Shown here in pieces: positions 1 through 64,000 of a DNA stretch of 64,000 nt. The DNA is taken from NCBI GenBank assembly GCA_018815245.1, contig JAHIXK010000005.1, positions 62,001 to 126,000 on the forward strand, in the 5' to 3' direction. The position numbers and the translations under genes were made by a program. This stretch comes from Gammaproteobacteria bacterium (GTDB lineage: Bacteria; Pseudomonadota; Gammaproteobacteria; Burkholderiales; Burkholderiaceae_B). The notes below the pieces were generated by a model, which was given only the letters and a program-made list of their open reading frames with translations, did not search any database and was not told the origin of the DNA. The number at the start of each line of letters is the position of its first letter. The first letter of the stretch is position 1.

Positions 1-103
1 ATGTGTTTGTTTTTGTGAGTAATTTTCCGCTTGCCTGAATTAATACCTTGGTATTAATCTAGAGTGATTAAATACACTATAACTACAAAATCAGGAGACA
101 TGC

Positions 104-1552
104 GTGAAACTTGTTCAAGTATTCACGGCAGGATTGTCGTTGCTTGCCTTGGCGGTTTTGGGGGCCTGCTCGTCAGAAGACGCGCCCGCCAATGATACGG
201 CGGCCGTGTCGTCCAGCTCAAGCAACGTGCTCACCAGCGAATCGCTAATGCAAGCCATGGGCAATGAAAGCCCGTTGGGGCTTGGCTGCGGCTGGGTTGC
301 TGCGTCTGATCCGGACAAAGCCAACGTCGCGTTTCCCGACAGTGAAGCCAAATATTGGGTGGCCGCCGCGCCCGTGTCGCCACAAACCCGTTTGCGCATT
401 GACGGGCGTTATCCCGATGCGCGTTACTTTTCATACAACGCTTACGATGTGGCTCTCCGGCCTACCGATGCAATTGCCGATTTTGAATTAAGCCCCGCAG
501 GCCGCGGTGGAAACCCCTTTCTGCGCAAAGGCGCAAAGCCGGGTGGGCAGTACACGGCGTATCTGGAATATGGTGTGTCGCCCACGCAAAGTTCAGAGGT
601 GCCCAGAAAACAGAATACTTTTTACACCGGCGAGATTGGTTTGGGTCCGCTGGGCGTGCCCAATGGCCTGGCGCTTTTCATTTACCGGGTGTATGTGTCG
701 AATGCGGGTGAATTCATGGACGGGGGTGTGGGCTTGCCCACCCTGACGCTTGAAACCGCCGATGGCAGCCGCGTGCTGGGTACCCTGCCCAACTGTGCCG
801 AACCGACCCTGCCCAACGGTGGTGGCGCACTGCCCGTGCTGGGCTTGAATGAACTGCTGCTGGGGCTTGATTACCCCAACCAACTGGCGCTGCCTTTTCC
901 AACAGCCACCAACCCGCCGACCACCGCCAGGTTTTATAGCCTGGGCGACACTGCGTTCCGTATTGCCAGCAACGTAACCGGGCAAGACACCAACGCAGTG
1001 GGTGGACGTGTTGACTCGGGTTCGGGCGGGTTTCTGAGCAATGTGCACAATGCCTACACCAGTACTGCATTTGACCGCAGTGGTGGCAGCATTGCCTTGG
1101 TTCGGGCCAAAGCACCCAGCTACCGTGGGCAGCCCGGTGTTGAATTCAAAGAAGAACAACTGCGCTATTGGTCATTGTGCGCCAATGAATTTGCCACCCA
1201 GCGTTTCACCGATTGTGCCGCAGACCACCAAGTGCCGCTGGATGATTCCGGCTACTTCACCGTCGTCATTTCCGACACCGCAGACAGGCCCGCCAATGCG
1301 ACCGCAGAAAACGGTTTTGTGTGGCTGCCATGGGGCCCTTATCCCGACCAGGTTTTGTTGTACCGCCACATGTTGCACAACCCGGATTTCGGGCAGGCTA
1401 TTCAAAATGTGCCAAAGGGTACGCCATTGCAAACGGTGATGGGTGAATTCACGCCCAAGGGCGTGTACTGTAAGCCTGAAGTATTTGTACAAAGCAACCG
1501 CAGCAGCGAGGTGTTCGCACTGTGTGAACAAGATCAAAACACCAATCGATAA
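104..1552 (+). CDS. predicted lipoprotein of unknown function
   Basis: ORF with signal peptide and lipobox (LAVLGACSS); no family recognised. Confidence 0.7.
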   Translation: MKLVQVFTAGLSLLALAVLGACSSEDAPANDTAAVSSSSSNVLTSESLMQAMGNESPLGLGCGWVAASDPDKANVAFPDSEAKYWVAAAPVSPQTRLRIDGRYPDARYFSYNAYDVALRPTDAIADFELSPAGRGGNPFLRKGAKPGGQYTAYLEYGVSPTQSSEVPRKQNTFYTGEIGLGPLGVPNGLALFIYRVYVSNAGEFMDGGVGLPTLTLETADGSRVLGTLPNCAEPTLPNGGGALPVLGLNELLLGLDYPNQLALPFPTATNPPTTARFYSLGDTAFRIASNVTGQDTNAVGGRVDSGSGGFLSNVHNAYTSTAFDRSGGSIALVRAKAPSYRGQPGVEFKEEQLRYWSLCANEFATQRFTDCAADHQVPLDDSGYFTVVISDTADRPANATAENGFVWLPWGPYPDQVLLYRHMLHNPDFGQAIQNVPKGTPLQTVMGEFTPKGVYCKPEVFVQSNRSSEVFALCEQDQNTNR

Positions 1553-1578
1553 CCATTCATCAATGAGGAGACAATGAA

Positions 1579-2916
1579 ATGGCAGTTCAAAAGTTAAAGT
1601 ACGGTGTGCTGGCCGCAGCAATTATTTTGGGAAGTGGCGCAGCACTGGCCAGCGACCTGTCCGAGTTGGGCAAAAGCCTGACGCCGATCGGTGCAGAGAA
1701 GAAGGGCAACGCGGAAGGCACCATTCCGGAATGGACCGGCGGCATGATAACTCCGCCCAAAGGGTTCGACCCGGCCAAGGGCTACATCAATCCGTTCGCG
1801 GACGAAAAACCTTTGTTCACCATCTCGGCCGCCAACATGGAGCAATACAAGGCCAACCTTACTCCAGGTCAAATGGAAATGATGAAGCGTTACCCCACGT
1901 ACAAAATGAATGTGTACAAAACCCACCGCACAGCGGGTTATCGCCAGTCGGTTTACGACAACGCCAAGGCCGAAGCCCCCAACGTGAAGTTGGTTGAAAA
2001 CGGCAATGGGGTGACAGGCATTAAAAAATCAAACGTGCCTTTCCCTGTGCCCAAAAGCGGGATTGAAGTGATCTGGAACCACAACTTCCGTGACCTGGGC
2101 GGTGCATTCACGCGTTATTCCGCCGACTTTCCGGTTCAAACCGACGGGTCGTTTACCGTGGGCAAGCGGATGGAAACGGTGTCGCTGGCTTCCTACATGG
2201 ACAATCCCGAGCCCAACCGTATTCTGTACTTCATGAACCAGATCACGGCGCCTGCCAACGCAGCTGGCGAAGTGGCCTTGGTGCACGAACCCATCAACCA
2301 GGTTGAAGAACCCCGTTTGGCCTGGCAGTACAACCCAGGCCAGCGCCGTGTCATTCGGGCACCCGAGCTGGCCTATGATTCCCCGGGGATTGGTGCAGAC
2401 GGCCTGCGAACCAACGACGACCTGAACGGTTTCAACGGCTCGCCAGACCGCTACGAGTGGAAGCTGGTTGGCAAGAAAGAAATGTTCGTGCCTTATAACA
2501 ACTACAAGCTTGCTGATCAAACCGTGAAGTACAGCAACATTATCCAGAAAAGTCACATCAACCCCGACATGGTGCGGTATGAATTGCACCGTGTGTGGGT
2601 GGTTGAAGCCACGCTGAAACCAGGCAAACGCCACATTTATGCCAAGCGTGTGTTCTACATTGATGAAGATTCATGGGGTGTGTTGCACGGCGATCAGTAC
2701 GATAGCCGCAATACCTTGTGGCGTGTACGCGAAGTGTTTGGCACACAGGCTTACCAAGCCCCGGCATTTGTATCTGCAGGCGAGGTGATTTACGACTTGC
2801 AGTCGCGCCGCTACCTGGTGGGTGGTTTGACCAACGAAGAAAAGTTTGCCGAGTTTGGCAAGAAGTACTCGCCTGCCGACTTCTCTACGGCAGCCTTGCG
2901 CCGCATGGGTCGTTAA
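1579..2916 (+). CDS. DUF1329 family protein (outer-membrane lipoprotein sorting-like)
   Basis: Signal peptide then LGKSLTPIGAEKKGNAEGTIPEWTGG, typical of DUF1329 proteins. Confidence 0.85.
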   Translation: MAVQKLKYGVLAAAIILGSGAALASDLSELGKSLTPIGAEKKGNAEGTIPEWTGGMITPPKGFDPAKGYINPFADEKPLFTISAANMEQYKANLTPGQMEMMKRYPTYKMNVYKTHRTAGYRQSVYDNAKAEAPNVKLVENGNGVTGIKKSNVPFPVPKSGIEVIWNHNFRDLGGAFTRYSADFPVQTDGSFTVGKRMETVSLASYMDNPEPNRILYFMNQITAPANAAGEVALVHEPINQVEEPRLAWQYNPGQRRVIRAPELAYDSPGIGADGLRTNDDLNGFNGSPDRYEWKLVGKKEMFVPYNNYKLADQTVKYSNIIQKSHINPDMVRYELHRVWVVEATLKPGKRHIYAKRVFYIDEDSWGVLHGDQYDSRNTLWRVREVFGTQAYQAPAFVSAGEVIYDLQSRRYLVGGLTNEEKFAEFGKKYSPADFSTAALRRMGR

Positions 2917-2972
2917 TCGGCTTGTAATCAGCGATAATCGCGGTTTGAATGCTTCAAACCGCGAGTTGCCTT

Positions 2973-3506
2973 ATGGCCCTTCGAGCCACCGTTTACAAAG
3001 TTCAACTGGATGTGTCCGACCTGGATCGCAACCACTTCGCGCAATATGCGCTGACCCTCGCTTTGCATCCCTCTGAAACTGAAGAACGCATGATGGTTCG
3101 CTTGTTGGCTTTTGCCATGCACGCCGGGCAAGATGTGCAATTCGGCAAAGGTTTGTCAGCCGAAGAAGAGGCCGCCGTGTGGGAAGTCGACCCCACTGGC
3201 CAAATCAAGGTGTGGATTGATGTGGGCCAGCCCGATGAAAGCCGAATCAAGAAAGCATGTGGCCGTTCAGACCGCGTGGTGATTTACTGTTACACCCGTT
3301 CCGCAGAAGTGTGGTGGAAACAGAACCAGGACTGGTTGAACAAACTGGACAAAGTACAGGTGTTGCAACTGAGCGTGGAAGACGGCACAACACTGGCAAA
3401 CCTGGCCCAGCGCAACATGAACCTGGCTTGCACCGTTCAGGAAGGCATGGTGTATTTGGGTGAAAGTGCAGTGCAGCCGGTTACTTTGAAAAGTGTAGTT
3501 GGTTAA
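2973..3506 (+). CDS. yaeQ: YaeQ family protein
   Basis: MALRATVYKVQLDVSDLDRNHFAQYALTLALHPSETEERMMVRLLAFA matches YaeQ pattern. Confidence 0.9.
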   Translation: MALRATVYKVQLDVSDLDRNHFAQYALTLALHPSETEERMMVRLLAFAMHAGQDVQFGKGLSAEEEAAVWEVDPTGQIKVWIDVGQPDESRIKKACGRSDRVVIYCYTRSAEVWWKQNQDWLNKLDKVQVLQLSVEDGTTLANLAQRNMNLACTVQEGMVYLGESAVQPVTLKSVVG

Positions 3507-3585
3507 TCACCCAACGGTATTCTTGACAGCCCCGGGAAACAGACCTATCATTCGCCCGTACTCACCTGCGGCGTGCCGTGGGCCC

Positions 3586-3616
3586 AAAAAGCCACCAATT
3601 TTTTTGGTGGCTTTTT
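3586..3616 (+). terminator. rho-independent terminator
   Basis: AAAAAGCCACCAA / TTGGTGGCTTTTT perfect stem with T-rich tail. Confidence 0.85.
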
Positions 3617-3638
3617 GCTTTTGTGGGGTTGAGTGGTG

Positions 3639-4292
3639 ATGAGAACGATCGTTTATATTGATGGCTTTAACTTGTATTACCGCGCTTTAAAAGGCACGCC
3701 GTTCAAGTGGCTGAATCTTCAATCGCTCTGTGAGTCTGTTTTACCGAAGCATCTGAAAATTGACCGAGTGAATTACTATACTGCCAGAGTGTCGGGCCGG
3801 ATCAATCCTAACTCTCCCAGGGATCAACACCTTTACTTGAAAGCACTGTCGAGCTTGCCCAATGTAAAGGTTCATTTCGGAAGCTTTCAGACTCAGGACA
3901 AATGGATGTTCATGAGCCAGCCGGTTCAGTTTCGTCCGAATGGGCAAGGATTTCTGAGCCCCAACCCCAGATACACCTCTGTTGTAAAAACAGAAGAAAA
4001 GGGATCCGATGTGAACCTCGGTGTACATTTGGTGCGCGATGCCTTTCTTGGCAAATTTGATCACGCTGCTGTGATCACGAACGATACCGATTTGGCGGAA
4101 CCGCTGCGTATTGTCACTCAGGAAGCGAAACTGCCAATTACTCTGATCTCACCCACCAATCGACCTGCTGCAACATTGGTAAATTATTCAACTCATGTAC
4201 GTCATCTGGCAAATTATCTGTCCTCCAATCAATTTCCGGTGACCCTGATCCTCGACGGTAATTTGTCTGTCTCGAAACCGATGGACTGGTAA
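3639..4292 (+). CDS. NYN domain (DUF88/LabA-like) protein, putative PIN-fold nuclease
   Basis: MRTIVYIDGFNLYYRALKG and ...AVITNDTDLAEPLR... acidic motifs of NYN domain. Confidence 0.85.
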   Translation: MRTIVYIDGFNLYYRALKGTPFKWLNLQSLCESVLPKHLKIDRVNYYTARVSGRINPNSPRDQHLYLKALSSLPNVKVHFGSFQTQDKWMFMSQPVQFRPNGQGFLSPNPRYTSVVKTEEKGSDVNLGVHLVRDAFLGKFDHAAVITNDTDLAEPLRIVTQEAKLPITLISPTNRPAATLVNYSTHVRHLANYLSSNQFPVTLILDGNLSVSKPMDW

Positions 4293-4359
4293 ACGCTTAC
4301 ACTTGGTTTAAGTCAGTTTTCAGTAGATCTTCAGTAGATCACGTCTCAGGAATTATTGT

Positions 4360-4968
4360 ATGTACTTCAACACCTCGGAAATAAGCCCGCGTGAAAACTA
4401 TCAATTGTTGACAGGTGCCGTGGTGCCTCGCCCCATTGCATGGGTCAGCACCTTGAGTGAAAGCGGTATTGCAAACTTGGCCCCATATTCATTTTTTACC
4501 GTGGCCAGTTGCAAGCCGCCGGTGTTGTGTGTGGTGCAGGTGAACCCGCGCAACCGCGCGGAGAAAGACACCTTGACCAACTTGCAGGCCACGCGTGAAT
4601 GCGTGGTGAACATTGTCAGCCATGTGCTGGTGGACGCCATGAACACAAGTTGTGGCGATTACCCACCTGAAGTGGATGAGTTCGAAAAAGCGGGTTTGAA
4701 AAAATCGCTCAGCAAGGCGGTGGCAGCACCCGGTGTAGAAGATGCACTGGTGCGTTTCGAATGCAATTTGCGCGAAGTGAAGCTGGTGGGCGAAGGCCCC
4801 ATGGGCGGCTCGATGATGCTGCTGGATGTACTGGGTGTTGAAGTGAATGACGCCGCAATGCGCAATGGTTTGATTGCCAATGATTTGCTGGACGCTGTGG
4901 GCAAACTGACAGGCGATGGTTATTGCACCACCCGCAGCAATTTTGAATTGGCGCGGCCAAAGGTTTAA
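4360..4968 (+). CDS. flavin reductase family protein (FMN-binding split barrel)
   Basis: NYQLLTGAVVPRPIAWVSTLSESGIANLAPYSFF typical of family. Confidence 0.9.
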   Translation: MYFNTSEISPRENYQLLTGAVVPRPIAWVSTLSESGIANLAPYSFFTVASCKPPVLCVVQVNPRNRAEKDTLTNLQATRECVVNIVSHVLVDAMNTSCGDYPPEVDEFEKAGLKKSLSKAVAAPGVEDALVRFECNLREVKLVGEGPMGGSMMLLDVLGVEVNDAAMRNGLIANDLLDAVGKLTGDGYCTTRSNFELARPKV

Positions 4969-4980
4969 ACTGCGGCAGGT

Positions 4981-5652
4981 TCAGGCTGCAGTGCGTGCCT
5001 TTAACAACGGCAGCGAAGCCACCAAATCAGCGAAACGCTGGCCTTGCACCATTACGTGGTTGCGAAGCAACTCGTTGGCTGTGTCTCCATCCCCGTTCAG
5101 AATGGCTTTCACAATTGCATCGTGTTCATCCAGCGAAGTCGGAATGCGCCCCCGCACGCGAAGTTGCAAGCGTCGATACGGGCGCAGCCTTCTGCGCAAC
5201 CCCCAAGCCTGTTCTATCAAAAATTCATTGTGGCTGCCGCGGTAAATCACGCCGTGAAACTTGTCGTTGAGCTGGTAGTACTCGTCGGGGTCGCCCCCTT
5301 TTTCCATGGCGGCTTTGCATTCCTCGTGCGTGGCGACCAGTTCATCCTGCTCTTCGTCGGTCAGCCTGCGCGCGGCAAGGCGGCCGCACATGCCTTCAAA
5401 TTCGCCCATTACTTCAAACATTTCTACCAATTGCTGGGCGCTGAATTGCGCAACCACCGCGCCTCTGCGCGCGCGCAACTCGACCAAGCCTGCCGTGGCA
5501 AGCTGGTTCAGTGCCTCTCGAATGGGGGTTCGGGACACGCCAAACCGAGCAGCCAGCTCGGTTTCATCAAGATGTTCGCCCGGCGGTAACTTACCAAAAG
5601 CGATCAACTCTTCGATTTGATCCCGTACGTCTTCCGAGAGTTTTTTCTTCAT
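4981..5652 (-). CDS. GntR family regulator with FCD domain; MdcY-like by context
   Basis: GntR wHTH (ELAARFGVSRTPIREALNQLATAGLVELRARRG) plus FCD; divergent from HAD/TRAP/mdc cluster. Confidence 0.85.
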   Translation of the reverse strand: MKKKLSEDVRDQIEELIAFGKLPPGEHLDETELAARFGVSRTPIREALNQLATAGLVELRARRGAVVAQFSAQQLVEMFEVMGEFEGMCGRLAARRLTDEEQDELVATHEECKAAMEKGGDPDEYYQLNDKFHGVIYRGSHNEFLIEQAWGLRRRLRPYRRLQLRVRGRIPTSLDEHDAIVKAILNGDGDTANELLRNHVMVQGQRFADLVASLPLLKARTAA

Positions 5653-5686
5653 GGGGCGATAAAAAAAATGAATCAGCGTTATTGAC

Positions 5687-5720
5687 AATGTATACGAGCG
5701 GAATTAGTCTTGTATACAAG
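5687..5720. promoter_or_regulatory. candidate GntR(MdcY-like) operators
   Basis: Palindrome CTTGTATACAAG at 5709-5720 and second TGTATAC core at 5689-5695 in the divergent intergenic region. Confidence 0.65.
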
Positions 5721-5822
5721 AAATACAAAAACGCATGCAAAATGCGATGCTCTACATACAATAATAAGAGAGCACACGCCCAAACACAATCAGTTTCGGG
5801 TAAACCAACGAGGAGACAGGTG

Positions 5823-6542
5823 ATGAGTCACGCAGCCGGTGCAGTTAAAGCACTTGCATTTGATGTATTTGGCACAGTTGTGGACTGGCGGGGCAGTGTG
5901 GCCCGCGAGGTGGCTGCGGTCGCCAGGCACCTGAACATTCAGGTGGACGCACTGGCCTTTGCAGATGCTTGGCGCGCCGGTTATGCACCGGCCATGGACC
6001 ATGTTCGCAAAGGGGAATTGCCCTGGATGCACATCGACAGCCTGCACCGCATGATTCTGGATTCAATCGTTGAACAGTTTGGCTTGCAAAGCCTGAACGA
6101 GGCGCAGCGCGAAAACCTGAACAAGGTGTGGCACCGCCTGGCACCCTGGCCCGACACGGTTACAGGCCTTCATGCCCTGAAAAAACAGTTCACCATCACA
6201 ACGCTTTCAAACGGCAATTTTTCCCTGCTCACCGCCATGGCGAAAAACGCAGGGTTGCCTTGGGACTGCATCGTGTCGGCAGAACTCTTCAAGCATTACA
6301 AGCCCGATCCTGAAACCTACCACGGTGTAGCGGGTTTGCTGAATTTGCCGATTGAACAGGTGATGCTGTGTGCCTCCCATCCCAGCGATTTGCGCGCCGC
6401 CAAGGCGCAAGGCATGCGCACCGCCTATGTAATGCGCCCCTTTGAATTTGGCGAACACGTGCCCTTGCCCAAAGTGCAAGCTGGCGAATTTGATTTTGTA
6501 GCACAAGACTTTGTGGACCTGGCCCGCCAACTGGCCGCCTGA
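5823..6542 (+). CDS. haloacid dehalogenase type II / HAD-superfamily hydrolase
   Basis: ALAFDVFGTVVDWRGSV, TLSNGNFSLL, YKPDPETY, CASHPSDLRAAKAQGMRTAYVMRPFEFG motifs; start chosen at MSHAAG. Confidence 0.88.
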   Translation: MSHAAGAVKALAFDVFGTVVDWRGSVAREVAAVARHLNIQVDALAFADAWRAGYAPAMDHVRKGELPWMHIDSLHRMILDSIVEQFGLQSLNEAQRENLNKVWHRLAPWPDTVTGLHALKKQFTITTLSNGNFSLLTAMAKNAGLPWDCIVSAELFKHYKPDPETYHGVAGLLNLPIEQVMLCASHPSDLRAAKAQGMRTAYVMRPFEFGEHVPLPKVQAGEFDFVAQDFVDLARQLAA

Positions 6543-6564
6543 ACCACAATACACGGAGCATTCA

Positions 6565-7317
6565 ATGAGCAAGATTTACCGAATTGGCCAAATTGTGCCA
6601 AGTTCCAACACCACCATGGAAACAGAAATTCCCGCGATCCTGCGCGCCCGCGAAGCCGTTGAGGCCGAGCGCTTCACCTTCCATTCCAGCCGAATGCGCA
6701 TGCAGCACGTTACAAAAGAAGAGTTGGCGAAAATGGACGCTGATTCCGACCGTTGTGCGCTGGAATTGGCCGATGCCCGCGTGGATGTGCTGGGCTACGC
6801 CTGCCTGGTGGCCATCATGAGCATGGGTTTGGGTTACCACAAAAAATCAGAAGAACGCCTGCATGGCCGCACGGTTGAGGCCGGTGGCCCTGCGCCCGTC
6901 GTAACCAGTGCCGGTGCGTTGGTGGACGGTTTGAAAGCGATTGGCGCGAAGAAGGTTGCCATTCTGACGCCTTACATGAAACCGCTGACTCAACTGGTGG
7001 TTGATTACATCGAGCACGAGGGAATCGAGGTGCTTGACAGCATTTCGCTGGAAGTATCGAACAATCTGGAAGTGGGTTTGCTCAACCCGCTGGCCCCGGT
7101 AGAGCACACCAAAAAACTGAACACAGCCAATGTAGACGCCATTGTGGCCTCGGCCTGCGTGCAAATGCCGTCGCTGGCGTCCATTCAGCAAATTGAAGAC
7201 CGTGCGGGTATGCCCGTATTGTCTTCTTCGGTCGCAACCACTTACATGATGTTAAAGAAATTGGGTCTTAAGACCTATGCCCCGGGTTTCGGCTCGCTGT
7301 TGTCCGGGAAATATTGA
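6565..7317 (+). CDS. maleate cis-trans isomerase / Asp-Glu racemase-like protein
   Basis: MSKIYRIGQIVPSSNTTMETEIPAIL; two family Cys regions (YACLVA, ASACVQMPS). Confidence 0.85.
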   Translation: MSKIYRIGQIVPSSNTTMETEIPAILRAREAVEAERFTFHSSRMRMQHVTKEELAKMDADSDRCALELADARVDVLGYACLVAIMSMGLGYHKKSEERLHGRTVEAGGPAPVVTSAGALVDGLKAIGAKKVAILTPYMKPLTQLVVDYIEHEGIEVLDSISLEVSNNLEVGLLNPLAPVEHTKKLNTANVDAIVASACVQMPSLASIQQIEDRAGMPVLSSSVATTYMMLKKLGLKTYAPGFGSLLSGKY

Positions 7318-7415
7318 ACGAACCAGGAAATTTCGTTCGGATGTGGAGCGCGTCAAAGAATCGTTTGTTCGATTCAATGGCGTTCAATTATTAGAAGCAA
7401 AGAGGAGACTTACTC

Positions 7416-8432
7416 ATGCGATTGATGTTCAAACCACTCGTGGCAGGTATGACTGCCGCCGCACTAACCTTCGGTATGGCAAGCACCGCGTCAGCGGCAA
7501 CTACAATCAAGGTATCGCACCAGTTCCCCGGTGGCACCGAAGACAAAGGCGATTTTCGTGATCGTTTGGTGCGCAAGTTCGCCAAAGGGGTTGAGGCCAA
7601 AACCAACGGTGAATTGAAGTTTGAAATTTTCCCCGGTAGCTCGCTGGTGAAAACATTCGCCCAGTTTGGCGCTTTGCAAAACGGTTCTGTGGACATGACC
7701 CTGTATCCGCTGGCGTATGAAGGCGGCAAGATTCCCCAAGTGAACATCACCTTGATGCCTGGCTTGATTACCAGCTACGAACAAGGCCACCGCTGGAAAG
7801 GTCAGCCCATCGGCAACGAACTGGAAAAGCTTCTGGAAAGCAAGGGCGTGAAAGTGGTCAGCTGGATTTGGCAGGCCGGCGGCATTGCCTCCAAAAAGAA
7901 AGTGGTTGCACCCGCTGACGTGAAAGGCGTGAAAATTCGTGGTGCCTCCAAGCACATGGATTTGATGCTGAAAGGTGCCGGTGGTTCGATCACCAACGTG
8001 CCTTCCAACGAAGTTTACAGCGCCATGCAAACTGGCGTGTTGGACGCTGCTGTCACATCCAGCACGTCCATCATTTCTTTCCGTCTGGAAGAGGTGGGCG
8101 ACCACTTGACCGATGCCAGCCAAAACTCCTTCTGGTACATGTTTGAACCTTTGTTGATGGCAAAGTCGACATTTGACCGACTGACCCCAGCACAGCAGAA
8201 AGCAGTGATGGAAGTGGGTGCCAGCCTGGAAAAGTTTGGCATGGAAGAGTCCAAGAAAGACGATGTGGCCGCAGCCGAAGTGTGGAAAAAAGCAGGCAAG
8301 AAAGCCTATTCAATGGACGACGCAACCTTCAATGCATGGCGTGAAGTTGCCAAGAAATCCGCTTGGGTTGATTTCGCTGAAGAAGTGAAAGACGGCCAGA
8401 AGTGGCTGGACATGGCGACTGCAGTCAAATAA
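7416..8432 (+). CDS. dctP: TRAP transporter substrate-binding protein, DctP type
   Basis: Signal peptide, TIKVSHQFPGGTEDKGDFRDRLVRKFAKGVEAKTNGELKFEIFPGSSL. Confidence 0.9.
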   Translation: MRLMFKPLVAGMTAAALTFGMASTASAATTIKVSHQFPGGTEDKGDFRDRLVRKFAKGVEAKTNGELKFEIFPGSSLVKTFAQFGALQNGSVDMTLYPLAYEGGKIPQVNITLMPGLITSYEQGHRWKGQPIGNELEKLLESKGVKVVSWIWQAGGIASKKKVVAPADVKGVKIRGASKHMDLMLKGAGGSITNVPSNEVYSAMQTGVLDAAVTSSTSIISFRLEEVGDHLTDASQNSFWYMFEPLLMAKSTFDRLTPAQQKAVMEVGASLEKFGMEESKKDDVAAAEVWKKAGKKAYSMDDATFNAWREVAKKSAWVDFAEEVKDGQKWLDMATAVK

Positions 8433-8461
8433 GGCAGAGAAGAAGTAATTCCTGCCAAGCG

Positions 8462-8487
8462 CACCAAACCCCGCTTGGGGTTTGGTG
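8462..8487 (+). promoter_or_regulatory. intercistronic hairpin between dctP and dctQ
   Basis: CACCAAACCCC-GCTT-GGGGTTTGGTG perfect 11-bp stem, no long U tract. Confidence 0.7.
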
Positions 8488-8511
8488 TTCAAGTTCCACA
8501 CGGAGAATATT

Positions 8512-9054
8512 ATGAACAACCCTTTGTGGCGACTGTTCAGCGGCACGGTGCGTGGCGTCAACCAAGCCATGGCATACCTGTCTGCATTGCTTATTTTGAT
8601 CTGTTCGTTGGTGCTGGTGTACGAAGTGGTCACCCGCTATATTTTGCAAGTTTCAAATGACTGGGTGATCGAGCTCAGCATTTTCATGTTGATTGCGGCC
8701 ACCTTTTTGGCTGCAGCCCACACACAGCGTGAACGCGGCCATGTGGGCATCGAAGTTCTGGATGAAGTGATGTCCAAACGCGCCTCGAGGTATCGCCTGT
8801 TGTTGGGTGATATTTTGTCAATGTTGTTTTGCGGACTGGTCGCGTACCTGTCGGCAGTGTATTGCTTTGAGGCCTGGGATCAGGGTTGGACGACAAGCTC
8901 AACCTGGGGGCCGCCCTTGTGGATTCCCTACTTTTTCATGGCACTCGGCATGCTGTTGCTGACCCTGCAATTCATCGTCCAGATTATCGAGGGCCTGATG
9001 GGCAAGGTACCTGATCTGCCGTCACATTCACACGCCAGCGTGCTGGGAGACTAA
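8512..9054 (+). CDS. dctQ: TRAP transporter small permease, DctQ type
   Basis: Four-TM protein with DctQ signature (SNDWVIELSIFMLIAATFLAAAHTQRERGHVGIEVL), between dctP and dctM. Confidence 0.88.
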   Translation: MNNPLWRLFSGTVRGVNQAMAYLSALLILICSLVLVYEVVTRYILQVSNDWVIELSIFMLIAATFLAAAHTQRERGHVGIEVLDEVMSKRASRYRLLLGDILSMLFCGLVAYLSAVYCFEAWDQGWTTSSTWGPPLWIPYFFMALGMLLLTLQFIVQIIEGLMGKVPDLPSHSHASVLGD

Positions 9055-9056
9055 AA

Positions 9057-10400
9057 ATGGGTGTTGTTGAAATTGGCCTGATCTACACGGCCCTCACCTT
9101 GGTGCTCCTGTTCTCGGGGATGCCCATCGCATTTGCGCTGGGATCCTCGGCAGTGATCATCATGTATTTTTTCATGCCTGCAACCAATATTCATCTGATT
9201 GCAGAAACCATCTTTGGGGAACTGGACAACTTTACCCTGCTGACCATTCCGCTGTTCATCTTGATGGGGGCTGCCATCGGTAAAACCCGAGCGGCGGTGG
9301 ACCTGTATGAGTCAGCTTACCGCTGGTTGTACCGCATGCCAGGCAGTTTGGGCGTGGCCAACGTTGCAGGTTGCACCATTTTCGCAGCCTTGTGTGGCTC
9401 AAGCCCGGCAACCTGCGCAGCCATTGGCGGCATGGGCATTCCTGAAATGCGCAAGCGTGGTTACAGTGGTGCTCTGGCTTCCGGCCTGATTGCGGCAGGT
9501 GGCACTTTGGGCATTCTGATTCCGCCCAGCATCACCTTGATTATTTATGGGGTGATGGCCGAGCAGTCTATTGGCAAGCTGTTCATTGCCGGTATTATTC
9601 CCGGGATTTTGCTGGCCGTGCTGTTCTCTGCCTGGGTGGTGTTCAAGTTCATTCGTGATCGCCACGCCTGGATGAAAACAGCCAGCCCGGCAGAAATTGC
9701 CAAAGTTGCACAGAAAGAGCACTTCACCTGGAAGGAAAAAATGGAGTCGCTGCCGCGCCTCTTGCCGTTCCTCTTGCTGATCGGCTTGATCATGGGCGCA
9801 ATGTATGGCGGCTTCGGAACACCTTCTGAAGTGGCTGGCGTGGGTGCTGTGGCCGCGTTGATTCTGGTCATTGCGTTGTACCAGTGTTACCGGTGGAAAG
9901 ACCTGAAAGCGATTTTCACGGGCACTGCCAAAGAAAGCTGCATGGTCATGATGATCATTGCCATGTCTTTCCTGTTCACCTATGTGATGAGCTATTTGAG
10001 AATTAGCCAAAGCATGGCTGAATGGCTTGTTGCACTGGAGTTGTCGAAGTGGGCCTTGTTGTTCTGGGTGAATATGTTGTTGCTGGTGTTGGGTTTCTTC
10101 CTGCCACCAGTGGCGATCATTTTGATGATCACGCCGGTTATTCTGCCTCCTATTTTGGCTGCTGGTTTCGACCCAATCTGGTTCGGCATCATTTTGACCA
10201 TCAACATGGAACTGGGCTTGATCACGCCACCCGTGGGCTTGAACCTGTTCGTGATCAACGGCATTGCACCAGACATCAAGTTCGGTGAGATTTTTGAAGG
10301 CATTGTGCCATTCATTCTGATCATTGCGGCTTACATTGTATTGCTGGCGGTGTTTCCAGACATCGTGATGTTCTTGCCCGACATGTTCTACGACTATTAA
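9057..10400 (+). CDS. dctM: TRAP transporter large permease, DctM type
   Basis: GSSPATCAAIGGMGIPEMRKRGYSGALASGLIAAGGTLGILIPPSI motif. Confidence 0.93.
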   Translation: MGVVEIGLIYTALTLVLLFSGMPIAFALGSSAVIIMYFFMPATNIHLIAETIFGELDNFTLLTIPLFILMGAAIGKTRAAVDLYESAYRWLYRMPGSLGVANVAGCTIFAALCGSSPATCAAIGGMGIPEMRKRGYSGALASGLIAAGGTLGILIPPSITLIIYGVMAEQSIGKLFIAGIIPGILLAVLFSAWVVFKFIRDRHAWMKTASPAEIAKVAQKEHFTWKEKMESLPRLLPFLLLIGLIMGAMYGGFGTPSEVAGVGAVAALILVIALYQCYRWKDLKAIFTGTAKESCMVMMIIAMSFLFTYVMSYLRISQSMAEWLVALELSKWALLFWVNMLLLVLGFFLPPVAIILMITPVILPPILAAGFDPIWFGIILTINMELGLITPPVGLNLFVINGIAPDIKFGEIFEGIVPFILIIAAYIVLLAVFPDIVMFLPDMFYDY

Positions 10401-10413
10401 AAGCAGTACCCCT

Positions 10414-10441
10414 GCAGGCTGCGTTTGATTGCGCAGCCTGC
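10414..10441 (+). promoter_or_regulatory. intercistronic hairpin between dctM and mdcA
   Basis: GCAGGCTGCG / CGCAGCCTGC perfect 10-bp stem. Confidence 0.65.
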
Positions 10442-10463
10442 GCCAAAATTCAAGGAAACAACA

Positions 10464-12119
10464 ATGAGCATGACCAACACCGCATGGCGCCAAGGGCAAC
10501 AATCCAAGGCAGCCCGGTTGGCCAGCGCTTCCCGCTTTGCCCAAGGCAAGGTGGTGAAAGCAGACCAAACCGTGGCCTTGCTTGAAAGTGTGATTCAGCC
10601 CGGCGACAGGGTTTGCCTGGAAGGCAACAACCAGAAACAGGCTGATTTTCTGGCGCAATGTTTGGCCAAAGTAAACCCGCAACAGGTGCATGATTTGCAC
10701 ATGCTGCAATCGGTGGTGGCCTTGCCTGAACACACCGCCTTGTTCGACAAAGGTATTGCGAAGGAAATTGATTTTTCATTTTCCGGCCCGCAAGGCGCGC
10801 GGCTAGCCAATCTGGTTGCGGCTGGAAAAATCAAGATCAACGCCATTCACACTTACCTGGAATTGTTTGGTCGCTACTTTGTGGATTTAACGCCCAATGT
10901 GGCGTTGATTGCGGCTGAAGCCGCCGATGCACAGGGCAATTTGTACACCGGGCCGAACACCGAAGACACCCCCGCCATTGTGGAAGCCGCTGCATTCAAA
11001 AACGGCATTGTGATTGTGCAGGTCAATGAAATACGCGACACGCTGCCACGCGTGGATGTGCCCGCAGACTGGGTTGATTTCGTGATTCATGCACCGCGCC
11101 CGAATTACATCGAGCCGCTGTTCACGCGCGACCCCGCACAAATTTCAGAAATTCAGGTGTTGATGGCCATGATGGTGATCAAAGGCATCTACGCAGAATA
11201 CGGTGTGAAGCGTTTGAACCACGGCATTGGGTTCGACACCGCAGCCATTGAATTGTTGTTGCCCACCTATGGCGAGCAACTGGGTTTGAAAGGGAAAATT
11301 TGCACCAACTGGGCACTGAACCCACACCCCGCACTGATACCGGCGATTGAAGCAGGTTTTGTGCAAAGTGTGCACAGTTTTGGCAGTGAACTGGGCATGG
11401 AAAAATACATTGCCGCAAGGCCCGATGTGTTTTTCACCGGCAACGACGGCAGCATGCGTTCGAACCGTGCGTTTTGCCAAGCTGCAGGCCACTACGCCTG
11501 CGACTTGTTCATTGGTTCAACCCTGCAAATTGACACCTTCGGCAACAGCAGCACCGCCACCAAAGGGCGAATTGCCGGCTTTGGCGGCGCACCGAACATG
11601 GGTGCAGACGCTCGTGGCCGCCGCCACGAAAGTGAAGCCTGGGTGAAGGCGGGCCGCGAAGCGCAGGCCAACCCCAAACACATGCCGCGCGGCCGCAAGC
11701 TGGTGGTACAGATGGTGGAAACTTTCCGCGAACACATGGCCCCCGCTTTTGTTGAGCGTCTGGATGCCTGGGACCTGGCCGACAGCATGGGCCTGAACAA
11801 CCCGCCCGTGATGATTTTTGGTGATGACGTAACGCACATTGTGACCGAGGAAGGCATTGCGAATTTGCTGTTGTGTCGTGGTGAAGAAGAGCGCGAGCAA
11901 GCCATTCGTGGTGTGGCTGGTTACACCGAAGTGGGCATGGCGCGAGACAAGAAAAAAGTGGAAGAACTTCGCGCACGCGGCGTGATTCGCCGTGCCGAAG
12001 ATTTGGGCATTGCACGCCGCGACGCCACGCGCGACCTGCTGGCTGCAAAAACTGTGAAAGACCTGGTGCGTGCTTCCGGCGGTTTGTACAACCCGCCAAG
12101 CCGTTTCCGTAACTGGTAA
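10464..12119 (+). CDS. mdcA: malonate decarboxylase alpha subunit (malonate:ACP transferase)
   Basis: CoA-transferase-like sequence in ordered mdcACDEGBH cluster. Confidence 0.95.
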   Translation: MSMTNTAWRQGQQSKAARLASASRFAQGKVVKADQTVALLESVIQPGDRVCLEGNNQKQADFLAQCLAKVNPQQVHDLHMLQSVVALPEHTALFDKGIAKEIDFSFSGPQGARLANLVAAGKIKINAIHTYLELFGRYFVDLTPNVALIAAEAADAQGNLYTGPNTEDTPAIVEAAAFKNGIVIVQVNEIRDTLPRVDVPADWVDFVIHAPRPNYIEPLFTRDPAQISEIQVLMAMMVIKGIYAEYGVKRLNHGIGFDTAAIELLLPTYGEQLGLKGKICTNWALNPHPALIPAIEAGFVQSVHSFGSELGMEKYIAARPDVFFTGNDGSMRSNRAFCQAAGHYACDLFIGSTLQIDTFGNSSTATKGRIAGFGGAPNMGADARGRRHESEAWVKAGREAQANPKHMPRGRKLVVQMVETFREHMAPAFVERLDAWDLADSMGLNNPPVMIFGDDVTHIVTEEGIANLLLCRGEEEREQAIRGVAGYTEVGMARDKKKVEELRARGVIRRAEDLGIARRDATRDLLAAKTVKDLVRASGGLYNPPSRFRNW

Positions 12120-12130
12120 GGGGTTTTATC

Positions 12131-12454
12131 ATGAGCATGGAACAACTGAAATACAACTTGCCCAGCAAGGCCCAGCAAGCACAGCGCGACGCAATTCTGG
12201 TGGGTGTTACCGCCAGTGGCAACTGCGAAGTACTGCTTGAAAAAGGCGATGACCCTGCGCATTGCGCGGTGGACATTCAAACCTCGGCCCGTGGCTTTGG
12301 CCCAATTTGGCAAGCGGTGCTGAGCGACTTTGCCGAGCGCAAAAGTGCGGGTGGCCTGAAAATTGAAATTCATGACGTGGGTGCCACGCCTGCCGTGGTC
12401 AGCCTGCGCCTGGACCAAGCCCTTGAGGCGTGGGAGAACGAACATGGTCAATAG
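12131..12454 (+). CDS. mdcC: malonate decarboxylase acyl carrier protein (delta)
   Basis: Size, position and sequence (GNCEVLLEKGD...VDIQTSARGFGPIW). Confidence 0.93.
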   Translation: MSMEQLKYNLPSKAQQAQRDAILVGVTASGNCEVLLEKGDDPAHCAVDIQTSARGFGPIWQAVLSDFAERKSAGGLKIEIHDVGATPAVVSLRLDQALEAWENEHGQ

Positions 12455-13343
12455 TTTTCTGGAAGCCGGCGCACGCGATCGTGTACACGGCATTTGTGAT
12501 GCAGGCAGTTTTCAGGAAATCCTGAAACCTTCCGACCGCATTAGCAGCCCGCACATGGCGCTGTTGGAACAACCTGTTGCTTTCGACGATGGCGTGGTGA
12601 TTGGTCGTGCCACCCTGGGTGGTGCACCGGTGCTGGTGGTTGCGCAGGAAGGCGAATTTCTGGGCGGTGCCATTGGCGAAGTGCACGGTGCAAAAATTAC
12701 CGCCTTGATTGCCAAAGCAATTGAGGAAAAGCCACGTGCTGTGTTGCTGATTTTCGAAAGTGGTGGCGTGCGTTTGCATGAAGCCAATGCGGGCTTGATT
12801 GCGGTGTCTGAAATTATGCGGGCCGTCTGTTCAGCCCGTGCACAGGGCGTGCAATTCATCGGTTTGATTGGTGGGTCCGCAGGTTGTTTCGGTGGCACTG
12901 GCTTGATTGCCCGCTGTTGCGATGTGCTGATCATGTCGGAAGAAGGGCGCTTGGCCATGTCTGGTCCCGAGGTGATTGAAACCGTGTACGGCGTGGAAGA
13001 ATTCGATTCACGCGACCGCGCACTGGTGTGGCGCGTCAGTGGCGGCAAGCACCGCTACGTGATGGGCGATGTTCAGGCATTGGTGGCTGACGAGGTGGAG
13101 GCATTCCGCAGTGCGGCCATGGATGCCCTGGACACTGGCAAAGTGAATTTTGATTTGCAAAGCCTGGAGGCCGAACACGCCATGCTGACGCAGCGCCTTG
13201 CGCAGTTCGGCGACTGCCGCGATGCAAAGGAAATTTGGCAGCGCCTGGGGCTGCCCAGCGCAGAGGAACTGGCCTTGATGCCAGCCGATGAATTTGTAAG
13301 CACAACCGCCAGCGCACGCAATGTGGCCAAGGGGGCACGATGA
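12444..13343 (+). CDS. mdcD: malonate decarboxylase beta subunit (carboxylase-like)
   Basis: Carboxyltransferase fold motifs; overlaps mdcC stop. Confidence 0.93.
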   Translation: MVNSFLEAGARDRVHGICDAGSFQEILKPSDRISSPHMALLEQPVAFDDGVVIGRATLGGAPVLVVAQEGEFLGGAIGEVHGAKITALIAKAIEEKPRAVLLIFESGGVRLHEANAGLIAVSEIMRAVCSARAQGVQFIGLIGGSAGCFGGTGLIARCCDVLIMSEEGRLAMSGPEVIETVYGVEEFDSRDRALVWRVSGGKHRYVMGDVQALVADEVEAFRSAAMDALDTGKVNFDLQSLEAEHAMLTQRLAQFGDCRDAKEIWQRLGLPSAEELALMPADEFVSTTASARNVAKGAR

Positions 13344-14065
13344 ACCGGGACCAGGTGTTAAACGCCCTGTTTGGTGAAAGCTGGAAAGCAGAACACCTTG
13401 AAGCAGATCATTTTTATGGCCGCGCCAGTGTGGGCAATCAGGAGGTGACCGTGATTGGTACCTCCGAGAAAGCCGAAGTAGGTGCCGACATGGCATTGAC
13501 CATGGCGCGCGTGGTGATTCAAACCATCAAGGAACGTGCGGGTGAACCGATTGTGTTCTTGCTCGACACCCAAGGGCAGCGCCTTCGCCGCCGCGATGAA
13601 TTGATGGGTCTGAATGGCTACATGGCGCACTTGGCCAAGGCGGTTGAACTGGCACGCCAGCGTGGCCACGTGATTGTCAGCGTGGTGTACGGCGAAGCGG
13701 TCAGTGGTGGTTACATCAGCACCGGCATGATGGCCGATGCATGCTATGCACTGGCCGATGCGGAAATCAAGGTGATGAATTTGCCAGCCATGGCGCGCAT
13801 TACCAAAATTCCACTGGAACACTTGCAAGAACTGGCCAAGCAGTCGCCCGTGTTCTCGCCGGGGGTGGAAAATTATTTGCGCATGGGTCACCTGGATGCG
13901 GTGTGGGAAGGCGATTACAGCACACAACTGGCGGCTTCAATTTCTGAATTGCAAGCAAAGTCGCGTGCAGAAATTGCAGTCGATTCCCGCATTGCCCGTG
14001 GCGTAGAACGTGGTGGCAGAAAAGCAGCAGGCGTGGTAATTGAGCGCGTGCTGGGCCATGCATGA
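13340..14065 (+). CDS. mdcE: malonate decarboxylase gamma subunit
   Basis: VFLLDTQGQRLRRRDELMGLNGYMAHLAKAVELARQRGHVIVSVVYGEAVSGG. Confidence 0.93.
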   Translation: MNRDQVLNALFGESWKAEHLEADHFYGRASVGNQEVTVIGTSEKAEVGADMALTMARVVIQTIKERAGEPIVFLLDTQGQRLRRRDELMGLNGYMAHLAKAVELARQRGHVIVSVVYGEAVSGGYISTGMMADACYALADAEIKVMNLPAMARITKIPLEHLQELAKQSPVFSPGVENYLRMGHLDAVWEGDYSTQLAASISELQAKSRAEIAVDSRIARGVERGGRKAAGVVIERVLGHA

Positions 14066-14759
14066 CACGGTGATGGGTTCCTTCAATCGTCATGATCTGG
14101 TGTGGTTAAAACTGGATGCCGTCAAGCACGCAGAGTATGCGGGGCCAGCCCTCATGGAGCCCCTGCGTGCCTTGTCGCTCTTGCACCGCTGGGTGCTGGG
14201 CAACTACCCCCTGATTGTGGCCCGGCAAAACGATGTGCCGCAGGGCTGCTTGCGTGTGGGCCTTGCCGAACCTGCTTCGTGGGGCAAGCGCCGCTTGGCG
14301 TATCTGGTCAACGTGGACAACATTGAACGCCACCAGTCTGGCCCTTTGCTTGGGGATGTCGTTCAACGCTTGCCACAACCATGGCAAGCGGGTGCCTCAG
14401 CATTGGCGGCCGGTGTGAAGGAATTGGGTGTATCTGCGCATGTGTACGGGTCCACGGCCATTGAGGTGCTCACCAGCTTGCCTTGCATCACCGCAAACTC
14501 GGATCTTGATGTGTTGTTCAAACCCGCAGACTGGGCAGCTGCCAAAGCCCTGTGTGTTCGTTTGAATCAGTTGCGTCTGACACATCCTGAATTCAAGGTG
14601 GATGGCGAGGTATTAAACCCCGCAGGCGATGCCGTGCATTGGCTGGAGTTAAGCCAGCAACGCATTCAATTGCTGGCCAAGTCGAATCAAGTGGTGCGCT
14701 TGATCGACCCTGACGAATATCAAGGTGCATTTCATCGCGTTCAACGGAGCGCAGCATGA
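14058..14759 (+). CDS. mdcG: malonate decarboxylase holo-ACP synthase (phosphoribosyl-dephospho-CoA transferase)
   Basis: MdcG-like, position in operon; overlapping starts/stops. Confidence 0.88.
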   Translation: MHDTVMGSFNRHDLVWLKLDAVKHAEYAGPALMEPLRALSLLHRWVLGNYPLIVARQNDVPQGCLRVGLAEPASWGKRRLAYLVNVDNIERHQSGPLLGDVVQRLPQPWQAGASALAAGVKELGVSAHVYGSTAIEVLTSLPCITANSDLDVLFKPADWAAAKALCVRLNQLRLTHPEFKVDGEVLNPAGDAVHWLELSQQRIQLLAKSNQVVRLIDPDEYQGAFHRVQRSAA

Positions 14760-15622
14760 AGCAATTGATGCTGCAAATCGATGCCTTGGCCTGCGATGCA
14801 TTGCGTCAGGAAGTGATGCTGGAAAACAAGCCGGGGCTGGTGTGCCCCAGCCGAAACGGCAGCCATGCCGACATGAATTGCGCCACGTTCCAGACCAGCA
14901 TCGATGCCTTGCAGGGATATTTTGGCGCATGTTTTAAAACGGGCCTGGATGGCAAGGAATTTCGCGACTTGCAGCGTTTGGGTGTGGTGGCAGAAAAAGC
15001 CATGTTCAGCGCCACGCTTGGGGTGAATACCCACAAAGGCGCCATCTTCCTGATGGGCTTGCTGGCGGGTGCTGCGGGTGCGCAGTACCGCGAACATGGC
15101 TGCCTTGAGCCCATGCGCCTGGGGCGCCTGGTGGCTGCGAAATGGGGCGTGAACATTTTGTTGGCGGGTGTGCAGCCCGGTGTGCAGCCCACACATGGCA
15201 GGCACGTTAAAAATGCATTTGGCCTACCCGGTGCCCGCGAACAGGCCGCGCAAGGTTTCCCGGTGTTGTTTGCCACAACCGTGCCCCAGTTGCGCTGGGC
15301 ATTGTCTGAAGGTGTCAACAAAGAACAGGCCAACTTGCACGCCTTGGTGTGCACCATGGCCAAACTGCCCGACACAAACCTGGCCCACCGTGGCGGCCTG
15401 AAAGGCCTGCGATGGGCGCAACGTCGGGTTGAGCAGTTCCTCGCCGGTGGTGGCGTGTTTGCCCCTGCCTGGCGGCGTAACGCGGTAGCCATGTGCAGTG
15501 AATTCGAATCGCGCTGGTTAAGCCCGGGCGGCAGCGCCGACCTGCTCTCGGCCGCGCTGTTTGTGCAGTCCCTCGCTGCCTTGAATACAAAGTTTTCGCA
15601 ACCTGTGGAGTTTAACCGGTGA
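14756..15622 (+). CDS. mdcB: triphosphoribosyl-dephospho-CoA synthase MdcB
   Basis: VCPSRNGSHADMNCATFQTSIDAL and LGVNTHKGAIF motifs of CitG/MdcB. Confidence 0.92.
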   Translation: MKQLMLQIDALACDALRQEVMLENKPGLVCPSRNGSHADMNCATFQTSIDALQGYFGACFKTGLDGKEFRDLQRLGVVAEKAMFSATLGVNTHKGAIFLMGLLAGAAGAQYREHGCLEPMRLGRLVAAKWGVNILLAGVQPGVQPTHGRHVKNAFGLPGAREQAAQGFPVLFATTVPQLRWALSEGVNKEQANLHALVCTMAKLPDTNLAHRGGLKGLRWAQRRVEQFLAGGGVFAPAWRRNAVAMCSEFESRWLSPGGSADLLSAALFVQSLAALNTKFSQPVEFNR

Positions 15623-16539
15623 GTCTGTGCGTGCTGTGCCCGGGGCAGGGCAGCCAATCCACCGACATGTTGCCGCGCCTGCTGGCAGAACCGTTGCTTG
15701 CCAGTCATTTGCAACAGTTGATCAGCGGGTTGCCCTTTGATGCATTGGCGATTTCGCAAGACATGTCACGCTGTTTTTTGAACGAGTATGCGCAACCCTT
15801 GATTGTGGCTGCCGGTGCCGCTGTGTCTCAGGCATTGAAATCGCAGGGTGTTCACATTGATTTGAGTGCGGGTTACAGCATCGGTGAATTGACCGCCCAT
15901 GTGGTGGCTGGCAGTGTGTGCGCCAGCGATGCGCTTCGATTGGCCACAGCGCGCGCACGTTACATGGACAAAGCCGCACCGCCGGCACACGGCATGATGG
16001 CTGTCAAAGGTGTGGGGCTGGACACATTGAATTTGATTGCGCAGAAACATGGCTTGAAAATGGCAATAGTGAACGACGAGCAACATGCCGTGTTGGCCGG
16101 CAGTACTGCTGTGATGAAGTCGATTTGCAAGGACATGGAGCGCGATCTGGGTGCGCACGTGGTGCATTTGAATGTGTCGGTGCCTTCGCACACGCCCTGG
16201 CTGGCAAATGCCACTGTGGCCTTTCGTGGCGCGCTTGAGCAAACCAGCTGGAAGCACTTTGATTGCCCTGTACTTAGCGCACTGGACGGCAGCCCCGTGG
16301 ATTCGCAAAGCCATGCGATTGATTGCCTGTCACGCCAAATTTCAGAACCCTTGCAATGGGCCAGAACACTGGAGCTGAGTGCTGAAATGGGTGCCAGGGC
16401 ATACTTTGAAATTGGCCCCGGCAACACGCTGACCCGCATGGTACGCGAACGTTTTCCACATGTGCAGGCGCGTTCGCTGTCGGAATTTCAAACCTTCGAC
16501 GGCGCTTTGAACTGGCTGGGAGACATCGTTGTTCGCTGA
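15619..16539 (+). CDS. mdcH: malonate decarboxylase subunit epsilon (malonyl-CoA:ACP transacylase)
   Basis: CPGQGSQ and AGYSIGELTAHVVAG acyltransferase motifs; GTG start overlapping mdcB stop. Confidence 0.92.
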   Translation: MSLCVLCPGQGSQSTDMLPRLLAEPLLASHLQQLISGLPFDALAISQDMSRCFLNEYAQPLIVAAGAAVSQALKSQGVHIDLSAGYSIGELTAHVVAGSVCASDALRLATARARYMDKAAPPAHGMMAVKGVGLDTLNLIAQKHGLKMAIVNDEQHAVLAGSTAVMKSICKDMERDLGAHVVHLNVSVPSHTPWLANATVAFRGALEQTSWKHFDCPVLSALDGSPVDSQSHAIDCLSRQISEPLQWARTLELSAEMGARAYFEIGPGNTLTRMVRERFPHVQARSLSEFQTFDGALNWLGDIVVR

Positions 16540-16540
16540 A

Positions 16541-17344
16541 ATGTTTACTGTGGATACGGTGTCGGCTTACATTGCAATTGGAATTGTTGCCGGCTTTCTG
16601 GCGGGTTTGCTGGGTGTGGGTGGTGGCAGCGTGCTGGTGCCCGCGCTGGTGTGGGCGTTCGAGCTGGCTGTGTTGCCAGAACAGTGGGTTTTCAGGCTGG
16701 CACTGGGCACTTCCATGGCCACCATTCTGTTCACATCGGTGTCCAGCGTCCGGTCGCACCACCTGCATGGCGCAGTGCGCTGGGATGTGGTGAAAAATTT
16801 CATTCCCGGAATTTTATTGGGCACCTTGTTCGGCACCTTTCTGGCGCGGCACGTGTCGTCGAATTTTCTGGTGGGTTTCTTTGCGCTGTTCATGGGCAGC
16901 GTGTCGTTTCAAATGATTTCGGAATACAAGCCCAAACCTGGCAGGCTGCTGCCGGGCAAGTGGGGGCAATTTTCCGTGGCAACTTTCATTGGTACCGCGT
17001 CATCACTGGTGGCAGTGGGCGGTGGGGCACTCACCGTGCCGTTTCTGGCTTGGTGCAATGTGCCCATCAAGAAAGCAATTGGCACTGCTTCTGCCATGGG
17101 TTTCCCAATTGCCGTGGGCGGCACCATCGGGTTTGTGTTCAACGGCTGGACAGCACCCGGCTTGCCCGTGGGCAGCCTGGGCTTTGTTTACCTGCCTGCC
17201 TTGCTGTTCACGGTGGTGGCGTCTGTGCTGGTTGCGCCCCTGGGTGCCAAGGCCGCGCATGTGCTGCCAGCCGATTTGTTGAAAAAAGTATTTGCAGTGG
17301 TGCTGTTTGTTATTGCTGTGAATATGGTTCGGGGGCTTTTGTAG
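16541..17344 (+). CDS. sulfite exporter TauE/SafE family permease
   Basis: GIVAGFLAGLLGVGGGSVLVPAL repeated half-motif and GTASSLVAVGGGALTVPFL. Confidence 0.9.
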   Translation: MFTVDTVSAYIAIGIVAGFLAGLLGVGGGSVLVPALVWAFELAVLPEQWVFRLALGTSMATILFTSVSSVRSHHLHGAVRWDVVKNFIPGILLGTLFGTFLARHVSSNFLVGFFALFMGSVSFQMISEYKPKPGRLLPGKWGQFSVATFIGTASSLVAVGGGALTVPFLAWCNVPIKKAIGTASAMGFPIAVGGTIGFVFNGWTAPGLPVGSLGFVYLPALLFTVVASVLVAPLGAKAAHVLPADLLKKVFAVVLFVIAVNMVRGLL

Positions 17345-19802
17345 CGCGGTGTGTGTCCAGCAAGGCCTCAAGCGTGGGCATTTTCAATGGCTTGCTGAGC
17401 ACCTTGTCGAACACGGACCAATCCCGGCTGTGCGTGGTGGTTGATTCATCTTCGCCCGTCAAGGCATAAACCACCAGGTTGCCGTATCGGTAGTCACTGC
17501 GAATTTGCAAGGTGGCATCAATGCCGTTTAATACAGGCATGTTGATGTCCATCAACACAAAGTCAATGGTGTCGCCTTGCGCCTGGATAATTTCCACAGC
17601 CTTCTGGCCGTTTTCTGCCTCGATACACTTGATGCCCCTTCTGTTCAACAGGGCTTTGATCACCGTTCGCGTCATCTTCACATCTTCAACCAGCAGCACC
17701 ACCAACTCGGTGGGCGCTTCAGTTTGCGTGGACAGGTTTGGCTTGCCACTGGCAGTGGTTTGAAGTGACCGCAGCCACTTCACAATTACGGCAGGTTGCA
17801 AGGGGCCTTGCACCAGGAAAATCCGGTTTGAACAATCGGGGTGGGGAGAGGTTTGCAAGTGGCCACCTGCCGCGGGCAATATCAAGGCCCTGTGGTCCGG
17901 GTGCGCGTCCAGGTGCGCATGTGCGGCCTCAGTGCGGTCTGTAATCAGCAGTGCAGCGCCGTGCTCAACAGGTTTGCAGCCCATGCATTCAAGCATTTCC
18001 CGCGCATGTTTGTCGCATGAAGGGTGGGAAACAGCCAGTTGAATTGTTTGTGCATTAATCAGTTTCAGTGTTTCAGTGTCTTTTTTCTCGCTGGGCTTTA
18101 GCGGCACATGAAGTGTGGCTGAAGTACCGCTGCCTTCGCTGCTCGTAATCTTGATCGTGCCGCCAATGTGCTCAACCAGCGACTTCACCAAATTCAAGCC
18201 CAGGCCAGACCCACCGTAAAGTCGGGCTGTGGACGGGGTTGATTGTGCCAGTTGGTCAAACAGGTTTTTTACACTTTCTTCTGGAATACCGGGGCCGGTG
18301 TCGTTCACCGTGAACTGCAGCAGGTTTTCAGACAACTGCGAAATGATCAGGTGAATGTGCCCTGTTTCGGTGAACTTGCAGGCATTGCTGATCAAATTGC
18401 CCACCATTTGCTTGATCCGGAAGGCGTCCCCAATCCAGTGTCTGTGGATGTTGCCCTTTAGTTCGATGCGCAATTCAAGGTCGTGGTTCTTCGCCCCACC
18501 GTACAGGTGGTTCGACAGGTTGTAGACCAGTGACCACAAATCAAATTCATCGTTCTCAAAATGCAGCTCGCCACGGTCCAGCCGGAAAGAGTCCAGTGAA
18601 TTCGTCAACAGGTCGACCAGGTCTTCCGTGCAATGCTTCAGTTTTTCAGTCAAATCCTGTTGGGTTACCGTGTCGCATTGGTCATTCAGCAAATTGCAAA
18701 GGCCAAGAATGGTGTGCAGCGGGTTCCGGATTTCGTGGCTCATGGTGGCCACGAACTGGCTTTTTGCGGCAGTCAGTTGATCGGCCCTTTCCTTGGCTTC
18801 GATCAATCGGGTTTTTGCATGCGTCGACTCAGTGATGTCCATCAGGCACATCAAGTAACAGGGCTTGTCCTGAATGATCACCGACTCCCCGGAGCATCCG
18901 AAATACACTTCACCGTCACTGGTCTGAAATTCAATCGACAAGCTGCTTTGCTGCTGCACTGCCAGGCGAAGACTATGTTCAACCAAGGCTTGCTGTGTTG
19001 TGCACACGAACCGCTGACAGAATGCGCCCAGGTCGGCAAAGGTTTCATTGGTAGAATGCAGCAGGCGTTGTGCTTCGGGCGTCAGTTGAACTTCGCCGGT
19101 CGTGGGTTCAACAACAATGCTGGCCACATGGGCAATTTCGCTGGCCAGTTCCAGCAGTTTTGTTCTTAATATCAGGTTTTGCTCGGCCCGGTATTTTTCA
19201 GAAATGTCTTGCCCTATTGCATAAAATCCGCTGACCTTGCCATCGGTAAAGTCGGGCAGGTACTGAACAAGAATGTGTGTGGGGCGCTCTTCCGTTTTGT
19301 TCTTTAATTTGACCAGGTATTCACAATGCTCGCCATTCAATGCCTGGTTGATCAGGGGCATTGCGGTTTCAAGCCGTTCCGGGGAAAGAAGCGCGTTGAT
19401 GTGCTTGTCCAGCAGGGTTTTCGGTTCAACGGAAAACCAGTTGGCGTACGCTTTGTTTGAAAACCGGTTGTGCAGTGTTTTGTCCCAATAACCCAGCATG
19501 TAGGGCACACCGTTGAGCAAGGATTCAAGGTCACGTTGCGCAATTTCGCGCGCTTTTTCGGCATTGTCGTGTTGCAGTACCGATGCTTTGATCGTTCTGT
19601 TCCCGTATTCGAAATACACCAGAACCAACAAATTATTGAGCGACCAGAATGCTGTCACAAGCGCGACACTTTGCCAGACTTCGGAAGGCAACGAAGGCCC
19701 TGCACTGAATTCCAGAAACCAATAGGCCAGATACGGGGAAACACCCAGCAAAACGGCAATCAGTTTGTATCGGCGCTGCCAATACCGAAGGGAATTTGTC
19801 AT
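17310..19802 (-). CDS. membrane hybrid histidine kinase (PAS, HisKA, HATPase, degenerate REC, C-terminal REC)
   Basis: TM pair at N terminus; VATMSHEIRNPLHTILGL H-box; VNDTGPGIPEESVKNLFDQLAQ; REC FVLMDINMPVLNG. Confidence 0.9.
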   Translation of the reverse strand: MTNSLRYWQRRYKLIAVLLGVSPYLAYWFLEFSAGPSLPSEVWQSVALVTAFWSLNNLLVLVYFEYGNRTIKASVLQHDNAEKAREIAQRDLESLLNGVPYMLGYWDKTLHNRFSNKAYANWFSVEPKTLLDKHINALLSPERLETAMPLINQALNGEHCEYLVKLKNKTEERPTHILVQYLPDFTDGKVSGFYAIGQDISEKYRAEQNLILRTKLLELASEIAHVASIVVEPTTGEVQLTPEAQRLLHSTNETFADLGAFCQRFVCTTQQALVEHSLRLAVQQQSSLSIEFQTSDGEVYFGCSGESVIIQDKPCYLMCLMDITESTHAKTRLIEAKERADQLTAAKSQFVATMSHEIRNPLHTILGLCNLLNDQCDTVTQQDLTEKLKHCTEDLVDLLTNSLDSFRLDRGELHFENDEFDLWSLVYNLSNHLYGGAKNHDLELRIELKGNIHRHWIGDAFRIKQMVGNLISNACKFTETGHIHLIISQLSENLLQFTVNDTGPGIPEESVKNLFDQLAQSTPSTARLYGGSGLGLNLVKSLVEHIGGTIKITSSEGSGTSATLHVPLKPSEKKDTETLKLINAQTIQLAVSHPSCDKHAREMLECMGCKPVEHGAALLITDRTEAAHAHLDAHPDHRALILPAAGGHLQTSPHPDCSNRIFLVQGPLQPAVIVKWLRSLQTTASGKPNLSTQTEAPTELVVLLVEDVKMTRTVIKALLNRRGIKCIEAENGQKAVEIIQAQGDTIDFVLMDINMPVLNGIDATLQIRSDYRYGNLVVYALTGEDESTTTHSRDWSVFDKVLSKPLKMPTLEALLDTHRATKAPEPYSQQ

Positions 19803-20041
19803 TTTTAATTCACTGGCACAATTCATTGGTCGATCGAGCATATTGCGGGGTAACCGCCCTGCCACACAACCCCCATTTTTGCTAAACCCCCCCAAATGAT
19901 GAATTGTTTTTGAATGAATTCCGGGCTCTGCGGGCACCCGGCATTTCACCTACAATGTCGGCTGGGTTCAAGGTGGACGCGTTAAAGGGGGGTTACACCC
20001 CGTTTGAATTCAAGCACCCCAAGCACAAGGAGTTTTTCTGG

Positions 20042-20578
20042 ATGAGCACTGCAAAAAGCATCTTTCTTTTATCCGCGGTATTGATGGTTGCGCCTTCACA
20101 CGCCCAATCCGACCGTGCGCAAAAAGGCTTGCCCGCGCTTATTCAAGTGGCAGCCGGAAATTCTGTGGTGCTTGAGGCGCAGGCCAAAGGAACCATTACC
20201 TATGCCTGCCGCAAGGAAAAAGAACCGCTGACCACCTATAAGTGGATTGTGGCGGGCGAACAGGGGGTGTTGAAAGACAGTGAAGGCAAAGAAATAGGGA
20301 CTTATTCCGGCCCGCCTGCCCGCTGGAGCGTAGACGACAAATCATTCGTGAATGGTTCACAGGTTGCCGTGTCACCCAACGGCGCGAAAAATATTCCTTT
20401 CCAGTTGGTGAAAGCCGATGTGGCCGGCGGGCAGGGCGTGTTGACTGCGGTCAGTTACGTGCAGCGTGTGAACACCAAAGGTGGTGTTGCGCCAAAAGCC
20501 AAGTGTTCTTCTGACAATGATGAGGAGAAAATCGAGGTGGATTATCAGGCAGACTACATTTTCTGGAAAACGAATTAA
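20042..20578 (+). CDS. DUF3455 domain exported protein
   Basis: Signal peptide; GTITYACRKEKEPLTTYKWIVAGEQGVLKDSEGKEIGTYSGPPARWSVDDKSFVNG. Confidence 0.85.
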   Translation: MSTAKSIFLLSAVLMVAPSHAQSDRAQKGLPALIQVAAGNSVVLEAQAKGTITYACRKEKEPLTTYKWIVAGEQGVLKDSEGKEIGTYSGPPARWSVDDKSFVNGSQVAVSPNGAKNIPFQLVKADVAGGQGVLTAVSYVQRVNTKGGVAPKAKCSSDNDEEKIEVDYQADYIFWKTN

Positions 20579-20588
20579 CAGGGTGTGG

Positions 20589-21458
20589 CTAAGTCGCGTT
20601 CGTCCCCAACAACGCTTCAAACGCCAGCGCTGCATTGGCGAGTGGCCTGTGCGGCAGGCGCAGCCTGAACAAGGGGCGTTCCATTTTTCCTGAACCCAGT
20701 GCAAAGCGTTTCACCCGCCGCAAGGCAAGCTGATCACGTGCAGTAATCTTCGGCACAATGCCCACGCCACACCCCGCAGCCACGGCTTGAATAATGGCTT
20801 CGTTGCTGTTCATTTCCAGTGTACGCTGCGCTTGAATGCCCATGTTCAGCAGCAATTGTTCAGCCACGTTGCGGCTGCCTGAACCTTGCTCGCGCAGTAT
20901 CCATACCTGTTGATCCAGTTCCCGTTTGCGAATGCCGTTCTCGAAGCTGGGCGCAATGGCCACCATTTCCTCGGTGCGCCACAAGCGGGTTTCAATGCGT
21001 TCATTGTTCACGGCACCTTCTACCAGCGCCACATCCACTTTGCAGTCCAGCAGCAGTTGGGCCACGCTTTCAGTGTTTGCGCCCACCACTTGCACATCCA
21101 CACCGGGGTGCTTGTCTGAAAACTTCTTCAAGTAGGGCGCAAGCCAGTAACTGGCCACTGTGGTGCTTGCACCCACAATCAGTCGCCCGCGTTCCAGGTT
21201 CTTGAAGGCGCGCAGCACTTCGCTGGCCTCGCGTTCCATGGCGAACAGGCTTTTGCCGTAATCGAACAACACCTGCCCAGCCTCGTTGGGCTTGAAGTAT
21301 TTGCCCCGGCGTTCAAGCAGCAAGGTGTCCAGTTGCGACTCCAGTTCACGCACTGCCTTGGACACAGCCGGTTGGCTAATGCCCAGTTGGTCTGCCGCTT
21401 TGGTGAAGCTGTTTACCTCCACAGCGCAAACAAATATTCGAAGCAGGTGCAGGTTCAT
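20589..21458 (-). CDS. LysR family transcriptional regulator (YeiE/CbbR-like)
   Basis: LysR HTH MNLHLLRIFVCAVEVNSFTKAADQLGISQPAVSKAVRELE; divergent from yeiH-like gene. Confidence 0.88.
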   Translation of the reverse strand: MNLHLLRIFVCAVEVNSFTKAADQLGISQPAVSKAVRELESQLDTLLLERRGKYFKPNEAGQVLFDYGKSLFAMEREASEVLRAFKNLERGRLIVGASTTVASYWLAPYLKKFSDKHPGVDVQVVGANTESVAQLLLDCKVDVALVEGAVNNERIETRLWRTEEMVAIAPSFENGIRKRELDQQVWILREQGSGSRNVAEQLLLNMGIQAQRTLEMNSNEAIIQAVAAGCGVGIVPKITARDQLALRRVKRFALGSGKMERPLFRLRLPHRPLANAALAFEALLGTNAT

Positions 21459-21551
21459 GCATAACCCATAGTTATGAATACAGAAATTTCATTGTCTATG
21501 GATATGCAAAAAAAAGCATCACCATAAGGTGTCTTTTTTTAATTCATCACC

Positions 21552-22589
21552 ATGCGCGTTCTTCAAGCCCCCAACACCGCTTTGCCCTTTGGTTTGCTGC
21601 TCAGCATGCTGCTGGCCGCATTTGCCTGGCTGGGCGCAGTGCAGGGGGGTCTTGCAAGCTGGGGCCTGGGTTTGTTGCCATTGGCCATGTTTTTGGGCAT
21701 GGCCCTGGGCAATGCCGCACCTGCGTGGACGCAGCACGGGCTGGCTGGGTTTGGCTTTGCACGCCGCCATGTCATGCGCACAGGCATTGCCTTGTTTGGT
21801 TTTCAATTGGGTTTTGCCGACTTGCTGGCAGTGGGTTGGGCGGGTGTGTTTTCGGCCATATTCATTGTGGGCAGCACTTTGGGCTTGGCGGCCTGGCTGG
21901 GCAAGCGCATGGGTTTACAGGCCAGCAGCTTTCTGCTCATTGGTGCAGGCAGTGCAATTTGTGGTGGTGCAGCCATTGCCGCAGCTGATTCCGTGCTGCG
22001 TGCGCCGCCTGCGGCTACATCTGCAGCCTTGGGCACGGCAGTGGTGTTTGGCACCCTCAGCATGTTCGCCATTCCCGGTTTTCAGTGGCTGTTCAATTTG
22101 CAGGCCAATTTCACGGGCCTGTGGTTGGGCTTAAGCGTGCATGAATTGGGGCATGTCATCGCTGGGGCGGCCTTGGTGGGTGGGCAAGCCCCTACCTTTG
22201 CCCTGATTGAAAAAATGTTGCGTGTGGCCCTGCTGGCCCCAGCCATGGTGTGGCTGGCCTGGAGCATGCTGCGTGCCCAGCGCAATGAAGGCAATACCAA
22301 TCTTCCCCGTGTTTCAATGCGGCCCCCTTTGTTTTTGTGGGGCTTCCTGTTGGCGGTCATTTTGAAATCCACGGGTGTACTGAATGTGCAGCTGGAAGTC
22401 GCGTTGACAGATTTGTCCCAACTACTGATGGCCACCGGCTTGGCGGCCTTGGGTGTGGGTACGCGCTGGGTTGATTTGCGTGCCGCTGGTTTGAAGGTTT
22501 GGGTGTTGGGCAGTGTGCTGTGCATTCACTTGTGGGCAGCCGGGTTCGTCTTGGTGCACGTGATTCAAAGCGGTGCTGCGGCGCATTAA
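21552..22589 (+). CDS. yeiH: YeiH (UPF0324) family putative sulfate exporter
   Basis: Multi-TM; IGAGSAICGGAAIAAADSVLRAPPAATSAALGTAVVFGTLSMFAIPG motif. Confidence 0.9.
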   Translation: MRVLQAPNTALPFGLLLSMLLAAFAWLGAVQGGLASWGLGLLPLAMFLGMALGNAAPAWTQHGLAGFGFARRHVMRTGIALFGFQLGFADLLAVGWAGVFSAIFIVGSTLGLAAWLGKRMGLQASSFLLIGAGSAICGGAAIAAADSVLRAPPAATSAALGTAVVFGTLSMFAIPGFQWLFNLQANFTGLWLGLSVHELGHVIAGAALVGGQAPTFALIEKMLRVALLAPAMVWLAWSMLRAQRNEGNTNLPRVSMRPPLFLWGFLLAVILKSTGVLNVQLEVALTDLSQLLMATGLAALGVGTRWVDLRAAGLKVWVLGSVLCIHLWAAGFVLVHVIQSGAAAH

Positions 22590-22700
22590 TTTGGGTTGTT
22601 CGGGAAATTCAAACCTGTGCAAGTACACGTAATAAATAGGTAAAACAGCAAAAAAAGCACTGCTACGGTGCAACAAAAGCTGGCACGGTCTATGCATATC

Positions 22701-22712
22701 ATGACCTGTCAT
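22701..22712. promoter_or_regulatory. candidate GntR/UTRA operator
   Basis: Palindrome ATGAC-CT-GTCAT directly upstream of gntR start. Confidence 0.4.
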
Positions 22713-22731
22713 AACAAGTTTGATTCAGGCA

Positions 22732-23505
22732 ATGAAAATGAACGAAAAATCAGCGATCAACATTGTGGAAGAGCAAGCCTTCGACGCCAATGTGTCGGCC
22801 TTGCCCTTGTACACCCAGGTGCGGGAAAAGCTGCGCAAAAGCATTCTCGATGGCACCTACGCACCCCACACACAAATGCCTTCCGAAAGCCAAATGATCC
22901 GCATGTTCGGTGTTAGCCGAATCACCATTCGCCAAGCACTTGGCGACCTTCAAAAAGAAGGGCTGATTTTCAAGGTCATGGGCAAGGGCAGTTTTGTGTC
23001 CAAGCCCAAGGCTTTCCAAAGTTTGTCGCGCTTGCAGGGTTTTGGCGAAGCCATGTCCTCTTCGGGTTATGAAACTTATTCAAGTGTGCTCAGTGCCAAA
23101 CCCGTTGAAGCCACCGCGCAAGTGGCCAACCGCCTGCATGTAAAGCCTGGCCAGCCAGTGTTTGAAATTCAACGCCTGCGCTTCTTGAACCGCGAACCCA
23201 TCTCGGTGGATGTGAGTTATTTCCCGATCGATATTGGCGAAAAGCTGCTTCAGGAAGACCTGGCCGTGCGCGATATTTTCGCCATTCTTGAAAACGACCA
23301 TGGCTACAACCTGACCCACGCCGATTTGCAAATTGAAGCCATTTCAGCCGATGAATCGCTGGCCCACCAGCTGCGTGTGGACGAAGGTTGCCCACTGCTG
23401 CGCATGGAACGAATGACTTACGCGGGCGACACGCCCATTGACTTTGAATACCTGTATTACCGGGGCGATGCATTCCAGTATCGCTTGCGCATCAACCGAA
23501 CTTGA
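22732..23505 (+). CDS. GntR family regulator with UTRA ligand domain
   Basis: MPSESQMIRMFGVSRITIRQALGDLQKEGLIFKVMGKGSFV + UTRA region; first gene of operon. Confidence 0.9.
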   Translation: MKMNEKSAINIVEEQAFDANVSALPLYTQVREKLRKSILDGTYAPHTQMPSESQMIRMFGVSRITIRQALGDLQKEGLIFKVMGKGSFVSKPKAFQSLSRLQGFGEAMSSSGYETYSSVLSAKPVEATAQVANRLHVKPGQPVFEIQRLRFLNREPISVDVSYFPIDIGEKLLQEDLAVRDIFAILENDHGYNLTHADLQIEAISADESLAHQLRVDEGCPLLRMERMTYAGDTPIDFEYLYYRGDAFQYRLRINRT

Positions 23506-23516
23506 GGAGTGTGAAC

Positions 23517-25241
23517 ATGAAACGCATCGACTTGGAATACGACCTGGTGGTGATTGGTGGCGGCACTGGCGGCCCCATGGCTGCGGTCAAGGCCAAAGAA
23601 CAAAACCCCAAGCTGCGCGTGCTGCTGGTGGACAAAGCCAACGTGAAACGCAGCGGCGCAATTTCCATGGGCATGGACGGGCTGAACAACGCTGTGATAC
23701 CCGGCCACGCCACGGCTGAACAGTATGTGAAGGAAATCACGATTGCCAACGACGGCATTGTGGATCAGGAAGCCGTAATGGCCTACGCAGCTAACAGCTT
23801 TGACATGATTCAAGAGCTCGACAAATGGGGCGTGAAATTCGAGAAAGATGAAACCGGCGACTACGCCGTGCGCAAGGTTCACCACTTGGGCAGTTACGTG
23901 TTGCCCATGCCCGAAGGCCACAACATGAAGCGCGTGTTGTACCGCCAGTTAAAGCGCACACGGGTCGAGGTGACCAACCGCGTGGTGTGCACACGCCTGT
24001 TGACGGGCGCGAACGGCGAGATCACCGGTGTAATGGGATTCGATTGCCGCACAGCGGATTTTTACGTGATTCGTTGCAAGGCTGCCATTATTGCCACCGG
24101 TGCTGCTGGCCGCATGGGCTTGCCTTCCTCGGGTTACTTGATGGGCACCTACGAGAACCCCACCAACTGCGGCGACGGCCATGCCATGGCCTACCACGCA
24201 GGTGCGGCACTGGCCAACCTGGAGTGCTACCAGATCAACCCGCTGATTAAAGACTACAACGGCCCCGCATGTGCATACGTCACTGGCCCATTCGGTGGCT
24301 ACACGGCCAACGCGGCTGGTGAACGCTTCATTGATTGCGATTACTGGAGCGGCCAGATGATGATGGAGTTTTACCGCGAACTGCAAAGCGGCAATGGTCC
24401 TGTGTTCTTGAAGCTGGACCACCTGGCCGAAGAAACCATCAGCGAAATTGAAGTGATTCTGCACACCAACGAGCGCCCAAGCCGGGGTCGTTTCCACGAA
24501 AACCGTGGCAACGATTACCGCAAGGAAATGATCGAAATGCACATTTCTGAAATCGGATTTTGCAGCGGTCACAGTTCATCGGGCATCTGGATCAACGCGC
24601 AGGGCGAAACCACCGTACCCGGTTTGTACTCGGCTGGCGATTGCGCCAGTGTGCCGCACAACTACATGCTGGGTGCATTCGTGTACGGAAAAATTTGCGG
24701 TGTGAATGCAGCGGCTTACTGCGCTGCCAACACCCTGAATGAACTCGACGACGCACAGGTACAGGCTGAACACGACCGCATTGAAGCACCACTGCTGCGC
24801 ACCGAAGGCCCCACACCATTCCAGGTGGAATACAAAACACGCCGCTTGGTGAACGACTACTTGCAACCACCGAAAGTAACGCGCAAATACCAGATTGGTT
24901 TGCGCCGCATGGACGAAGTGCGCGCAGACGCCGCACACATGGTGGCCACCAACCCGCATGAACTGATGCGCGCCATGGAAACCCATTCAATTATCGACTG
25001 CGCAGAAATGGCCGCACGCGCCAGCCTGTTCCGCACAGAAAGCCGCTGGGGCCTTTACCACTACAGCGTAGACCACCCCGAGCGGGACGACGCCAACTGG
25101 TTCTGCCACAGCCTGCTGTACAAAAACGCACAGGGGCACATGGCCATGAAAAAGAAGGAAATCGAGCCCTACATTGTGCCCATTGATGAAAAAGAAATGG
25201 ATGCCTACCAGCGCTTGCGCGTGGTTGGCGAAGCCGCTTGA
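23517..25241 (+). CDS. FAD-dependent fumarate reductase/succinate dehydrogenase-fold protein, AprA-like (adenylylsulfate reductase alpha-like)
   Basis: DLVVIGGGTGGPMAAVKAKEQ Rossmann motif; KANVKRSGAISMGMDGLNNAVIPG resembles AprA RSGAVAQGLSAINTY region; followed by AprB-like ferredoxin. Confidence 0.85.
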   Translation: MKRIDLEYDLVVIGGGTGGPMAAVKAKEQNPKLRVLLVDKANVKRSGAISMGMDGLNNAVIPGHATAEQYVKEITIANDGIVDQEAVMAYAANSFDMIQELDKWGVKFEKDETGDYAVRKVHHLGSYVLPMPEGHNMKRVLYRQLKRTRVEVTNRVVCTRLLTGANGEITGVMGFDCRTADFYVIRCKAAIIATGAAGRMGLPSSGYLMGTYENPTNCGDGHAMAYHAGAALANLECYQINPLIKDYNGPACAYVTGPFGGYTANAAGERFIDCDYWSGQMMMEFYRELQSGNGPVFLKLDHLAEETISEIEVILHTNERPSRGRFHENRGNDYRKEMIEMHISEIGFCSGHSSSGIWINAQGETTVPGLYSAGDCASVPHNYMLGAFVYGKICGVNAAAYCAANTLNELDDAQVQAEHDRIEAPLLRTEGPTPFQVEYKTRRLVNDYLQPPKVTRKYQIGLRRMDEVRADAAHMVATNPHELMRAMETHSIIDCAEMAARASLFRTESRWGLYHYSVDHPERDDANWFCHSLLYKNAQGHMAMKKKEIEPYIVPIDEKEMDAYQRLRVVGEAA

Positions 25242-25275
25242 TTCATCTTAACAACCAACACACGAGGTACTGAAC

Positions 25276-25509
25276 ATGACCATGGCCGCAACAATTACCC
25301 AAGTCCCCGTGAAGGTGGATTCCGAAAAATGCATCGCCGAAAAAGGCTGCACCGTGTGCGTCGATGTATGCCCGCTCGACGTGCTGGCGATTGACCACGT
25401 CACCGGCAAAGCCTTCATGAAATTTGACGAATGCTGGTACTGCCTGCCCTGTGAAAAAGACTGCCCCACAGGCGCGGTGCACGTCGACATTCCATTCTTG
25501 CTGCGCTAA
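25276..25509 (+). CDS. small 2x[4Fe-4S] ferredoxin, AprB-like
   Basis: VDSEKCIAEKGCTVCVDVCPLDVLAID...FDECWYCLPCEKDCPTGAVHVDIPF cysteine pattern. Confidence 0.88.
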   Translation: MTMAATITQVPVKVDSEKCIAEKGCTVCVDVCPLDVLAIDHVTGKAFMKFDECWYCLPCEKDCPTGAVHVDIPFLLR

Positions 25510-25522
25510 AGGAGAACCCCCC

Positions 25523-26470
25523 ATGAACATTGGAATTCCAACCCTGCAGGAACGGCTGAACAGCCCCGACGCCGAAGTGCGCCGCCTGGCCGTGATCGAC
25601 TTGCCCTACAGCGACGAAGACGACATTGAACTGCTGTTGCTGCCCTGCCTGCAAGATGCAGACGCCAATGTGCGCCTTGAAGCAGTGCGCGCACTGGAAG
25701 GTTTCGAAGACCAAACCACCGTAACCGCATTGGCACAAATGCTGCTAGACAAATCACCAGTGGTGCAAGAAGCGGCTGGCCTGGTGCTTGCAGAACTGAA
25801 GGAATCGGAATCAGCCCCGCCCTTGATCCCCTTGCTAACCCATGCCGACCCCACCGTGCGTGCGCTGGCACTGCAAGCGGTGCGTGCCCTGCGCGTGCCC
25901 GAAGCGTATGCGCCTGCACTGGGCCAGTTGAAAGACCCCAGCCCCGCAGTGCGCCGCGAAGCGGTGGGTGTGCTGGGTTATTTAAAGCGCCCTGAAGCCG
26001 TGGGCGAGCTGGCAGAAGTGGCTGCACACGACCCCGATGGTGAAGTGCGCCGCATTGCAGTGGGTGCATTGGGTTACACGAATGAAGTCAGCGTGCTGCC
26101 TTCGCTGATGCGGGCCTTGAACGACAGCGTGTGGATGGTGCGTGAGGAAGCCGCAGCCACCATCGGCAAGCTTGGCATGGCACAAGCCACCGACGAATTG
26201 GTGAAAGCCATGCAAGACGATTACTGGCAAGTGCGCGTGAAAGCCGCGCGTGCCCTGGGTGTCATGAAGGCCTTGCCCGCGCTGCCCGCGCTGGTGGAAG
26301 CCATGACCGACACCGTGAGCAATTTGAGAAAAGAAGCGGCCATTGCCTTGGGCGAAATTGGCGACAAACGGGCCATTCCCGCACTTGAAAAAGCGCTGGA
26401 AGACAACGACCCCGATGTGCGCAAATTGTCCCGGCTGGCACTGACCAACATCACGCTGAAACACAGCTAA
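25523..26470 (+). CDS. HEAT-repeat (PBS-lyase type) protein
   Basis: Multiple ~31-aa repeats e.g. [44 protein letters not shown]. Confidence 0.93.
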
Positions 26471-26481
26471 GGGGAATTGCC

Positions 26482-26823
26482 ATGACATTCGTGGTCACGC
26501 AAGCCTGTATCAAATGCAAGTACACCGACTGCGTGTCGGTGTGCCCGGTGGATTGTTTTCATGAGGGGCCGAACTTCCTTGTGATCAACCCGGAAGGTTG
26601 TATCGATTGCGGTGTGTGCATTCCCGAATGCCCAGCCAGCGCAATTTATGAAGAAGACAATGTGCCCGCCGACCAGCGGGAATTCATTGAAATCAATGCA
26701 CGGTTGGCCCAGCAGTGGCCGGTGATCGACAGCGCCAAAGAGCCGCTTGAAGACGCCGACGCCTGGGTTGATGTACCGAACAAAAAGCAGTACCTGGAAG
26801 AAGCCTGCACAGACAAGGCCTGA
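26482..26823 (+). CDS. fdxA: 7Fe ferredoxin (FdxA-like)
   Basis: [49 protein letters not shown]. Confidence 0.92.
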
Positions 26824-26885
26824 ACCCGAAAAAATGTCCACCTGACAACTATTTTGAAACGAGTCTATTGAAAAGGATTGTTGAC

Positions 26886-28349
26886 ATGAACACGGGAATC
26901 TTCAAAGGAATCGCAGCACAGGGCAACGTGGCACGCAGGTTCATCGGCATTCGCGCAGCCAGCGCGCTGGTGGCCTGCACACTTTCATTTCCAGCATTGG
27001 CCGAAGTGGTCACAGTCGGAATTGGTACACAAAACACCACCACCAACACGGTAACCGGTGGAGTTGTATTGAAAGAACTCGGTTTGATTGAAAAGCACCT
27101 GGCCAAGGTGCCACGTTTCAAAGACATTCAATTCAAGCTGGAATGGCAAAACTTTACTTCCGGCCCACCCGTGACCAACGGCATGGTGGCCAACACCCTG
27201 CAAATCGGCATGATGGGCGACTACCCGCTGCTGGTGAACGGCGCCACGTTTCAAAATGGCAATGAAACCAAAAGCCGCCTGATTGCACTGATCGCCTACA
27301 ACGCCGAAGGCGCAGGCAACGGCGTGGTGGTGCACAAAGACTCCCCTTACTATGAGCTGGCTGACCTGAAAGGCAAAAAACTCTCCGTGCCTTTTGGGTC
27401 GGCAGCACATGGTATGTTGCTCAAAGCCCTTGAAGACCGTGGCTGGACAGCGGAAGACTTCGAACTTTCAAGCCAAAGCCCGGAAGTGGGTACTTCCAGC
27501 CTTCAAGAAAAACGCATTGACGGCCACGCCGACTTTGTACCGTTTGCCGAACTGCTGCCTTACCGTGGTTTCGCCCGCAAAATTTTTGATGGTGCGCAAA
27601 CCAAAGTGCCCACATTCCACGGTGTGGTGGTGCGCGAAGACTTCGCCAAGAAGTACCCCGAGTTTGTGGTGGCCTACATCAAGGCATTGATGGAAGCCAA
27701 CGACTGGGTGCGTAAAAACCCGGTGCAGGCCGCCGCCAAAATTGAAGAGTGGACCCGCATTGAAAAAGAAGTGGCCTACATGTTTTTAGGCCCAGGCGGT
27801 GTGCACACTTTGGACCCCACCATCAAACCGAAGTGGGTTGAAACCGTGAAGTACGACCACGGTGTACTGAAGCGCATGGGCCGAGTGAAAGAATTCGACG
27901 CCGATGCCTGGGTGGACGAAACCTATGTCAAGCAAGCCTTCAAGGAACTGGGCCTGGACTACGCCAAGCAAAAAGCCAGCACCAGCAACTATGAAATTTC
28001 CGGCACCGACCCACTGTGTGGCGGCAAAATCAGCGAGCCACGGCAAGCTGGTGAAGTGTGGGTAGAAGGTGGCGCAATCACTGCCTACCAGTCTGCCAAC
28101 TGCACACTGGCCGCCATCAAGAAGGCCGAAGGCGAGGGCAAGAAAATTGGCGTGGCTTATGTGTACGACCAAAGCATGAAGTTAAAGGTATTTGCTGACA
28201 AAGCGTTTTACTCGCTGAAAGCAAGCGCAAAAGTACCGGAAATTGCACCCTTCCTGTTGAAAAAAGATGCAGAAGCCCACGCCACCAAGAATGGCGGCAA
28301 GGTGGGCCTGTACGCCGATGCACTTGCACTTGCTGTTGTGGGGAAATAA
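26886..28349 (+). CDS. ABC transporter substrate-binding protein (SsuA/TauA/NrtA-like) with C-terminal NosL-like domain
   Basis: Signal peptide, NMT1/SsuA-like core; C-terminal CGGKISEPRQAGEVWVEGGAITAYQSANCTLAAI...FADKAFYSLKASAKVPEIAPFLLKKDAEAHATKNGGKVGLYADAL resembles NosL. Confidence 0.8.
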   Translation: MNTGIFKGIAAQGNVARRFIGIRAASALVACTLSFPALAEVVTVGIGTQNTTTNTVTGGVVLKELGLIEKHLAKVPRFKDIQFKLEWQNFTSGPPVTNGMVANTLQIGMMGDYPLLVNGATFQNGNETKSRLIALIAYNAEGAGNGVVVHKDSPYYELADLKGKKLSVPFGSAAHGMLLKALEDRGWTAEDFELSSQSPEVGTSSLQEKRIDGHADFVPFAELLPYRGFARKIFDGAQTKVPTFHGVVVREDFAKKYPEFVVAYIKALMEANDWVRKNPVQAAAKIEEWTRIEKEVAYMFLGPGGVHTLDPTIKPKWVETVKYDHGVLKRMGRVKEFDADAWVDETYVKQAFKELGLDYAKQKASTSNYEISGTDPLCGGKISEPRQAGEVWVEGGAITAYQSANCTLAAIKKAEGEGKKIGVAYVYDQSMKLKVFADKAFYSLKASAKVPEIAPFLLKKDAEAHATKNGGKVGLYADALALAVVGK

Positions 28350-28352
28350 GCC

Positions 28353-29342
28353 ATGTCCCGACCTCTTGAAATTCAAATGCCTGCGGCTGCGAAGCAGTAT
28401 GCCCCGGTGGTAAAAGCCAGCACCCTCGCCCCCGGGGCGAAAGAACCCGCCTTGCAAGCCGTGGATGCACCCGCCAGCACACCGCGTGTGGCGGTGCGGG
28501 CCAAGCCCGAGGTGGCTGAAAAATTGCCTGCACGTGAATTGTTTTTGATGAGCGCAAAAAAGCACAGCCTGGCCGCGTTGATGACCTTTTTATCCATCGG
28601 CGCGCTGGTGGCCTTCTGGTATGTGGCCACCTTGTACAAGCTCGACTTTTACATTCGATTCAACAACATTCCCACACCGGGCGAAGTGTTCACCAACATG
28701 GTCGAGCTGATGCAAAACCAGCGTTTCCAAACCAATATCTGGAAAAGCGTGGTGCGCATTATGCAAGGCTTTGCCATGGCCACGGTGCTGGGCGTTGCGT
28801 TGGGTTTGCTGTGTGGCCGCTTCACGGCAATACGGGGCTTGATGTTTCCGGCGCTTGAAGTGTTGCGCCCAATCCCCGCCATTGCCTGGGTGCCCATTTC
28901 AATCATGCTGTGGCCCACCACTGAAAGCAGCATTATTTTCATCACCTTCATTGGCGCATTCTTTCCAATCCTGATCAACACCATGGCCGGTGTGAAAGGC
29001 GTTGACCCGGTGTTGCTGCGTGCCGCAAAAAGTTTGGGCGCGAATGAATTCACCATGCTGACCAAGGTAATACTGCCCGCCGCACTGCCCAATGTGTTCA
29101 CCGGTTTGGCGGTGGGCATGGGCGTGGCCTGGGTGTCGCTGATTGCAGCGGAAATGATTTCAGGCCAGTTTGGTGTGGGCTACTTCACCTGGGAAGCGTA
29201 TTCGCTGATCGAGTACCCCAACATTGTGCTGGGCATGATCGTGATTGGTGTACTGGGTTTGTTGTGCAGTGGCGGCATTGTGCTGCTGGCCCGTTTGCTC
29301 ATGCCTTGGCAACACATTGCCGGGCCCGGAGGTGGAAAATGA
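28353..29342 (+). CDS. ABC transporter permease (SsuC/TauC-like) with ~65-aa Ala/Pro-rich N-terminal extension
   Basis: LEVLRPIPAIAWVPISIMLWP...; BPD permease motif. Confidence 0.92.
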   Translation: MSRPLEIQMPAAAKQYAPVVKASTLAPGAKEPALQAVDAPASTPRVAVRAKPEVAEKLPARELFLMSAKKHSLAALMTFLSIGALVAFWYVATLYKLDFYIRFNNIPTPGEVFTNMVELMQNQRFQTNIWKSVVRIMQGFAMATVLGVALGLLCGRFTAIRGLMFPALEVLRPIPAIAWVPISIMLWPTTESSIIFITFIGAFFPILINTMAGVKGVDPVLLRAAKSLGANEFTMLTKVILPAALPNVFTGLAVGMGVAWVSLIAAEMISGQFGVGYFTWEAYSLIEYPNIVLGMIVIGVLGLLCSGGIVLLARLLMPWQHIAGPGGGK

Positions 29343-30205
29343 ACAGCACCGTAAAAAAGCCAGAAGGTTGTATTGAACTGAGCAACGTACAGGTGAACTT
29401 CATTCAAAACGGCGCGCGTTTTGCCGCCGTGCAAGATGTTTCCCTGAATGTGCAGCCCGGTGAATTTGTGTCTGTAGTCGGCCCATCCGGTTGCGGCAAA
29501 AGCACGCTGCTGAACATTGTGGCCGGTTTTTTAAAACCCAGCGACGGTGTTGTAACCATGGACGGCCAGGCCATTCACGGCCCCAGTGCCGAACGCGGCG
29601 TGGTGTTTCAACAGTACTCGCTTTTTCCGTGGTTGAAGGTGCGCGAGAACGTGGAATTCGGTTTGAAACTGCAAGGCATGTCCCGCCATGAACGCGAAGG
29701 CAAAGCCCGCACCCTGTTGGGTTTGGCTGGTTTGCTGCCCTTTGAGAACCATTACCCCGACCAGCTTTCAGGCGGCATGAAACAACGCGTGGGCATAGTG
29801 CGCGCACTGGCCACCGGCCCCCGCGTGTTGTTGATGGACGAACCCTTCGGCGCACTCGATTCCCAAACCCGCGTGGTGATGCAGGAAATTCTGACCCACA
29901 TGTGGCAGCAGTGGAAAATCTCGGTGCTGTTTATTACACACGACATTGAAGAAGCCATTTTTCTTTCCGACCGCGTGTATGTGATGACAGCCCGCCCCGG
30001 AAAAATAAAGGCAGAAATTCCCATCGATTTGCCACGCCCGCGCACTTCAGCCATGACAACGTCGCCAGTGTTTACAGCCTTGCACCGCCAGCTGAAAAAC
30101 CTGATTCGCGAAGAAAGTTTGGCCGCCATGGGTGGTGAAATTGACCCCGCCACCATGGGCCAAAGCTGGCACTTGGGCGAAGAAGGCATGGAGACTTTGC
30201 GATGA
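29339..30205 (+). CDS. ABC transporter ATP-binding protein (SsuB/TauB-like)
   Basis: Walker A GPSGCGKST, LSGGMKQRVG signature, VLLMDEPFGALD. Confidence 0.95.
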   Translation: MNSTVKKPEGCIELSNVQVNFIQNGARFAAVQDVSLNVQPGEFVSVVGPSGCGKSTLLNIVAGFLKPSDGVVTMDGQAIHGPSAERGVVFQQYSLFPWLKVRENVEFGLKLQGMSRHEREGKARTLLGLAGLLPFENHYPDQLSGGMKQRVGIVRALATGPRVLLMDEPFGALDSQTRVVMQEILTHMWQQWKISVLFITHDIEEAIFLSDRVYVMTARPGKIKAEIPIDLPRPRTSAMTTSPVFTALHRQLKNLIREESLAAMGGEIDPATMGQSWHLGEEGMETLR

Positions 30206-30522
30206 CCAACGCGATGACTATGGTGAATAACACCGCCGCCATTCAACCGGTTGCGGTAACTGATCAACGTGCTTCGCAATTGCTGCGCATTGAATGGGCC
30301 GATGGCGTGGTCAGTGAATTGCCGCATGGCCTGTTGCGCAGAAAATGCAAGTGTGCCGAATGCGTTGCCGCCCAGCGCGCAGGGCAGCCAGTGGCGCAAG
30401 GCAGTGCAATTACCGGCATTGAAATAGTGGGCGAACACGCCCTGAATTTTAAATTTGCAGACGGCCACGAACGTGGAATTTTCCCCTGGGCCTACCTGCG
30501 CGAACTTGGAGTTGCATCATGA
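30202..30522 (+). CDS. DUF971 (gamma-butyrobetaine hydroxylase N-terminal-like) protein
   Basis: LLRIEWADGVVSELPHGLLRRKCKCAECVAA...GNHALNFKFADGHERGIFPWAYLREL-type pattern. Confidence 0.88.
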   Translation: MTNAMTMVNNTAAIQPVAVTDQRASQLLRIEWADGVVSELPHGLLRRKCKCAECVAAQRAGQPVAQGSAITGIEIVGEHALNFKFADGHERGIFPWAYLRELGVAS

Positions 30523-31295
30523 GCAATTTGGCATTTGAAACCGTGCTGGAAGTACACCACTGGAATGAATCGCTGTTCAGCTTCAAAACCACCCGCAGCC
30601 AAGGCCTGCGTTTTCACAACGGGCACTTTGTGATGATTGGTTTGCACGCTGAAGGCAAACCACTGCTGCGCGCTTACAGCATTGCCAGCGCCAACTATGA
30701 AGAACACCTGGAGTTTTTAAGCATCAAAGTGCCCGATGGCCCGCTGACTTCCAGACTGCAACACCTGAAGCCCGGCGACCAATTGATAGTGGGCCAAAAG
30801 CCCGTGGGCACCTTGGTGATTGACGACCTGAACGACGGCCGCAACCTGTATTTGCTGGCCACCGGCACCGGCCTTGCACCCTTCATGAGCATTATTCGCG
30901 ACCCCGATACTTACGACCGATTCGACAAAGTAGTGCTGGTGCACGGCGTGCGCACGGTCAGCGAATTGGCCTATTCCGATTACATTCGCGAAGAACTGCC
31001 CAAGCAGGAATACATTGGCGAGTTGGTGAAAGACCGATTGCTGTACTACCCCACCGTAACCCGCGAACCCTACCGCAACCGTGGCCGGCTAACAGACCTG
31101 ATGCACAGCGGAAAGCTGTTTGAAGATTTGGGCTTGCCTTTGCTCGACGCAGCCCACGACCGCGCCATGATTTGCGGCAGCCCCAGCATGCTGGAAGACA
31201 CCTGCAAACTGCTGGACGCCAGTGGCTTGAAAATCAGCCCGAGGCAGGGTGAGCGTGGGGATTATGTGATTGAGCGGGCGTTTGTGGAGAAGTAA
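30519..31295 (+). CDS. fpr: ferredoxin--NADP+ reductase
   Basis: FVMIGLHAEGKPLLRAYSIASANYEEHLEFLSIKVPDGPLTSRLQHLKPGD; LATGTGLAPFMSIIRDPDTYDRF; C-terminal YVIERAFVEK. Confidence 0.95.
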   Translation: MSNLAFETVLEVHHWNESLFSFKTTRSQGLRFHNGHFVMIGLHAEGKPLLRAYSIASANYEEHLEFLSIKVPDGPLTSRLQHLKPGDQLIVGQKPVGTLVIDDLNDGRNLYLLATGTGLAPFMSIIRDPDTYDRFDKVVLVHGVRTVSELAYSDYIREELPKQEYIGELVKDRLLYYPTVTREPYRNRGRLTDLMHSGKLFEDLGLPLLDAAHDRAMICGSPSMLEDTCKLLDASGLKISPRQGERGDYVIERAFVEK

Positions 31296-31311
31296 TGATT
31301 CGGTAGGGGCT

Positions 31312-31605
31312 TCAGGCATTTGCCAGGCGAAGCTTCCCTACGCGGCGTAGATCTACATTTTTCCGCGCTACCCACAAATCGTGAGCGTCTTGCATGGCGA
31401 GCCAACTTTCAGGCGAGCGGCCAATTGCCTTTGAAAGACGTAGCGCCATTTCAGGCGTAATACGACTGCTACCGTTGAGAATGCGGCTAAGGGTCGAAGG
31501 GGCTACATCTAGCTTTTCTGCAAGTTCTCGACCACTTATTTCATGCGGCTCAAGATAAACACCAGTGATGAATTCACCGGGGTGGGGTGGGTTGTGCATG
31601 CTCAT
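31312..31605 (-). CDS. higA: HigA family antitoxin (XRE HTH)
   Basis: NPPHPGEFITGVYLEPHEISGRELAEKLDVAPSTLSRILNGSSRITPEMALRLSKAIGRSPESWLAMQ. Confidence 0.93.
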   Translation of the reverse strand: MSMHNPPHPGEFITGVYLEPHEISGRELAEKLDVAPSTLSRILNGSSRITPEMALRLSKAIGRSPESWLAMQDAHDLWVARKNVDLRRVGKLRLANA

Positions 31606-31883
31606 TAGTGATAATCCTCATAATCCAAGACGTGGGCATTGCCCTCACGAAACTCAAATGTTAAGCGCCAGTTGCCGTTAACTGATATCGCCCAACGGCC
31701 ACGCATTTCACCTTTGAGCGGATGAAGCGAAAAGCCTGGAATGTCGATGTCATCAATAGTCTCCGCAGTATCTAGGGCGGCTAGTTGCAAGCGGAGGCGT
31801 TTGGCATGGTTTGCCTGAATGCCAGCAACGCTGCCAATTTCAAAGAACTTACGGAGTCCTTTGTGTTTGAAAGATAAGATCAT
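31605..31883 (-). CDS. higB: HigB/RelE-family toxin
   Basis: MILSFKHKGLRKFFE...GRWAISVNGNWRLTFEFREGNAHVLDYEDYH. Confidence 0.93.
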   Translation of the reverse strand: MILSFKHKGLRKFFEIGSVAGIQANHAKRLRLQLAALDTAETIDDIDIPGFSLHPLKGEMRGRWAISVNGNWRLTFEFREGNAHVLDYEDYH

Positions 31884-31891
31884 AGTTTAAT

Positions 31892-31908
31892 GTTGCGTAT
31901 TGCGCAAC
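31892..31908. promoter_or_regulatory. candidate HigA operator
   Basis: GTTGCG-TATTG-CGCAAC inverted repeat immediately upstream of higB. Confidence 0.5.
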
Positions 31909-32226
31909 ACGCATAATTGTTGAATGCGCTGCTTTGAGTTAGTGACTTTTGCGTGGAGGGGGTTCAATTATTGGAGTTTTGGGGAAAGGTTGGCGACTTT
32001 TTTCGGCCGGAGGAGACATTCTGCGATGATCTGCTGAATGCCTGCTTTGGGGTAAAGTAAAAGCCACCGCCCAAGCTTAAAGCCATCTGGACTAGAGGAG
32101 TGGGGGAGCAATTCAATATCCATTTAAATGTCATATTCACCCTTAACTACAGGAAAAAATCTGCATTTCTCACCCTTCTCTTATTTTTGCTAGGCTCACC
32201 TTCTTGAAAAACTCACGAGAAGAGCT

Positions 32227-32733
32227 TTGTCGATCATTCAATTTTTAAACGCAGAAAAAAGCATGCAGTTTGTGTCAGAGTACTCAAGGTTGGTGCTCAC
32301 AGACATCATGCGAAAGGCAGGCGTGCCGTCGATTCTGATTACCAGCACTGCGCGTACCCCTGCGGATCAAGCCCGAATCATGTATGAGAATATTGAGCGC
32401 TATGGGGTAGAGCATCAAAAATTGCTTTACAGCAAGTATGGTGACCAAGTGATTGACGAGTACTCAAAGTACAAATCGAAAAAGCATCACAAGCAGTTCA
32501 TTATTTCAATGATGCAGGCTAAGATTATTGCGCTTGATCCAACAAAGATTTCAAACCATGTTGCTGATCCAATGAAGTTGAATGTGATCGACATTGCCCC
32601 TTCCAGCATCGACCCAAGCTTACGCAGCCCGTTTGTGGCGGCAGTACAGGGCGAAAAACGAGTTGCAAAATACCTTGGCCCACCCAAAGACCCCGCCTAT
32701 CATCTGGAAATTCCACAGCCCGAGAAATTATGA
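32227..32733 (+). CDS. putative M15-like (VanY/D,D- or L,D-peptidase) peptidoglycan peptidase; candidate effector
   Basis: TTG start; ITSTARTPADQARIMYENIERYG, SNHVADPMKLNVIDIAP, AYHLEIPQP give putative H-D-H zinc ligands. Confidence 0.6.
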   Translation: MSIIQFLNAEKSMQFVSEYSRLVLTDIMRKAGVPSILITSTARTPADQARIMYENIERYGVEHQKLLYSKYGDQVIDEYSKYKSKKHHKQFIISMMQAKIIALDPTKISNHVADPMKLNVIDIAPSSIDPSLRSPFVAAVQGEKRVAKYLGPPKDPAYHLEIPQPEKL

Positions 32734-33230
32734 TTAAGAAAGCTGCTTTGTATTTGCTCTTTGTGTGTCTTTCAACTTCCCTAGCACCTGCTTGGGCAGG
32801 TTTCGGAAGCGACTGCGTATATGAACACAGTGGCGTTGATGTGCAGCAGTTTAAAAAATCGAGGCATGTGATTGGCTTTGAGAAGTTGGAGAGAAATACT
32901 GGTTACATGGGTGCCCTGAAAGGCATTGGTGGTTTTCACCTGCAACTTTTCAGTTGCGTGCACTACGGTGCAACGCTGACTGTTCTTCTTGGACCTAACC
33001 CCAACGCCGAGACCGTGACTAAAACCTTCAATGTATTGCCAGCCTTGTTATTCCCCGCAGTGGATGTGGCAAAGGTGAAGGCAGCGTTAAAGGAAGTTCA
33101 GTTAGACGCTTTGTACACAACGCAGCACCTGGAACCATTGGCCGCTGAAATGGGACTGACTGATATACGTGTGCAAATAATTGATGCAGACGGTATGAGT
33201 TTGTTGGTGTTTACGTTTTATGGGGGGTGA
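32730..33230 (+). CDS. exported hypothetical protein; candidate periplasmic immunity protein
   Basis: Signal peptide MIKKAALYLLFVCLSTSLAPAWAG; ATGA overlap with upstream peptidase gene. Confidence 0.6.
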   Translation: MIKKAALYLLFVCLSTSLAPAWAGFGSDCVYEHSGVDVQQFKKSRHVIGFEKLERNTGYMGALKGIGGFHLQLFSCVHYGATLTVLLGPNPNAETVTKTFNVLPALLFPAVDVAKVKAALKEVQLDALYTTQHLEPLAAEMGLTDIRVQIIDADGMSLLVFTFYGG

Positions 33231-33318
33231 GGTTTGTTGCGAGTGTGTCGGCTAGCGGCCTAAGCGGACATAAGGTTTTTGATTACGAAAGTCTTTAAAG
33301 TGGTCTCAAGCCGACTTT

Positions 33319-33420
33319 GTATAACGCCGTGCTCAGCGGCATTTTTGGAGGAGCTGTTTTGTGGTGACAACCACAAAACCAAGCGACGGAAAAATGTTCG
33401 CTGGAGTAATTTGTTATGGC
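33319..33420 (-). repeat. attC-like recombination site 1
   Basis: Minus-sense CATAACAAATTACTCCAGCGAACATTTTT ... AAAAATGCCGCTGAGCACGGCGTTATA imperfect inverted repeat with internal hairpin GTTTTGTGGTtgtcACCACAAAAC. Confidence 0.7.
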
Positions 33421-33430
33421 TAGAATCTGA

Positions 33431-33727
33431 TTAAAAAACCACCTGTGCAGCCCTTTCATTCATGCATTCAAATGCCCCCAATTCAAATTCACGACAAATC
33501 AAAGGCCGGTTTTCATAAATCGAACACATGAAGGTTTCGCGATTTATAGCAGAGCACCAACCATCATCTAAACGCAACATTGTTTCTGCACCCCATTTGT
33601 CGCGTGAAATATGGGCCTCTGGAACACCTGTGTCACTGAGAATCATGACCTCTAGGCGGCAGCAGGAAGCCTGGCAGTTTGCACAGCTGACCGCGACTTT
33701 GGATTCATTTTTGATATGAATAGTCAT
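33431..33727 (-). CDS. YkgJ-family cysteine cluster protein (cassette ORF)
   Basis: CANCQASCCRLEVMIL...WCSAINRETFMCSIYENRPLICREFELG. Confidence 0.85.
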   Translation of the reverse strand: MTIHIKNESKVAVSCANCQASCCRLEVMILSDTGVPEAHISRDKWGAETMLRLDDGWCSAINRETFMCSIYENRPLICREFELGAFECMNERAAQVVF

Positions 33728-33816
33728 GTATGTTGTCAATAAAAATAGATATGTATTTTTGCCAAGTTGACCATATTTAAAATCATCTTGGGTCGTGTTG
33801 GAGCGGCCGAACTTTG

Positions 33817-33909
33817 AGCCATAACGCCGTGTTGAGCGGCGCGGGGCACGAACAGAACCCGAAGGCCGCCGTTGTCTCACCGCGTCCGCCTCGAACACGT
33901 AGTTATGTT
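33817..33909 (-). repeat. attC-like recombination site 2
   Basis: Minus-sense CATAACTACGTGTTCGAGGCGGACGCGG ... CCGCGCCGCTCAACACGGCGTTATGG; arms complementary with bulges. Confidence 0.75.
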
Positions 33910-34166
33910 CTTGGGTCATATGAGAATTTTAGAGTCGGCTTCTCACCGGAAGGCTGGTAAGACACCCTTAAGATACGTTTTCCCTTGCACGCACTCTCTA
34001 GACGTAGGAGGAAACGGTTCCTTTCGTGTTCGTTCTCTTCAATTCTCTTGATTGCAACCCGATGAATTTCGAAAGTGCAAAAGGTCCTGCAGTCAACGCG
34101 ATACCAATTTTTTGGGTCAAACTCCGTAACCTGGCAGTCTTTACCGCACGCAATGCAAAGATCCAT
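33903..34166 (-). CDS. small hypothetical protein (cassette ORF)
   Basis: 87-aa ORF bounded by attC-like sites on both sides; stop lies inside site 2. Confidence 0.55.
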   Translation of the reverse strand: MDLCIACGKDCQVTEFDPKNWYRVDCRTFCTFEIHRVAIKRIEENEHERNRFLLRLESACKGKRILRVSYQPSGEKPTLKFSYDPRT

Positions 34167-34187
34167 TTTGCAATCCTCATTTAGAGA

Positions 34188-34246
34188 ACATAACGTTTGA
34201 ATTGAGGGGCGCCGTTAGGCGTCCCGCTTGAATGATGGGTTAGCCA
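34188..34246 (-). repeat. attC-like recombination site 3
   Basis: Minus-sense GGCTAACCCATCATTCAAGCGGGACGCCTAACGGCGCCCCTCAATTCAAACGTTATGT, classical short attC layout. Confidence 0.8.
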
Positions 34247-34250
34247 TGCG

Positions 34251-34595
34251 CTACCGACAAATAAAATTTGCAAGGTCACTTTTGCTTGAGCCTGGAACCA
34301 ACTCAAACCACTTAGTTGGATTTTCTTTGATGGATGATGGCGAATCTTCGCTGTAACCCAACTCTCGCATTTTCATAGTTTTGCAATTGGTTTCCGTGAG
34401 CGTATAGCCAACGCTGTCAACACCAACGCGCTTATGCAAAGCGCGCACAATAGCCCTGCTTTTTTTCTTTTCAAGAAGGTAATACTTCCCTTTATCACCT
34501 GCAACGCTGCGTGGAATTGGAATCTCGGATGCTGCTATTGTTGACGAGGTGATTAAAGTGCCAACAAGAAATGCAATAATTTTTTGACTAAGCAT
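34251..34595 (-). CDS. exported hypothetical protein (cassette ORF)
   Basis: Signal peptide MLSQKIIAFLVGTLITSSTIAAS; starts ~14 nt after GTTAGCC boundary. Confidence 0.65.
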   Translation of the reverse strand: MLSQKIIAFLVGTLITSSTIAASEIPIPRSVAGDKGKYYLLEKKKSRAIVRALHKRVGVDSVGYTLTETNCKTMKMRELGYSEDSPSSIKENPTKWFELVPGSSKSDLANFICR

Positions 34596-35008
34596 GTACT
34601 CTCCATTGTGGCTAACTTGATTTATCGAACAATAACGGCGATATCCATTTATCCGAACATCGCGATATATTTCATTAATTTAACCATTTCAAATGTTTGC
34701 CAAGCATTGCATGAACAGGATGAAAAATAAACCCTGGTTATTCGCCACCATATGGCGAGCCTGGAACTCTATTCCGAAGGTCAGTGTCATCATCGACTAC
34801 CGTCTAAGTTTAGAAGTCTGCTTTTGCCAATAATACAGTCGTTTCATCATTCAGTCCCAACGTCCGCTTCGGCCGAAATACCGGCCTTTGCGTTTATTCA
34901 GTCTGCTGTAAATTCAGTCAACAATACGAAGATAAACGCCCCTTTGGACGCCTTACCCAACCCTGTTTAACATAGCAGATGTATGCTGCCGCCGTTGCAG
35001 GAATTGAG

Positions 35009-35605
35009 CTATTTGCGTGCGAAGGCAAGAAGTGGAGAGATGTCGCTCTGGTCGGCAGCTCGTAGGGCGGCCAGATATTCGGCCCGCATTTCGCTCTGGC
35101 TCACAAGGGAAGCATGTCCACCGTTGCCCCATGTAAAAGGTTCCAACCCCATCTTCTGGAGCGGAAGGTCAGCGATCAAACGACAGCACCTTCCATTGCC
35201 ATTTGGAAACGGGTGGGTAAGCACAAGCTGGTGATGAAACCGTGCCGCCAGCTCATCCGGGGGCATGGCATTGTGTTCGACCTGATACTTGGTGTTCTCC
35301 AGTGAGTTCCGGACGCGCGTAGAAACCTGACGCCAATCGCAGCCGATATTCTTGTCGCTCTTGCGGTACGTGCCGGCCCATGTCCATGTATCGCTGAACA
35401 TCCGCTTATGCAGCTTGCGCAGGAACACATCATCCAGGATGTCCTGCTTGAGCTGGCGCTGAGCCCATCGGGCGCCCTTGATGATATTGAGCTGCTCCCA
35501 TTCATTGAGCTCGCTCTGCGTCGAAATGTGCTTGGGCTTCAGGCCCTCTTTTTCATCCGGATCGAGCGGGGTCTGCCCGGGCTGATACGTGAGTTCCATC
35601 ACCAC
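35009..35605 (-). CDS. Fic/DOC family protein, mobile mystery protein B
   Basis: Fic motif HPFPNGNGRCCR; GARWAQRQLKQDILDDVFLRKLHKRMFSDTWTWAGTYRKSDKNIG. Confidence 0.9.
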   Translation of the reverse strand: MVMELTYQPGQTPLDPDEKEGLKPKHISTQSELNEWEQLNIIKGARWAQRQLKQDILDDVFLRKLHKRMFSDTWTWAGTYRKSDKNIGCDWRQVSTRVRNSLENTKYQVEHNAMPPDELAARFHHQLVLTHPFPNGNGRCCRLIADLPLQKMGLEPFTWGNGGHASLVSQSEMRAEYLAALRAADQSDISPLLAFARK

Positions 35606-36057
35606 AACTCGCGCCAGTTGCCGTCGAGCAGCTCTTTCGCCATGAGCTCCAACTGCATCTGCTGCGCCTTGCTGCCAACGGCTTGGTCCTCAAGCGACAT
35701 GGTATGCGCCACGGGGAGCATTTGCTTTCGAGCCACGATCTTCGCTTGGCCCTTCAACTTGACCTCCAGGGATGTTTTCGGCACGAAGACATAGTGAAGC
35801 TCGCAATCCAACGCGGCGGCAACCTTGCGCAAAGAGGCTAGCGTAATACTGTCGTCGGCCTCGCTCTTCTCAAGTTTGTGCACCGTAGAGTTTCTTACAC
35901 CAAGGCGTCGAGCAAGCGCCACAGCAGTCATACCAAGGGCCTCCCGGACGGTCTGTATCCAGCCGTTGGGCGGCCGCGGGGGAAAGGTTTTCTTAAGTAC
36001 GGGTTTCAGCTGCTTGTCAGTCTGACGAAGCTGCAGCCAGCGGTAGGAATTGTCCAC
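35599..36057 (-). CDS. mobile mystery protein A (XRE-type HTH)
   Basis: WIQTVREALGMTAVALARRLGVRNSTVHKLEKSEADDSITLASLRKVAAALDCELHYVFVPK; overlaps downstream Fic gene. Confidence 0.9.
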   Translation of the reverse strand: MDNSYRWLQLRQTDKQLKPVLKKTFPPRPPNGWIQTVREALGMTAVALARRLGVRNSTVHKLEKSEADDSITLASLRKVAAALDCELHYVFVPKTSLEVKLKGQAKIVARKQMLPVAHTMSLEDQAVGSKAQQMQLELMAKELLDGNWRELW

Positions 36058-36060
36058 AAT

Positions 36061-36150
36061 AATATCCCCTCAGGGCGATATAAGGAATTATATATTATCC
36101 TTATAGGGATAAATATACAATGCAAAAATATCGCCAAAGGGATACTTTCA
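36061..36150. promoter_or_regulatory. candidate autoregulatory operator cluster for mobile mystery A/B
   Basis: Related dyads ATATCCCCTCAGGGCGATAT, TTATCCTTATAGGGATAA, TATCGCCAAAGGGATA upstream of gene A. Confidence 0.5.
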
Positions 36151-36387
36151 GGAATACCAAATAGCAACAGGCGCGGCAAAAACCCTGCTCAAAGTTGCAG
36201 TTACTCACCCGGAAGTTCTGGGTGAACTTGGTACTTAACCGACTCGGCTCATGTTAAAGAAAACGCATTTTTTTAACATGATGAGAATTTCACGTTAAAG
36301 ATGTCGATGTTCTTCAGCATGAGGTAGCAGTCTTTTTGGGTCGATCAATTCACCAACCCTTTCGAGTGAACCGAATCAGCGGCTTCT

Positions 36388-36822
36388 TTGACCATTCAAT
36401 CCCCTCTGCTACTCAGCGGTCAATTGCTTGATCAAGGGAAGCCAGTAGTCGGGGCAAAAGTGGTTCGAGTGCTCTCTTGGAATATGGACGCCGAGCCACG
36501 CACCGAAATTACCTTTACGAGTGAGCACGGTCATTTTCAGTTTCCCGAAGTAAGGGGTGCTGCTGAATTTGGATTTTTGGCCAAATTGTTTCATGTGCCA
36601 GTCGTGTTGATTGATATGAATTTGATTGAAGGGCAGTCCTCAACCTCGCTGTTTTCAAGCGGCAGAAATTCATATGGCCAAGCCGTTGAAACGGGTTTTG
36701 AGAAGACTAATTTGAGCTGCGATCTAAAAGACCGACAAATGTTTGAGGATGTTTTACCAATCATTGGTTGCAAGGTGGAGCAATCTAATCATTTGTGGTT
36801 ACTCAACTGGGTCGCTTCTTGA
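36388..36822 (+). CDS. DUF6795-like protein, copy 1 (no signal peptide; possibly 5'-truncated)
   Basis: LSGQLLDQGKPVVGAKVVRVLSWNMDAEPRTEITFTSEHGHFQFPEVRGAAEFGFLAKLFHVP; TTG start. Confidence 0.65.
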   Translation: MTIQSPLLLSGQLLDQGKPVVGAKVVRVLSWNMDAEPRTEITFTSEHGHFQFPEVRGAAEFGFLAKLFHVPVVLIDMNLIEGQSSTSLFSSGRNSYGQAVETGFEKTNLSCDLKDRQMFEDVLPIIGCKVEQSNHLWLLNWVAS

Positions 36823-37396
36823 CCGCTTGCCATGGTCTGTTAGTCTAGCCCTTCCCATTCATACAAAGCACCCTAGCCGCATGCAATCATTTTTTTGCCG
36901 GTCAATTTCCTTCTCCTGCTTTTTCTTATTCTTTTTCTTTTCCCAAGGAGCGCAGGCCGTGTGGCAAGACAACCTGATTCTTTCCTCGGCTGTCGAGGGG
37001 CAAATACTTGACCACGGTAAACCGGTTGCGGGGCAGAAAGTTATTCGCACTTTGCACTGGAATATGGAAGCCGAGCCTCGAACCGAGACAACGACTACAA
37101 ACAAAGATGGTCGATTCCAGTTCCCTGAGGTGCGCGGTGCTGCGGAGTTCGGATTCTTGGCAAAGTTGTTTCATGTTCCCACTGTAAGTATTCGTGTCTA
37201 TGTTCCAGTAAAGGAACGTGAGTACATGGCCTACGCAACATCTAGAAATTCATACAAGGCAAATGCTGAAACTGGGCTTCCTTTGATTCGACTTAAGTGT
37301 GATCTGAAAAACCAAGAAATGTTTAACGGTAGATTGCCAATTATTAACTGTGAAGTAGAAGAATCAGAAGAAAGGAAGAATCTGAAATATGACTAA
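36743..37396 (+). CDS. DUF6795-like exported protein, copy 2 (true start probably 36881, MQSFFCRS)
   Basis: Hydrophobic leader then VEGQILDHGKPVAGQKVIRTLHWNMEAEPRTETTTTNKDGRFQFPEVRGAAEFGFLAKLFHVP, paralogous to copy 1. Confidence 0.75.
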   Translation: MRMFYQSLVARWSNLIICGYSTGSLLDRLPWSVSLALPIHTKHPSRMQSFFCRSISFSCFFLFFFFSQGAQAVWQDNLILSSAVEGQILDHGKPVAGQKVIRTLHWNMEAEPRTETTTTNKDGRFQFPEVRGAAEFGFLAKLFHVPTVSIRVYVPVKEREYMAYATSRNSYKANAETGLPLIRLKCDLKNQEMFNGRLPIINCEVEESEERKNLKYD

Positions 37397-38618
37397 TTTA
37401 CTTCTACAGCCCAAATATGTTCATTCACTTTCAGATTTTGTTTATGAAGCAGACATGGTTTTCCGCAGGATAAAAACCGCAAATCCAAAAGAGAGTATTT
37501 CTCAGGTCTCCCTGTTTACCTCAGACGAACTGAGTCAGGTAGCAAAAAGGCGGAAGCTAGCCCTTCAAGAAAGTGGCTTCGGCACCCTCGCCGGAAGATC
37601 CGGCCTCTTCAACATCGACCTGCTCAGCGGTTTCGGTTTCGTCGCCCACGGCACAGGCAGCCGCGCCAATGAACTGGTGCTTGTTACACGCGGTACCAAC
37701 TTTGCGCACAACAAGTTCGACCTTGGCACCAATGCGAACATTGGTTATGGCATCGGCCCGCGTGGCAATGTGATTCACCGTGGCTTTCTGAAAACCTTCA
37801 AAAGCTATCAAAGCCAGTTGGTGGATTTTGTGTCGCAAGGCGGCGCAAAGCGACCAAGTACCATTCACTGCATGGGGCACAGCTTGGGCGGTGCCTTGGC
37901 CAATTTGAATGCGTGCATGTTGCGCGATGCGGGCTTCAATGTGTGCCTGTACACCATCGGTGCGCCGCGTGTGGGTATTGTTAGTTATGCGCAAGACATG
38001 GCCCGGCAAATTGCGCCCGGCCAAATTCGGCGCATTGCCAACCCGTGCGACCCAGTGCCCATGGTGCCGGTGTTTCCCTATGCCCATGCATCAAATGGCG
38101 CTTCGGAATTGATTGTTCAGCACGGTCAGAAAGTGGGTATCGATGCGCATTTGCTGCACAGTGGCTATTCCAAAATGGCCCACAGCAGCAGTTGGAGTGA
38201 TTTCGCGCCCATGCCGAATGTTTTGCAAAGCCACGCCGACCTGGCCAGAGACTTTGCCCGAATTGGCGGTGGCAGCATGTTCAACACCCAGTTGCTGGAT
38301 TTGATCGGCAAGTTGACCAAGCGCGTATTGCTCGACATGGGCTATGTCGCCTTGGTAACCACGCAAGGCGCACTGAGCATGGCATTTACGGCGGTTGATT
38401 TGCTGGCTGAAGTGCTGGCGAAAGCGGCCAACGCAAGCAAACTTTTAGCCGACGATGTGTTCACCATTGTGAATTCGATTCTTGATTTCATGGGGCGTGC
38501 ACCCATGAACGGTGCTGCAATGACAGCTCAAACTTTGCACTGGGTTCTTAATCAGTTCAGCACGGAAATGGCTGGGCGTGCGCAGCAGGCCATGTTGAAG
38601 GCGCAGAAGTCGGTCTAA
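37389..38618 (+). CDS. class 3 lipase family protein; candidate T6SS phospholipase-type effector
   Basis: CMGHSLGGALANLNA (GxSxG), TIGAPRVG, NPCDPVPMVP motifs; overlaps upstream DUF6795-like gene. Confidence 0.85.
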   Translation: MTNLLLQPKYVHSLSDFVYEADMVFRRIKTANPKESISQVSLFTSDELSQVAKRRKLALQESGFGTLAGRSGLFNIDLLSGFGFVAHGTGSRANELVLVTRGTNFAHNKFDLGTNANIGYGIGPRGNVIHRGFLKTFKSYQSQLVDFVSQGGAKRPSTIHCMGHSLGGALANLNACMLRDAGFNVCLYTIGAPRVGIVSYAQDMARQIAPGQIRRIANPCDPVPMVPVFPYAHASNGASELIVQHGQKVGIDAHLLHSGYSKMAHSSSWSDFAPMPNVLQSHADLARDFARIGGGSMFNTQLLDLIGKLTKRVLLDMGYVALVTTQGALSMAFTAVDLLAEVLAKAANASKLLADDVFTIVNSILDFMGRAPMNGAAMTAQTLHWVLNQFSTEMAGRAQQAMLKAQKSV

Positions 38619-38768
38619 GTGTTTCGACGCGAAGTAAACCTGTTTCAGGCGACTTGTAAAAAAGTGCAAAAGAAAACCCTTGCTATCCCTTCCGCACCCT
38701 TCAGTCGCCTTCGCGAAAGGTATCCTCATCAAGAATATTCAAAATAGAGCGCCAATTGTTCTATTCAA

Positions 38769-39881
38769 TCACCCCCGCTCAACCCCCCAATACAACACCC
38801 ACCCCGCCGCAACGCTCAATGCCCAGGTCAGCACAAACGCCATCAGCATTTCTGCAAACCCTGCCAAACCCAAGGCAATTACCACCGAACTTGCAAACAC
38901 GGCAATGCCGTAGTGAATCAAAAACACGGAATACGAAATATCGCCCAGCCAGCGCACTGGGCCTTGAACAATCAAGGCGACAAAGCGCTCTATACGCGCG
39001 CTGTTTATCAACAGCAAGGCAGTTGCACCTGTTAGCAGCAGCCTTTCGCGCCATTCAATCGACAAAGCAATGCCAAGCACGCCCAAAATCATTACGCTGC
39101 CCCAAACTACCTTGCCTTCGCGCTGTGCCCAATGCGCCAAAACGCCCAAGCCGTAGGCCCCGAAAAAGTACCAGGCCCATTCGTCGTGTTCGGCATTTCT
39201 GTTCCACACCAGCAGCGATGCAACTGCCATGGCGCAGGCCAGCAGCAACAGGGCATGCGCGGGCTTGATCCAGCGATCCGATTGTTGGCCCAATCGCTGA
39301 CTCAGCCACCCCAGCAACACCAGCACCGCATACAGTTGCAGGTCAATGGCCACGTACCAAACCCCGGCCGACAAGGCTTCCACTTCCACAATGTCGTGCA
39401 GCAAAAAAACATGGGCCAGCAGTTGCGTAACGCTGGGCAAATCAGCAATTTCATCATGAACCGCAATTTTGCTGCCCAACCAGCCCAGCAGCACTGCAAC
39501 TGCAATGGCAACCCAGAACGGTTTGGCCAGGCGCAGAAAGCGTTTTTTGAATAGGGGCCATACAGCTACTTTCCGGCCTTTTTTCAGCATATTGAACAGC
39601 GATTGCGCGGTCAGAAAGCCGCCAATCACCAGAAAAATTTGCACCACGTAGCGGCCCTCAATGGCAATAAAACCAAGCAAGTCGGGCCACTTTGCTTGCA
39701 GAACAGGTGACATGGGTGTGTACAGCAGCAAGTGGTGAATCACAATGATTTGCGATGCAAATACTTTCAGCAGGTCGATGGTGGAATTGCGCACAGTGCG
39801 AACGGCATGGGTTGGCAAGCTGGCAGTATACGACTGGAAGCAGGTCCCCCGGGCTATTTTCAAGCCGTGGTTTTGCACCAA
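38769..39881 (-). CDS. acyltransferase 3 family membrane protein
   Basis: Multi-TM; IDLLKVFASQIIVIHHLLLYTPM ... IEGRYVVQIFLVIGGFLTAQSLF. Confidence 0.85.
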   Translation of the reverse strand: MVQNHGLKIARGTCFQSYTASLPTHAVRTVRNSTIDLLKVFASQIIVIHHLLLYTPMSPVLQAKWPDLLGFIAIEGRYVVQIFLVIGGFLTAQSLFNMLKKGRKVAVWPLFKKRFLRLAKPFWVAIAVAVLLGWLGSKIAVHDEIADLPSVTQLLAHVFLLHDIVEVEALSAGVWYVAIDLQLYAVLVLLGWLSQRLGQQSDRWIKPAHALLLLACAMAVASLLVWNRNAEHDEWAWYFFGAYGLGVLAHWAQREGKVVWGSVMILGVLGIALSIEWRERLLLTGATALLLINSARIERFVALIVQGPVRWLGDISYSVFLIHYGIAVFASSVVIALGLAGFAEMLMAFVLTWALSVAAGWVLYWGVERG

Positions 39882-39916
39882 CTTGGTGCCGAAACAGGGC
39901 GTACCGGCGTATTATC

Positions 39917-40906
39917 ATGCGGATGAAACTGTCCATCCGTGCCTTGCGCGCCCTGTCGGTGTCGCGGTCCATTCTTGGCTTCGAGTCCAATTCAACCAGC
40001 CCCCGCGAGAAAGCGATTTCAGGGTTGGGTGCCTTTCTGGGCATTTTGATGGTGTGTTGGGTGTCCAGTTTTGTGGTGCAGGGCACCGATGCAGTTTTGG
40101 TGGTTGCGTCCATGGGGGCCACGGCGGTGTTGTTGTTCGCGGTGCCACACGGCACTTTGTCGCAGCCTTGGGCGTTGATGGGTGGGCATTTTGTGTCGGC
40201 ACTCATTGGTGTAACTTGCGCGCGCTATGTGCCCGATCAATTTCTGGCGGCGTCACTGGCAGTGGGTTTGTCGGTGGCAGTCATGTACTGGGCCAACTGT
40301 ATTCACCCACCCGGCGGGGCCACCGCGCTAACCGCTGTGCTGGGTGGCGAGTCGATTTCAAACCTGGGTTATTGGTACATGATCAACCCGGTGTTGTTGA
40401 ATACGCTGGCCATTTTGTTTGTGGCGGTCAGTTTCAATGCGTTGTTCTCCTGGCGGCGATACCCCAATCATTTTGCGCGCAAGCAGAAAAAACCGGTAGA
40501 GGCTTTGTCCGAAACTGGTGCCAGCCTGACGCACGAAGATTTCGCAGCGGCCATTGCCCGCATGGATTCATATGTGGACGTAAGTGCCGATGTGCTGGCT
40601 GAACTGTTTGAGTACGCCACCAAGCATGCCGACGAGCAAAGCACCCACCCGCAAAACCTGACAGTGGGTTCGTTTTACAGCAATGGGCAAGTGGGTTACC
40701 GCTGGTGTGTGCGGGAGTTGCTCGACATGTCGCTGACCATGCCCTACAAGGGCGAAGCTGGGCAGCAGGTGATTTTCAAGAATGTGGCTGGCGCTGGTTT
40801 GTATGAAACAGGCTTGAGCAATGTAGAGGCCTTCAAGCGTTGGGCCCGCTATGAAGTGGTGCTGCAAGATGGCCGCTGGTTGCCAGTGAAGGCGGCCACA
40901 CATTAA
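39917..40906 (+). CDS. HPP family membrane protein
   Basis: VASMGATAVLLFAVPHGTLSQPWALMGGHFVSALIGV...CIHPPGGATAL. Confidence 0.9.
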   Translation: MRMKLSIRALRALSVSRSILGFESNSTSPREKAISGLGAFLGILMVCWVSSFVVQGTDAVLVVASMGATAVLLFAVPHGTLSQPWALMGGHFVSALIGVTCARYVPDQFLAASLAVGLSVAVMYWANCIHPPGGATALTAVLGGESISNLGYWYMINPVLLNTLAILFVAVSFNALFSWRRYPNHFARKQKKPVEALSETGASLTHEDFAAAIARMDSYVDVSADVLAELFEYATKHADEQSTHPQNLTVGSFYSNGQVGYRWCVRELLDMSLTMPYKGEAGQQVIFKNVAGAGLYETGLSNVEAFKRWARYEVVLQDGRWLPVKAATH

Positions 40907-42816
40907 AGCGAGTTCAAGTGCTCTCGCAGAATACGGCGAATTTCAACAATGGCCTCGGGTGTTTCTTGCACGCTGTGCCAGGAGTCCACCACCAACTCGG
41001 AGGCCGCACCTTCCAGCCGGGCGCTGGCATAGGGCACTACGCCGTCGCTGCTGGCTTCCAGAATGATGCCCGGTGTGTCGTTGCCCATAATGGAGTGGTA
41101 GGTCACCTTGCTTGAAATCGGCAGCTTGGCCGATTCCCGCACAAACGGGTCTTGGTCGCTCAGGTTTTTGATGCTGTTGATGGAGCCTACCAAAGGTTCA
41201 TTCGAGGCTTCATCCGGGTTCACCAACAGCTGGCCAATTTCAGTCACGCGGCTAAGCACTGTGGCGGGCAAGCGAATAAGGCCAGACACAAAGCGTGCGA
41301 AGCGATTCTCTGCATACGGTGTTCCCCGGTGCGGTGCGGCAATGAAAATTGCGCGTGTGGGTTGCAGCATGGCGTCGAATATCACATACGGTTCAATCTT
41401 GTTGCGCAGCTTCTTTTCGCGCTGTCGCGAAATGTTGTAGCGCTCCAGCACCGATTCCCACAACTGGTCACCAGAATTCGAGACCATCAAACGCGCCAAC
41501 ACACCACCCATGCTGTGGCCAATCAAGACCATTTCTTTGGAGGCCCTGTGGTTGCCCTGTGGGTCGAAGTTTTTTAACGTGGCATTGACCGCTTCCCGAA
41601 TGGCACGGTTGTTGAAAGGCAGTGGCAAATTGGTGGGGTAATACACTTGCCAAATTTGATAGTTTTGGCGAAGTTCTTCATCGCCCAACACCTCGTTGGC
41701 CACATTCACCCAGGCTTCGGGGCTGCTGGCCAAGCCATGCAGCATCAGAATAACGCGGCGGTTGGGGTCGAAAGGTTGCATCAAATAAATGCGGGGTTTG
41801 TCCAGTGTTTCACTGCGACCAATCAAGGACAACAAACTTTCTTGCGCGAAGCCCGAGCGTGCCAACCACAGCCCGTAGCCCGATGTGAAATTCGCTGCAA
41901 GCGGCACGCGAATTCCGCGCACGTCCACACTGGCGTTTCTGTGTGGATCGAAACCCTGCAGCTGAACGCGATTGCCAGCCAGAACAGATTCGATGCTGTT
42001 GCCGGGAAAGTGCAACATCACGGTGAGCGCTGGAAATGGTGTTTCGCCCCAGGGTTTGTTTTCATCTTCCTGTTTTACCACGCTGGCTGCAAAAACAGCC
42101 ACCAGTTCAGCACCCAAACCATCGCGGCGATACTGGTTGCGCAAGCCTTTGAAGGTAAGCGATGATGCGGCAACGAGTTCATTGGGCAGTTGCCCTTTGT
42201 GGCTTAGGCTGATGCCTGCGGTGCTGCCACTGACTTGCCAGGGGGCGAAATCGAGCAGGTAGGTTTTGTCTTCGGATACGGATTTTTCAAGTTGATCACG
42301 GTAGCGGTTGAACAATCCAACCACGGCTTGCTGTGTGGAAAAGTTGTAGTAATCGCGCACCTGCGATTGGCGATCTTCCATGGCGCGAAGGTCGGGCGTG
42401 CGGCTGGTGAAGAACAGGTAAAGGTAGGCATGCTTTGCGCTTTCAAGGTACGCCGATAGGGTAGCGGCTTTCAGCGCATCGTTTGCGGGCTCCAGTTTTT
42501 GTGCTTCTTCAAGTCGCAGGGCCTCTTGTAGCCACAGCTCGGACAGCATTGAAAGTCGTTGTTCGTCGCTTAAGCCAATGTTGGCCATCAGTGTTTTGCG
42601 GCAGCTTGCAATGTCGCGGTTGCAGCCTTCCTCGTCAGTTCCAACCACTTGCAGCGCGGTGCGTGCCGATGCGCTGAGGTTGCCTGTGGTAAGTACATCG
42701 CCCCTGCGGGCTGACAGGTAGTCTTCCGAGCTGACCGAGCCCACGCTGACAATGGCGCAGCCTGACACGGCGAGTGCAAGCAGGGTGGCGGTGGCAAGGC
42801 GGGTGAAGTTCAACAT
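40903..42816 (-). CDS. alpha/beta-hydrolase lipoprotein (PGAP1/DUF676-like)
   Basis: Lipobox LAVSGCA; RRVILMLHGLASSPEAWVN, VLIGHSMGGVLARLM. Confidence 0.85.
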   Translation of the reverse strand: MLNFTRLATATLLALAVSGCAIVSVGSVSSEDYLSARRGDVLTTGNLSASARTALQVVGTDEEGCNRDIASCRKTLMANIGLSDEQRLSMLSELWLQEALRLEEAQKLEPANDALKAATLSAYLESAKHAYLYLFFTSRTPDLRAMEDRQSQVRDYYNFSTQQAVVGLFNRYRDQLEKSVSEDKTYLLDFAPWQVSGSTAGISLSHKGQLPNELVAASSLTFKGLRNQYRRDGLGAELVAVFAASVVKQEDENKPWGETPFPALTVMLHFPGNSIESVLAGNRVQLQGFDPHRNASVDVRGIRVPLAANFTSGYGLWLARSGFAQESLLSLIGRSETLDKPRIYLMQPFDPNRRVILMLHGLASSPEAWVNVANEVLGDEELRQNYQIWQVYYPTNLPLPFNNRAIREAVNATLKNFDPQGNHRASKEMVLIGHSMGGVLARLMVSNSGDQLWESVLERYNISRQREKKLRNKIEPYVIFDAMLQPTRAIFIAAPHRGTPYAENRFARFVSGLIRLPATVLSRVTEIGQLLVNPDEASNEPLVGSINSIKNLSDQDPFVRESAKLPISSKVTYHSIMGNDTPGIILEASSDGVVPYASARLEGAASELVVDSWHSVQETPEAIVEIRRILREHLNSL

Positions 42817-42851
42817 GTGCGGCGGCGATACTTTGACTGAAGACACTGATT

Positions 42852-43445
42852 CTACGCTAGGTCCTCCGGTACATCGACGTCTCGCAACACATCCGCCGTG
42901 GGCCAGTCAATCGCAATTATTTCCGCATCGCGCAGCAAATGCTTTGCACCCACATCGCCTTGCAAGGCAATCAGCGAAGCCGCCCATGCGCGTGTCAGCC
43001 CCACGGGGTGACCACGTTTGCCATCGAAGTAGGGGGCAACTGCGCGCAATTCCTGTGCGCTTGATTTAGCCAGTGCAGCATGCACCTGCGCAATGGCTTG
43101 AGCCGGTACCCAAGGCATGTCGCCCAGCGAAATCACAAACCCTGTGATGCCCGGTTTTTTCTCCAGGCAATGCCGCACAGCCGCCGCAAGCGCGCTGCCC
43201 ATGCCATGTTGTGCCTCCGGGCTGATCAACACTTCGCAGCCTGCATCGAACAGACAATGCACGCGCTTTGGCTGGTGGCCTTGAATTACTGCCAGCGTTC
43301 CCGGCAAGGCTTCAAACATCGCTCGCCCGCTGTGCCACAACACGGGTTTGCCGGAATCAGGGCGAGCTTGTAGCAGTTTGTCTTTCTCACCGCTGGGGTC
43401 AAAGCGTTGCCCAAGGCCAGCAGCCAGCAAAATACCCTGAATCAT
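42852..43445 (-). CDS. MobA-like NTP transferase (molybdenum cofactor cytidylyl/guanylyltransferase type)
   Basis: MIQGILLAAGLGQRFDPSGEKDKLL. Confidence 0.88.
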   Translation of the reverse strand: MIQGILLAAGLGQRFDPSGEKDKLLQARPDSGKPVLWHSGRAMFEALPGTLAVIQGHQPKRVHCLFDAGCEVLISPEAQHGMGSALAAAVRHCLEKKPGITGFVISLGDMPWVPAQAIAQVHAALAKSSAQELRAVAPYFDGKRGHPVGLTRAWAASLIALQGDVGAKHLLRDAEIIAIDWPTADVLRDVDVPEDLA

Positions 43446-43458
43446 GGCAAGGGCCTTT

Positions 43459-44481
43459 TCACTTTGCGCAGGCACTTAGTGTGTCGGCAGCCACTTCAAG
43501 CGCGGCTTTGGCGTGTGCCACATTCAACACTTTGTCGCCTGCCACGCCGTTTTTCATGGCCACCAGTTCGGCTGCAATCGACACTGCAATTTCAGCAGGT
43601 GTGCGGCTGCCAATATAAACACCCGCTGGGCCACGCAGCGTTGCTGCTTGTTCTTCACTCACGCCAAATTCCAGCAGTCGCTCACGGCGGGCCTCATTGT
43701 TGCGGCGGGAACCGAGCGCTGCCACGTAAAAGGCGGGGCTTTGCAGGGCCTCCATCAAGGCCAGGTCATCCAGCTTGGGGTCGTGGGTCAGTGCTATCAC
43801 GGCCATGCGTGCATCGGGTTTCATGGCTATCACTACATCGTCGGGCATGTCACGTGTCAACATTGTGCCGGGCTCATTCCACTCATCGGCGTATTCTTCG
43901 CGTGGGTCGCACACAGTCACTGCGAAGTCGAGCGCCACAGCCATGCGTGCCAGTTGCTGGCTTAACTGGCCTGCACCAATCAGCAACAAACGGTAGCGTG
44001 GACCAAACACGCTGATCAAAGTGGTGCCATCAAACACCAAACCTTGCTCGGGGTGGGTGGGCTCCAGTTTGCGCTCGCCTGTTTTCAGATTCAGGCTGCG
44101 CTGTACCAGTTTGCCGGCTTTCAAAGCTTTCAACAATTCGGTCAATTCACAGGCTGCGGCCAGTGGTTCAAGCACAAGCTCCATGGTGCCGCCACAGGGC
44201 AGGCCAAAGCGGCGGGCTTGTTCTGCACCCACGCCATAACTTACCAATTGGGGCTGTGCCGGAAAGCCGTCTTTGTTCAGAATGCGGTCAATCAAGTCGT
44301 CTTCAATACAGCCACCCGACACACTGCCTACGGCATGGCCATCGTCGCGCAGCGCAAGCAGTGAGCCGGGTGGCCTTGGGGAAGAACCCCATGTGCGCAC
44401 CACCGTGGCCAGCATCACGCGGTGGCCGTTTTCCAGCCATCGGTGCGCGCGCTGCAACACTTCAAGATCAAGACTTTCCAT
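43459..44481 (-). CDS. XdhC family protein
   Basis: ATVVRTWGSSPRPPGSLLALRDDGHAVGSVSGGCIEDDLI. Confidence 0.92.
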   Translation of the reverse strand: MESLDLEVLQRAHRWLENGHRVMLATVVRTWGSSPRPPGSLLALRDDGHAVGSVSGGCIEDDLIDRILNKDGFPAQPQLVSYGVGAEQARRFGLPCGGTMELVLEPLAAACELTELLKALKAGKLVQRSLNLKTGERKLEPTHPEQGLVFDGTTLISVFGPRYRLLLIGAGQLSQQLARMAVALDFAVTVCDPREEYADEWNEPGTMLTRDMPDDVVIAMKPDARMAVIALTHDPKLDDLALMEALQSPAFYVAALGSRRNNEARRERLLEFGVSEEQAATLRGPAGVYIGSRTPAEIAVSIAAELVAMKNGVAGDKVLNVAHAKAALEVAADTLSACAK

Positions 44482-44493
44482 GTTGCTACTCCT

Positions 44494-46701
44494 TTACGCT
44501 TTCAGCTGTTCACCAATCGGCAGTTTGCGAATGCGTTTGCCAGTGGCGTTGAACAGGGCGTTGGCCAGTGCGGGTGCCAAAGGTGGCACGCCTGGTTCGC
44601 CCACGCCGGTTGGCTTTTCGCCAGACTGAACCATGTGCACTTCAACCTTGGGCATTTCGTTGATGCGCAGCACGGTGTAATCGTGGTAATTCGACTGCTG
44701 TACTTCGCCGTCTTTCAAGGTAATTTCGCCGGTCAGTGCCGCAGCCAATGCAAAGCCAATGCCGCCTTCCATCTGCGCTTTCACCACATCGGGGTTCACC
44801 ACCACGCCGCAATCTACAGCGCACACCACGCGGTCTACTTTGAAACTGTTGTCTTTTTGAACGGTCACTTCAACCACTTGGGCCACAAAGCTGTTGAACG
44901 ATTCATGCACCGCAATGCCACGGCCGCGTTTGGCATCGTCGCCTGCAGGCGCCAGCGGTTTGCCCCAGCCTGCTTTGTCAGCCACCAGTTTCAGCACGCC
45001 CGCATGGCGGGGGTGTTTGCTCAACAAGGCTTCACGATATTTAACCGGGTCTTGTTTGGCGTGCACTGCCAGTTCATCCACAAACACTTCGGTGGCATAG
45101 GCTGTGTGGGTGGAACCCACCGCACGCCACCACTGAATGGGCACGCGAACTTGCTCGTTCGTGGTGTGTAAATCCACCAGCATGTTGGGAATTTGATAGG
45201 GCAGGTTGGACGATCCTTCCACTGAGGTGACATCCACGCCGTCTTTCACCATGCCGGCCTCGAAGGGTGAGCCCTTGGCGATTGACTGGCCCACAATGCG
45301 GTTTTCCCAAGCCACAGGCAAACCGTTTTTACCCAAGGCTGCACGCAAGCGGTGGGCGTACACAGGGCGGTAGTAGCCGCCCTTCATGTCGTCTTCCCGG
45401 CTCCACACCAGTTTTACCGGTGCTTTGCCTTTGATCGCTTTCACAATGTGCGCAGTTTCAACCAGGTAATCTGCTTGCGGGTTGGCGCGGCGGCCAAAAC
45501 TGCCACCGGCATACAGCATGTTCAGCTTTACTTTCTCGGGATCCAGGCCCAGCACCCCAGCCACTGCGGCTTGGTCAGCGGTTTGCATTTGTTCGCCGTT
45601 CCACACCTCGGCGCTGTCCCTGTCCAGTTTAATCAGGCAGTTCAAAGGCTCCATGGACGCATGTGCAAGAAAGGGGAAGTGAAAGTCCGATTCAACAAGC
45701 TGTTTGCTGCGTGTAAATTGGCCCTCGGTGTCGCCATCTTCCCGCGCAACTGCACCGCGTTTGCCCAGCAGTTTGGTGTAGTCAGCAGTAATTTGTTCGC
45801 TGCTGCCCTTGTACGCTTTGGACAAGTCCCATTCAATATTCAGCGCATCGCGGCCTTTTTTCGCAGTCCAATAATTCGTGGCCAACACGGCCACGCCACT
45901 GGGAATGCTCACCACATCCGACACGCCCTTGATGGCGCGTGCGGCTTTGTCGTCTACCTTTTTCACGGTGCCGCCAAATTTTGGCGGGTGTGCAACAACA
46001 GCCACCAACATGCCGGGCAGCTTCATGTCTTGCGTAAAAATTGCAGTGCCGTTGGTTTTTGCTGCGCTGTCTTTGCGGGGCGCGGTTTTGCCGATCAGCT
46101 TGAAATCCTTAGGGTCTTTCAAACTCACCTCGCCCGGCACGGCTTGCGTGCTGGCGGCTTCGGCCAATTCTCCAAACGTGGCCTTGCGACTGGTGTTGGC
46201 ATGTGAAACAACACTGTTGGCCACTGTAATTTCGTTGGCAGGCACTTTCCATTGTGCCGCCGCTGCGTTCACCAACATGGCGCGGGCTGTGGCACCTGCC
46301 GTGCGCATTTGCTCGAATGAATTGGCAATCGCTGTGCTGCCACCGGTGCCTTGCGCACCCCAGAACAGGTTGTTGTAGTGTTTGGTGCTGGCGCCTGCGC
46401 CTTCCACTTTCACGGTAGACCAATCAGCATCCAGTTCCTCGGCCACCAAGGTGGCAAGGCCGGTGTACACACCTTGGCCCATTTCAAGGTGTTTGGAAAT
46501 AACGGTGACGGTGTTGTCGCTGCCAATGGTTACAAAGGCATTCGGGGCGAAGTTGCCCGCTTCAACAGCACTGCCAGCCTGGCCTGGGCCACCCGCTTTC
46601 AGTTTGTTGTTGGCAAACACGGTGGGAATGCTGACTGCCAAGGTAAGGCCAGCGCCTGCTTTCAGAAAATCGCGGCGAGAAACGTTGGTAACAATGCTCA
46701 T
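44494..46701 (-). CDS. xanthine dehydrogenase family molybdopterin-binding subunit (isoquinoline 1-oxidoreductase beta-like), Tat-exported
   Basis: Tat-like SRRDFLKAGAGLTLAV; VVAHPPKFGGTVKKVDD; YAGGSFGRRANPQADY. Confidence 0.92.
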   Translation of the reverse strand: MSIVTNVSRRDFLKAGAGLTLAVSIPTVFANNKLKAGGPGQAGSAVEAGNFAPNAFVTIGSDNTVTVISKHLEMGQGVYTGLATLVAEELDADWSTVKVEGAGASTKHYNNLFWGAQGTGGSTAIANSFEQMRTAGATARAMLVNAAAAQWKVPANEITVANSVVSHANTSRKATFGELAEAASTQAVPGEVSLKDPKDFKLIGKTAPRKDSAAKTNGTAIFTQDMKLPGMLVAVVAHPPKFGGTVKKVDDKAARAIKGVSDVVSIPSGVAVLATNYWTAKKGRDALNIEWDLSKAYKGSSEQITADYTKLLGKRGAVAREDGDTEGQFTRSKQLVESDFHFPFLAHASMEPLNCLIKLDRDSAEVWNGEQMQTADQAAVAGVLGLDPEKVKLNMLYAGGSFGRRANPQADYLVETAHIVKAIKGKAPVKLVWSREDDMKGGYYRPVYAHRLRAALGKNGLPVAWENRIVGQSIAKGSPFEAGMVKDGVDVTSVEGSSNLPYQIPNMLVDLHTTNEQVRVPIQWWRAVGSTHTAYATEVFVDELAVHAKQDPVKYREALLSKHPRHAGVLKLVADKAGWGKPLAPAGDDAKRGRGIAVHESFNSFVAQVVEVTVQKDNSFKVDRVVCAVDCGVVVNPDVVKAQMEGGIGFALAAALTGEITLKDGEVQQSNYHDYTVLRINEMPKVEVHMVQSGEKPTGVGEPGVPPLAPALANALFNATGKRIRKLPIGEQLKA

Positions 46702-46713
46702 GAATGTTCCTCC

Positions 46714-47172
46714 TTAAGCCAAAGTTTTGGCGGCTTCGTGAATCGCCGCGCGAATGCGCACGTAGGTGGCGCAACGGCACACGTTGCCTGCCATGGCGGC
46801 GTCAATGTCATCGTCAGTGGGTTTGGGGTTGCTGGCCAGCAAGGCCGTGGCCGACATAATTTGCCCCGACTGGCAGTAACCACACTGCACCACGTCGAGC
46901 TTTTGCCAGGCGGCTTGCACGGCGGTGCCCACTTTGTCGTTTTGCATGGCTTCAATGGTGCTGACTTTTTTGCCGGCCACACTTGAAACGGGTGTGGAAC
47001 AGGAGCGCACAGGTTCACCGTCCACATGCGCTGTGCAGGCGCCGCACAGGCCCATGCCGCAGCCGAATTTGGTACCTGTCATGTCAAGGTCGTCACGCAG
47101 TACCCACAGCAGGGGCGTATCGCCATCCACATCCACACTCACGGCTTTGCCGTTCAATACAAAATCAACCAT
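46714..47172 (-). CDS. (2Fe-2S)-binding subunit (isoquinoline 1-oxidoreductase alpha-like)
   Basis: [62 protein letters not shown]. Confidence 0.95.
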
Positions 47173-47301
47173 TCATCACCTCCGGTATTCTAAAAAATGT
47201 TGCAGTGCACCGATTTCTACAGTGTAGACCCCTTGATTATCAAGATAAAGGCGGATATGGTGTATTGGTTATCAACGTATGGTTCACAATAAAGGTTGTT
47301 T

Positions 47302-48225
47302 ATGGTGCTCGACAAAGACCTGCTCGACGGCATTCCGGTGTTTCTCACCGTGGCCGAACACAAAAGCTTTACCTTGGCTGCCGCGCAGTTGGGCATTACG
47401 CCCACGGCGGTGAGCAAGGCGATTCGGGTACTGGAAGAACGCCATGGCGTGGTGCTGTTTCAGCGCACCACCCGCAAGGTGGCGCTGACTGAAGCAGGGC
47501 AGGCGCTGTTCTCGCGCCTGCACCCGGCCACACAGGAAATTGATGAGGCCATTGCCGCTTTGGGCCAGTTTCGCGACAAGCCCATCGGCACCCTTCGATT
47601 GAACATGAAACGATCTGCCTGCACCTATCTGGTCGAGCCCATCATTGCCGAGTTTCGCCAGAAGTACCCCGATGTGAAACTGGACATCACAATTGATGAA
47701 GGCCTGACCGATTTGCTGGAAGGTCGCTACGATGCGGGTATTCGCTTGGGCGAGTCGGTGGACAAAGACATGGTGGGCGTGCGGCTGACTCCCGATTTGG
47801 CTTTTCATGTGGTGGGCAGCCCGGAATATTTCAAGCGAAGTGGCAAGCCAACAAAACCGGAAGACTTGCAGCAACACGATGCAATCATGTATCGCTTTGT
47901 GACCAGTGGCACTTTTCACCGTTGGGAGTTTGTGCGCAGCAAGCGCCAGTTTTTCGTAGACCTGCCAAGCCCTGTGGTGGTGAATAACCGCGACATTCTG
48001 ATCAACTTTGCACGTCAGGGTTTGGGTCTGGCCTACGTGGCGCAATACGAGGTGGAGCGCGAGTTGGCAGAAGGCAGCCTGGTGCCAGTGCTCAGCGAAT
48101 TCATCCCCAAAACATCGGGTTTGTATTTGTACTTCCCGGCGCGCACGCAAGCGCAGTTGAAGTTGAGGGCCTTTATCGACATGGTGACGAAAGTGCGTGG
48201 TGGGTCAGCTACCGGTGATTGCTGA
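47302..48225 (+). CDS. LysR family transcriptional regulator
   Basis: LysR HTH FLTVAEHKSFTLAAAQLGITPTAVSKAIRVLEERHGVVLFQRTTRKVALTEAG; divergent from 46714-47172. Confidence 0.92.
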   Translation: MVLDKDLLDGIPVFLTVAEHKSFTLAAAQLGITPTAVSKAIRVLEERHGVVLFQRTTRKVALTEAGQALFSRLHPATQEIDEAIAALGQFRDKPIGTLRLNMKRSACTYLVEPIIAEFRQKYPDVKLDITIDEGLTDLLEGRYDAGIRLGESVDKDMVGVRLTPDLAFHVVGSPEYFKRSGKPTKPEDLQQHDAIMYRFVTSGTFHRWEFVRSKRQFFVDLPSPVVVNNRDILINFARQGLGLAYVAQYEVERELAEGSLVPVLSEFIPKTSGLYLYFPARTQAQLKLRAFIDMVTKVRGGSATGDC

Positions 48226-48229
48226 ACAC

Positions 48230-48470
48230 TCACCACTTCACTTCCAGGCCTGCATACACGCTTCTGCCTTCACCCGGCGCAAACTGCGCTGAATCCGCCC
48301 CATTCGCATTCACAATCACACCCGCGCTGTATTCAACACCCGCAGGGGAAATCCAGGTGGTTTTGTTGGCCACGCGGGTAATCAGAAAATCACGCTGCGA
48401 ATTTGTACCGGCCGACGCAGCATTGTGTATTCCGGGCAAGGTAGACCAGCCCGGTTTATACGTCAAGCCC
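48230..48470 (-). pseudogene. C-terminal remnant of a TonB-dependent receptor
   Basis: Frame ends ...VNANGADSAQFAPGEGRSVYAGLEVKW*, a typical TBDR C-terminal beta-strand; no upstream plug/barrel coding. Confidence 0.55.
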
Positions 48471-48561
48471 AAGCCTGCGAGAATGCGGCATATTGTCGCA
48501 GCCGGTGTGCAAGCGCCACAATTTCGAGGCAATCAATCGAGAAGCCACTTAGAATGTGAAC

Positions 48562-49881
48562 ATGAGAACAAGCACATTCCCCGAACATCAGCCCTTGATG
48601 CGCCTTTGGACCGAAGAATTGATGGATCAAAGCGACCCCTCGGTTCGCCGCCAGCAAATGGTGACCGTGATGTGGATGCGAACGCTTGCGCTTGCGGCAC
48701 AGGTGATGTTGATTGCTGTTGTGGGGCTGTTGTTGAAAGTCAGCCTGCCTTGGCCTGTATTGACTGTTATTTTGGGCGCGTTGGTTTTACTCAATGCGAT
48801 CACCCTGGTTCGCCTGCGGCAAGGCAATTCGGTGGGCAGCTTTGAGGTGGCCGCCCAGTTGTTTGCCGACCTGGCTGCCTTCAGTTTTGTGCTTTATTTC
48901 ACGGGCGGTGTCACCAATCCTTTTGTGTCGCTTTACCTGCCCCTGCTGGGCCTGGCTGCAGCCTTGTTGCCTTGGGGGCAAGTTGCGTTTCTGGCCCTGT
49001 TCAGCGTGGTGGCCTACACCGTGTTAATGGGCAATTACATACCCTTGGTGTTGGCCAATCCAGACGATGGTGTGCATTTTCACCTGGTGGGCATGTGGTT
49101 GAATTTCTTGGTCAGCGTGTTGATTTTGGTGGGGTTCGTTGCGCGTTTAAGTTCTTCGATTCGAAATCGCGACCTGGCCTTGGGCCGCGCACAGCAAAGG
49201 TTGGCCAGCGAATCCCGTTTGGCGGCGCTGGGCAATCAGGCCGCCTCTATCGCACACCAGTTGGGCACGCCTGTTTCTACAATCGCCACCATTGTTGCAG
49301 ACTGGAAAAACGACCCGACCATGCAGGCGAATTTGCGGGAAATGAATATTCTGAGTGCGCAGGTGAAATCGATCACCGAGACACTTGCCCAACTGCGTAC
49401 GCAAATTGATGTTGACCCGCGCCACAATGCCGATGCACAGCTGATCAAGCCCAGTGAGTGGCTGCAAGCCACCTTGTCGGTTTGGCGAACCCGCAACCCG
49501 CAACATGAAGTGCGCCTTTTGCCCAGCATTGCTTCCATTGCAGGCGAATTCAAAGTACGCAAGGAATTGCTTGAGCTGGGTTTGATTACCTTGCTGGACA
49601 ATGCTGCGCAAAGTCAGCAGCGCGCTTCGGTGAGCGAGCCCCTTCAGGTCGGCATGCAATGCGACCACGAAAGTTTGACCCTTTTTGTCAACGACGCTGG
49701 TGGCGGCATTGATGCAGAATTGCTTCCCAAAATTGGACAGCAATTGTTTCAAGCCAACGGGCAAGGCATGGGCCTGTTTTTATTGGCCAACCTGCTTGAG
49801 CGTGAGGGTGGAAAACTAAGCCTACGCAATCTGAACCCGGGTGTTTGCGCCAGTTTGAGTTTGCCGGTGCTGCCCCTGTGA
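48562..49881 (+). CDS. regB: RegB/PrrB-like redox sensor histidine kinase
   Basis: Multi-TM with GGVTNPF quinone-binding-type motif; H-box AASIAHQLGTPVSTIATIV. Confidence 0.88.
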   Translation: MRTSTFPEHQPLMRLWTEELMDQSDPSVRRQQMVTVMWMRTLALAAQVMLIAVVGLLLKVSLPWPVLTVILGALVLLNAITLVRLRQGNSVGSFEVAAQLFADLAAFSFVLYFTGGVTNPFVSLYLPLLGLAAALLPWGQVAFLALFSVVAYTVLMGNYIPLVLANPDDGVHFHLVGMWLNFLVSVLILVGFVARLSSSIRNRDLALGRAQQRLASESRLAALGNQAASIAHQLGTPVSTIATIVADWKNDPTMQANLREMNILSAQVKSITETLAQLRTQIDVDPRHNADAQLIKPSEWLQATLSVWRTRNPQHEVRLLPSIASIAGEFKVRKELLELGLITLLDNAAQSQQRASVSEPLQVGMQCDHESLTLFVNDAGGGIDAELLPKIGQQLFQANGQGMGLFLLANLLEREGGKLSLRNLNPGVCASLSLPVLPL

Positions 49882-50420
49882 GCCGATTCATCCTGATTGT
49901 TGATGACGATGAAATATTTGCAACCACGCTGGCCCGCTCGTTTGAGCTCAAGCAAATTGAAACCCGCGTGGCGCTGAATAAAGAGCAAACTCTTTTGGCC
50001 GCAAGCCAGCAACAGTTCACCGACATTACGCTCGATCTGAATTTGGGCGAACAGTCAGGCTTGCAACTGATCACTCAGCTGCGCAAGCTGCAACCCCAAG
50101 CCAACTTGTTGGTACTCACCGGCTATGCAAGCATTGCCACCACGGTGCAGGCCATCAAGCTGGGTGCTGACAATTATTTGGCCAAGCCTGCTGACAGCAC
50201 AACCATATTGCGCGCGCTTGATGAAGATGTGCTCGATTCAAATGTGGAAGTGACAGAATCCGCTGAATTTCAAACCATGTCCGTGTCGCGTCTGGAGTGG
50301 GAACACATTCAGCGCGTGTTCAATGAACACGGCGGCAATGTGTCAGCCACGGCGCGTGCCTTGAACATGCACCGGCGAACCCTGCAACGCAAATTGGCCA
50401 AGAAGCCTGTGGGGCGATAG
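49878..50420 (+). CDS. regA: RegA/PrrA-like response regulator
   Basis: REC domain + Fis-type HTH HGGNVSATARALNMHRRTLQRKLAKK; GTG start overlaps regB stop. Confidence 0.88.
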   Translation: MSRFILIVDDDEIFATTLARSFELKQIETRVALNKEQTLLAASQQQFTDITLDLNLGEQSGLQLITQLRKLQPQANLLVLTGYASIATTVQAIKLGADNYLAKPADSTTILRALDEDVLDSNVEVTESAEFQTMSVSRLEWEHIQRVFNEHGGNVSATARALNMHRRTLQRKLAKKPVGR

Positions 50421-50547
50421 GCCCACGCCACGCGTTTCCCGCAGTACGCCTTTTTTGTTGTGAAGCCGGGGAACTTTAAGTCTGTGATAGGCTCCCTCTA
50501 TAGATCCTCTCGCAGTTTTCTTTCAACAACACAAAAAGACCACCGAC

Positions 50548-51822
50548 ATGACAGCAACCACAATTCAATGGATTGCCGCCTTTCTATTTGCCGGCGCGCT
50601 TGTTCACACTTTTTCTGCCAGCTACTTTGAACACCTGGCCCACCACAGCAAACACCACAGTGGCTTGTTTCACTTGCTTGGCGAAGTAGAGGCCGTCTTC
50701 GGCATCTGGGCTTTGTTTCTGGTGGTGGCCATGGCCTTCGCGGTCAATCTGGATTCCGCAGTGGAATACGTGGACACCCGCCATTACACCGAACCCCTGT
50801 TCGTGTTCGTGATCATGGTGGTGGCCGCAAGCCGCCCTGTGCTGGATGCCTCACGTTTGTTGGTGGAAGCGCTTGCCAAGCTGATGCCACTGAACAAGGG
50901 AGTGGCCTTTACATGGCTTGGCCTTTTTCTGGTGCCATTGTTGGGCAGCTTCATCACCGAGCCTGCTGCCATGACCCTGGCTGCACTGTTGCTGCGTGAT
51001 GTGCTCTTTTCCAAATCAGTGCCCAACTTCATCCGTTACTGGGGCTTGGGCGTACTGTTTGTGAACATTTCAATCGGTGGTGTGTTGACATCATTCGCAG
51101 CACCGCCAGTGTTGATGGTGGCCAGTGCCTGGAACTGGGACACCCCTTTCATGGCCGCCAATTTCGGCTGGAAAGCAGCAATCGGTGTGTTCATCAACGC
51201 CACTGTGTTTATTTTCTTCGCAGCCAAAAACCTGGGGGCTGAAGTAAAAACGCCCGAGGCTCTGGGTGAAGACGGCCAACCCCTGGCCCCAGTGCCTTGG
51301 TGGGCCATGGTAGTTCACCTGGCTTTTTTGGGTGCAGTGGTTTTGTCTGCGCATCACCCCGCCGTATTCCTGGGCATTTTCCTTTTCTTTCTTGGCTTCA
51401 CTGCCGCATACAGCACTTTCCAGTCGCGTTTGTTGTTGAAGGAAGGTCTGCTGGTGGCGTTCTTCCTCGCAGGTTTGGTGGTGTTGGGTGGCATGCAGCA
51501 GTGGTGGTTGCAACCTGCGGTTAGCGACCTGGACGATGGGGTGCTGTTTGTTGCGGCCATGGCCCTGACTGCGATTACCGACAACGCAGCGCTTACTTAC
51601 CTCGGTTCGCTGATTGAAGGCACTTCTGAAAGTTTTCGCTACGCCTTGGTGGCGGGCGCCGTGGCCGGTGGTGGTTTGACTGTCATTGCCAATGCACCCA
51701 ACCCGGCGGGGCTGTCACTTTTGAAACGCCAGTTTCCCGATGAAGCTGTATCTGCCGGGGGCCTGTTGGCAGGTGCTTTGGGGCCCACGCTGGTGGCTGC
51801 AGCGTGCTTCTGGTTTCTGTAA
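50548..51822 (+). CDS. putative Na+/H+ antiporter family membrane protein
   Basis: Multi-TM; SASYFEHLAHHSKHHSGLFHLLGEVEAVFGIWAL; TDNAALTYLGSLIEG. Confidence 0.8.
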   Translation: MTATTIQWIAAFLFAGALVHTFSASYFEHLAHHSKHHSGLFHLLGEVEAVFGIWALFLVVAMAFAVNLDSAVEYVDTRHYTEPLFVFVIMVVAASRPVLDASRLLVEALAKLMPLNKGVAFTWLGLFLVPLLGSFITEPAAMTLAALLLRDVLFSKSVPNFIRYWGLGVLFVNISIGGVLTSFAAPPVLMVASAWNWDTPFMAANFGWKAAIGVFINATVFIFFAAKNLGAEVKTPEALGEDGQPLAPVPWWAMVVHLAFLGAVVLSAHHPAVFLGIFLFFLGFTAAYSTFQSRLLLKEGLLVAFFLAGLVVLGGMQQWWLQPAVSDLDDGVLFVAAMALTAITDNAALTYLGSLIEGTSESFRYALVAGAVAGGGLTVIANAPNPAGLSLLKRQFPDEAVSAGGLLAGALGPTLVAAACFWFL

Positions 51823-51839
51823 ATCAGCCAGCAACTGAA

Positions 51840-52427
51840 TTAGCGGCCAAAGGGGCTGACACCAATCAGGTGGACATGCAACCAGGCCGCGAAAATCAGC
51901 CAACCCAACACGCCCACCACCACCGTCATCAAGGTGCCTACTTTGGTTGGGCCATCTCCTGCAAACCCCATGGGAATGGGACGCCTGCGGGCTGTTTTGA
52001 ACAGCAGCACCGCCCACACCAAAAATGATCCGAACAGGATAATGTCGGCCAGTGAGCCGTTTGCGATCAAATGCGCCAACGCCCACACTTTCACCGACAA
52101 GGTCATGGGGTGTTGCAGCTTTGCCTTGATGTGGTTCATCGGCACGTAGCAGGCGGCAAGCAAAATCATGGAGAACAACATCAACAGCGCCGCGATGTGG
52201 CGCATGGCGGCAGGCGGGCTCCACACAAACACCGGATCCAGCCGCGCCTGACCATACCCGTACACAATCAGCACCAAACCGACAATCGATGCCACCGTGA
52301 AAAAGGTGCGGTACTTGCTTTTGCCAAGCCGGGCCATCATGCCTGAACGTCTTTGATCATTTGGAATGCGTACCGCGTGCATGCCCAAAAATAGCATCAG
52401 CCCCGCTGTCAATATCAACAAGCCCAT
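51840..52427 (-). CDS. NnrU family protein
   Basis: LGMHAVRIPNDQRRSGMMARLGKSKYRTFFTVASIVGLVLIVYGYGQAR. Confidence 0.88.
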   Translation of the reverse strand: MGLLILTAGLMLFLGMHAVRIPNDQRRSGMMARLGKSKYRTFFTVASIVGLVLIVYGYGQARLDPVFVWSPPAAMRHIAALLMLFSMILLAACYVPMNHIKAKLQHPMTLSVKVWALAHLIANGSLADIILFGSFLVWAVLLFKTARRRPIPMGFAGDGPTKVGTLMTVVVGVLGWLIFAAWLHVHLIGVSPFGR

Positions 52428-52467
52428 TCAGTTCTCCTTTTTGTGGTGAACCGATTATGTCACAGGC

Positions 52468-53019
52468 TTATGCTGTGCGCCGTGCATCGGGCTTGGGAAG
52501 TTTTCGTTCCAGCCAGTGGGGTATTCGTTTCAATCCCAGTACATTGGTTTCGCGCACGCCACCTTCGGTGAACACGCGTGTGCCCATGATGTAGTCAAAC
52601 CATGGGCGTGTTACACACCAATTGGCACCGGGGTTGTTGCCCATGTGGTGGTCGTAATGCCAGGGCACACGTTGTTCCCCCCAAGCCGGATTCATGTGGC
52701 TTTTTTTGTGCACCCTGTAATAGTTCAAGCTGCAATACCACAGCGTGCCTACAAAAAATGGTGCCAGTGGAAACAGCGGGGCAACCGCCAATGCACCGGC
52801 AATCAAGGCCCATGCCTCTTTGCCTTGCGCATGAAGGCCTAGCGGGAAACGTTCGTAATTCGGGTCGCGGTAGCCATGCTCGCGAACCTCCCGGTGGTGT
52901 TCATGAAAATGAAAGGCCCAAAAAGTACCCCGTTTTTTGCCCATTCCGTGCAATACATATTTGTGCATGCCCCATTCCACCGCATTGGCGGTTACAAGGC
53001 CCAATGGAATTCCCAACAT
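52468..53019 (-). CDS. fatty acid hydroxylase/sterol desaturase-like protein
   Basis: Histidine clusters FHFHEHHRE, HKKSHMNP, WHYDHHMG. Confidence 0.75.
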   Translation of the reverse strand: MLGIPLGLVTANAVEWGMHKYVLHGMGKKRGTFWAFHFHEHHREVREHGYRDPNYERFPLGLHAQGKEAWALIAGALAVAPLFPLAPFFVGTLWYCSLNYYRVHKKSHMNPAWGEQRVPWHYDHHMGNNPGANWCVTRPWFDYIMGTRVFTEGGVRETNVLGLKRIPHWLERKLPKPDARRTA

Positions 53020-53048
53020 GGTGCGTCTCCGTTGTTGTGTTTGTGGTT

Positions 53049-53756
53049 TTACAACTGACCCAGTGCTGCATTTAAAGCGCGGCTTCCCAGCTCAACATGT
53101 TGCTGTGCCAGCGCCTCGCAGCGTTGATATTCACCAGCCTCAATGGCATCTGCAAGTTGCGCAAGTGTGTCGGTGTCGCGAAATTCATCCTGCATCACCA
53201 GTGTTAGCGCGCCCCAGGCGGCCAGATAGGTTTTGTTCATTGAATTGAAGGCCAGTTTGAACACCACGTTGCCGCTGCCTTGTACCACCAATGCCCAATA
53301 ATCAAAGGCCAGTTGCTGAAGTGTGGGCAGCTCGCTGGTGGCTTGCATTTGCGCCACGATGGGGTGTAATTTCTCAGCAAGCGTTTTGCCGCCATGAAGT
53401 GCCGCCTGCCCCGCCACAAGGGGAGCCAGTGCCTTGCGCAATATCACGATGCCGCGCGCTACTGTCAGGTTCACTTGGCCTTGTTCATTCACAACAAGGC
53501 TAGGCAGCAATTCCAGCCCGCCCTCGGTTTCAAAGTTTGCCACCTGTGTTGCGCCACCATGTCGCACCCGAACCAGGCGTGCCTGCTGCAAACGCTTAAG
53601 GGCCTCTCGCACGGCGCCCCGGTTTACGCCCAGCGTTTCAGACAACTCCCGTTCCGACGGAAGTTCAGCCCCGACTGGTAATACCTTTTTAAGTATGCGG
53701 TCTCGAAGCTGCACGTAGACTTGTTCAGAGATTGATGTTTTTTGAATAAAGCTCAT
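53049..53756 (-). CDS. FadR/GntR family transcriptional regulator (FCD)
   Basis: ELPSERELSETLGVNRGAVREALKRLQQARLVRVRHGG. Confidence 0.88.
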   Translation of the reverse strand: MSFIQKTSISEQVYVQLRDRILKKVLPVGAELPSERELSETLGVNRGAVREALKRLQQARLVRVRHGGATQVANFETEGGLELLPSLVVNEQGQVNLTVARGIVILRKALAPLVAGQAALHGGKTLAEKLHPIVAQMQATSELPTLQQLAFDYWALVVQGSGNVVFKLAFNSMNKTYLAAWGALTLVMQDEFRDTDTLAQLADAIEAGEYQRCEALAQQHVELGSRALNAALGQL

Positions 53757-53771
53757 ATTTTGGAGGACATT

Positions 53772-53804
53772 TTTAAACTGGTAAACTGATCATACCAGTT
53801 TAAA
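53772..53804. promoter_or_regulatory. candidate GntR operator
   Basis: Perfect 12-bp inverted repeat TTTAAACTGGTA-N9-TACCAGTTTAAA just upstream of the regulator. Confidence 0.65.
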
Positions 53805-53882
53805 ATCAAAAAAATCAACCCAAACAGGTGTGAAACCTGTCGTACACTAAACCCACTCGTACAATGAATCCCGGTAACCCCC

Positions 53883-55085
53883 GTGAACAGCCGCACCAAC
53901 CCCGCCCAACTTGCCCGAACATCGAACGCCGCATTTCTGCGCGATGCATTGCTGCGCACGCGCGAACGTACCTTGGGTTTGCTGGCCGATTACGTGGCCG
54001 CACTCGGCGAAGAATGCAAGGTACCGCGCCGCCCTGAACTGAACCCACCGCTGTGGGAGTTGTGTCATGTGGCCTGGTTTCAGGACTGGTGGTTGGCTCG
54101 CAACCCGGATTGGGCCTTGGGTGTGCAGTGCAGCCACCATGCACCGAAACTGGAGTCCCGCCTGGCCAACGCCGATGCCCGCCTGAACTCAAGCACCATT
54201 GCACACGACACGCGCTGGGAAATTGGCCTGCCGAATTTACACGGCACACGCGAATACCTGGCGGCCACATTAAAAGACACACTGCAACTGCTTGAACAGG
54301 CAGATGCACTGTGTTGCCGGCAACCCGAAAAAGCGGACCAGTGTTTGTATTTTTTCCGGCTGTGTGTGTTGCACGAACAAATGCACAATGAGGCCGCCGT
54401 CTTCATGGCCAGGCTGTTGGATATTCCTCTAAGCCAACACCACGCACAGCGCCCTGGCGTGCAAGCTTGTGGCGAATTGCAGCCATTGAAACTGCCCGCC
54501 ACACAGTGGACCCTTGGCTGGCAGGGCGATGGTTTTGCCTTCGACAACGAGGTGCCAGCATTCGCCGTGCAGATCGATGCTTTTGAAATGGACTCCCGCC
54601 CGGTGTCCTGGGCGCAGTTTCTGCAGTTTGCCCAGAAAACCCAACATGCCACACCGCCTTTTCTTGCGTTCAATAACGGCGATTGGATTGATCAAAGTTA
54701 TGGCCAGCAACGGCCCTTGAACCTGAATGCACCTGCAGAAAACATCAGTTGGCTGGATGCACAGGCTTACTGTGAATGGGCGCAACGCAGGCTGCCCACG
54801 GAAGCGGAATGGGAATACGCCGCACACACACAGGCCGCCATGCAATGGGGGCAGGTGTGGGAATGGACGGCCAACACTTTCCTGCCCTTTGACGGGTTTG
54901 AAATGCACCCTTATGTGGATTATTCCAAGCCCTGGTTTCACGACCGAAAAGTGTTAAAAGGCGCAAGCTGGGCAACATCCGCAGAAATGGTACATCCCAA
55001 ATACCGCAACTACTTCCAGCCAGACCGGCAAGACGTGTTGTCCGGTTTTCGTACCTGCGCGGTTCATTTGGTTTCTGAGGCATGA
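53883..55085 (+). CDS. EgtB/SenA-like DinB_2 + FGE-sulfatase enzyme (selenoneine/ergothioneine synthase-like)
   Basis: ELNPPLWELCHVAWFQDWWLARNP; HEQMHNE; PVSWAQFLQF; LPTEAEWEYAA; GFRTCAV. Confidence 0.82.
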   Translation: MNSRTNPAQLARTSNAAFLRDALLRTRERTLGLLADYVAALGEECKVPRRPELNPPLWELCHVAWFQDWWLARNPDWALGVQCSHHAPKLESRLANADARLNSSTIAHDTRWEIGLPNLHGTREYLAATLKDTLQLLEQADALCCRQPEKADQCLYFFRLCVLHEQMHNEAAVFMARLLDIPLSQHHAQRPGVQACGELQPLKLPATQWTLGWQGDGFAFDNEVPAFAVQIDAFEMDSRPVSWAQFLQFAQKTQHATPPFLAFNNGDWIDQSYGQQRPLNLNAPAENISWLDAQAYCEWAQRRLPTEAEWEYAAHTQAAMQWGQVWEWTANTFLPFDGFEMHPYVDYSKPWFHDRKVLKGASWATSAEMVHPKYRNYFQPDRQDVLSGFRTCAVHLVSEA

Positions 55086-55678
55086 ACATGCGTTTGTCTT
55101 ACATCGGGTTTCTTGTGTTTGCGCTTGCTGCCTGCTCCTCGCCTGGCGCGCCCCCGGCGGGTTTAATTGCCTACAGTTGCGTGGCCGGTGAAGCCTTGCA
55201 TTTGATGGCATTTGACCCGCATCCCTCCCGGCGTGCGTGGGCCACGCTGGGCGGAGGTGCTAAGCAAGGGGAAACCCCCGAGCAAACCGCCATTCGGGAA
55301 TTTACCGAAGAATCAAACTGCGCTTACACCGCTGAAGAACTGCAGGCTGGCGAATTGAAAGGCCCATCCATTTCCCCCGGCGTACCGTTTCACCTGTACA
55401 CCACCGAAGTGTCATTCAAACCGGTGGATGTCATTGCCCAAACACGCCAATGCGTCGACATTGAGCGCAGCCAATGGGTGTGGGTTCGCCACCTTGATCT
55501 GGTGCGTGCCTTGAATCAGTTTGACGGATCTGCAGATGCAGCGGTTACTGTGCCGACGGTGCAGGGTCAACCATTGCAAGTACCGTTGTGGAATCGCGGT
55601 GTGGAGTCGCTTAAAAAAGCCCTGCAAGATGGCGTACTGCCCGAAACCATCAACTGCGACCTCACCCGGCTGTCGTGA
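55082..55678 (+). CDS. Nudix hydrolase with predicted lipoprotein signal
   Basis: GGAKQGETPEQTAIREFTEES Nudix box (final G replaced by N); N-terminal LVFALAACSS lipobox. Confidence 0.8.
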   Translation: MNMRLSYIGFLVFALAACSSPGAPPAGLIAYSCVAGEALHLMAFDPHPSRRAWATLGGGAKQGETPEQTAIREFTEESNCAYTAEELQAGELKGPSISPGVPFHLYTTEVSFKPVDVIAQTRQCVDIERSQWVWVRHLDLVRALNQFDGSADAAVTVPTVQGQPLQVPLWNRGVESLKKALQDGVLPETINCDLTRLS

Positions 55679-56482
55679 TCAACCGCTGATGAATGCAAAA
55701 CTTTGCATCGACAATGCGTTGTAGCGCACATCTTCAGGCAAAGCCTGCACCTGTGAGCCAGCCCATGCTGCGCCCATTGCAAACGGCAATGGCAGGTAGT
55801 GGTCATCGTCCGGGTGGGCGCGTGCAAAGTGTGGTGCATTGAACTCGGCTTGGGCAATCGCATTGCGGTCATCCGCCTGCAAGCGGTTTTGAATCCAGCC
55901 GGTGAATTCACTGACATAGGCGGGTGCAGGTTCGCCCCGTTGGTCACCCCGCAAATCCATGTCATCAAAGTTGTGCGTCAGGCTGCCACTGCCAATAACC
56001 ACAGCGCCATGCTTGCGCGCAAACCGGCCCACAGCGGCGCCAACGTCCATGGCGTTTTGCCCGCTCCAGTCCACTGGCATGCTCAGTTGCAACATGGGTG
56101 GACCCCCGTTCGGAAACAGATGAACGTAAGGCACCCACGCACCGTGGTCAAAACCTTGCTGGGGGTGAAGCTCAATGGTCAAATGTTCTGCCAGGCTTGT
56201 CGTCAACTCTGCCGCCAAGGCAGGTGCACCGCAAATCTCGGGTTTCAGCTCATACAGTTCTTTTGGGAAACCGTAAAAGTCGTGCACAATCACCGGCGCT
56301 TCATGGCTGGTCACCGCCAGTTTTGCGCTTCGCCAATGGGGGCTTAGCACCATCAATGCCTTTGTGTTTTGCGCAAGCAACTGTTGCCCCAGTTGCTCAA
56401 GCGCCTGGCCAGGTAATCCGGGTTCCAGCGCGTAGGTGGGTGCCCCGTGGCTGATGAATATGGAGTCAATGCGATGGCTCAT
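55679..56482 (-). CDS. class III extradiol dioxygenase (4,5-DOPA dioxygenase, YgiD-like)
   Basis: IDSIFISHGAPTYALEP; PHWRSAKLAVTSHEAPVIVHDFYGFPKELYEL; GFDHGAWVPY. Confidence 0.92.
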   Translation of the reverse strand: MSHRIDSIFISHGAPTYALEPGLPGQALEQLGQQLLAQNTKALMVLSPHWRSAKLAVTSHEAPVIVHDFYGFPKELYELKPEICGAPALAAELTTSLAEHLTIELHPQQGFDHGAWVPYVHLFPNGGPPMLQLSMPVDWSGQNAMDVGAAVGRFARKHGAVVIGSGSLTHNFDDMDLRGDQRGEPAPAYVSEFTGWIQNRLQADDRNAIAQAEFNAPHFARAHPDDDHYLPLPFAMGAAWAGSQVQALPEDVRYNALSMQSFAFISG

Positions 56483-56639
56483 CGTGAACGAAGTCTTGAA
56501 ACATGATTGCTTTAGCTTAACCCGACTATCTTTCCAGATCGAGGTAACTTTTTTGTACAACTCGCCGAAACCATCTGTACAAGTTGCCAAGACCATGCAT
56601 TATTGGCAACACACTGCGTAGAAAAACCAAGGAATTGAC

Positions 56640-58787
56640 ATGAAAAAAATAATACTGCTGCTCATCGTGGCGGCCGTTGTAGCGGTGTTTGCCTTTGACC
56701 TGCACAGTTTGCTTACCCTCGACAGCCTCAAAAGCAGTCTGGGGAAGTTTCGCGAATTTCAAGCCGAATCGCCATTCATGGTTGCAGGTGTTTTCTTCGC
56801 CGCCTACGTGCTGGTTACTGCATTTTCAATTCCGGGGGCTGCTGTCATGACCCTGGCTGCAGGCGCCCTGTTCGGGCTGCTGCAGGGTTTGATTCTAGTC
56901 TCGTTTGCATCCACCATTGGTGCCACGCTGGCCTTTGTCGGTGCGCGTTACCTGCTGCGTGATTCCGTACAAGCCAAATTCGGCAATCGGCTGAAAGCAA
57001 TCAACGAGGGTGTTGAAAAAGAGGGTGCGTTTTACCTGTTCACCTTGCGCCTGGTGCCGGTATTTCCGTTTTTCCTGATCAACCTGCTGATGGGGTTGAC
57101 CAGCATGAAAGCCTTCACATTCTTCTGGGTTAGCCAGCTCGGCATGTTTGCAGGCACCGTGGTGTACGTGAATGCGGGTACTGAACTGGCCAAGATCGAC
57201 AGCTTGAGCGGTATTCTTTCTCCCGGTTTGATTCTTTCTTTTGTCCTGCTGGGCATTTTTCCGTTGATCGCCAAAAAAGTGACTGACAAAATCAAGGCGC
57301 GCAAGGTGTATGCGCAATGGAACAAACCTGCGAAATTTGACCGCAACATGGTTGTGATTGGAGCAGGTGCAGCCGGGTTGGTCAGTTCGTACATTGCTTC
57401 TGCCGTGAAAGCAAAAGTAACCTTGATTGAAGCCCACAAAATGGGCGGTGATTGCCTGAACTTCGGTTGCGTGCCTTCCAAAGCCCTGATCAAAAGCGCC
57501 AAGTTGGCCCACCAAATGCGCCACGCCGCAAAGTACGGCTTGCATGCCACCACACCCGGTTTCAGTTTCAAAGTGGTCATGGCCCGTGTGCACAGCATCA
57601 TCAAAGCCATCGAACCGCACGACAGTGTCGAGCGTTACACAGGCTTGGGTGTTGATGTCATTCAAGGCTATGCAAAAATTATCGACCCGTGGACCGTGGA
57701 AGTGAAACACAACAGCGGCGAAACCAGCCGCCTGACCACCCGAAGCATTGTGATTGCAGCAGGTGCCGAACCCGTGGTGCCGCCTTTGCCCGGAATTGAA
57801 ACCAGTGGCTACCTGACCAGCGACACCTTGTGGGATGAATTTGCCAAACGCGAAGAACTGCCCAAGCGCCTCGTAGTGCTGGGTGGTGGCCCCATAGGCT
57901 GTGAACTGTCGCAGGCCTTCGCGCGATTGGGTTCGCGGGTCACGCAGGTTGAACTGGCAGATCGAATCATGGTTCGCGAAGACCCTGAAATTTCAGCCAT
58001 GGCCATGGAATCGATGCGCGCCGATGGTGTGAATATTTTGACCGGGCACAAAGCAGTTCGGTTCGAGCGCCGGGGCGAGCAAAAAATTCTGGTCACCGAA
58101 CACCAGGGCAGCAACGTTGAAATAGAGTTCGATGACATCATTTGTGCCGTGGGCCGCAAAGCCCGTCTGAAAGGCTATGGTCTGGAAGACATTGGTGTGG
58201 AAACCAACCGCACGGTGGTCACCAACGAATATCTGGAAACCCTGTACCCGAATATCTTCGCCGCTGGCGACGTGGCCGGGCCCTACCAGTTCACGCACGT
58301 GGCGGCACACCAAGCCTGGTATGCCTCGGTGAATGCCTTGTTCGGGCACCTGAAAAAATTCAAGGTCGATTACTCGGTCATTCCCTGGGCCACATTCACC
58401 GACCCCGAGGTGGCACGCGTTGGCTTGAACGAGCAAGACGCCAAAGAACAAGGCATAGCGTATGAAGTCACCCGCTACGGTATTGACGACCTGGACCGCG
58501 CGATCGCCGACAGCGACGCACACGGTGTGGTCAAAGTGCTCACCGTACCGGGCAAAGACAAAATTCTGGGTGTAACCATTGCCGGTGTGCACGCAGGTGA
58601 CTTGCTTGCAGAATTTGTGCTGGCCATGAAACATGGTTTGGGTTTGAACAAAATTCTGGGCACCATCCACACCTACCCCACCTTGGCAGAAGCGAACAAA
58701 TATGCAGCCGGTGAATGGAAGCGCGCGCATGCGCCACAGAAATTGCTGGTGTGGCTCGGCAAGTACCATGCGTGGCGGTTGGGGTGA
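56640..58787 (+). CDS. VTT (TVP38/TMEM64, DedA-like) domain fused to pyridine nucleotide-disulfide oxidoreductase
   Basis: N-terminal membrane domain (IPGAAVMTLAAGALFG, LLMGLTSMKAFTFFWVSQLGMFAGTVVYVNAGT) then VIGAGAAGLVSSYI...GGDCLNFGCVPSKALI. Confidence 0.92.
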   Translation: MKKIILLLIVAAVVAVFAFDLHSLLTLDSLKSSLGKFREFQAESPFMVAGVFFAAYVLVTAFSIPGAAVMTLAAGALFGLLQGLILVSFASTIGATLAFVGARYLLRDSVQAKFGNRLKAINEGVEKEGAFYLFTLRLVPVFPFFLINLLMGLTSMKAFTFFWVSQLGMFAGTVVYVNAGTELAKIDSLSGILSPGLILSFVLLGIFPLIAKKVTDKIKARKVYAQWNKPAKFDRNMVVIGAGAAGLVSSYIASAVKAKVTLIEAHKMGGDCLNFGCVPSKALIKSAKLAHQMRHAAKYGLHATTPGFSFKVVMARVHSIIKAIEPHDSVERYTGLGVDVIQGYAKIIDPWTVEVKHNSGETSRLTTRSIVIAAGAEPVVPPLPGIETSGYLTSDTLWDEFAKREELPKRLVVLGGGPIGCELSQAFARLGSRVTQVELADRIMVREDPEISAMAMESMRADGVNILTGHKAVRFERRGEQKILVTEHQGSNVEIEFDDIICAVGRKARLKGYGLEDIGVETNRTVVTNEYLETLYPNIFAAGDVAGPYQFTHVAAHQAWYASVNALFGHLKKFKVDYSVIPWATFTDPEVARVGLNEQDAKEQGIAYEVTRYGIDDLDRAIADSDAHGVVKVLTVPGKDKILGVTIAGVHAGDLLAEFVLAMKHGLGLNKILGTIHTYPTLAEANKYAAGEWKRAHAPQKLLVWLGKYHAWRLG

Positions 58788-58869
58788 ACCGGTGTTGCTG
58801 CCAACTCGACGGGGTTGCCCGATTCCGCACTGAAAACCGCTGCTTCCTTTTTGATGTTCATTCTTGCTC

Positions 58870-58903
58870 AACGAATTCGGCAAAACAGATGGCCGAATTC
58901 GTT
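58870..58903. terminator. hairpin, perfect 12-bp inverted repeat (possible terminator)
   Basis: AACGAATTCGGC-N10-GCCGAATTCGTT downstream of 56640-58787; no U tract. Confidence 0.45.
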
Positions 58904-59116
58904 GTCGGCCGTTGGCCGATCGCTGCAATTGAAAATCAAACGGGGCGGTTTTCTTGAAGTGCGGAACAGTCAAACCCACTGCCAAGTTGGCTGAACGGGA
59001 TTCATCAACGGCCTGGTTCAAGCCCAATCGGCAGCGTTGTTCCACTTGCTTTGCCTTCAAGAAAACCTGCGCGTTACAATAAGACCTACCCAAGCAGCAT
59101 TCACGAGGAGTAACAC

Positions 59117-60478
59117 ATGACCACATCCAGCACACCTTACGATCTCGTCGTCATCGGCGGTGGATCCGGCGGAGTAGCCAGTGCACGCCGTGCGGCCAGC
59201 TATGGCGCCAAAGTGGCACTGATCGAGTCCAGCCGCCTGGGTGGTACCTGTGTAATCCGTGGCTGCGTGCCCAAAAAACTCATGATGTATGCCGCGCAAT
59301 TCGGGCAAACCTTGCGCGAAGGGTTGCAGCCCGGCTGGCAAGTAGCACAGGCTGATTTTTCCATGGCCCAATGGCAGGAAGCCAAAGGCAAGGAAATCGA
59401 CCGCCTCGAGGGCATTTACGCCCGCATGCTCGAGAGCAGCGGCGTAGAGACCATTCGTGGTCATGGGTTCATCAAGTCGGCCACCGAAGTGCAAGTGGGC
59501 GATCGAATTGTTTCTACCCAGCGCATCCTGATTGCCAGTGGTGCAGCACCCAACCGCAGCGCGTTTGAAGGGCTGGAACAGGCCGCCACATCGAATGAAT
59601 TACTCGATCTTTCGGTTCTGCCAAAAAAAGTCGGCGTCATTGGTGCGGGCTACATCGCATTGGAATTCGCCTGCATTTTGCGTGGCCTTGGTTCTGAAGT
59701 TTCTGTGTTTTATCGTGGTGATTTGCCCTTGCGCGGTTTCGATGAAGGCATTCGAAGCCGCTTGGTCACAGCCATGGCCTTGCAGGGAATCAAGTTGTTT
59801 CCCAACACCGATTTCAAATCACTCAGGCAACAGGGCAGTGGGTTTGAACTGGAAACAAATGCTGGCACCCACGCCTTCGATTTCGTGTTGAATGCCACGG
59901 GCCGCAGCCCGAATACACAAGGCCTGGGCCTTGAAAATATCGGCTTGCGCACTGGACCAAGTGGTGAAATTGAAGTCAACAAGTACAGCCACACCGGCAT
60001 CAAAGGCGTTTACGCCGTGGGCGATGTTACCAACCGCATGAACCTGACACCAGTTGCAATCGCGGAAGGCCGTGCATTGGCCGAAAATGAATTCAATGGT
60101 AAAAACATGACGGTGGACCACACCAGCGTGCCCACAGCCACCTTCACCTCGCCGCCCATCGGCAGTGTTGGTTTGACCGAGGAGCAAGCGGCCAAACAGA
60201 TGCCAATACGTGTTTACGAAACAGAATTCACGCCCATGAAAACCAAGTTTTCTGGTGGTGAACAAAAAACCTACATGAAGCTGCTGGTGGATGACGCCTC
60301 CGACCGTGTTGTGGGCATTCACATGTTGGGTGACGACTCGCCCGAGATGATTCAGCTACTTGGTGTGCTTTACACCATGGGTGCCACCAAAGCCGACTTC
60401 GATAAAACAATTGCAGTGCACCCCAGTTCTGCCGAAGAATGGGTGTTGTTGCGAGAGGTGACACGCAAGGCCGGATAG
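59117..60478 (+). CDS. gor: glutathione-disulfide reductase
   Basis: GGGSGGVASARRAASYGAKVALIESSRLGGTCVIRGCVPKKLMMYAAQF. Confidence 0.93.
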   Translation: MTTSSTPYDLVVIGGGSGGVASARRAASYGAKVALIESSRLGGTCVIRGCVPKKLMMYAAQFGQTLREGLQPGWQVAQADFSMAQWQEAKGKEIDRLEGIYARMLESSGVETIRGHGFIKSATEVQVGDRIVSTQRILIASGAAPNRSAFEGLEQAATSNELLDLSVLPKKVGVIGAGYIALEFACILRGLGSEVSVFYRGDLPLRGFDEGIRSRLVTAMALQGIKLFPNTDFKSLRQQGSGFELETNAGTHAFDFVLNATGRSPNTQGLGLENIGLRTGPSGEIEVNKYSHTGIKGVYAVGDVTNRMNLTPVAIAEGRALAENEFNGKNMTVDHTSVPTATFTSPPIGSVGLTEEQAAKQMPIRVYETEFTPMKTKFSGGEQKTYMKLLVDDASDRVVGIHMLGDDSPEMIQLLGVLYTMGATKADFDKTIAVHPSSAEEWVLLREVTRKAG

Positions 60479-60562
60479 TTGCCATCCCTCTCTCACTCTA
60501 TGTGGTGATGGCACTCAGGTTAGACCCATCGCCAACTTCAAATTCCGTTGTTAGAGTCCCGC

Positions 60563-61669
60563 ATGGTTTTACCATTCAGGGCTTCACACAACGTGTCTTT
60601 TTCATTTCTTCCTCCGCCACCTGCAGGGCAGCCCGAACCGGGAAACATTGAATGTCCTGTATGGGCATTGCCTTTCGACACTGGTGATTGCGGCCCCGAT
60701 CTGGAATACGACAACGCGTTTCTGGAATTGCAGCAGGCCGCGCGTGGCAAGCCGGAAACGCAATTCGAGCCCGCCACTCCCCCAGACTGGAACGCGGTTG
60801 AAACCGGTTCATTGGTCCTGCTTCAGAAAAGCCGCGACCTGCGGCTGGTGGTGTTGTGGGCCGAGTCCCAGCTCAACCTGAAAGGGCTTTCCCGTTTGCC
60901 GGAAGGTTTGAATGCATTCGCAGCGTTGTTGGAAGCTGCATGGCCTTCTGTGAACCCGCAGCTCGATGATGGCGATCCCTATGCCCGCTTGAATGTGGTT
61001 GAAAGCCTTGGTTTTGGCGGTTCTTTCTTTCAGTCCTTGCGCAATTGCGTTGTGGTGCGTAACCCGCGCATTGGCGAGATCCGATTGAAAGACTTTGAAG
61101 CGCTCACCGGCAATTCACCTGGTACGGAATTGCCGGTGGTGCGTGAACAAGTCGAGCAGTTTTTCCGGTCTCCCGAGGGCATGGCAGTCGAACTGCGCAG
61201 CGTAGTGCAGGCAAGTCTTGGTGGCATGAAGCGCATTCTCGCGGCACTGACCCCCCATGTTGACATGGACCGTTTGCCGCAACTGCCTGAACTGAAAGCA
61301 CTGCTTGGTTATCTGCAATCCTGCCTGCCACTTCCCAAAATGGAACAAACCACCGATGCAATGCCACCAAGTCATTTGGCTGATTCAGTTGTGGTTGGCG
61401 ATCAAGTGGCAAGTGCGCGGCAGGTGGGGTTTAACGGCGCACACGGAATTCAGTCGCGTGCGCAGGCATTGGCTGCCATCGATCAGGTGTGCAGCTATCT
61501 GGAACACGCCGAACCCACAAACCCCGCGCAGCTTTTGTTAAAGCGCGCACGCCGTTTGATCGATAAAAACTTCATGCAGTTGATGAAAGACCTCGCGCCG
61601 GAAGCATTGGCCGAGGTGGCAAAAATCATGGGGGTCAATCCCGATTCTCTCGAGCAGGAAGATGCATAA
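60563..61669 (+). CDS. tssA: type VI secretion system protein TssA (ImpA family)
   Basis: GPDLEYDNAFLELQQAARGKPETQF; PDWNAVETGSLVLLQKSRDLRLVVLWAESQLNLKG; adjacent tssBC. Confidence 0.92.
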   Translation: MVLPFRASHNVSFSFLPPPPAGQPEPGNIECPVWALPFDTGDCGPDLEYDNAFLELQQAARGKPETQFEPATPPDWNAVETGSLVLLQKSRDLRLVVLWAESQLNLKGLSRLPEGLNAFAALLEAAWPSVNPQLDDGDPYARLNVVESLGFGGSFFQSLRNCVVVRNPRIGEIRLKDFEALTGNSPGTELPVVREQVEQFFRSPEGMAVELRSVVQASLGGMKRILAALTPHVDMDRLPQLPELKALLGYLQSCLPLPKMEQTTDAMPPSHLADSVVVGDQVASARQVGFNGAHGIQSRAQALAAIDQVCSYLEHAEPTNPAQLLLKRARRLIDKNFMQLMKDLAPEALAEVAKIMGVNPDSLEQEDA

Positions 61670-61711
61670 AGTCGCCCTGCGTTCAACCACTCTTACTTGC
61701 GAGATTTTTCA

Positions 61712-62224
61712 ATGAGCGGACAAAAATTTGTAGGGCGCAACCGTGCACCACGCGTGCAGATCGAATACGACGTCGAGGTGTATGGCTCCCAGAAAAAAGT
61801 ACAACTGCCTTTTGTCATGGGCGTCATGTCTGATTTGTCTGGCAAATCGGAAGTGCAGCTGGCCCCTGTTGCCGAACGCGACTTCCTGGAAGTCGATGTC
61901 GACAATTTCGATGCCCGCATGAAAAGTATCAAGCCACGCGTGGCCTTTCACGCACCCAACCACCTGACCGGTGAAGGCAATGTGGCAGTCGATATCACCT
62001 TTGAATCCATGGACGACTTCAGCCCCGCAGCCATTGCCCGCAAGGTTGAGCCGCTGCGTAAGCTGCTGGAAGCCCGCCAGCAACTGGGCAACCTGCTGAC
62101 CTACATGGACGGCAAAAACGGTGCAGAAGCCCTGTTGGCGAAACTGCTGGCTGACCCGGCTTTGTTGAAAAGCCTGTCGGCCACACAAAAGCCAGCCGAA
62201 TCAACTTCTTCTCAAGGTGAGTAA
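61712..62224 (+). CDS. tssB: type VI secretion sheath small subunit TssB (VipA)
   Basis: GRNRAPRVQIEYDVEVYGSQKKVQLPFVMGVMSDLSGKSE. Confidence 0.97.
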   Translation: MSGQKFVGRNRAPRVQIEYDVEVYGSQKKVQLPFVMGVMSDLSGKSEVQLAPVAERDFLEVDVDNFDARMKSIKPRVAFHAPNHLTGEGNVAVDITFESMDDFSPAAIARKVEPLRKLLEARQQLGNLLTYMDGKNGAEALLAKLLADPALLKSLSATQKPAESTSSQGE

Positions 62225-62226
62225 TC

Positions 62227-63717
62227 ATGTCTGAAAAACTGCAAAATCGCGCACTGGATGTGATCGAACTGGAAGGCAGCGAACTGTCTTCCCTACTGCA
62301 AAAAGAATTCAAACCGAAAACCGACGAAGCCAAATCGGAAGTGGAGTCAGCAGTATTGACCCTGGCCCAGCAGGCATTGGAAGGCGTTGAATTGATTGGC
62401 GACGATGTGGTTGACTCCATCGAACGAATGATCGCGGCCATTGATCAAAAACTGTCCGTGCAAATCAATGAAATCATTCACCACGACGACTTCCAGCAAA
62501 TGGAAAGCGCCTGGCGTGGCCTGAATTACCTGGTCAACAACACGGAAACCGATGAATTTCTGAAAATCCGTTTCATGAATGTGTCCAAAACCGAGTTGGC
62601 CAAAACCCTCAAGCGTTACAAAGGCGTGGCCTGGGATCAAAGCCCTGTGTTCAAGAAGATTTATGAACACGAATACGGCCAGTTTGGCGGCGAGCCCTAC
62701 GGCTGCCTGATCGGCGATTACTACTTCGACCACTCCCCGCCCGATGTTGAAATGCTGGGCGAACTTGCGAAGATCAGCGCATCTGCACATGCACCTTTCC
62801 TGTCGGCGGCATCACCAGCCACCTTGCAAATGGATTCCTGGCAAGAACTGGCCAACCCGCGCGACCTCACCAAGATTTTCTCCACGCCCGATTACGCCGC
62901 GTGGCGCAGCCTGCGGGATGCCGACGATTCCAAATATTTGGGTTTGAGCATGCCGCGCTTTTTGGCGCGTCAACCCTATGGTGCAAAAACCAACCCTGTT
63001 GAGGAATTCGCCTTCGAAGAAGACACAGGTCTGGCCGATCACAGCCGTTACACCTGGGCGAACTCTGCCTACGCCATGGCAGTGAACATCAACCGCTCAT
63101 TCAAGGAATACGGCTGGTGTTCGCGAATTCGCGGAATCGAATCGGGTGGCGCTGTGCCCAATCTGCCCACGCACACCTTCCCGACCGATGATGGTGGCGT
63201 GGACATGAAATGCCCCACTGAAATTGCCATCTCGGATCGCCGTGAAGCTGAACTCAGCAAAAGTGGTTTCCTGCCCCTGATTCACAAAAAGAACAGCGAC
63301 CTTGCTGCCTTCATCGGTGCACAGTCCCTTCACAAACCTGCTGAATACGAAGACCCCGATGCAACAGCCAACGCCAAGTTGGCGGCACGCCTGCCTTACC
63401 TGTTTGCAACCTGTCGTTTTGCGCATTACCTGAAATGTATCGTGCGCGACAAAGTGGGTTCATTCAAAGAACGTGCCGACATGCAGCGCTGGTTGCAAGA
63501 CTGGATCATGCAGTACGTCGATGGCGATCCCGCCAACTCCTCCGAAGCCGTGAAAGCGTCACGCCCATTGGCTGCTGCCGAGGTGGTGGTCGAGGAAATT
63601 GAAGGCAACCCCGGCATGTATGCATCCCGCTTTTATTTGCGCCCGCACTACCAGCTAGAAGGGCTAACCGTGTCTTTGCGTTTGGTCAGCAAGTTGCCAT
63701 CCGCCAAAGCGTCTTAA
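62227..63717 (+). CDS. tssC: type VI secretion sheath large subunit TssC (VipB)
   Basis: FQQMESAWRGLNYLVNNTETDEFLKIRFMNVSKTEL; GEPYGCLIGDYYFDH. Confidence 0.97.
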   Translation: MSEKLQNRALDVIELEGSELSSLLQKEFKPKTDEAKSEVESAVLTLAQQALEGVELIGDDVVDSIERMIAAIDQKLSVQINEIIHHDDFQQMESAWRGLNYLVNNTETDEFLKIRFMNVSKTELAKTLKRYKGVAWDQSPVFKKIYEHEYGQFGGEPYGCLIGDYYFDHSPPDVEMLGELAKISASAHAPFLSAASPATLQMDSWQELANPRDLTKIFSTPDYAAWRSLRDADDSKYLGLSMPRFLARQPYGAKTNPVEEFAFEEDTGLADHSRYTWANSAYAMAVNINRSFKEYGWCSRIRGIESGGAVPNLPTHTFPTDDGGVDMKCPTEIAISDRREAELSKSGFLPLIHKKNSDLAAFIGAQSLHKPAEYEDPDATANAKLAARLPYLFATCRFAHYLKCIVRDKVGSFKERADMQRWLQDWIMQYVDGDPANSSEAVKASRPLAAAEVVVEEIEGNPGMYASRFYLRPHYQLEGLTVSLRLVSKLPSAKAS

Positions 63718-63756
63718 AACTTGAACTATTAACCAATCAATTACAGAGGGAATAAA

Positions 63757-64000
63757 ATGTCCGTAGACATGTTTTTGAAAATCAAGGGTGTGGATGGCGA
63801 ATCCGTGGACAGCGTACACGCTAAGGAAATTGATGTTGCAGCCTGGAGCTGGGGCATGTCCCAGTCTGGCACAACCCACGTAGGCCGTGGCGGCGGTGCA
63901 GGCAAGGTGAGCGTACAAGACATCAATGTGACCAAGTTCATTGACAAAGCCACGCCCAATCTGATCAAAGCCTGTTGCAATGGCAAGCACTTCGACGAAG
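63757..64000 (+). CDS. hcp: Hcp family T6SS tube protein (truncated by window end)
   Basis: MSVDMFLKIKGVDGESVDSVHAKEIDVAAWSWGMSQSGTTHVGRGGGAGKV. Confidence 0.95.
   Translation, partial: MSVDMFLKIKGVDGESVDSVHAKEIDVAAWSWGMSQSGTTHVGRGGGAGKVSVQDINVTKFIDKATPNLIKACCNGKHFDE

Follow-up and report, generated by a model that had tools for sequence, protein, structure and literature searches.

How did three gene cassettes come to stand together in a chromosome at a place where no integron integrase is encoded? Clusters of attC sites lacking an integron integrase (CALINs) occur in numbers similar to those of complete integrons (PMC9024848) and are presumed to use an IntI in trans (PMC9024848, PMC12444791, PMC11389934), whose action on CALINs from elsewhere is an accepted idea (PMC11389934, PMC12444791). 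Their published origins are off-target insertion, intI loss, and rearrangement (PMC8618304).

The array examined here lies in a window of 64 kb, by which we mean the whole stretch of DNA that was analysed (C13:62001-126000 of a 3.2 Mb genome in 17 contigs). A scan with the attI pattern assigned the genome to the genus Limnobacter. The first-pass annotation of this window called the array CALIN-like, and the definition does apply: three attC sites are present (the minimum being two), the cassettes have a single orientation, and no intI is nearby. The label is nevertheless incomplete, because the array begins with an attI and is closed by a conserved right end. As in a complete integron, attI heads the array; unlike in a complete integron, intI is not next to it. 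The attI and the conserved right end point to a bounded integrase-less platform rather than to cassettes stranded by intI loss, rearrangement, or off-target insertion. We put at roughly 80% the probability that the window holds one of a Limnobacter family of integrase-less integron platforms, with cassettes added by IntI in trans and with platforms that probably spread as transposon-like units.

Cassettes, attC sites and attI of the array

The array is about 95 kb away from the nearest end of its 264-kb contig and is therefore not an assembly break. Three inverted-repeat elements had been proposed in it from the sequence alone, at 33319-33420, 33817-33909, and 34188-34246, with a covariance model and bottom-strand folding as the checks to run. 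We trained an attC covariance model, R1, on 32 sites from arrays beside intI in relatives and in this genome, with the window excluded; its consensus pairs showed strong covariation. A search of both strands of the 64-kb window with filters off returned exactly three sites, all three being the proposed elements with slightly different borders (Table 1), and all scoring far above the next best match, which was noise at 11.4 bits. The R1 alignments contained the R''-L''-L'-R' arm pairing of attC, the L'' arm bearing extrahelical bases. On the bottom strand, the two longer sites folded better than shuffled sequences, and attC3, the shortest, was weak on its own (z -1.9). An Rfam scan of the window gave no match.

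Table 1. Features of the element, in window coordinates, listed from its left end to its right end.
Feature	Position	Strand	Description
Whole element, integrase-less mini-integron	33247..34886	-	1.64 kb; left end 34886, right end 33247; outer limits good to ~10 bp
Left unit before attI core	34662..34886	-	~225 bp; first ~75 bp form the left inverted end (CGGTATTTCGGCCGAAGCGGACGTT...)
attI core	34612..34661	-	GATGTTCGGATAAATGGATATCGCCGTTATTGTTCGATAAATCAAGTTAG; 96% identical to the attI by intI, C5:190644-190694
attI crossover	34610..34616	-	GTTAGCC (G^TT); TTAGCC is the exact complement of R'' GGCTAAC in the first cassette's attC
First cassette (adjoins attI)	34194..34615	-	Limits are the attI and attC3 crossovers
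ORF of first cassette	34251..34595	-	114 aa; N-terminus signal-peptide-like
attC3	34188..34245	-	58 bp; R'' GGCTAAC, R' GTTATGT; R1 43.1 bits, E 1.7e-7
Second cassette	33825..34193	-	Limits are the attC3 and attC2 crossovers
ORF of second cassette	33903..34166	-	87 aa; small Cys-containing protein; stop within attC2
attC2	33819..33908	-	90 bp; R'' ACATAAC, R' GTTATGG; R1 27.4 bits, E 5.4e-4; fold z -2.4
Third cassette	33325..33824	-	87% identical relative at C2:351213-351763
ORF of third cassette	33431..33727	-	98 aa; CxxCxxCC putative metal-chelating domain PF03692; Pfam 37.8 bits
attC1 (last site)	33319..33419	-	101 bp; R'' CCATAAC, R' GTTATAC; R1 33.3 bits, E 2.7e-5; fold z -3.5
Right end	33247..33326	-	~80 bp; starts at the last crossover (GTTATACAAAGTCGGCTTGAGACC...); finishes in the inverted terminal motif

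The boundaries of the cassettes were exact to the crossover. Their starts, TTAGCC, TTATGT, and TTATGG, were in all three cases (3/3) the exact complement of R'' in the cassette's own attC. Across nine arrays this rule held at 132 of 138 variable positions, whereas 20,000 shuffles averaged 71.6 and never exceeded 92. Such complementarity between cassette start and R'' is the trace that IntI recombination leaves behind. The R1 scores and the exact own-start rule together established all three as genuine gene cassettes with attC. A chance meeting of inverted repeats and small ORFs, unrelated to integrons, would fit the weak fold of the shortest site taken alone; it is refuted by the R1 scores, by the own-start rule, and by the attI homology described below, and we give it practically no weight.

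A fourth GTTAGCC-type boundary had been noticed just upstream of 34595. It is real and proved to be the attI crossover, as the preceding 50 bp match the attI beside the intI of contig C5 at 96%. The R'' of the first cassette agreed exactly with the attI-side start in the window, as it did in L094 and L114, two further orphan platforms.

Each cassette carries a small minus-strand ORF. The stops assigned to these ORFs in the first-pass annotation stand, whereas the start of the ORF that ends at 33431 is more likely 33727, a start codon taken from the sequence and lying inside the cassette, than 33919 within attC2. The ORF of the first cassette had no match in Pfam or NCBIfam, and a family search with the ORF of the second was likewise without a match. 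The relative of the third cassette on contig C2 is part of a different array of this genome, also headed by an attI. Related cassettes (83-90% identical) were found in intI-type and orphan arrays alike, and several of them begin directly at an orphan attI.

intI and attI copies in Limnobacter

An IntI homologue search of the window found none, in agreement with the earlier claim. Extending the search to the rest of the genome, as had been advised, revealed a single integron integrase gene, on contig C5 (C5:189683-190539), where it heads a long cassette array. This intI is broken: compared with an intact relative, it aligns to residues 1-255 in one frame and to residues 282-347 in another, with ~26 residues deleted. 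Because the only intI of the genome is broken, the array is probably frozen in this strain at present, unless IntI is supplied. Among the Limnobacter relatives, intI was observed at every stage from intact down to a 32-residue remnant.

The attI core was present in 14/14 well-assembled Limnobacter genomes, usually more than once per genome, with about 50 copies in all. In 22 of these copies the preceding sequence differs from the left unit of the window, and 10 of the 22 have an intI immediately upstream (2 intact, 8 decayed), including the copies at C5 and at C13:14188 of the window's own genome. The core of the remaining 28, the window's included and with G066:C3:1066018 counted as an orphan platform, terminates a common left unit that is dispersed over 28 places in Limnobacter. 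In the window this unit, with its attI core, spans 34612-34886 (~275 bp; 28 aligned copies). A tblastn search with IntI found no intI homology in the left unit, the window copy and the rest of the 28-copy set being alike in this respect. The core was the best conserved stretch of the left unit, with a mean pairwise identity of 81% versus 55, 65, and 69% elsewhere, and was thus kept above the rest of the unit although intI is absent in cis.

In the window's genome, 25 attC calls formed four clusters, each downstream of an attI copy, and in three complete or nearly complete relatives (G131, G112, and G066) all 50 calls lay behind an attI copy, giving 75/75 over the four genomes. At the attI loci that were fetched, every attC match was downstream of attI and on the same strand. 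The exceptions were an array of G151 (C10:278069-287483), for which the 9.5 kb of upstream sequence retrieved showed no attI, and one array of G153 that runs to its contig end; these two keep the attI-headed status from being shown for every array in the genus. Of the 43 genera in the family, one had the left unit, and searches of plasmid, phage, and viral-contig collections (the last with the attI pattern) recovered neither left unit nor attI. The mini-integrons are best read as an ancient family restricted to the genus Limnobacter.

The two ends and the spread of the platforms

The right end of the window element scored 67.7 bits with a right-end profile and 71.5 bits (E 1.6e-19) with R2, a model trained on right ends alone and run over the genus Limnobacter. 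In the aligned right ends, the junction at the last crossover joins GTTAT directly to CCAAAGTCGG..., and in more than 10 orphan platforms the right end begins at the crossover of the last attC. Within the window, R2 matched the right end (C13:95247-95326) and, in inverted orientation, the left end (C13:96814-96886, E 3.5e-4). Over the genus it recovered many left ends, also inverted, and ~25 strong right ends, most of which had a same-strand left unit as partner, with most of the others at or near contig ends. A profile of the outer part of the left unit found partial inverted copies directly after the last attC of several arrays. The similarity score between the left and right ends of the window element was 37, and the control maximum was 23 (n = 300). 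The left and right ends therefore resemble inverted relatives of each other. Terminal inverted repeats were clear in the window and in about half of 15 elements, and decayed in the others. A simple test with the terminal motif yielded few inverted copies downstream of arrays, and the motif alone, at 3 mismatches, was not enriched in the genome, so that our statements about the ends refer to the full ~75-80 bp. Beside intI-type arrays of the genus, neither the right-end profile nor R2 found a right end.

These features suggest a platform that would consist of a left inverted end, a short leader, attI, cassettes, and a right inverted end. The IntI would come from another place in the cell, encoded by an integron that has its own intI and an almost identical attI, and would place circular cassettes at the orphan attI by attI x attC recombination. 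We infer such action in trans because the orphan attI core is conserved, the first R'' matches the attI-side start, and cassettes are related across both kinds of array. The platforms would have been dispersed around the genome as non-autonomous units by a transposase from another element, and dispersal as transposon-like units of this kind is likely. We lean slightly towards the full combination: a genus-wide set of non-autonomous platforms bounded by inverted repeats that hold attI and cassettes but no intI, with a transposase moving them and an IntI filling them, both in trans.

Two of the published routes to CALINs would explain the array without any such unit. Ordinary decay, in which a former integron lost its cis intI and left attI and cassettes behind, does occur at other Limnobacter loci, where the 10 attI copies with intact or decayed intI upstream document it; for the window it is unlikely, because its left unit and all 28 copies are without any trace of intI and share the same ~225 bp instead, and because intI-type loci are without the right end. 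One ancestral loss of intI followed by multiplication of the product is possible and would be compatible with the platform explanation. Off-target insertion, with cassettes added singly by IntI at a non-classical, attG-like chromosomal site, is an accepted route (PMC8618304; an attG study is cited in PMC11389934), but the insertion point here is a 50-bp homologue (96%) of the cognate attI, inside a recurring unit and accompanied by a recurring right end, which makes this origin highly improbable.

A variant of the platform explanation concerns only the manner of spread: the ends would not be transposon ends, and the platforms would have spread by hot-spot recombination, or the ends would be borders of exchangeable islands. 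We hold this variant as a tentative but serious alternative. It is in keeping with the finding of no consistent target-site duplication in 15 elements, whose copies are old and whose exact ends are uncertain; this result tells against transposition. It would also account for other cargo at two element sites, which indicates that the terminal motifs may border exchangeable islands. At one of these (C1:369680-373853; L171:3680-7853), orthologous to the L099 site where G151 and G153 have a mini-integron, the same outer motifs enclose a Lamassu-like operon in the window's genome; at the other, the L108 site, G112 carries ABC-3C-like genes (L183:4298-10406, on its C1) and the window's genome has a mini-integron. 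Furthermore, the mini-integron and its right flank are 100% identical among L099, L100, and L097 (G153, G151, and G154), over >6 kb in G151/G153, and in this pair the identity begins ~300 bp outside the left end; other G151/G153 loci differ by ~10%. The identical region suggests a recent transfer between species. Against the variant, the ends occur at many unrelated places, and their ~75 bp of left/right similarity is as expected of terminal inverted repeats.

The Lamassu-like operon encodes LmuA- and LmuB-type proteins separated by a 193-aa protein, is flanked by the same outer terminal motifs, and lies a few hundred bp past a tRNA-like stretch. The ABC-3C-like genes of G112 comprise an HNH protein with CTD11, a DUF2326 protein, and a ParA-like protein, and the right end is only partial at that site. 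Several candidates for an autonomous or empty form were set aside. The L099 site in the window's genome was considered as an autonomous transposon and rejected on finding the Lamassu-like operon. The right part of a G147 junction, considered as an empty site, is itself a dispersed repeat, so we claim no empty site there; G090 was rejected as a clean empty site, having the flanking gene and the terminal motif with the array absent. The regions read contained neither an autonomous relative sharing these ends nor a transposase, and no cassette-free copy of the platform was seen.

Relation to known systems and neighbouring genes

Unlike CALINs as described, the window element possesses an attI, its left and right ends are conserved, and it recurs as a unit. 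It shares with the sedentary chromosomal integron of this genome, the intI array on C5, a 96% identical attI core, the same attC type, and related cassettes; it differs from that array in being without intI in cis, in the sequence upstream of attI, in its short array, and in its defined right end. A Tn402-like class 1 integron between two MITE-like copies was reportedly described by Gillings et al. 2009 (cited in PMC8618304). On that description the two cases are alike in placing an integron between inverted, miniature-element-like ends, and they differ in that the inverted-end unit here itself holds attI, is without intI, and is old and chromosomal. Delta-attI-type gene cassettes, which are cassettes of mobile integrons bounded by pieces of attI (PMC12901181), resemble the element in having attI away from its usual place beside intI, whereas the attI of the window is the head of a cassette array.

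If the platform explanation is true, it would add a fourth route to CALINs, with a single integrase serving several dispersed docking sites. As all well-assembled Limnobacter genomes contain dispersed related copies, a single integrase encoded outside the platforms could load many of these sites, and since these arrays have their own conserved docking site and defined ends, it may be that some CALINs, at least, originate as satellite platforms. The attI site varies between integrons and is hard to recognise without a known cognate; a similar arrangement could therefore have been overlooked elsewhere. In the open-licence literature we found no prior description of dispersed integrase-less attI platforms, or of multiple, orphan, or duplicated attI, and an earlier description is possible.

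The surroundings of the element contain several further small units. A terminal-like motif also occurs at 32002 of the window; in G090 it follows the flanking gene, with the array absent. A two-gene unit with no Pfam match (32227-33230) adjoins the right end, and a HigB/HigA-like toxin-antitoxin pair is located at 31312-31883. By the left end, Fic/DOC and HTH proteins are encoded at 35009-36057, with PADLOC matches to PDC-S04 and SoFic; this pair is missing at that place in G153 and G154. A short dispersed repeat at 36165-36238 (GGCGCGGCAAAAACCCTGCTCAAAGTTGC...) occurs next to several variable Limnobacter loci.
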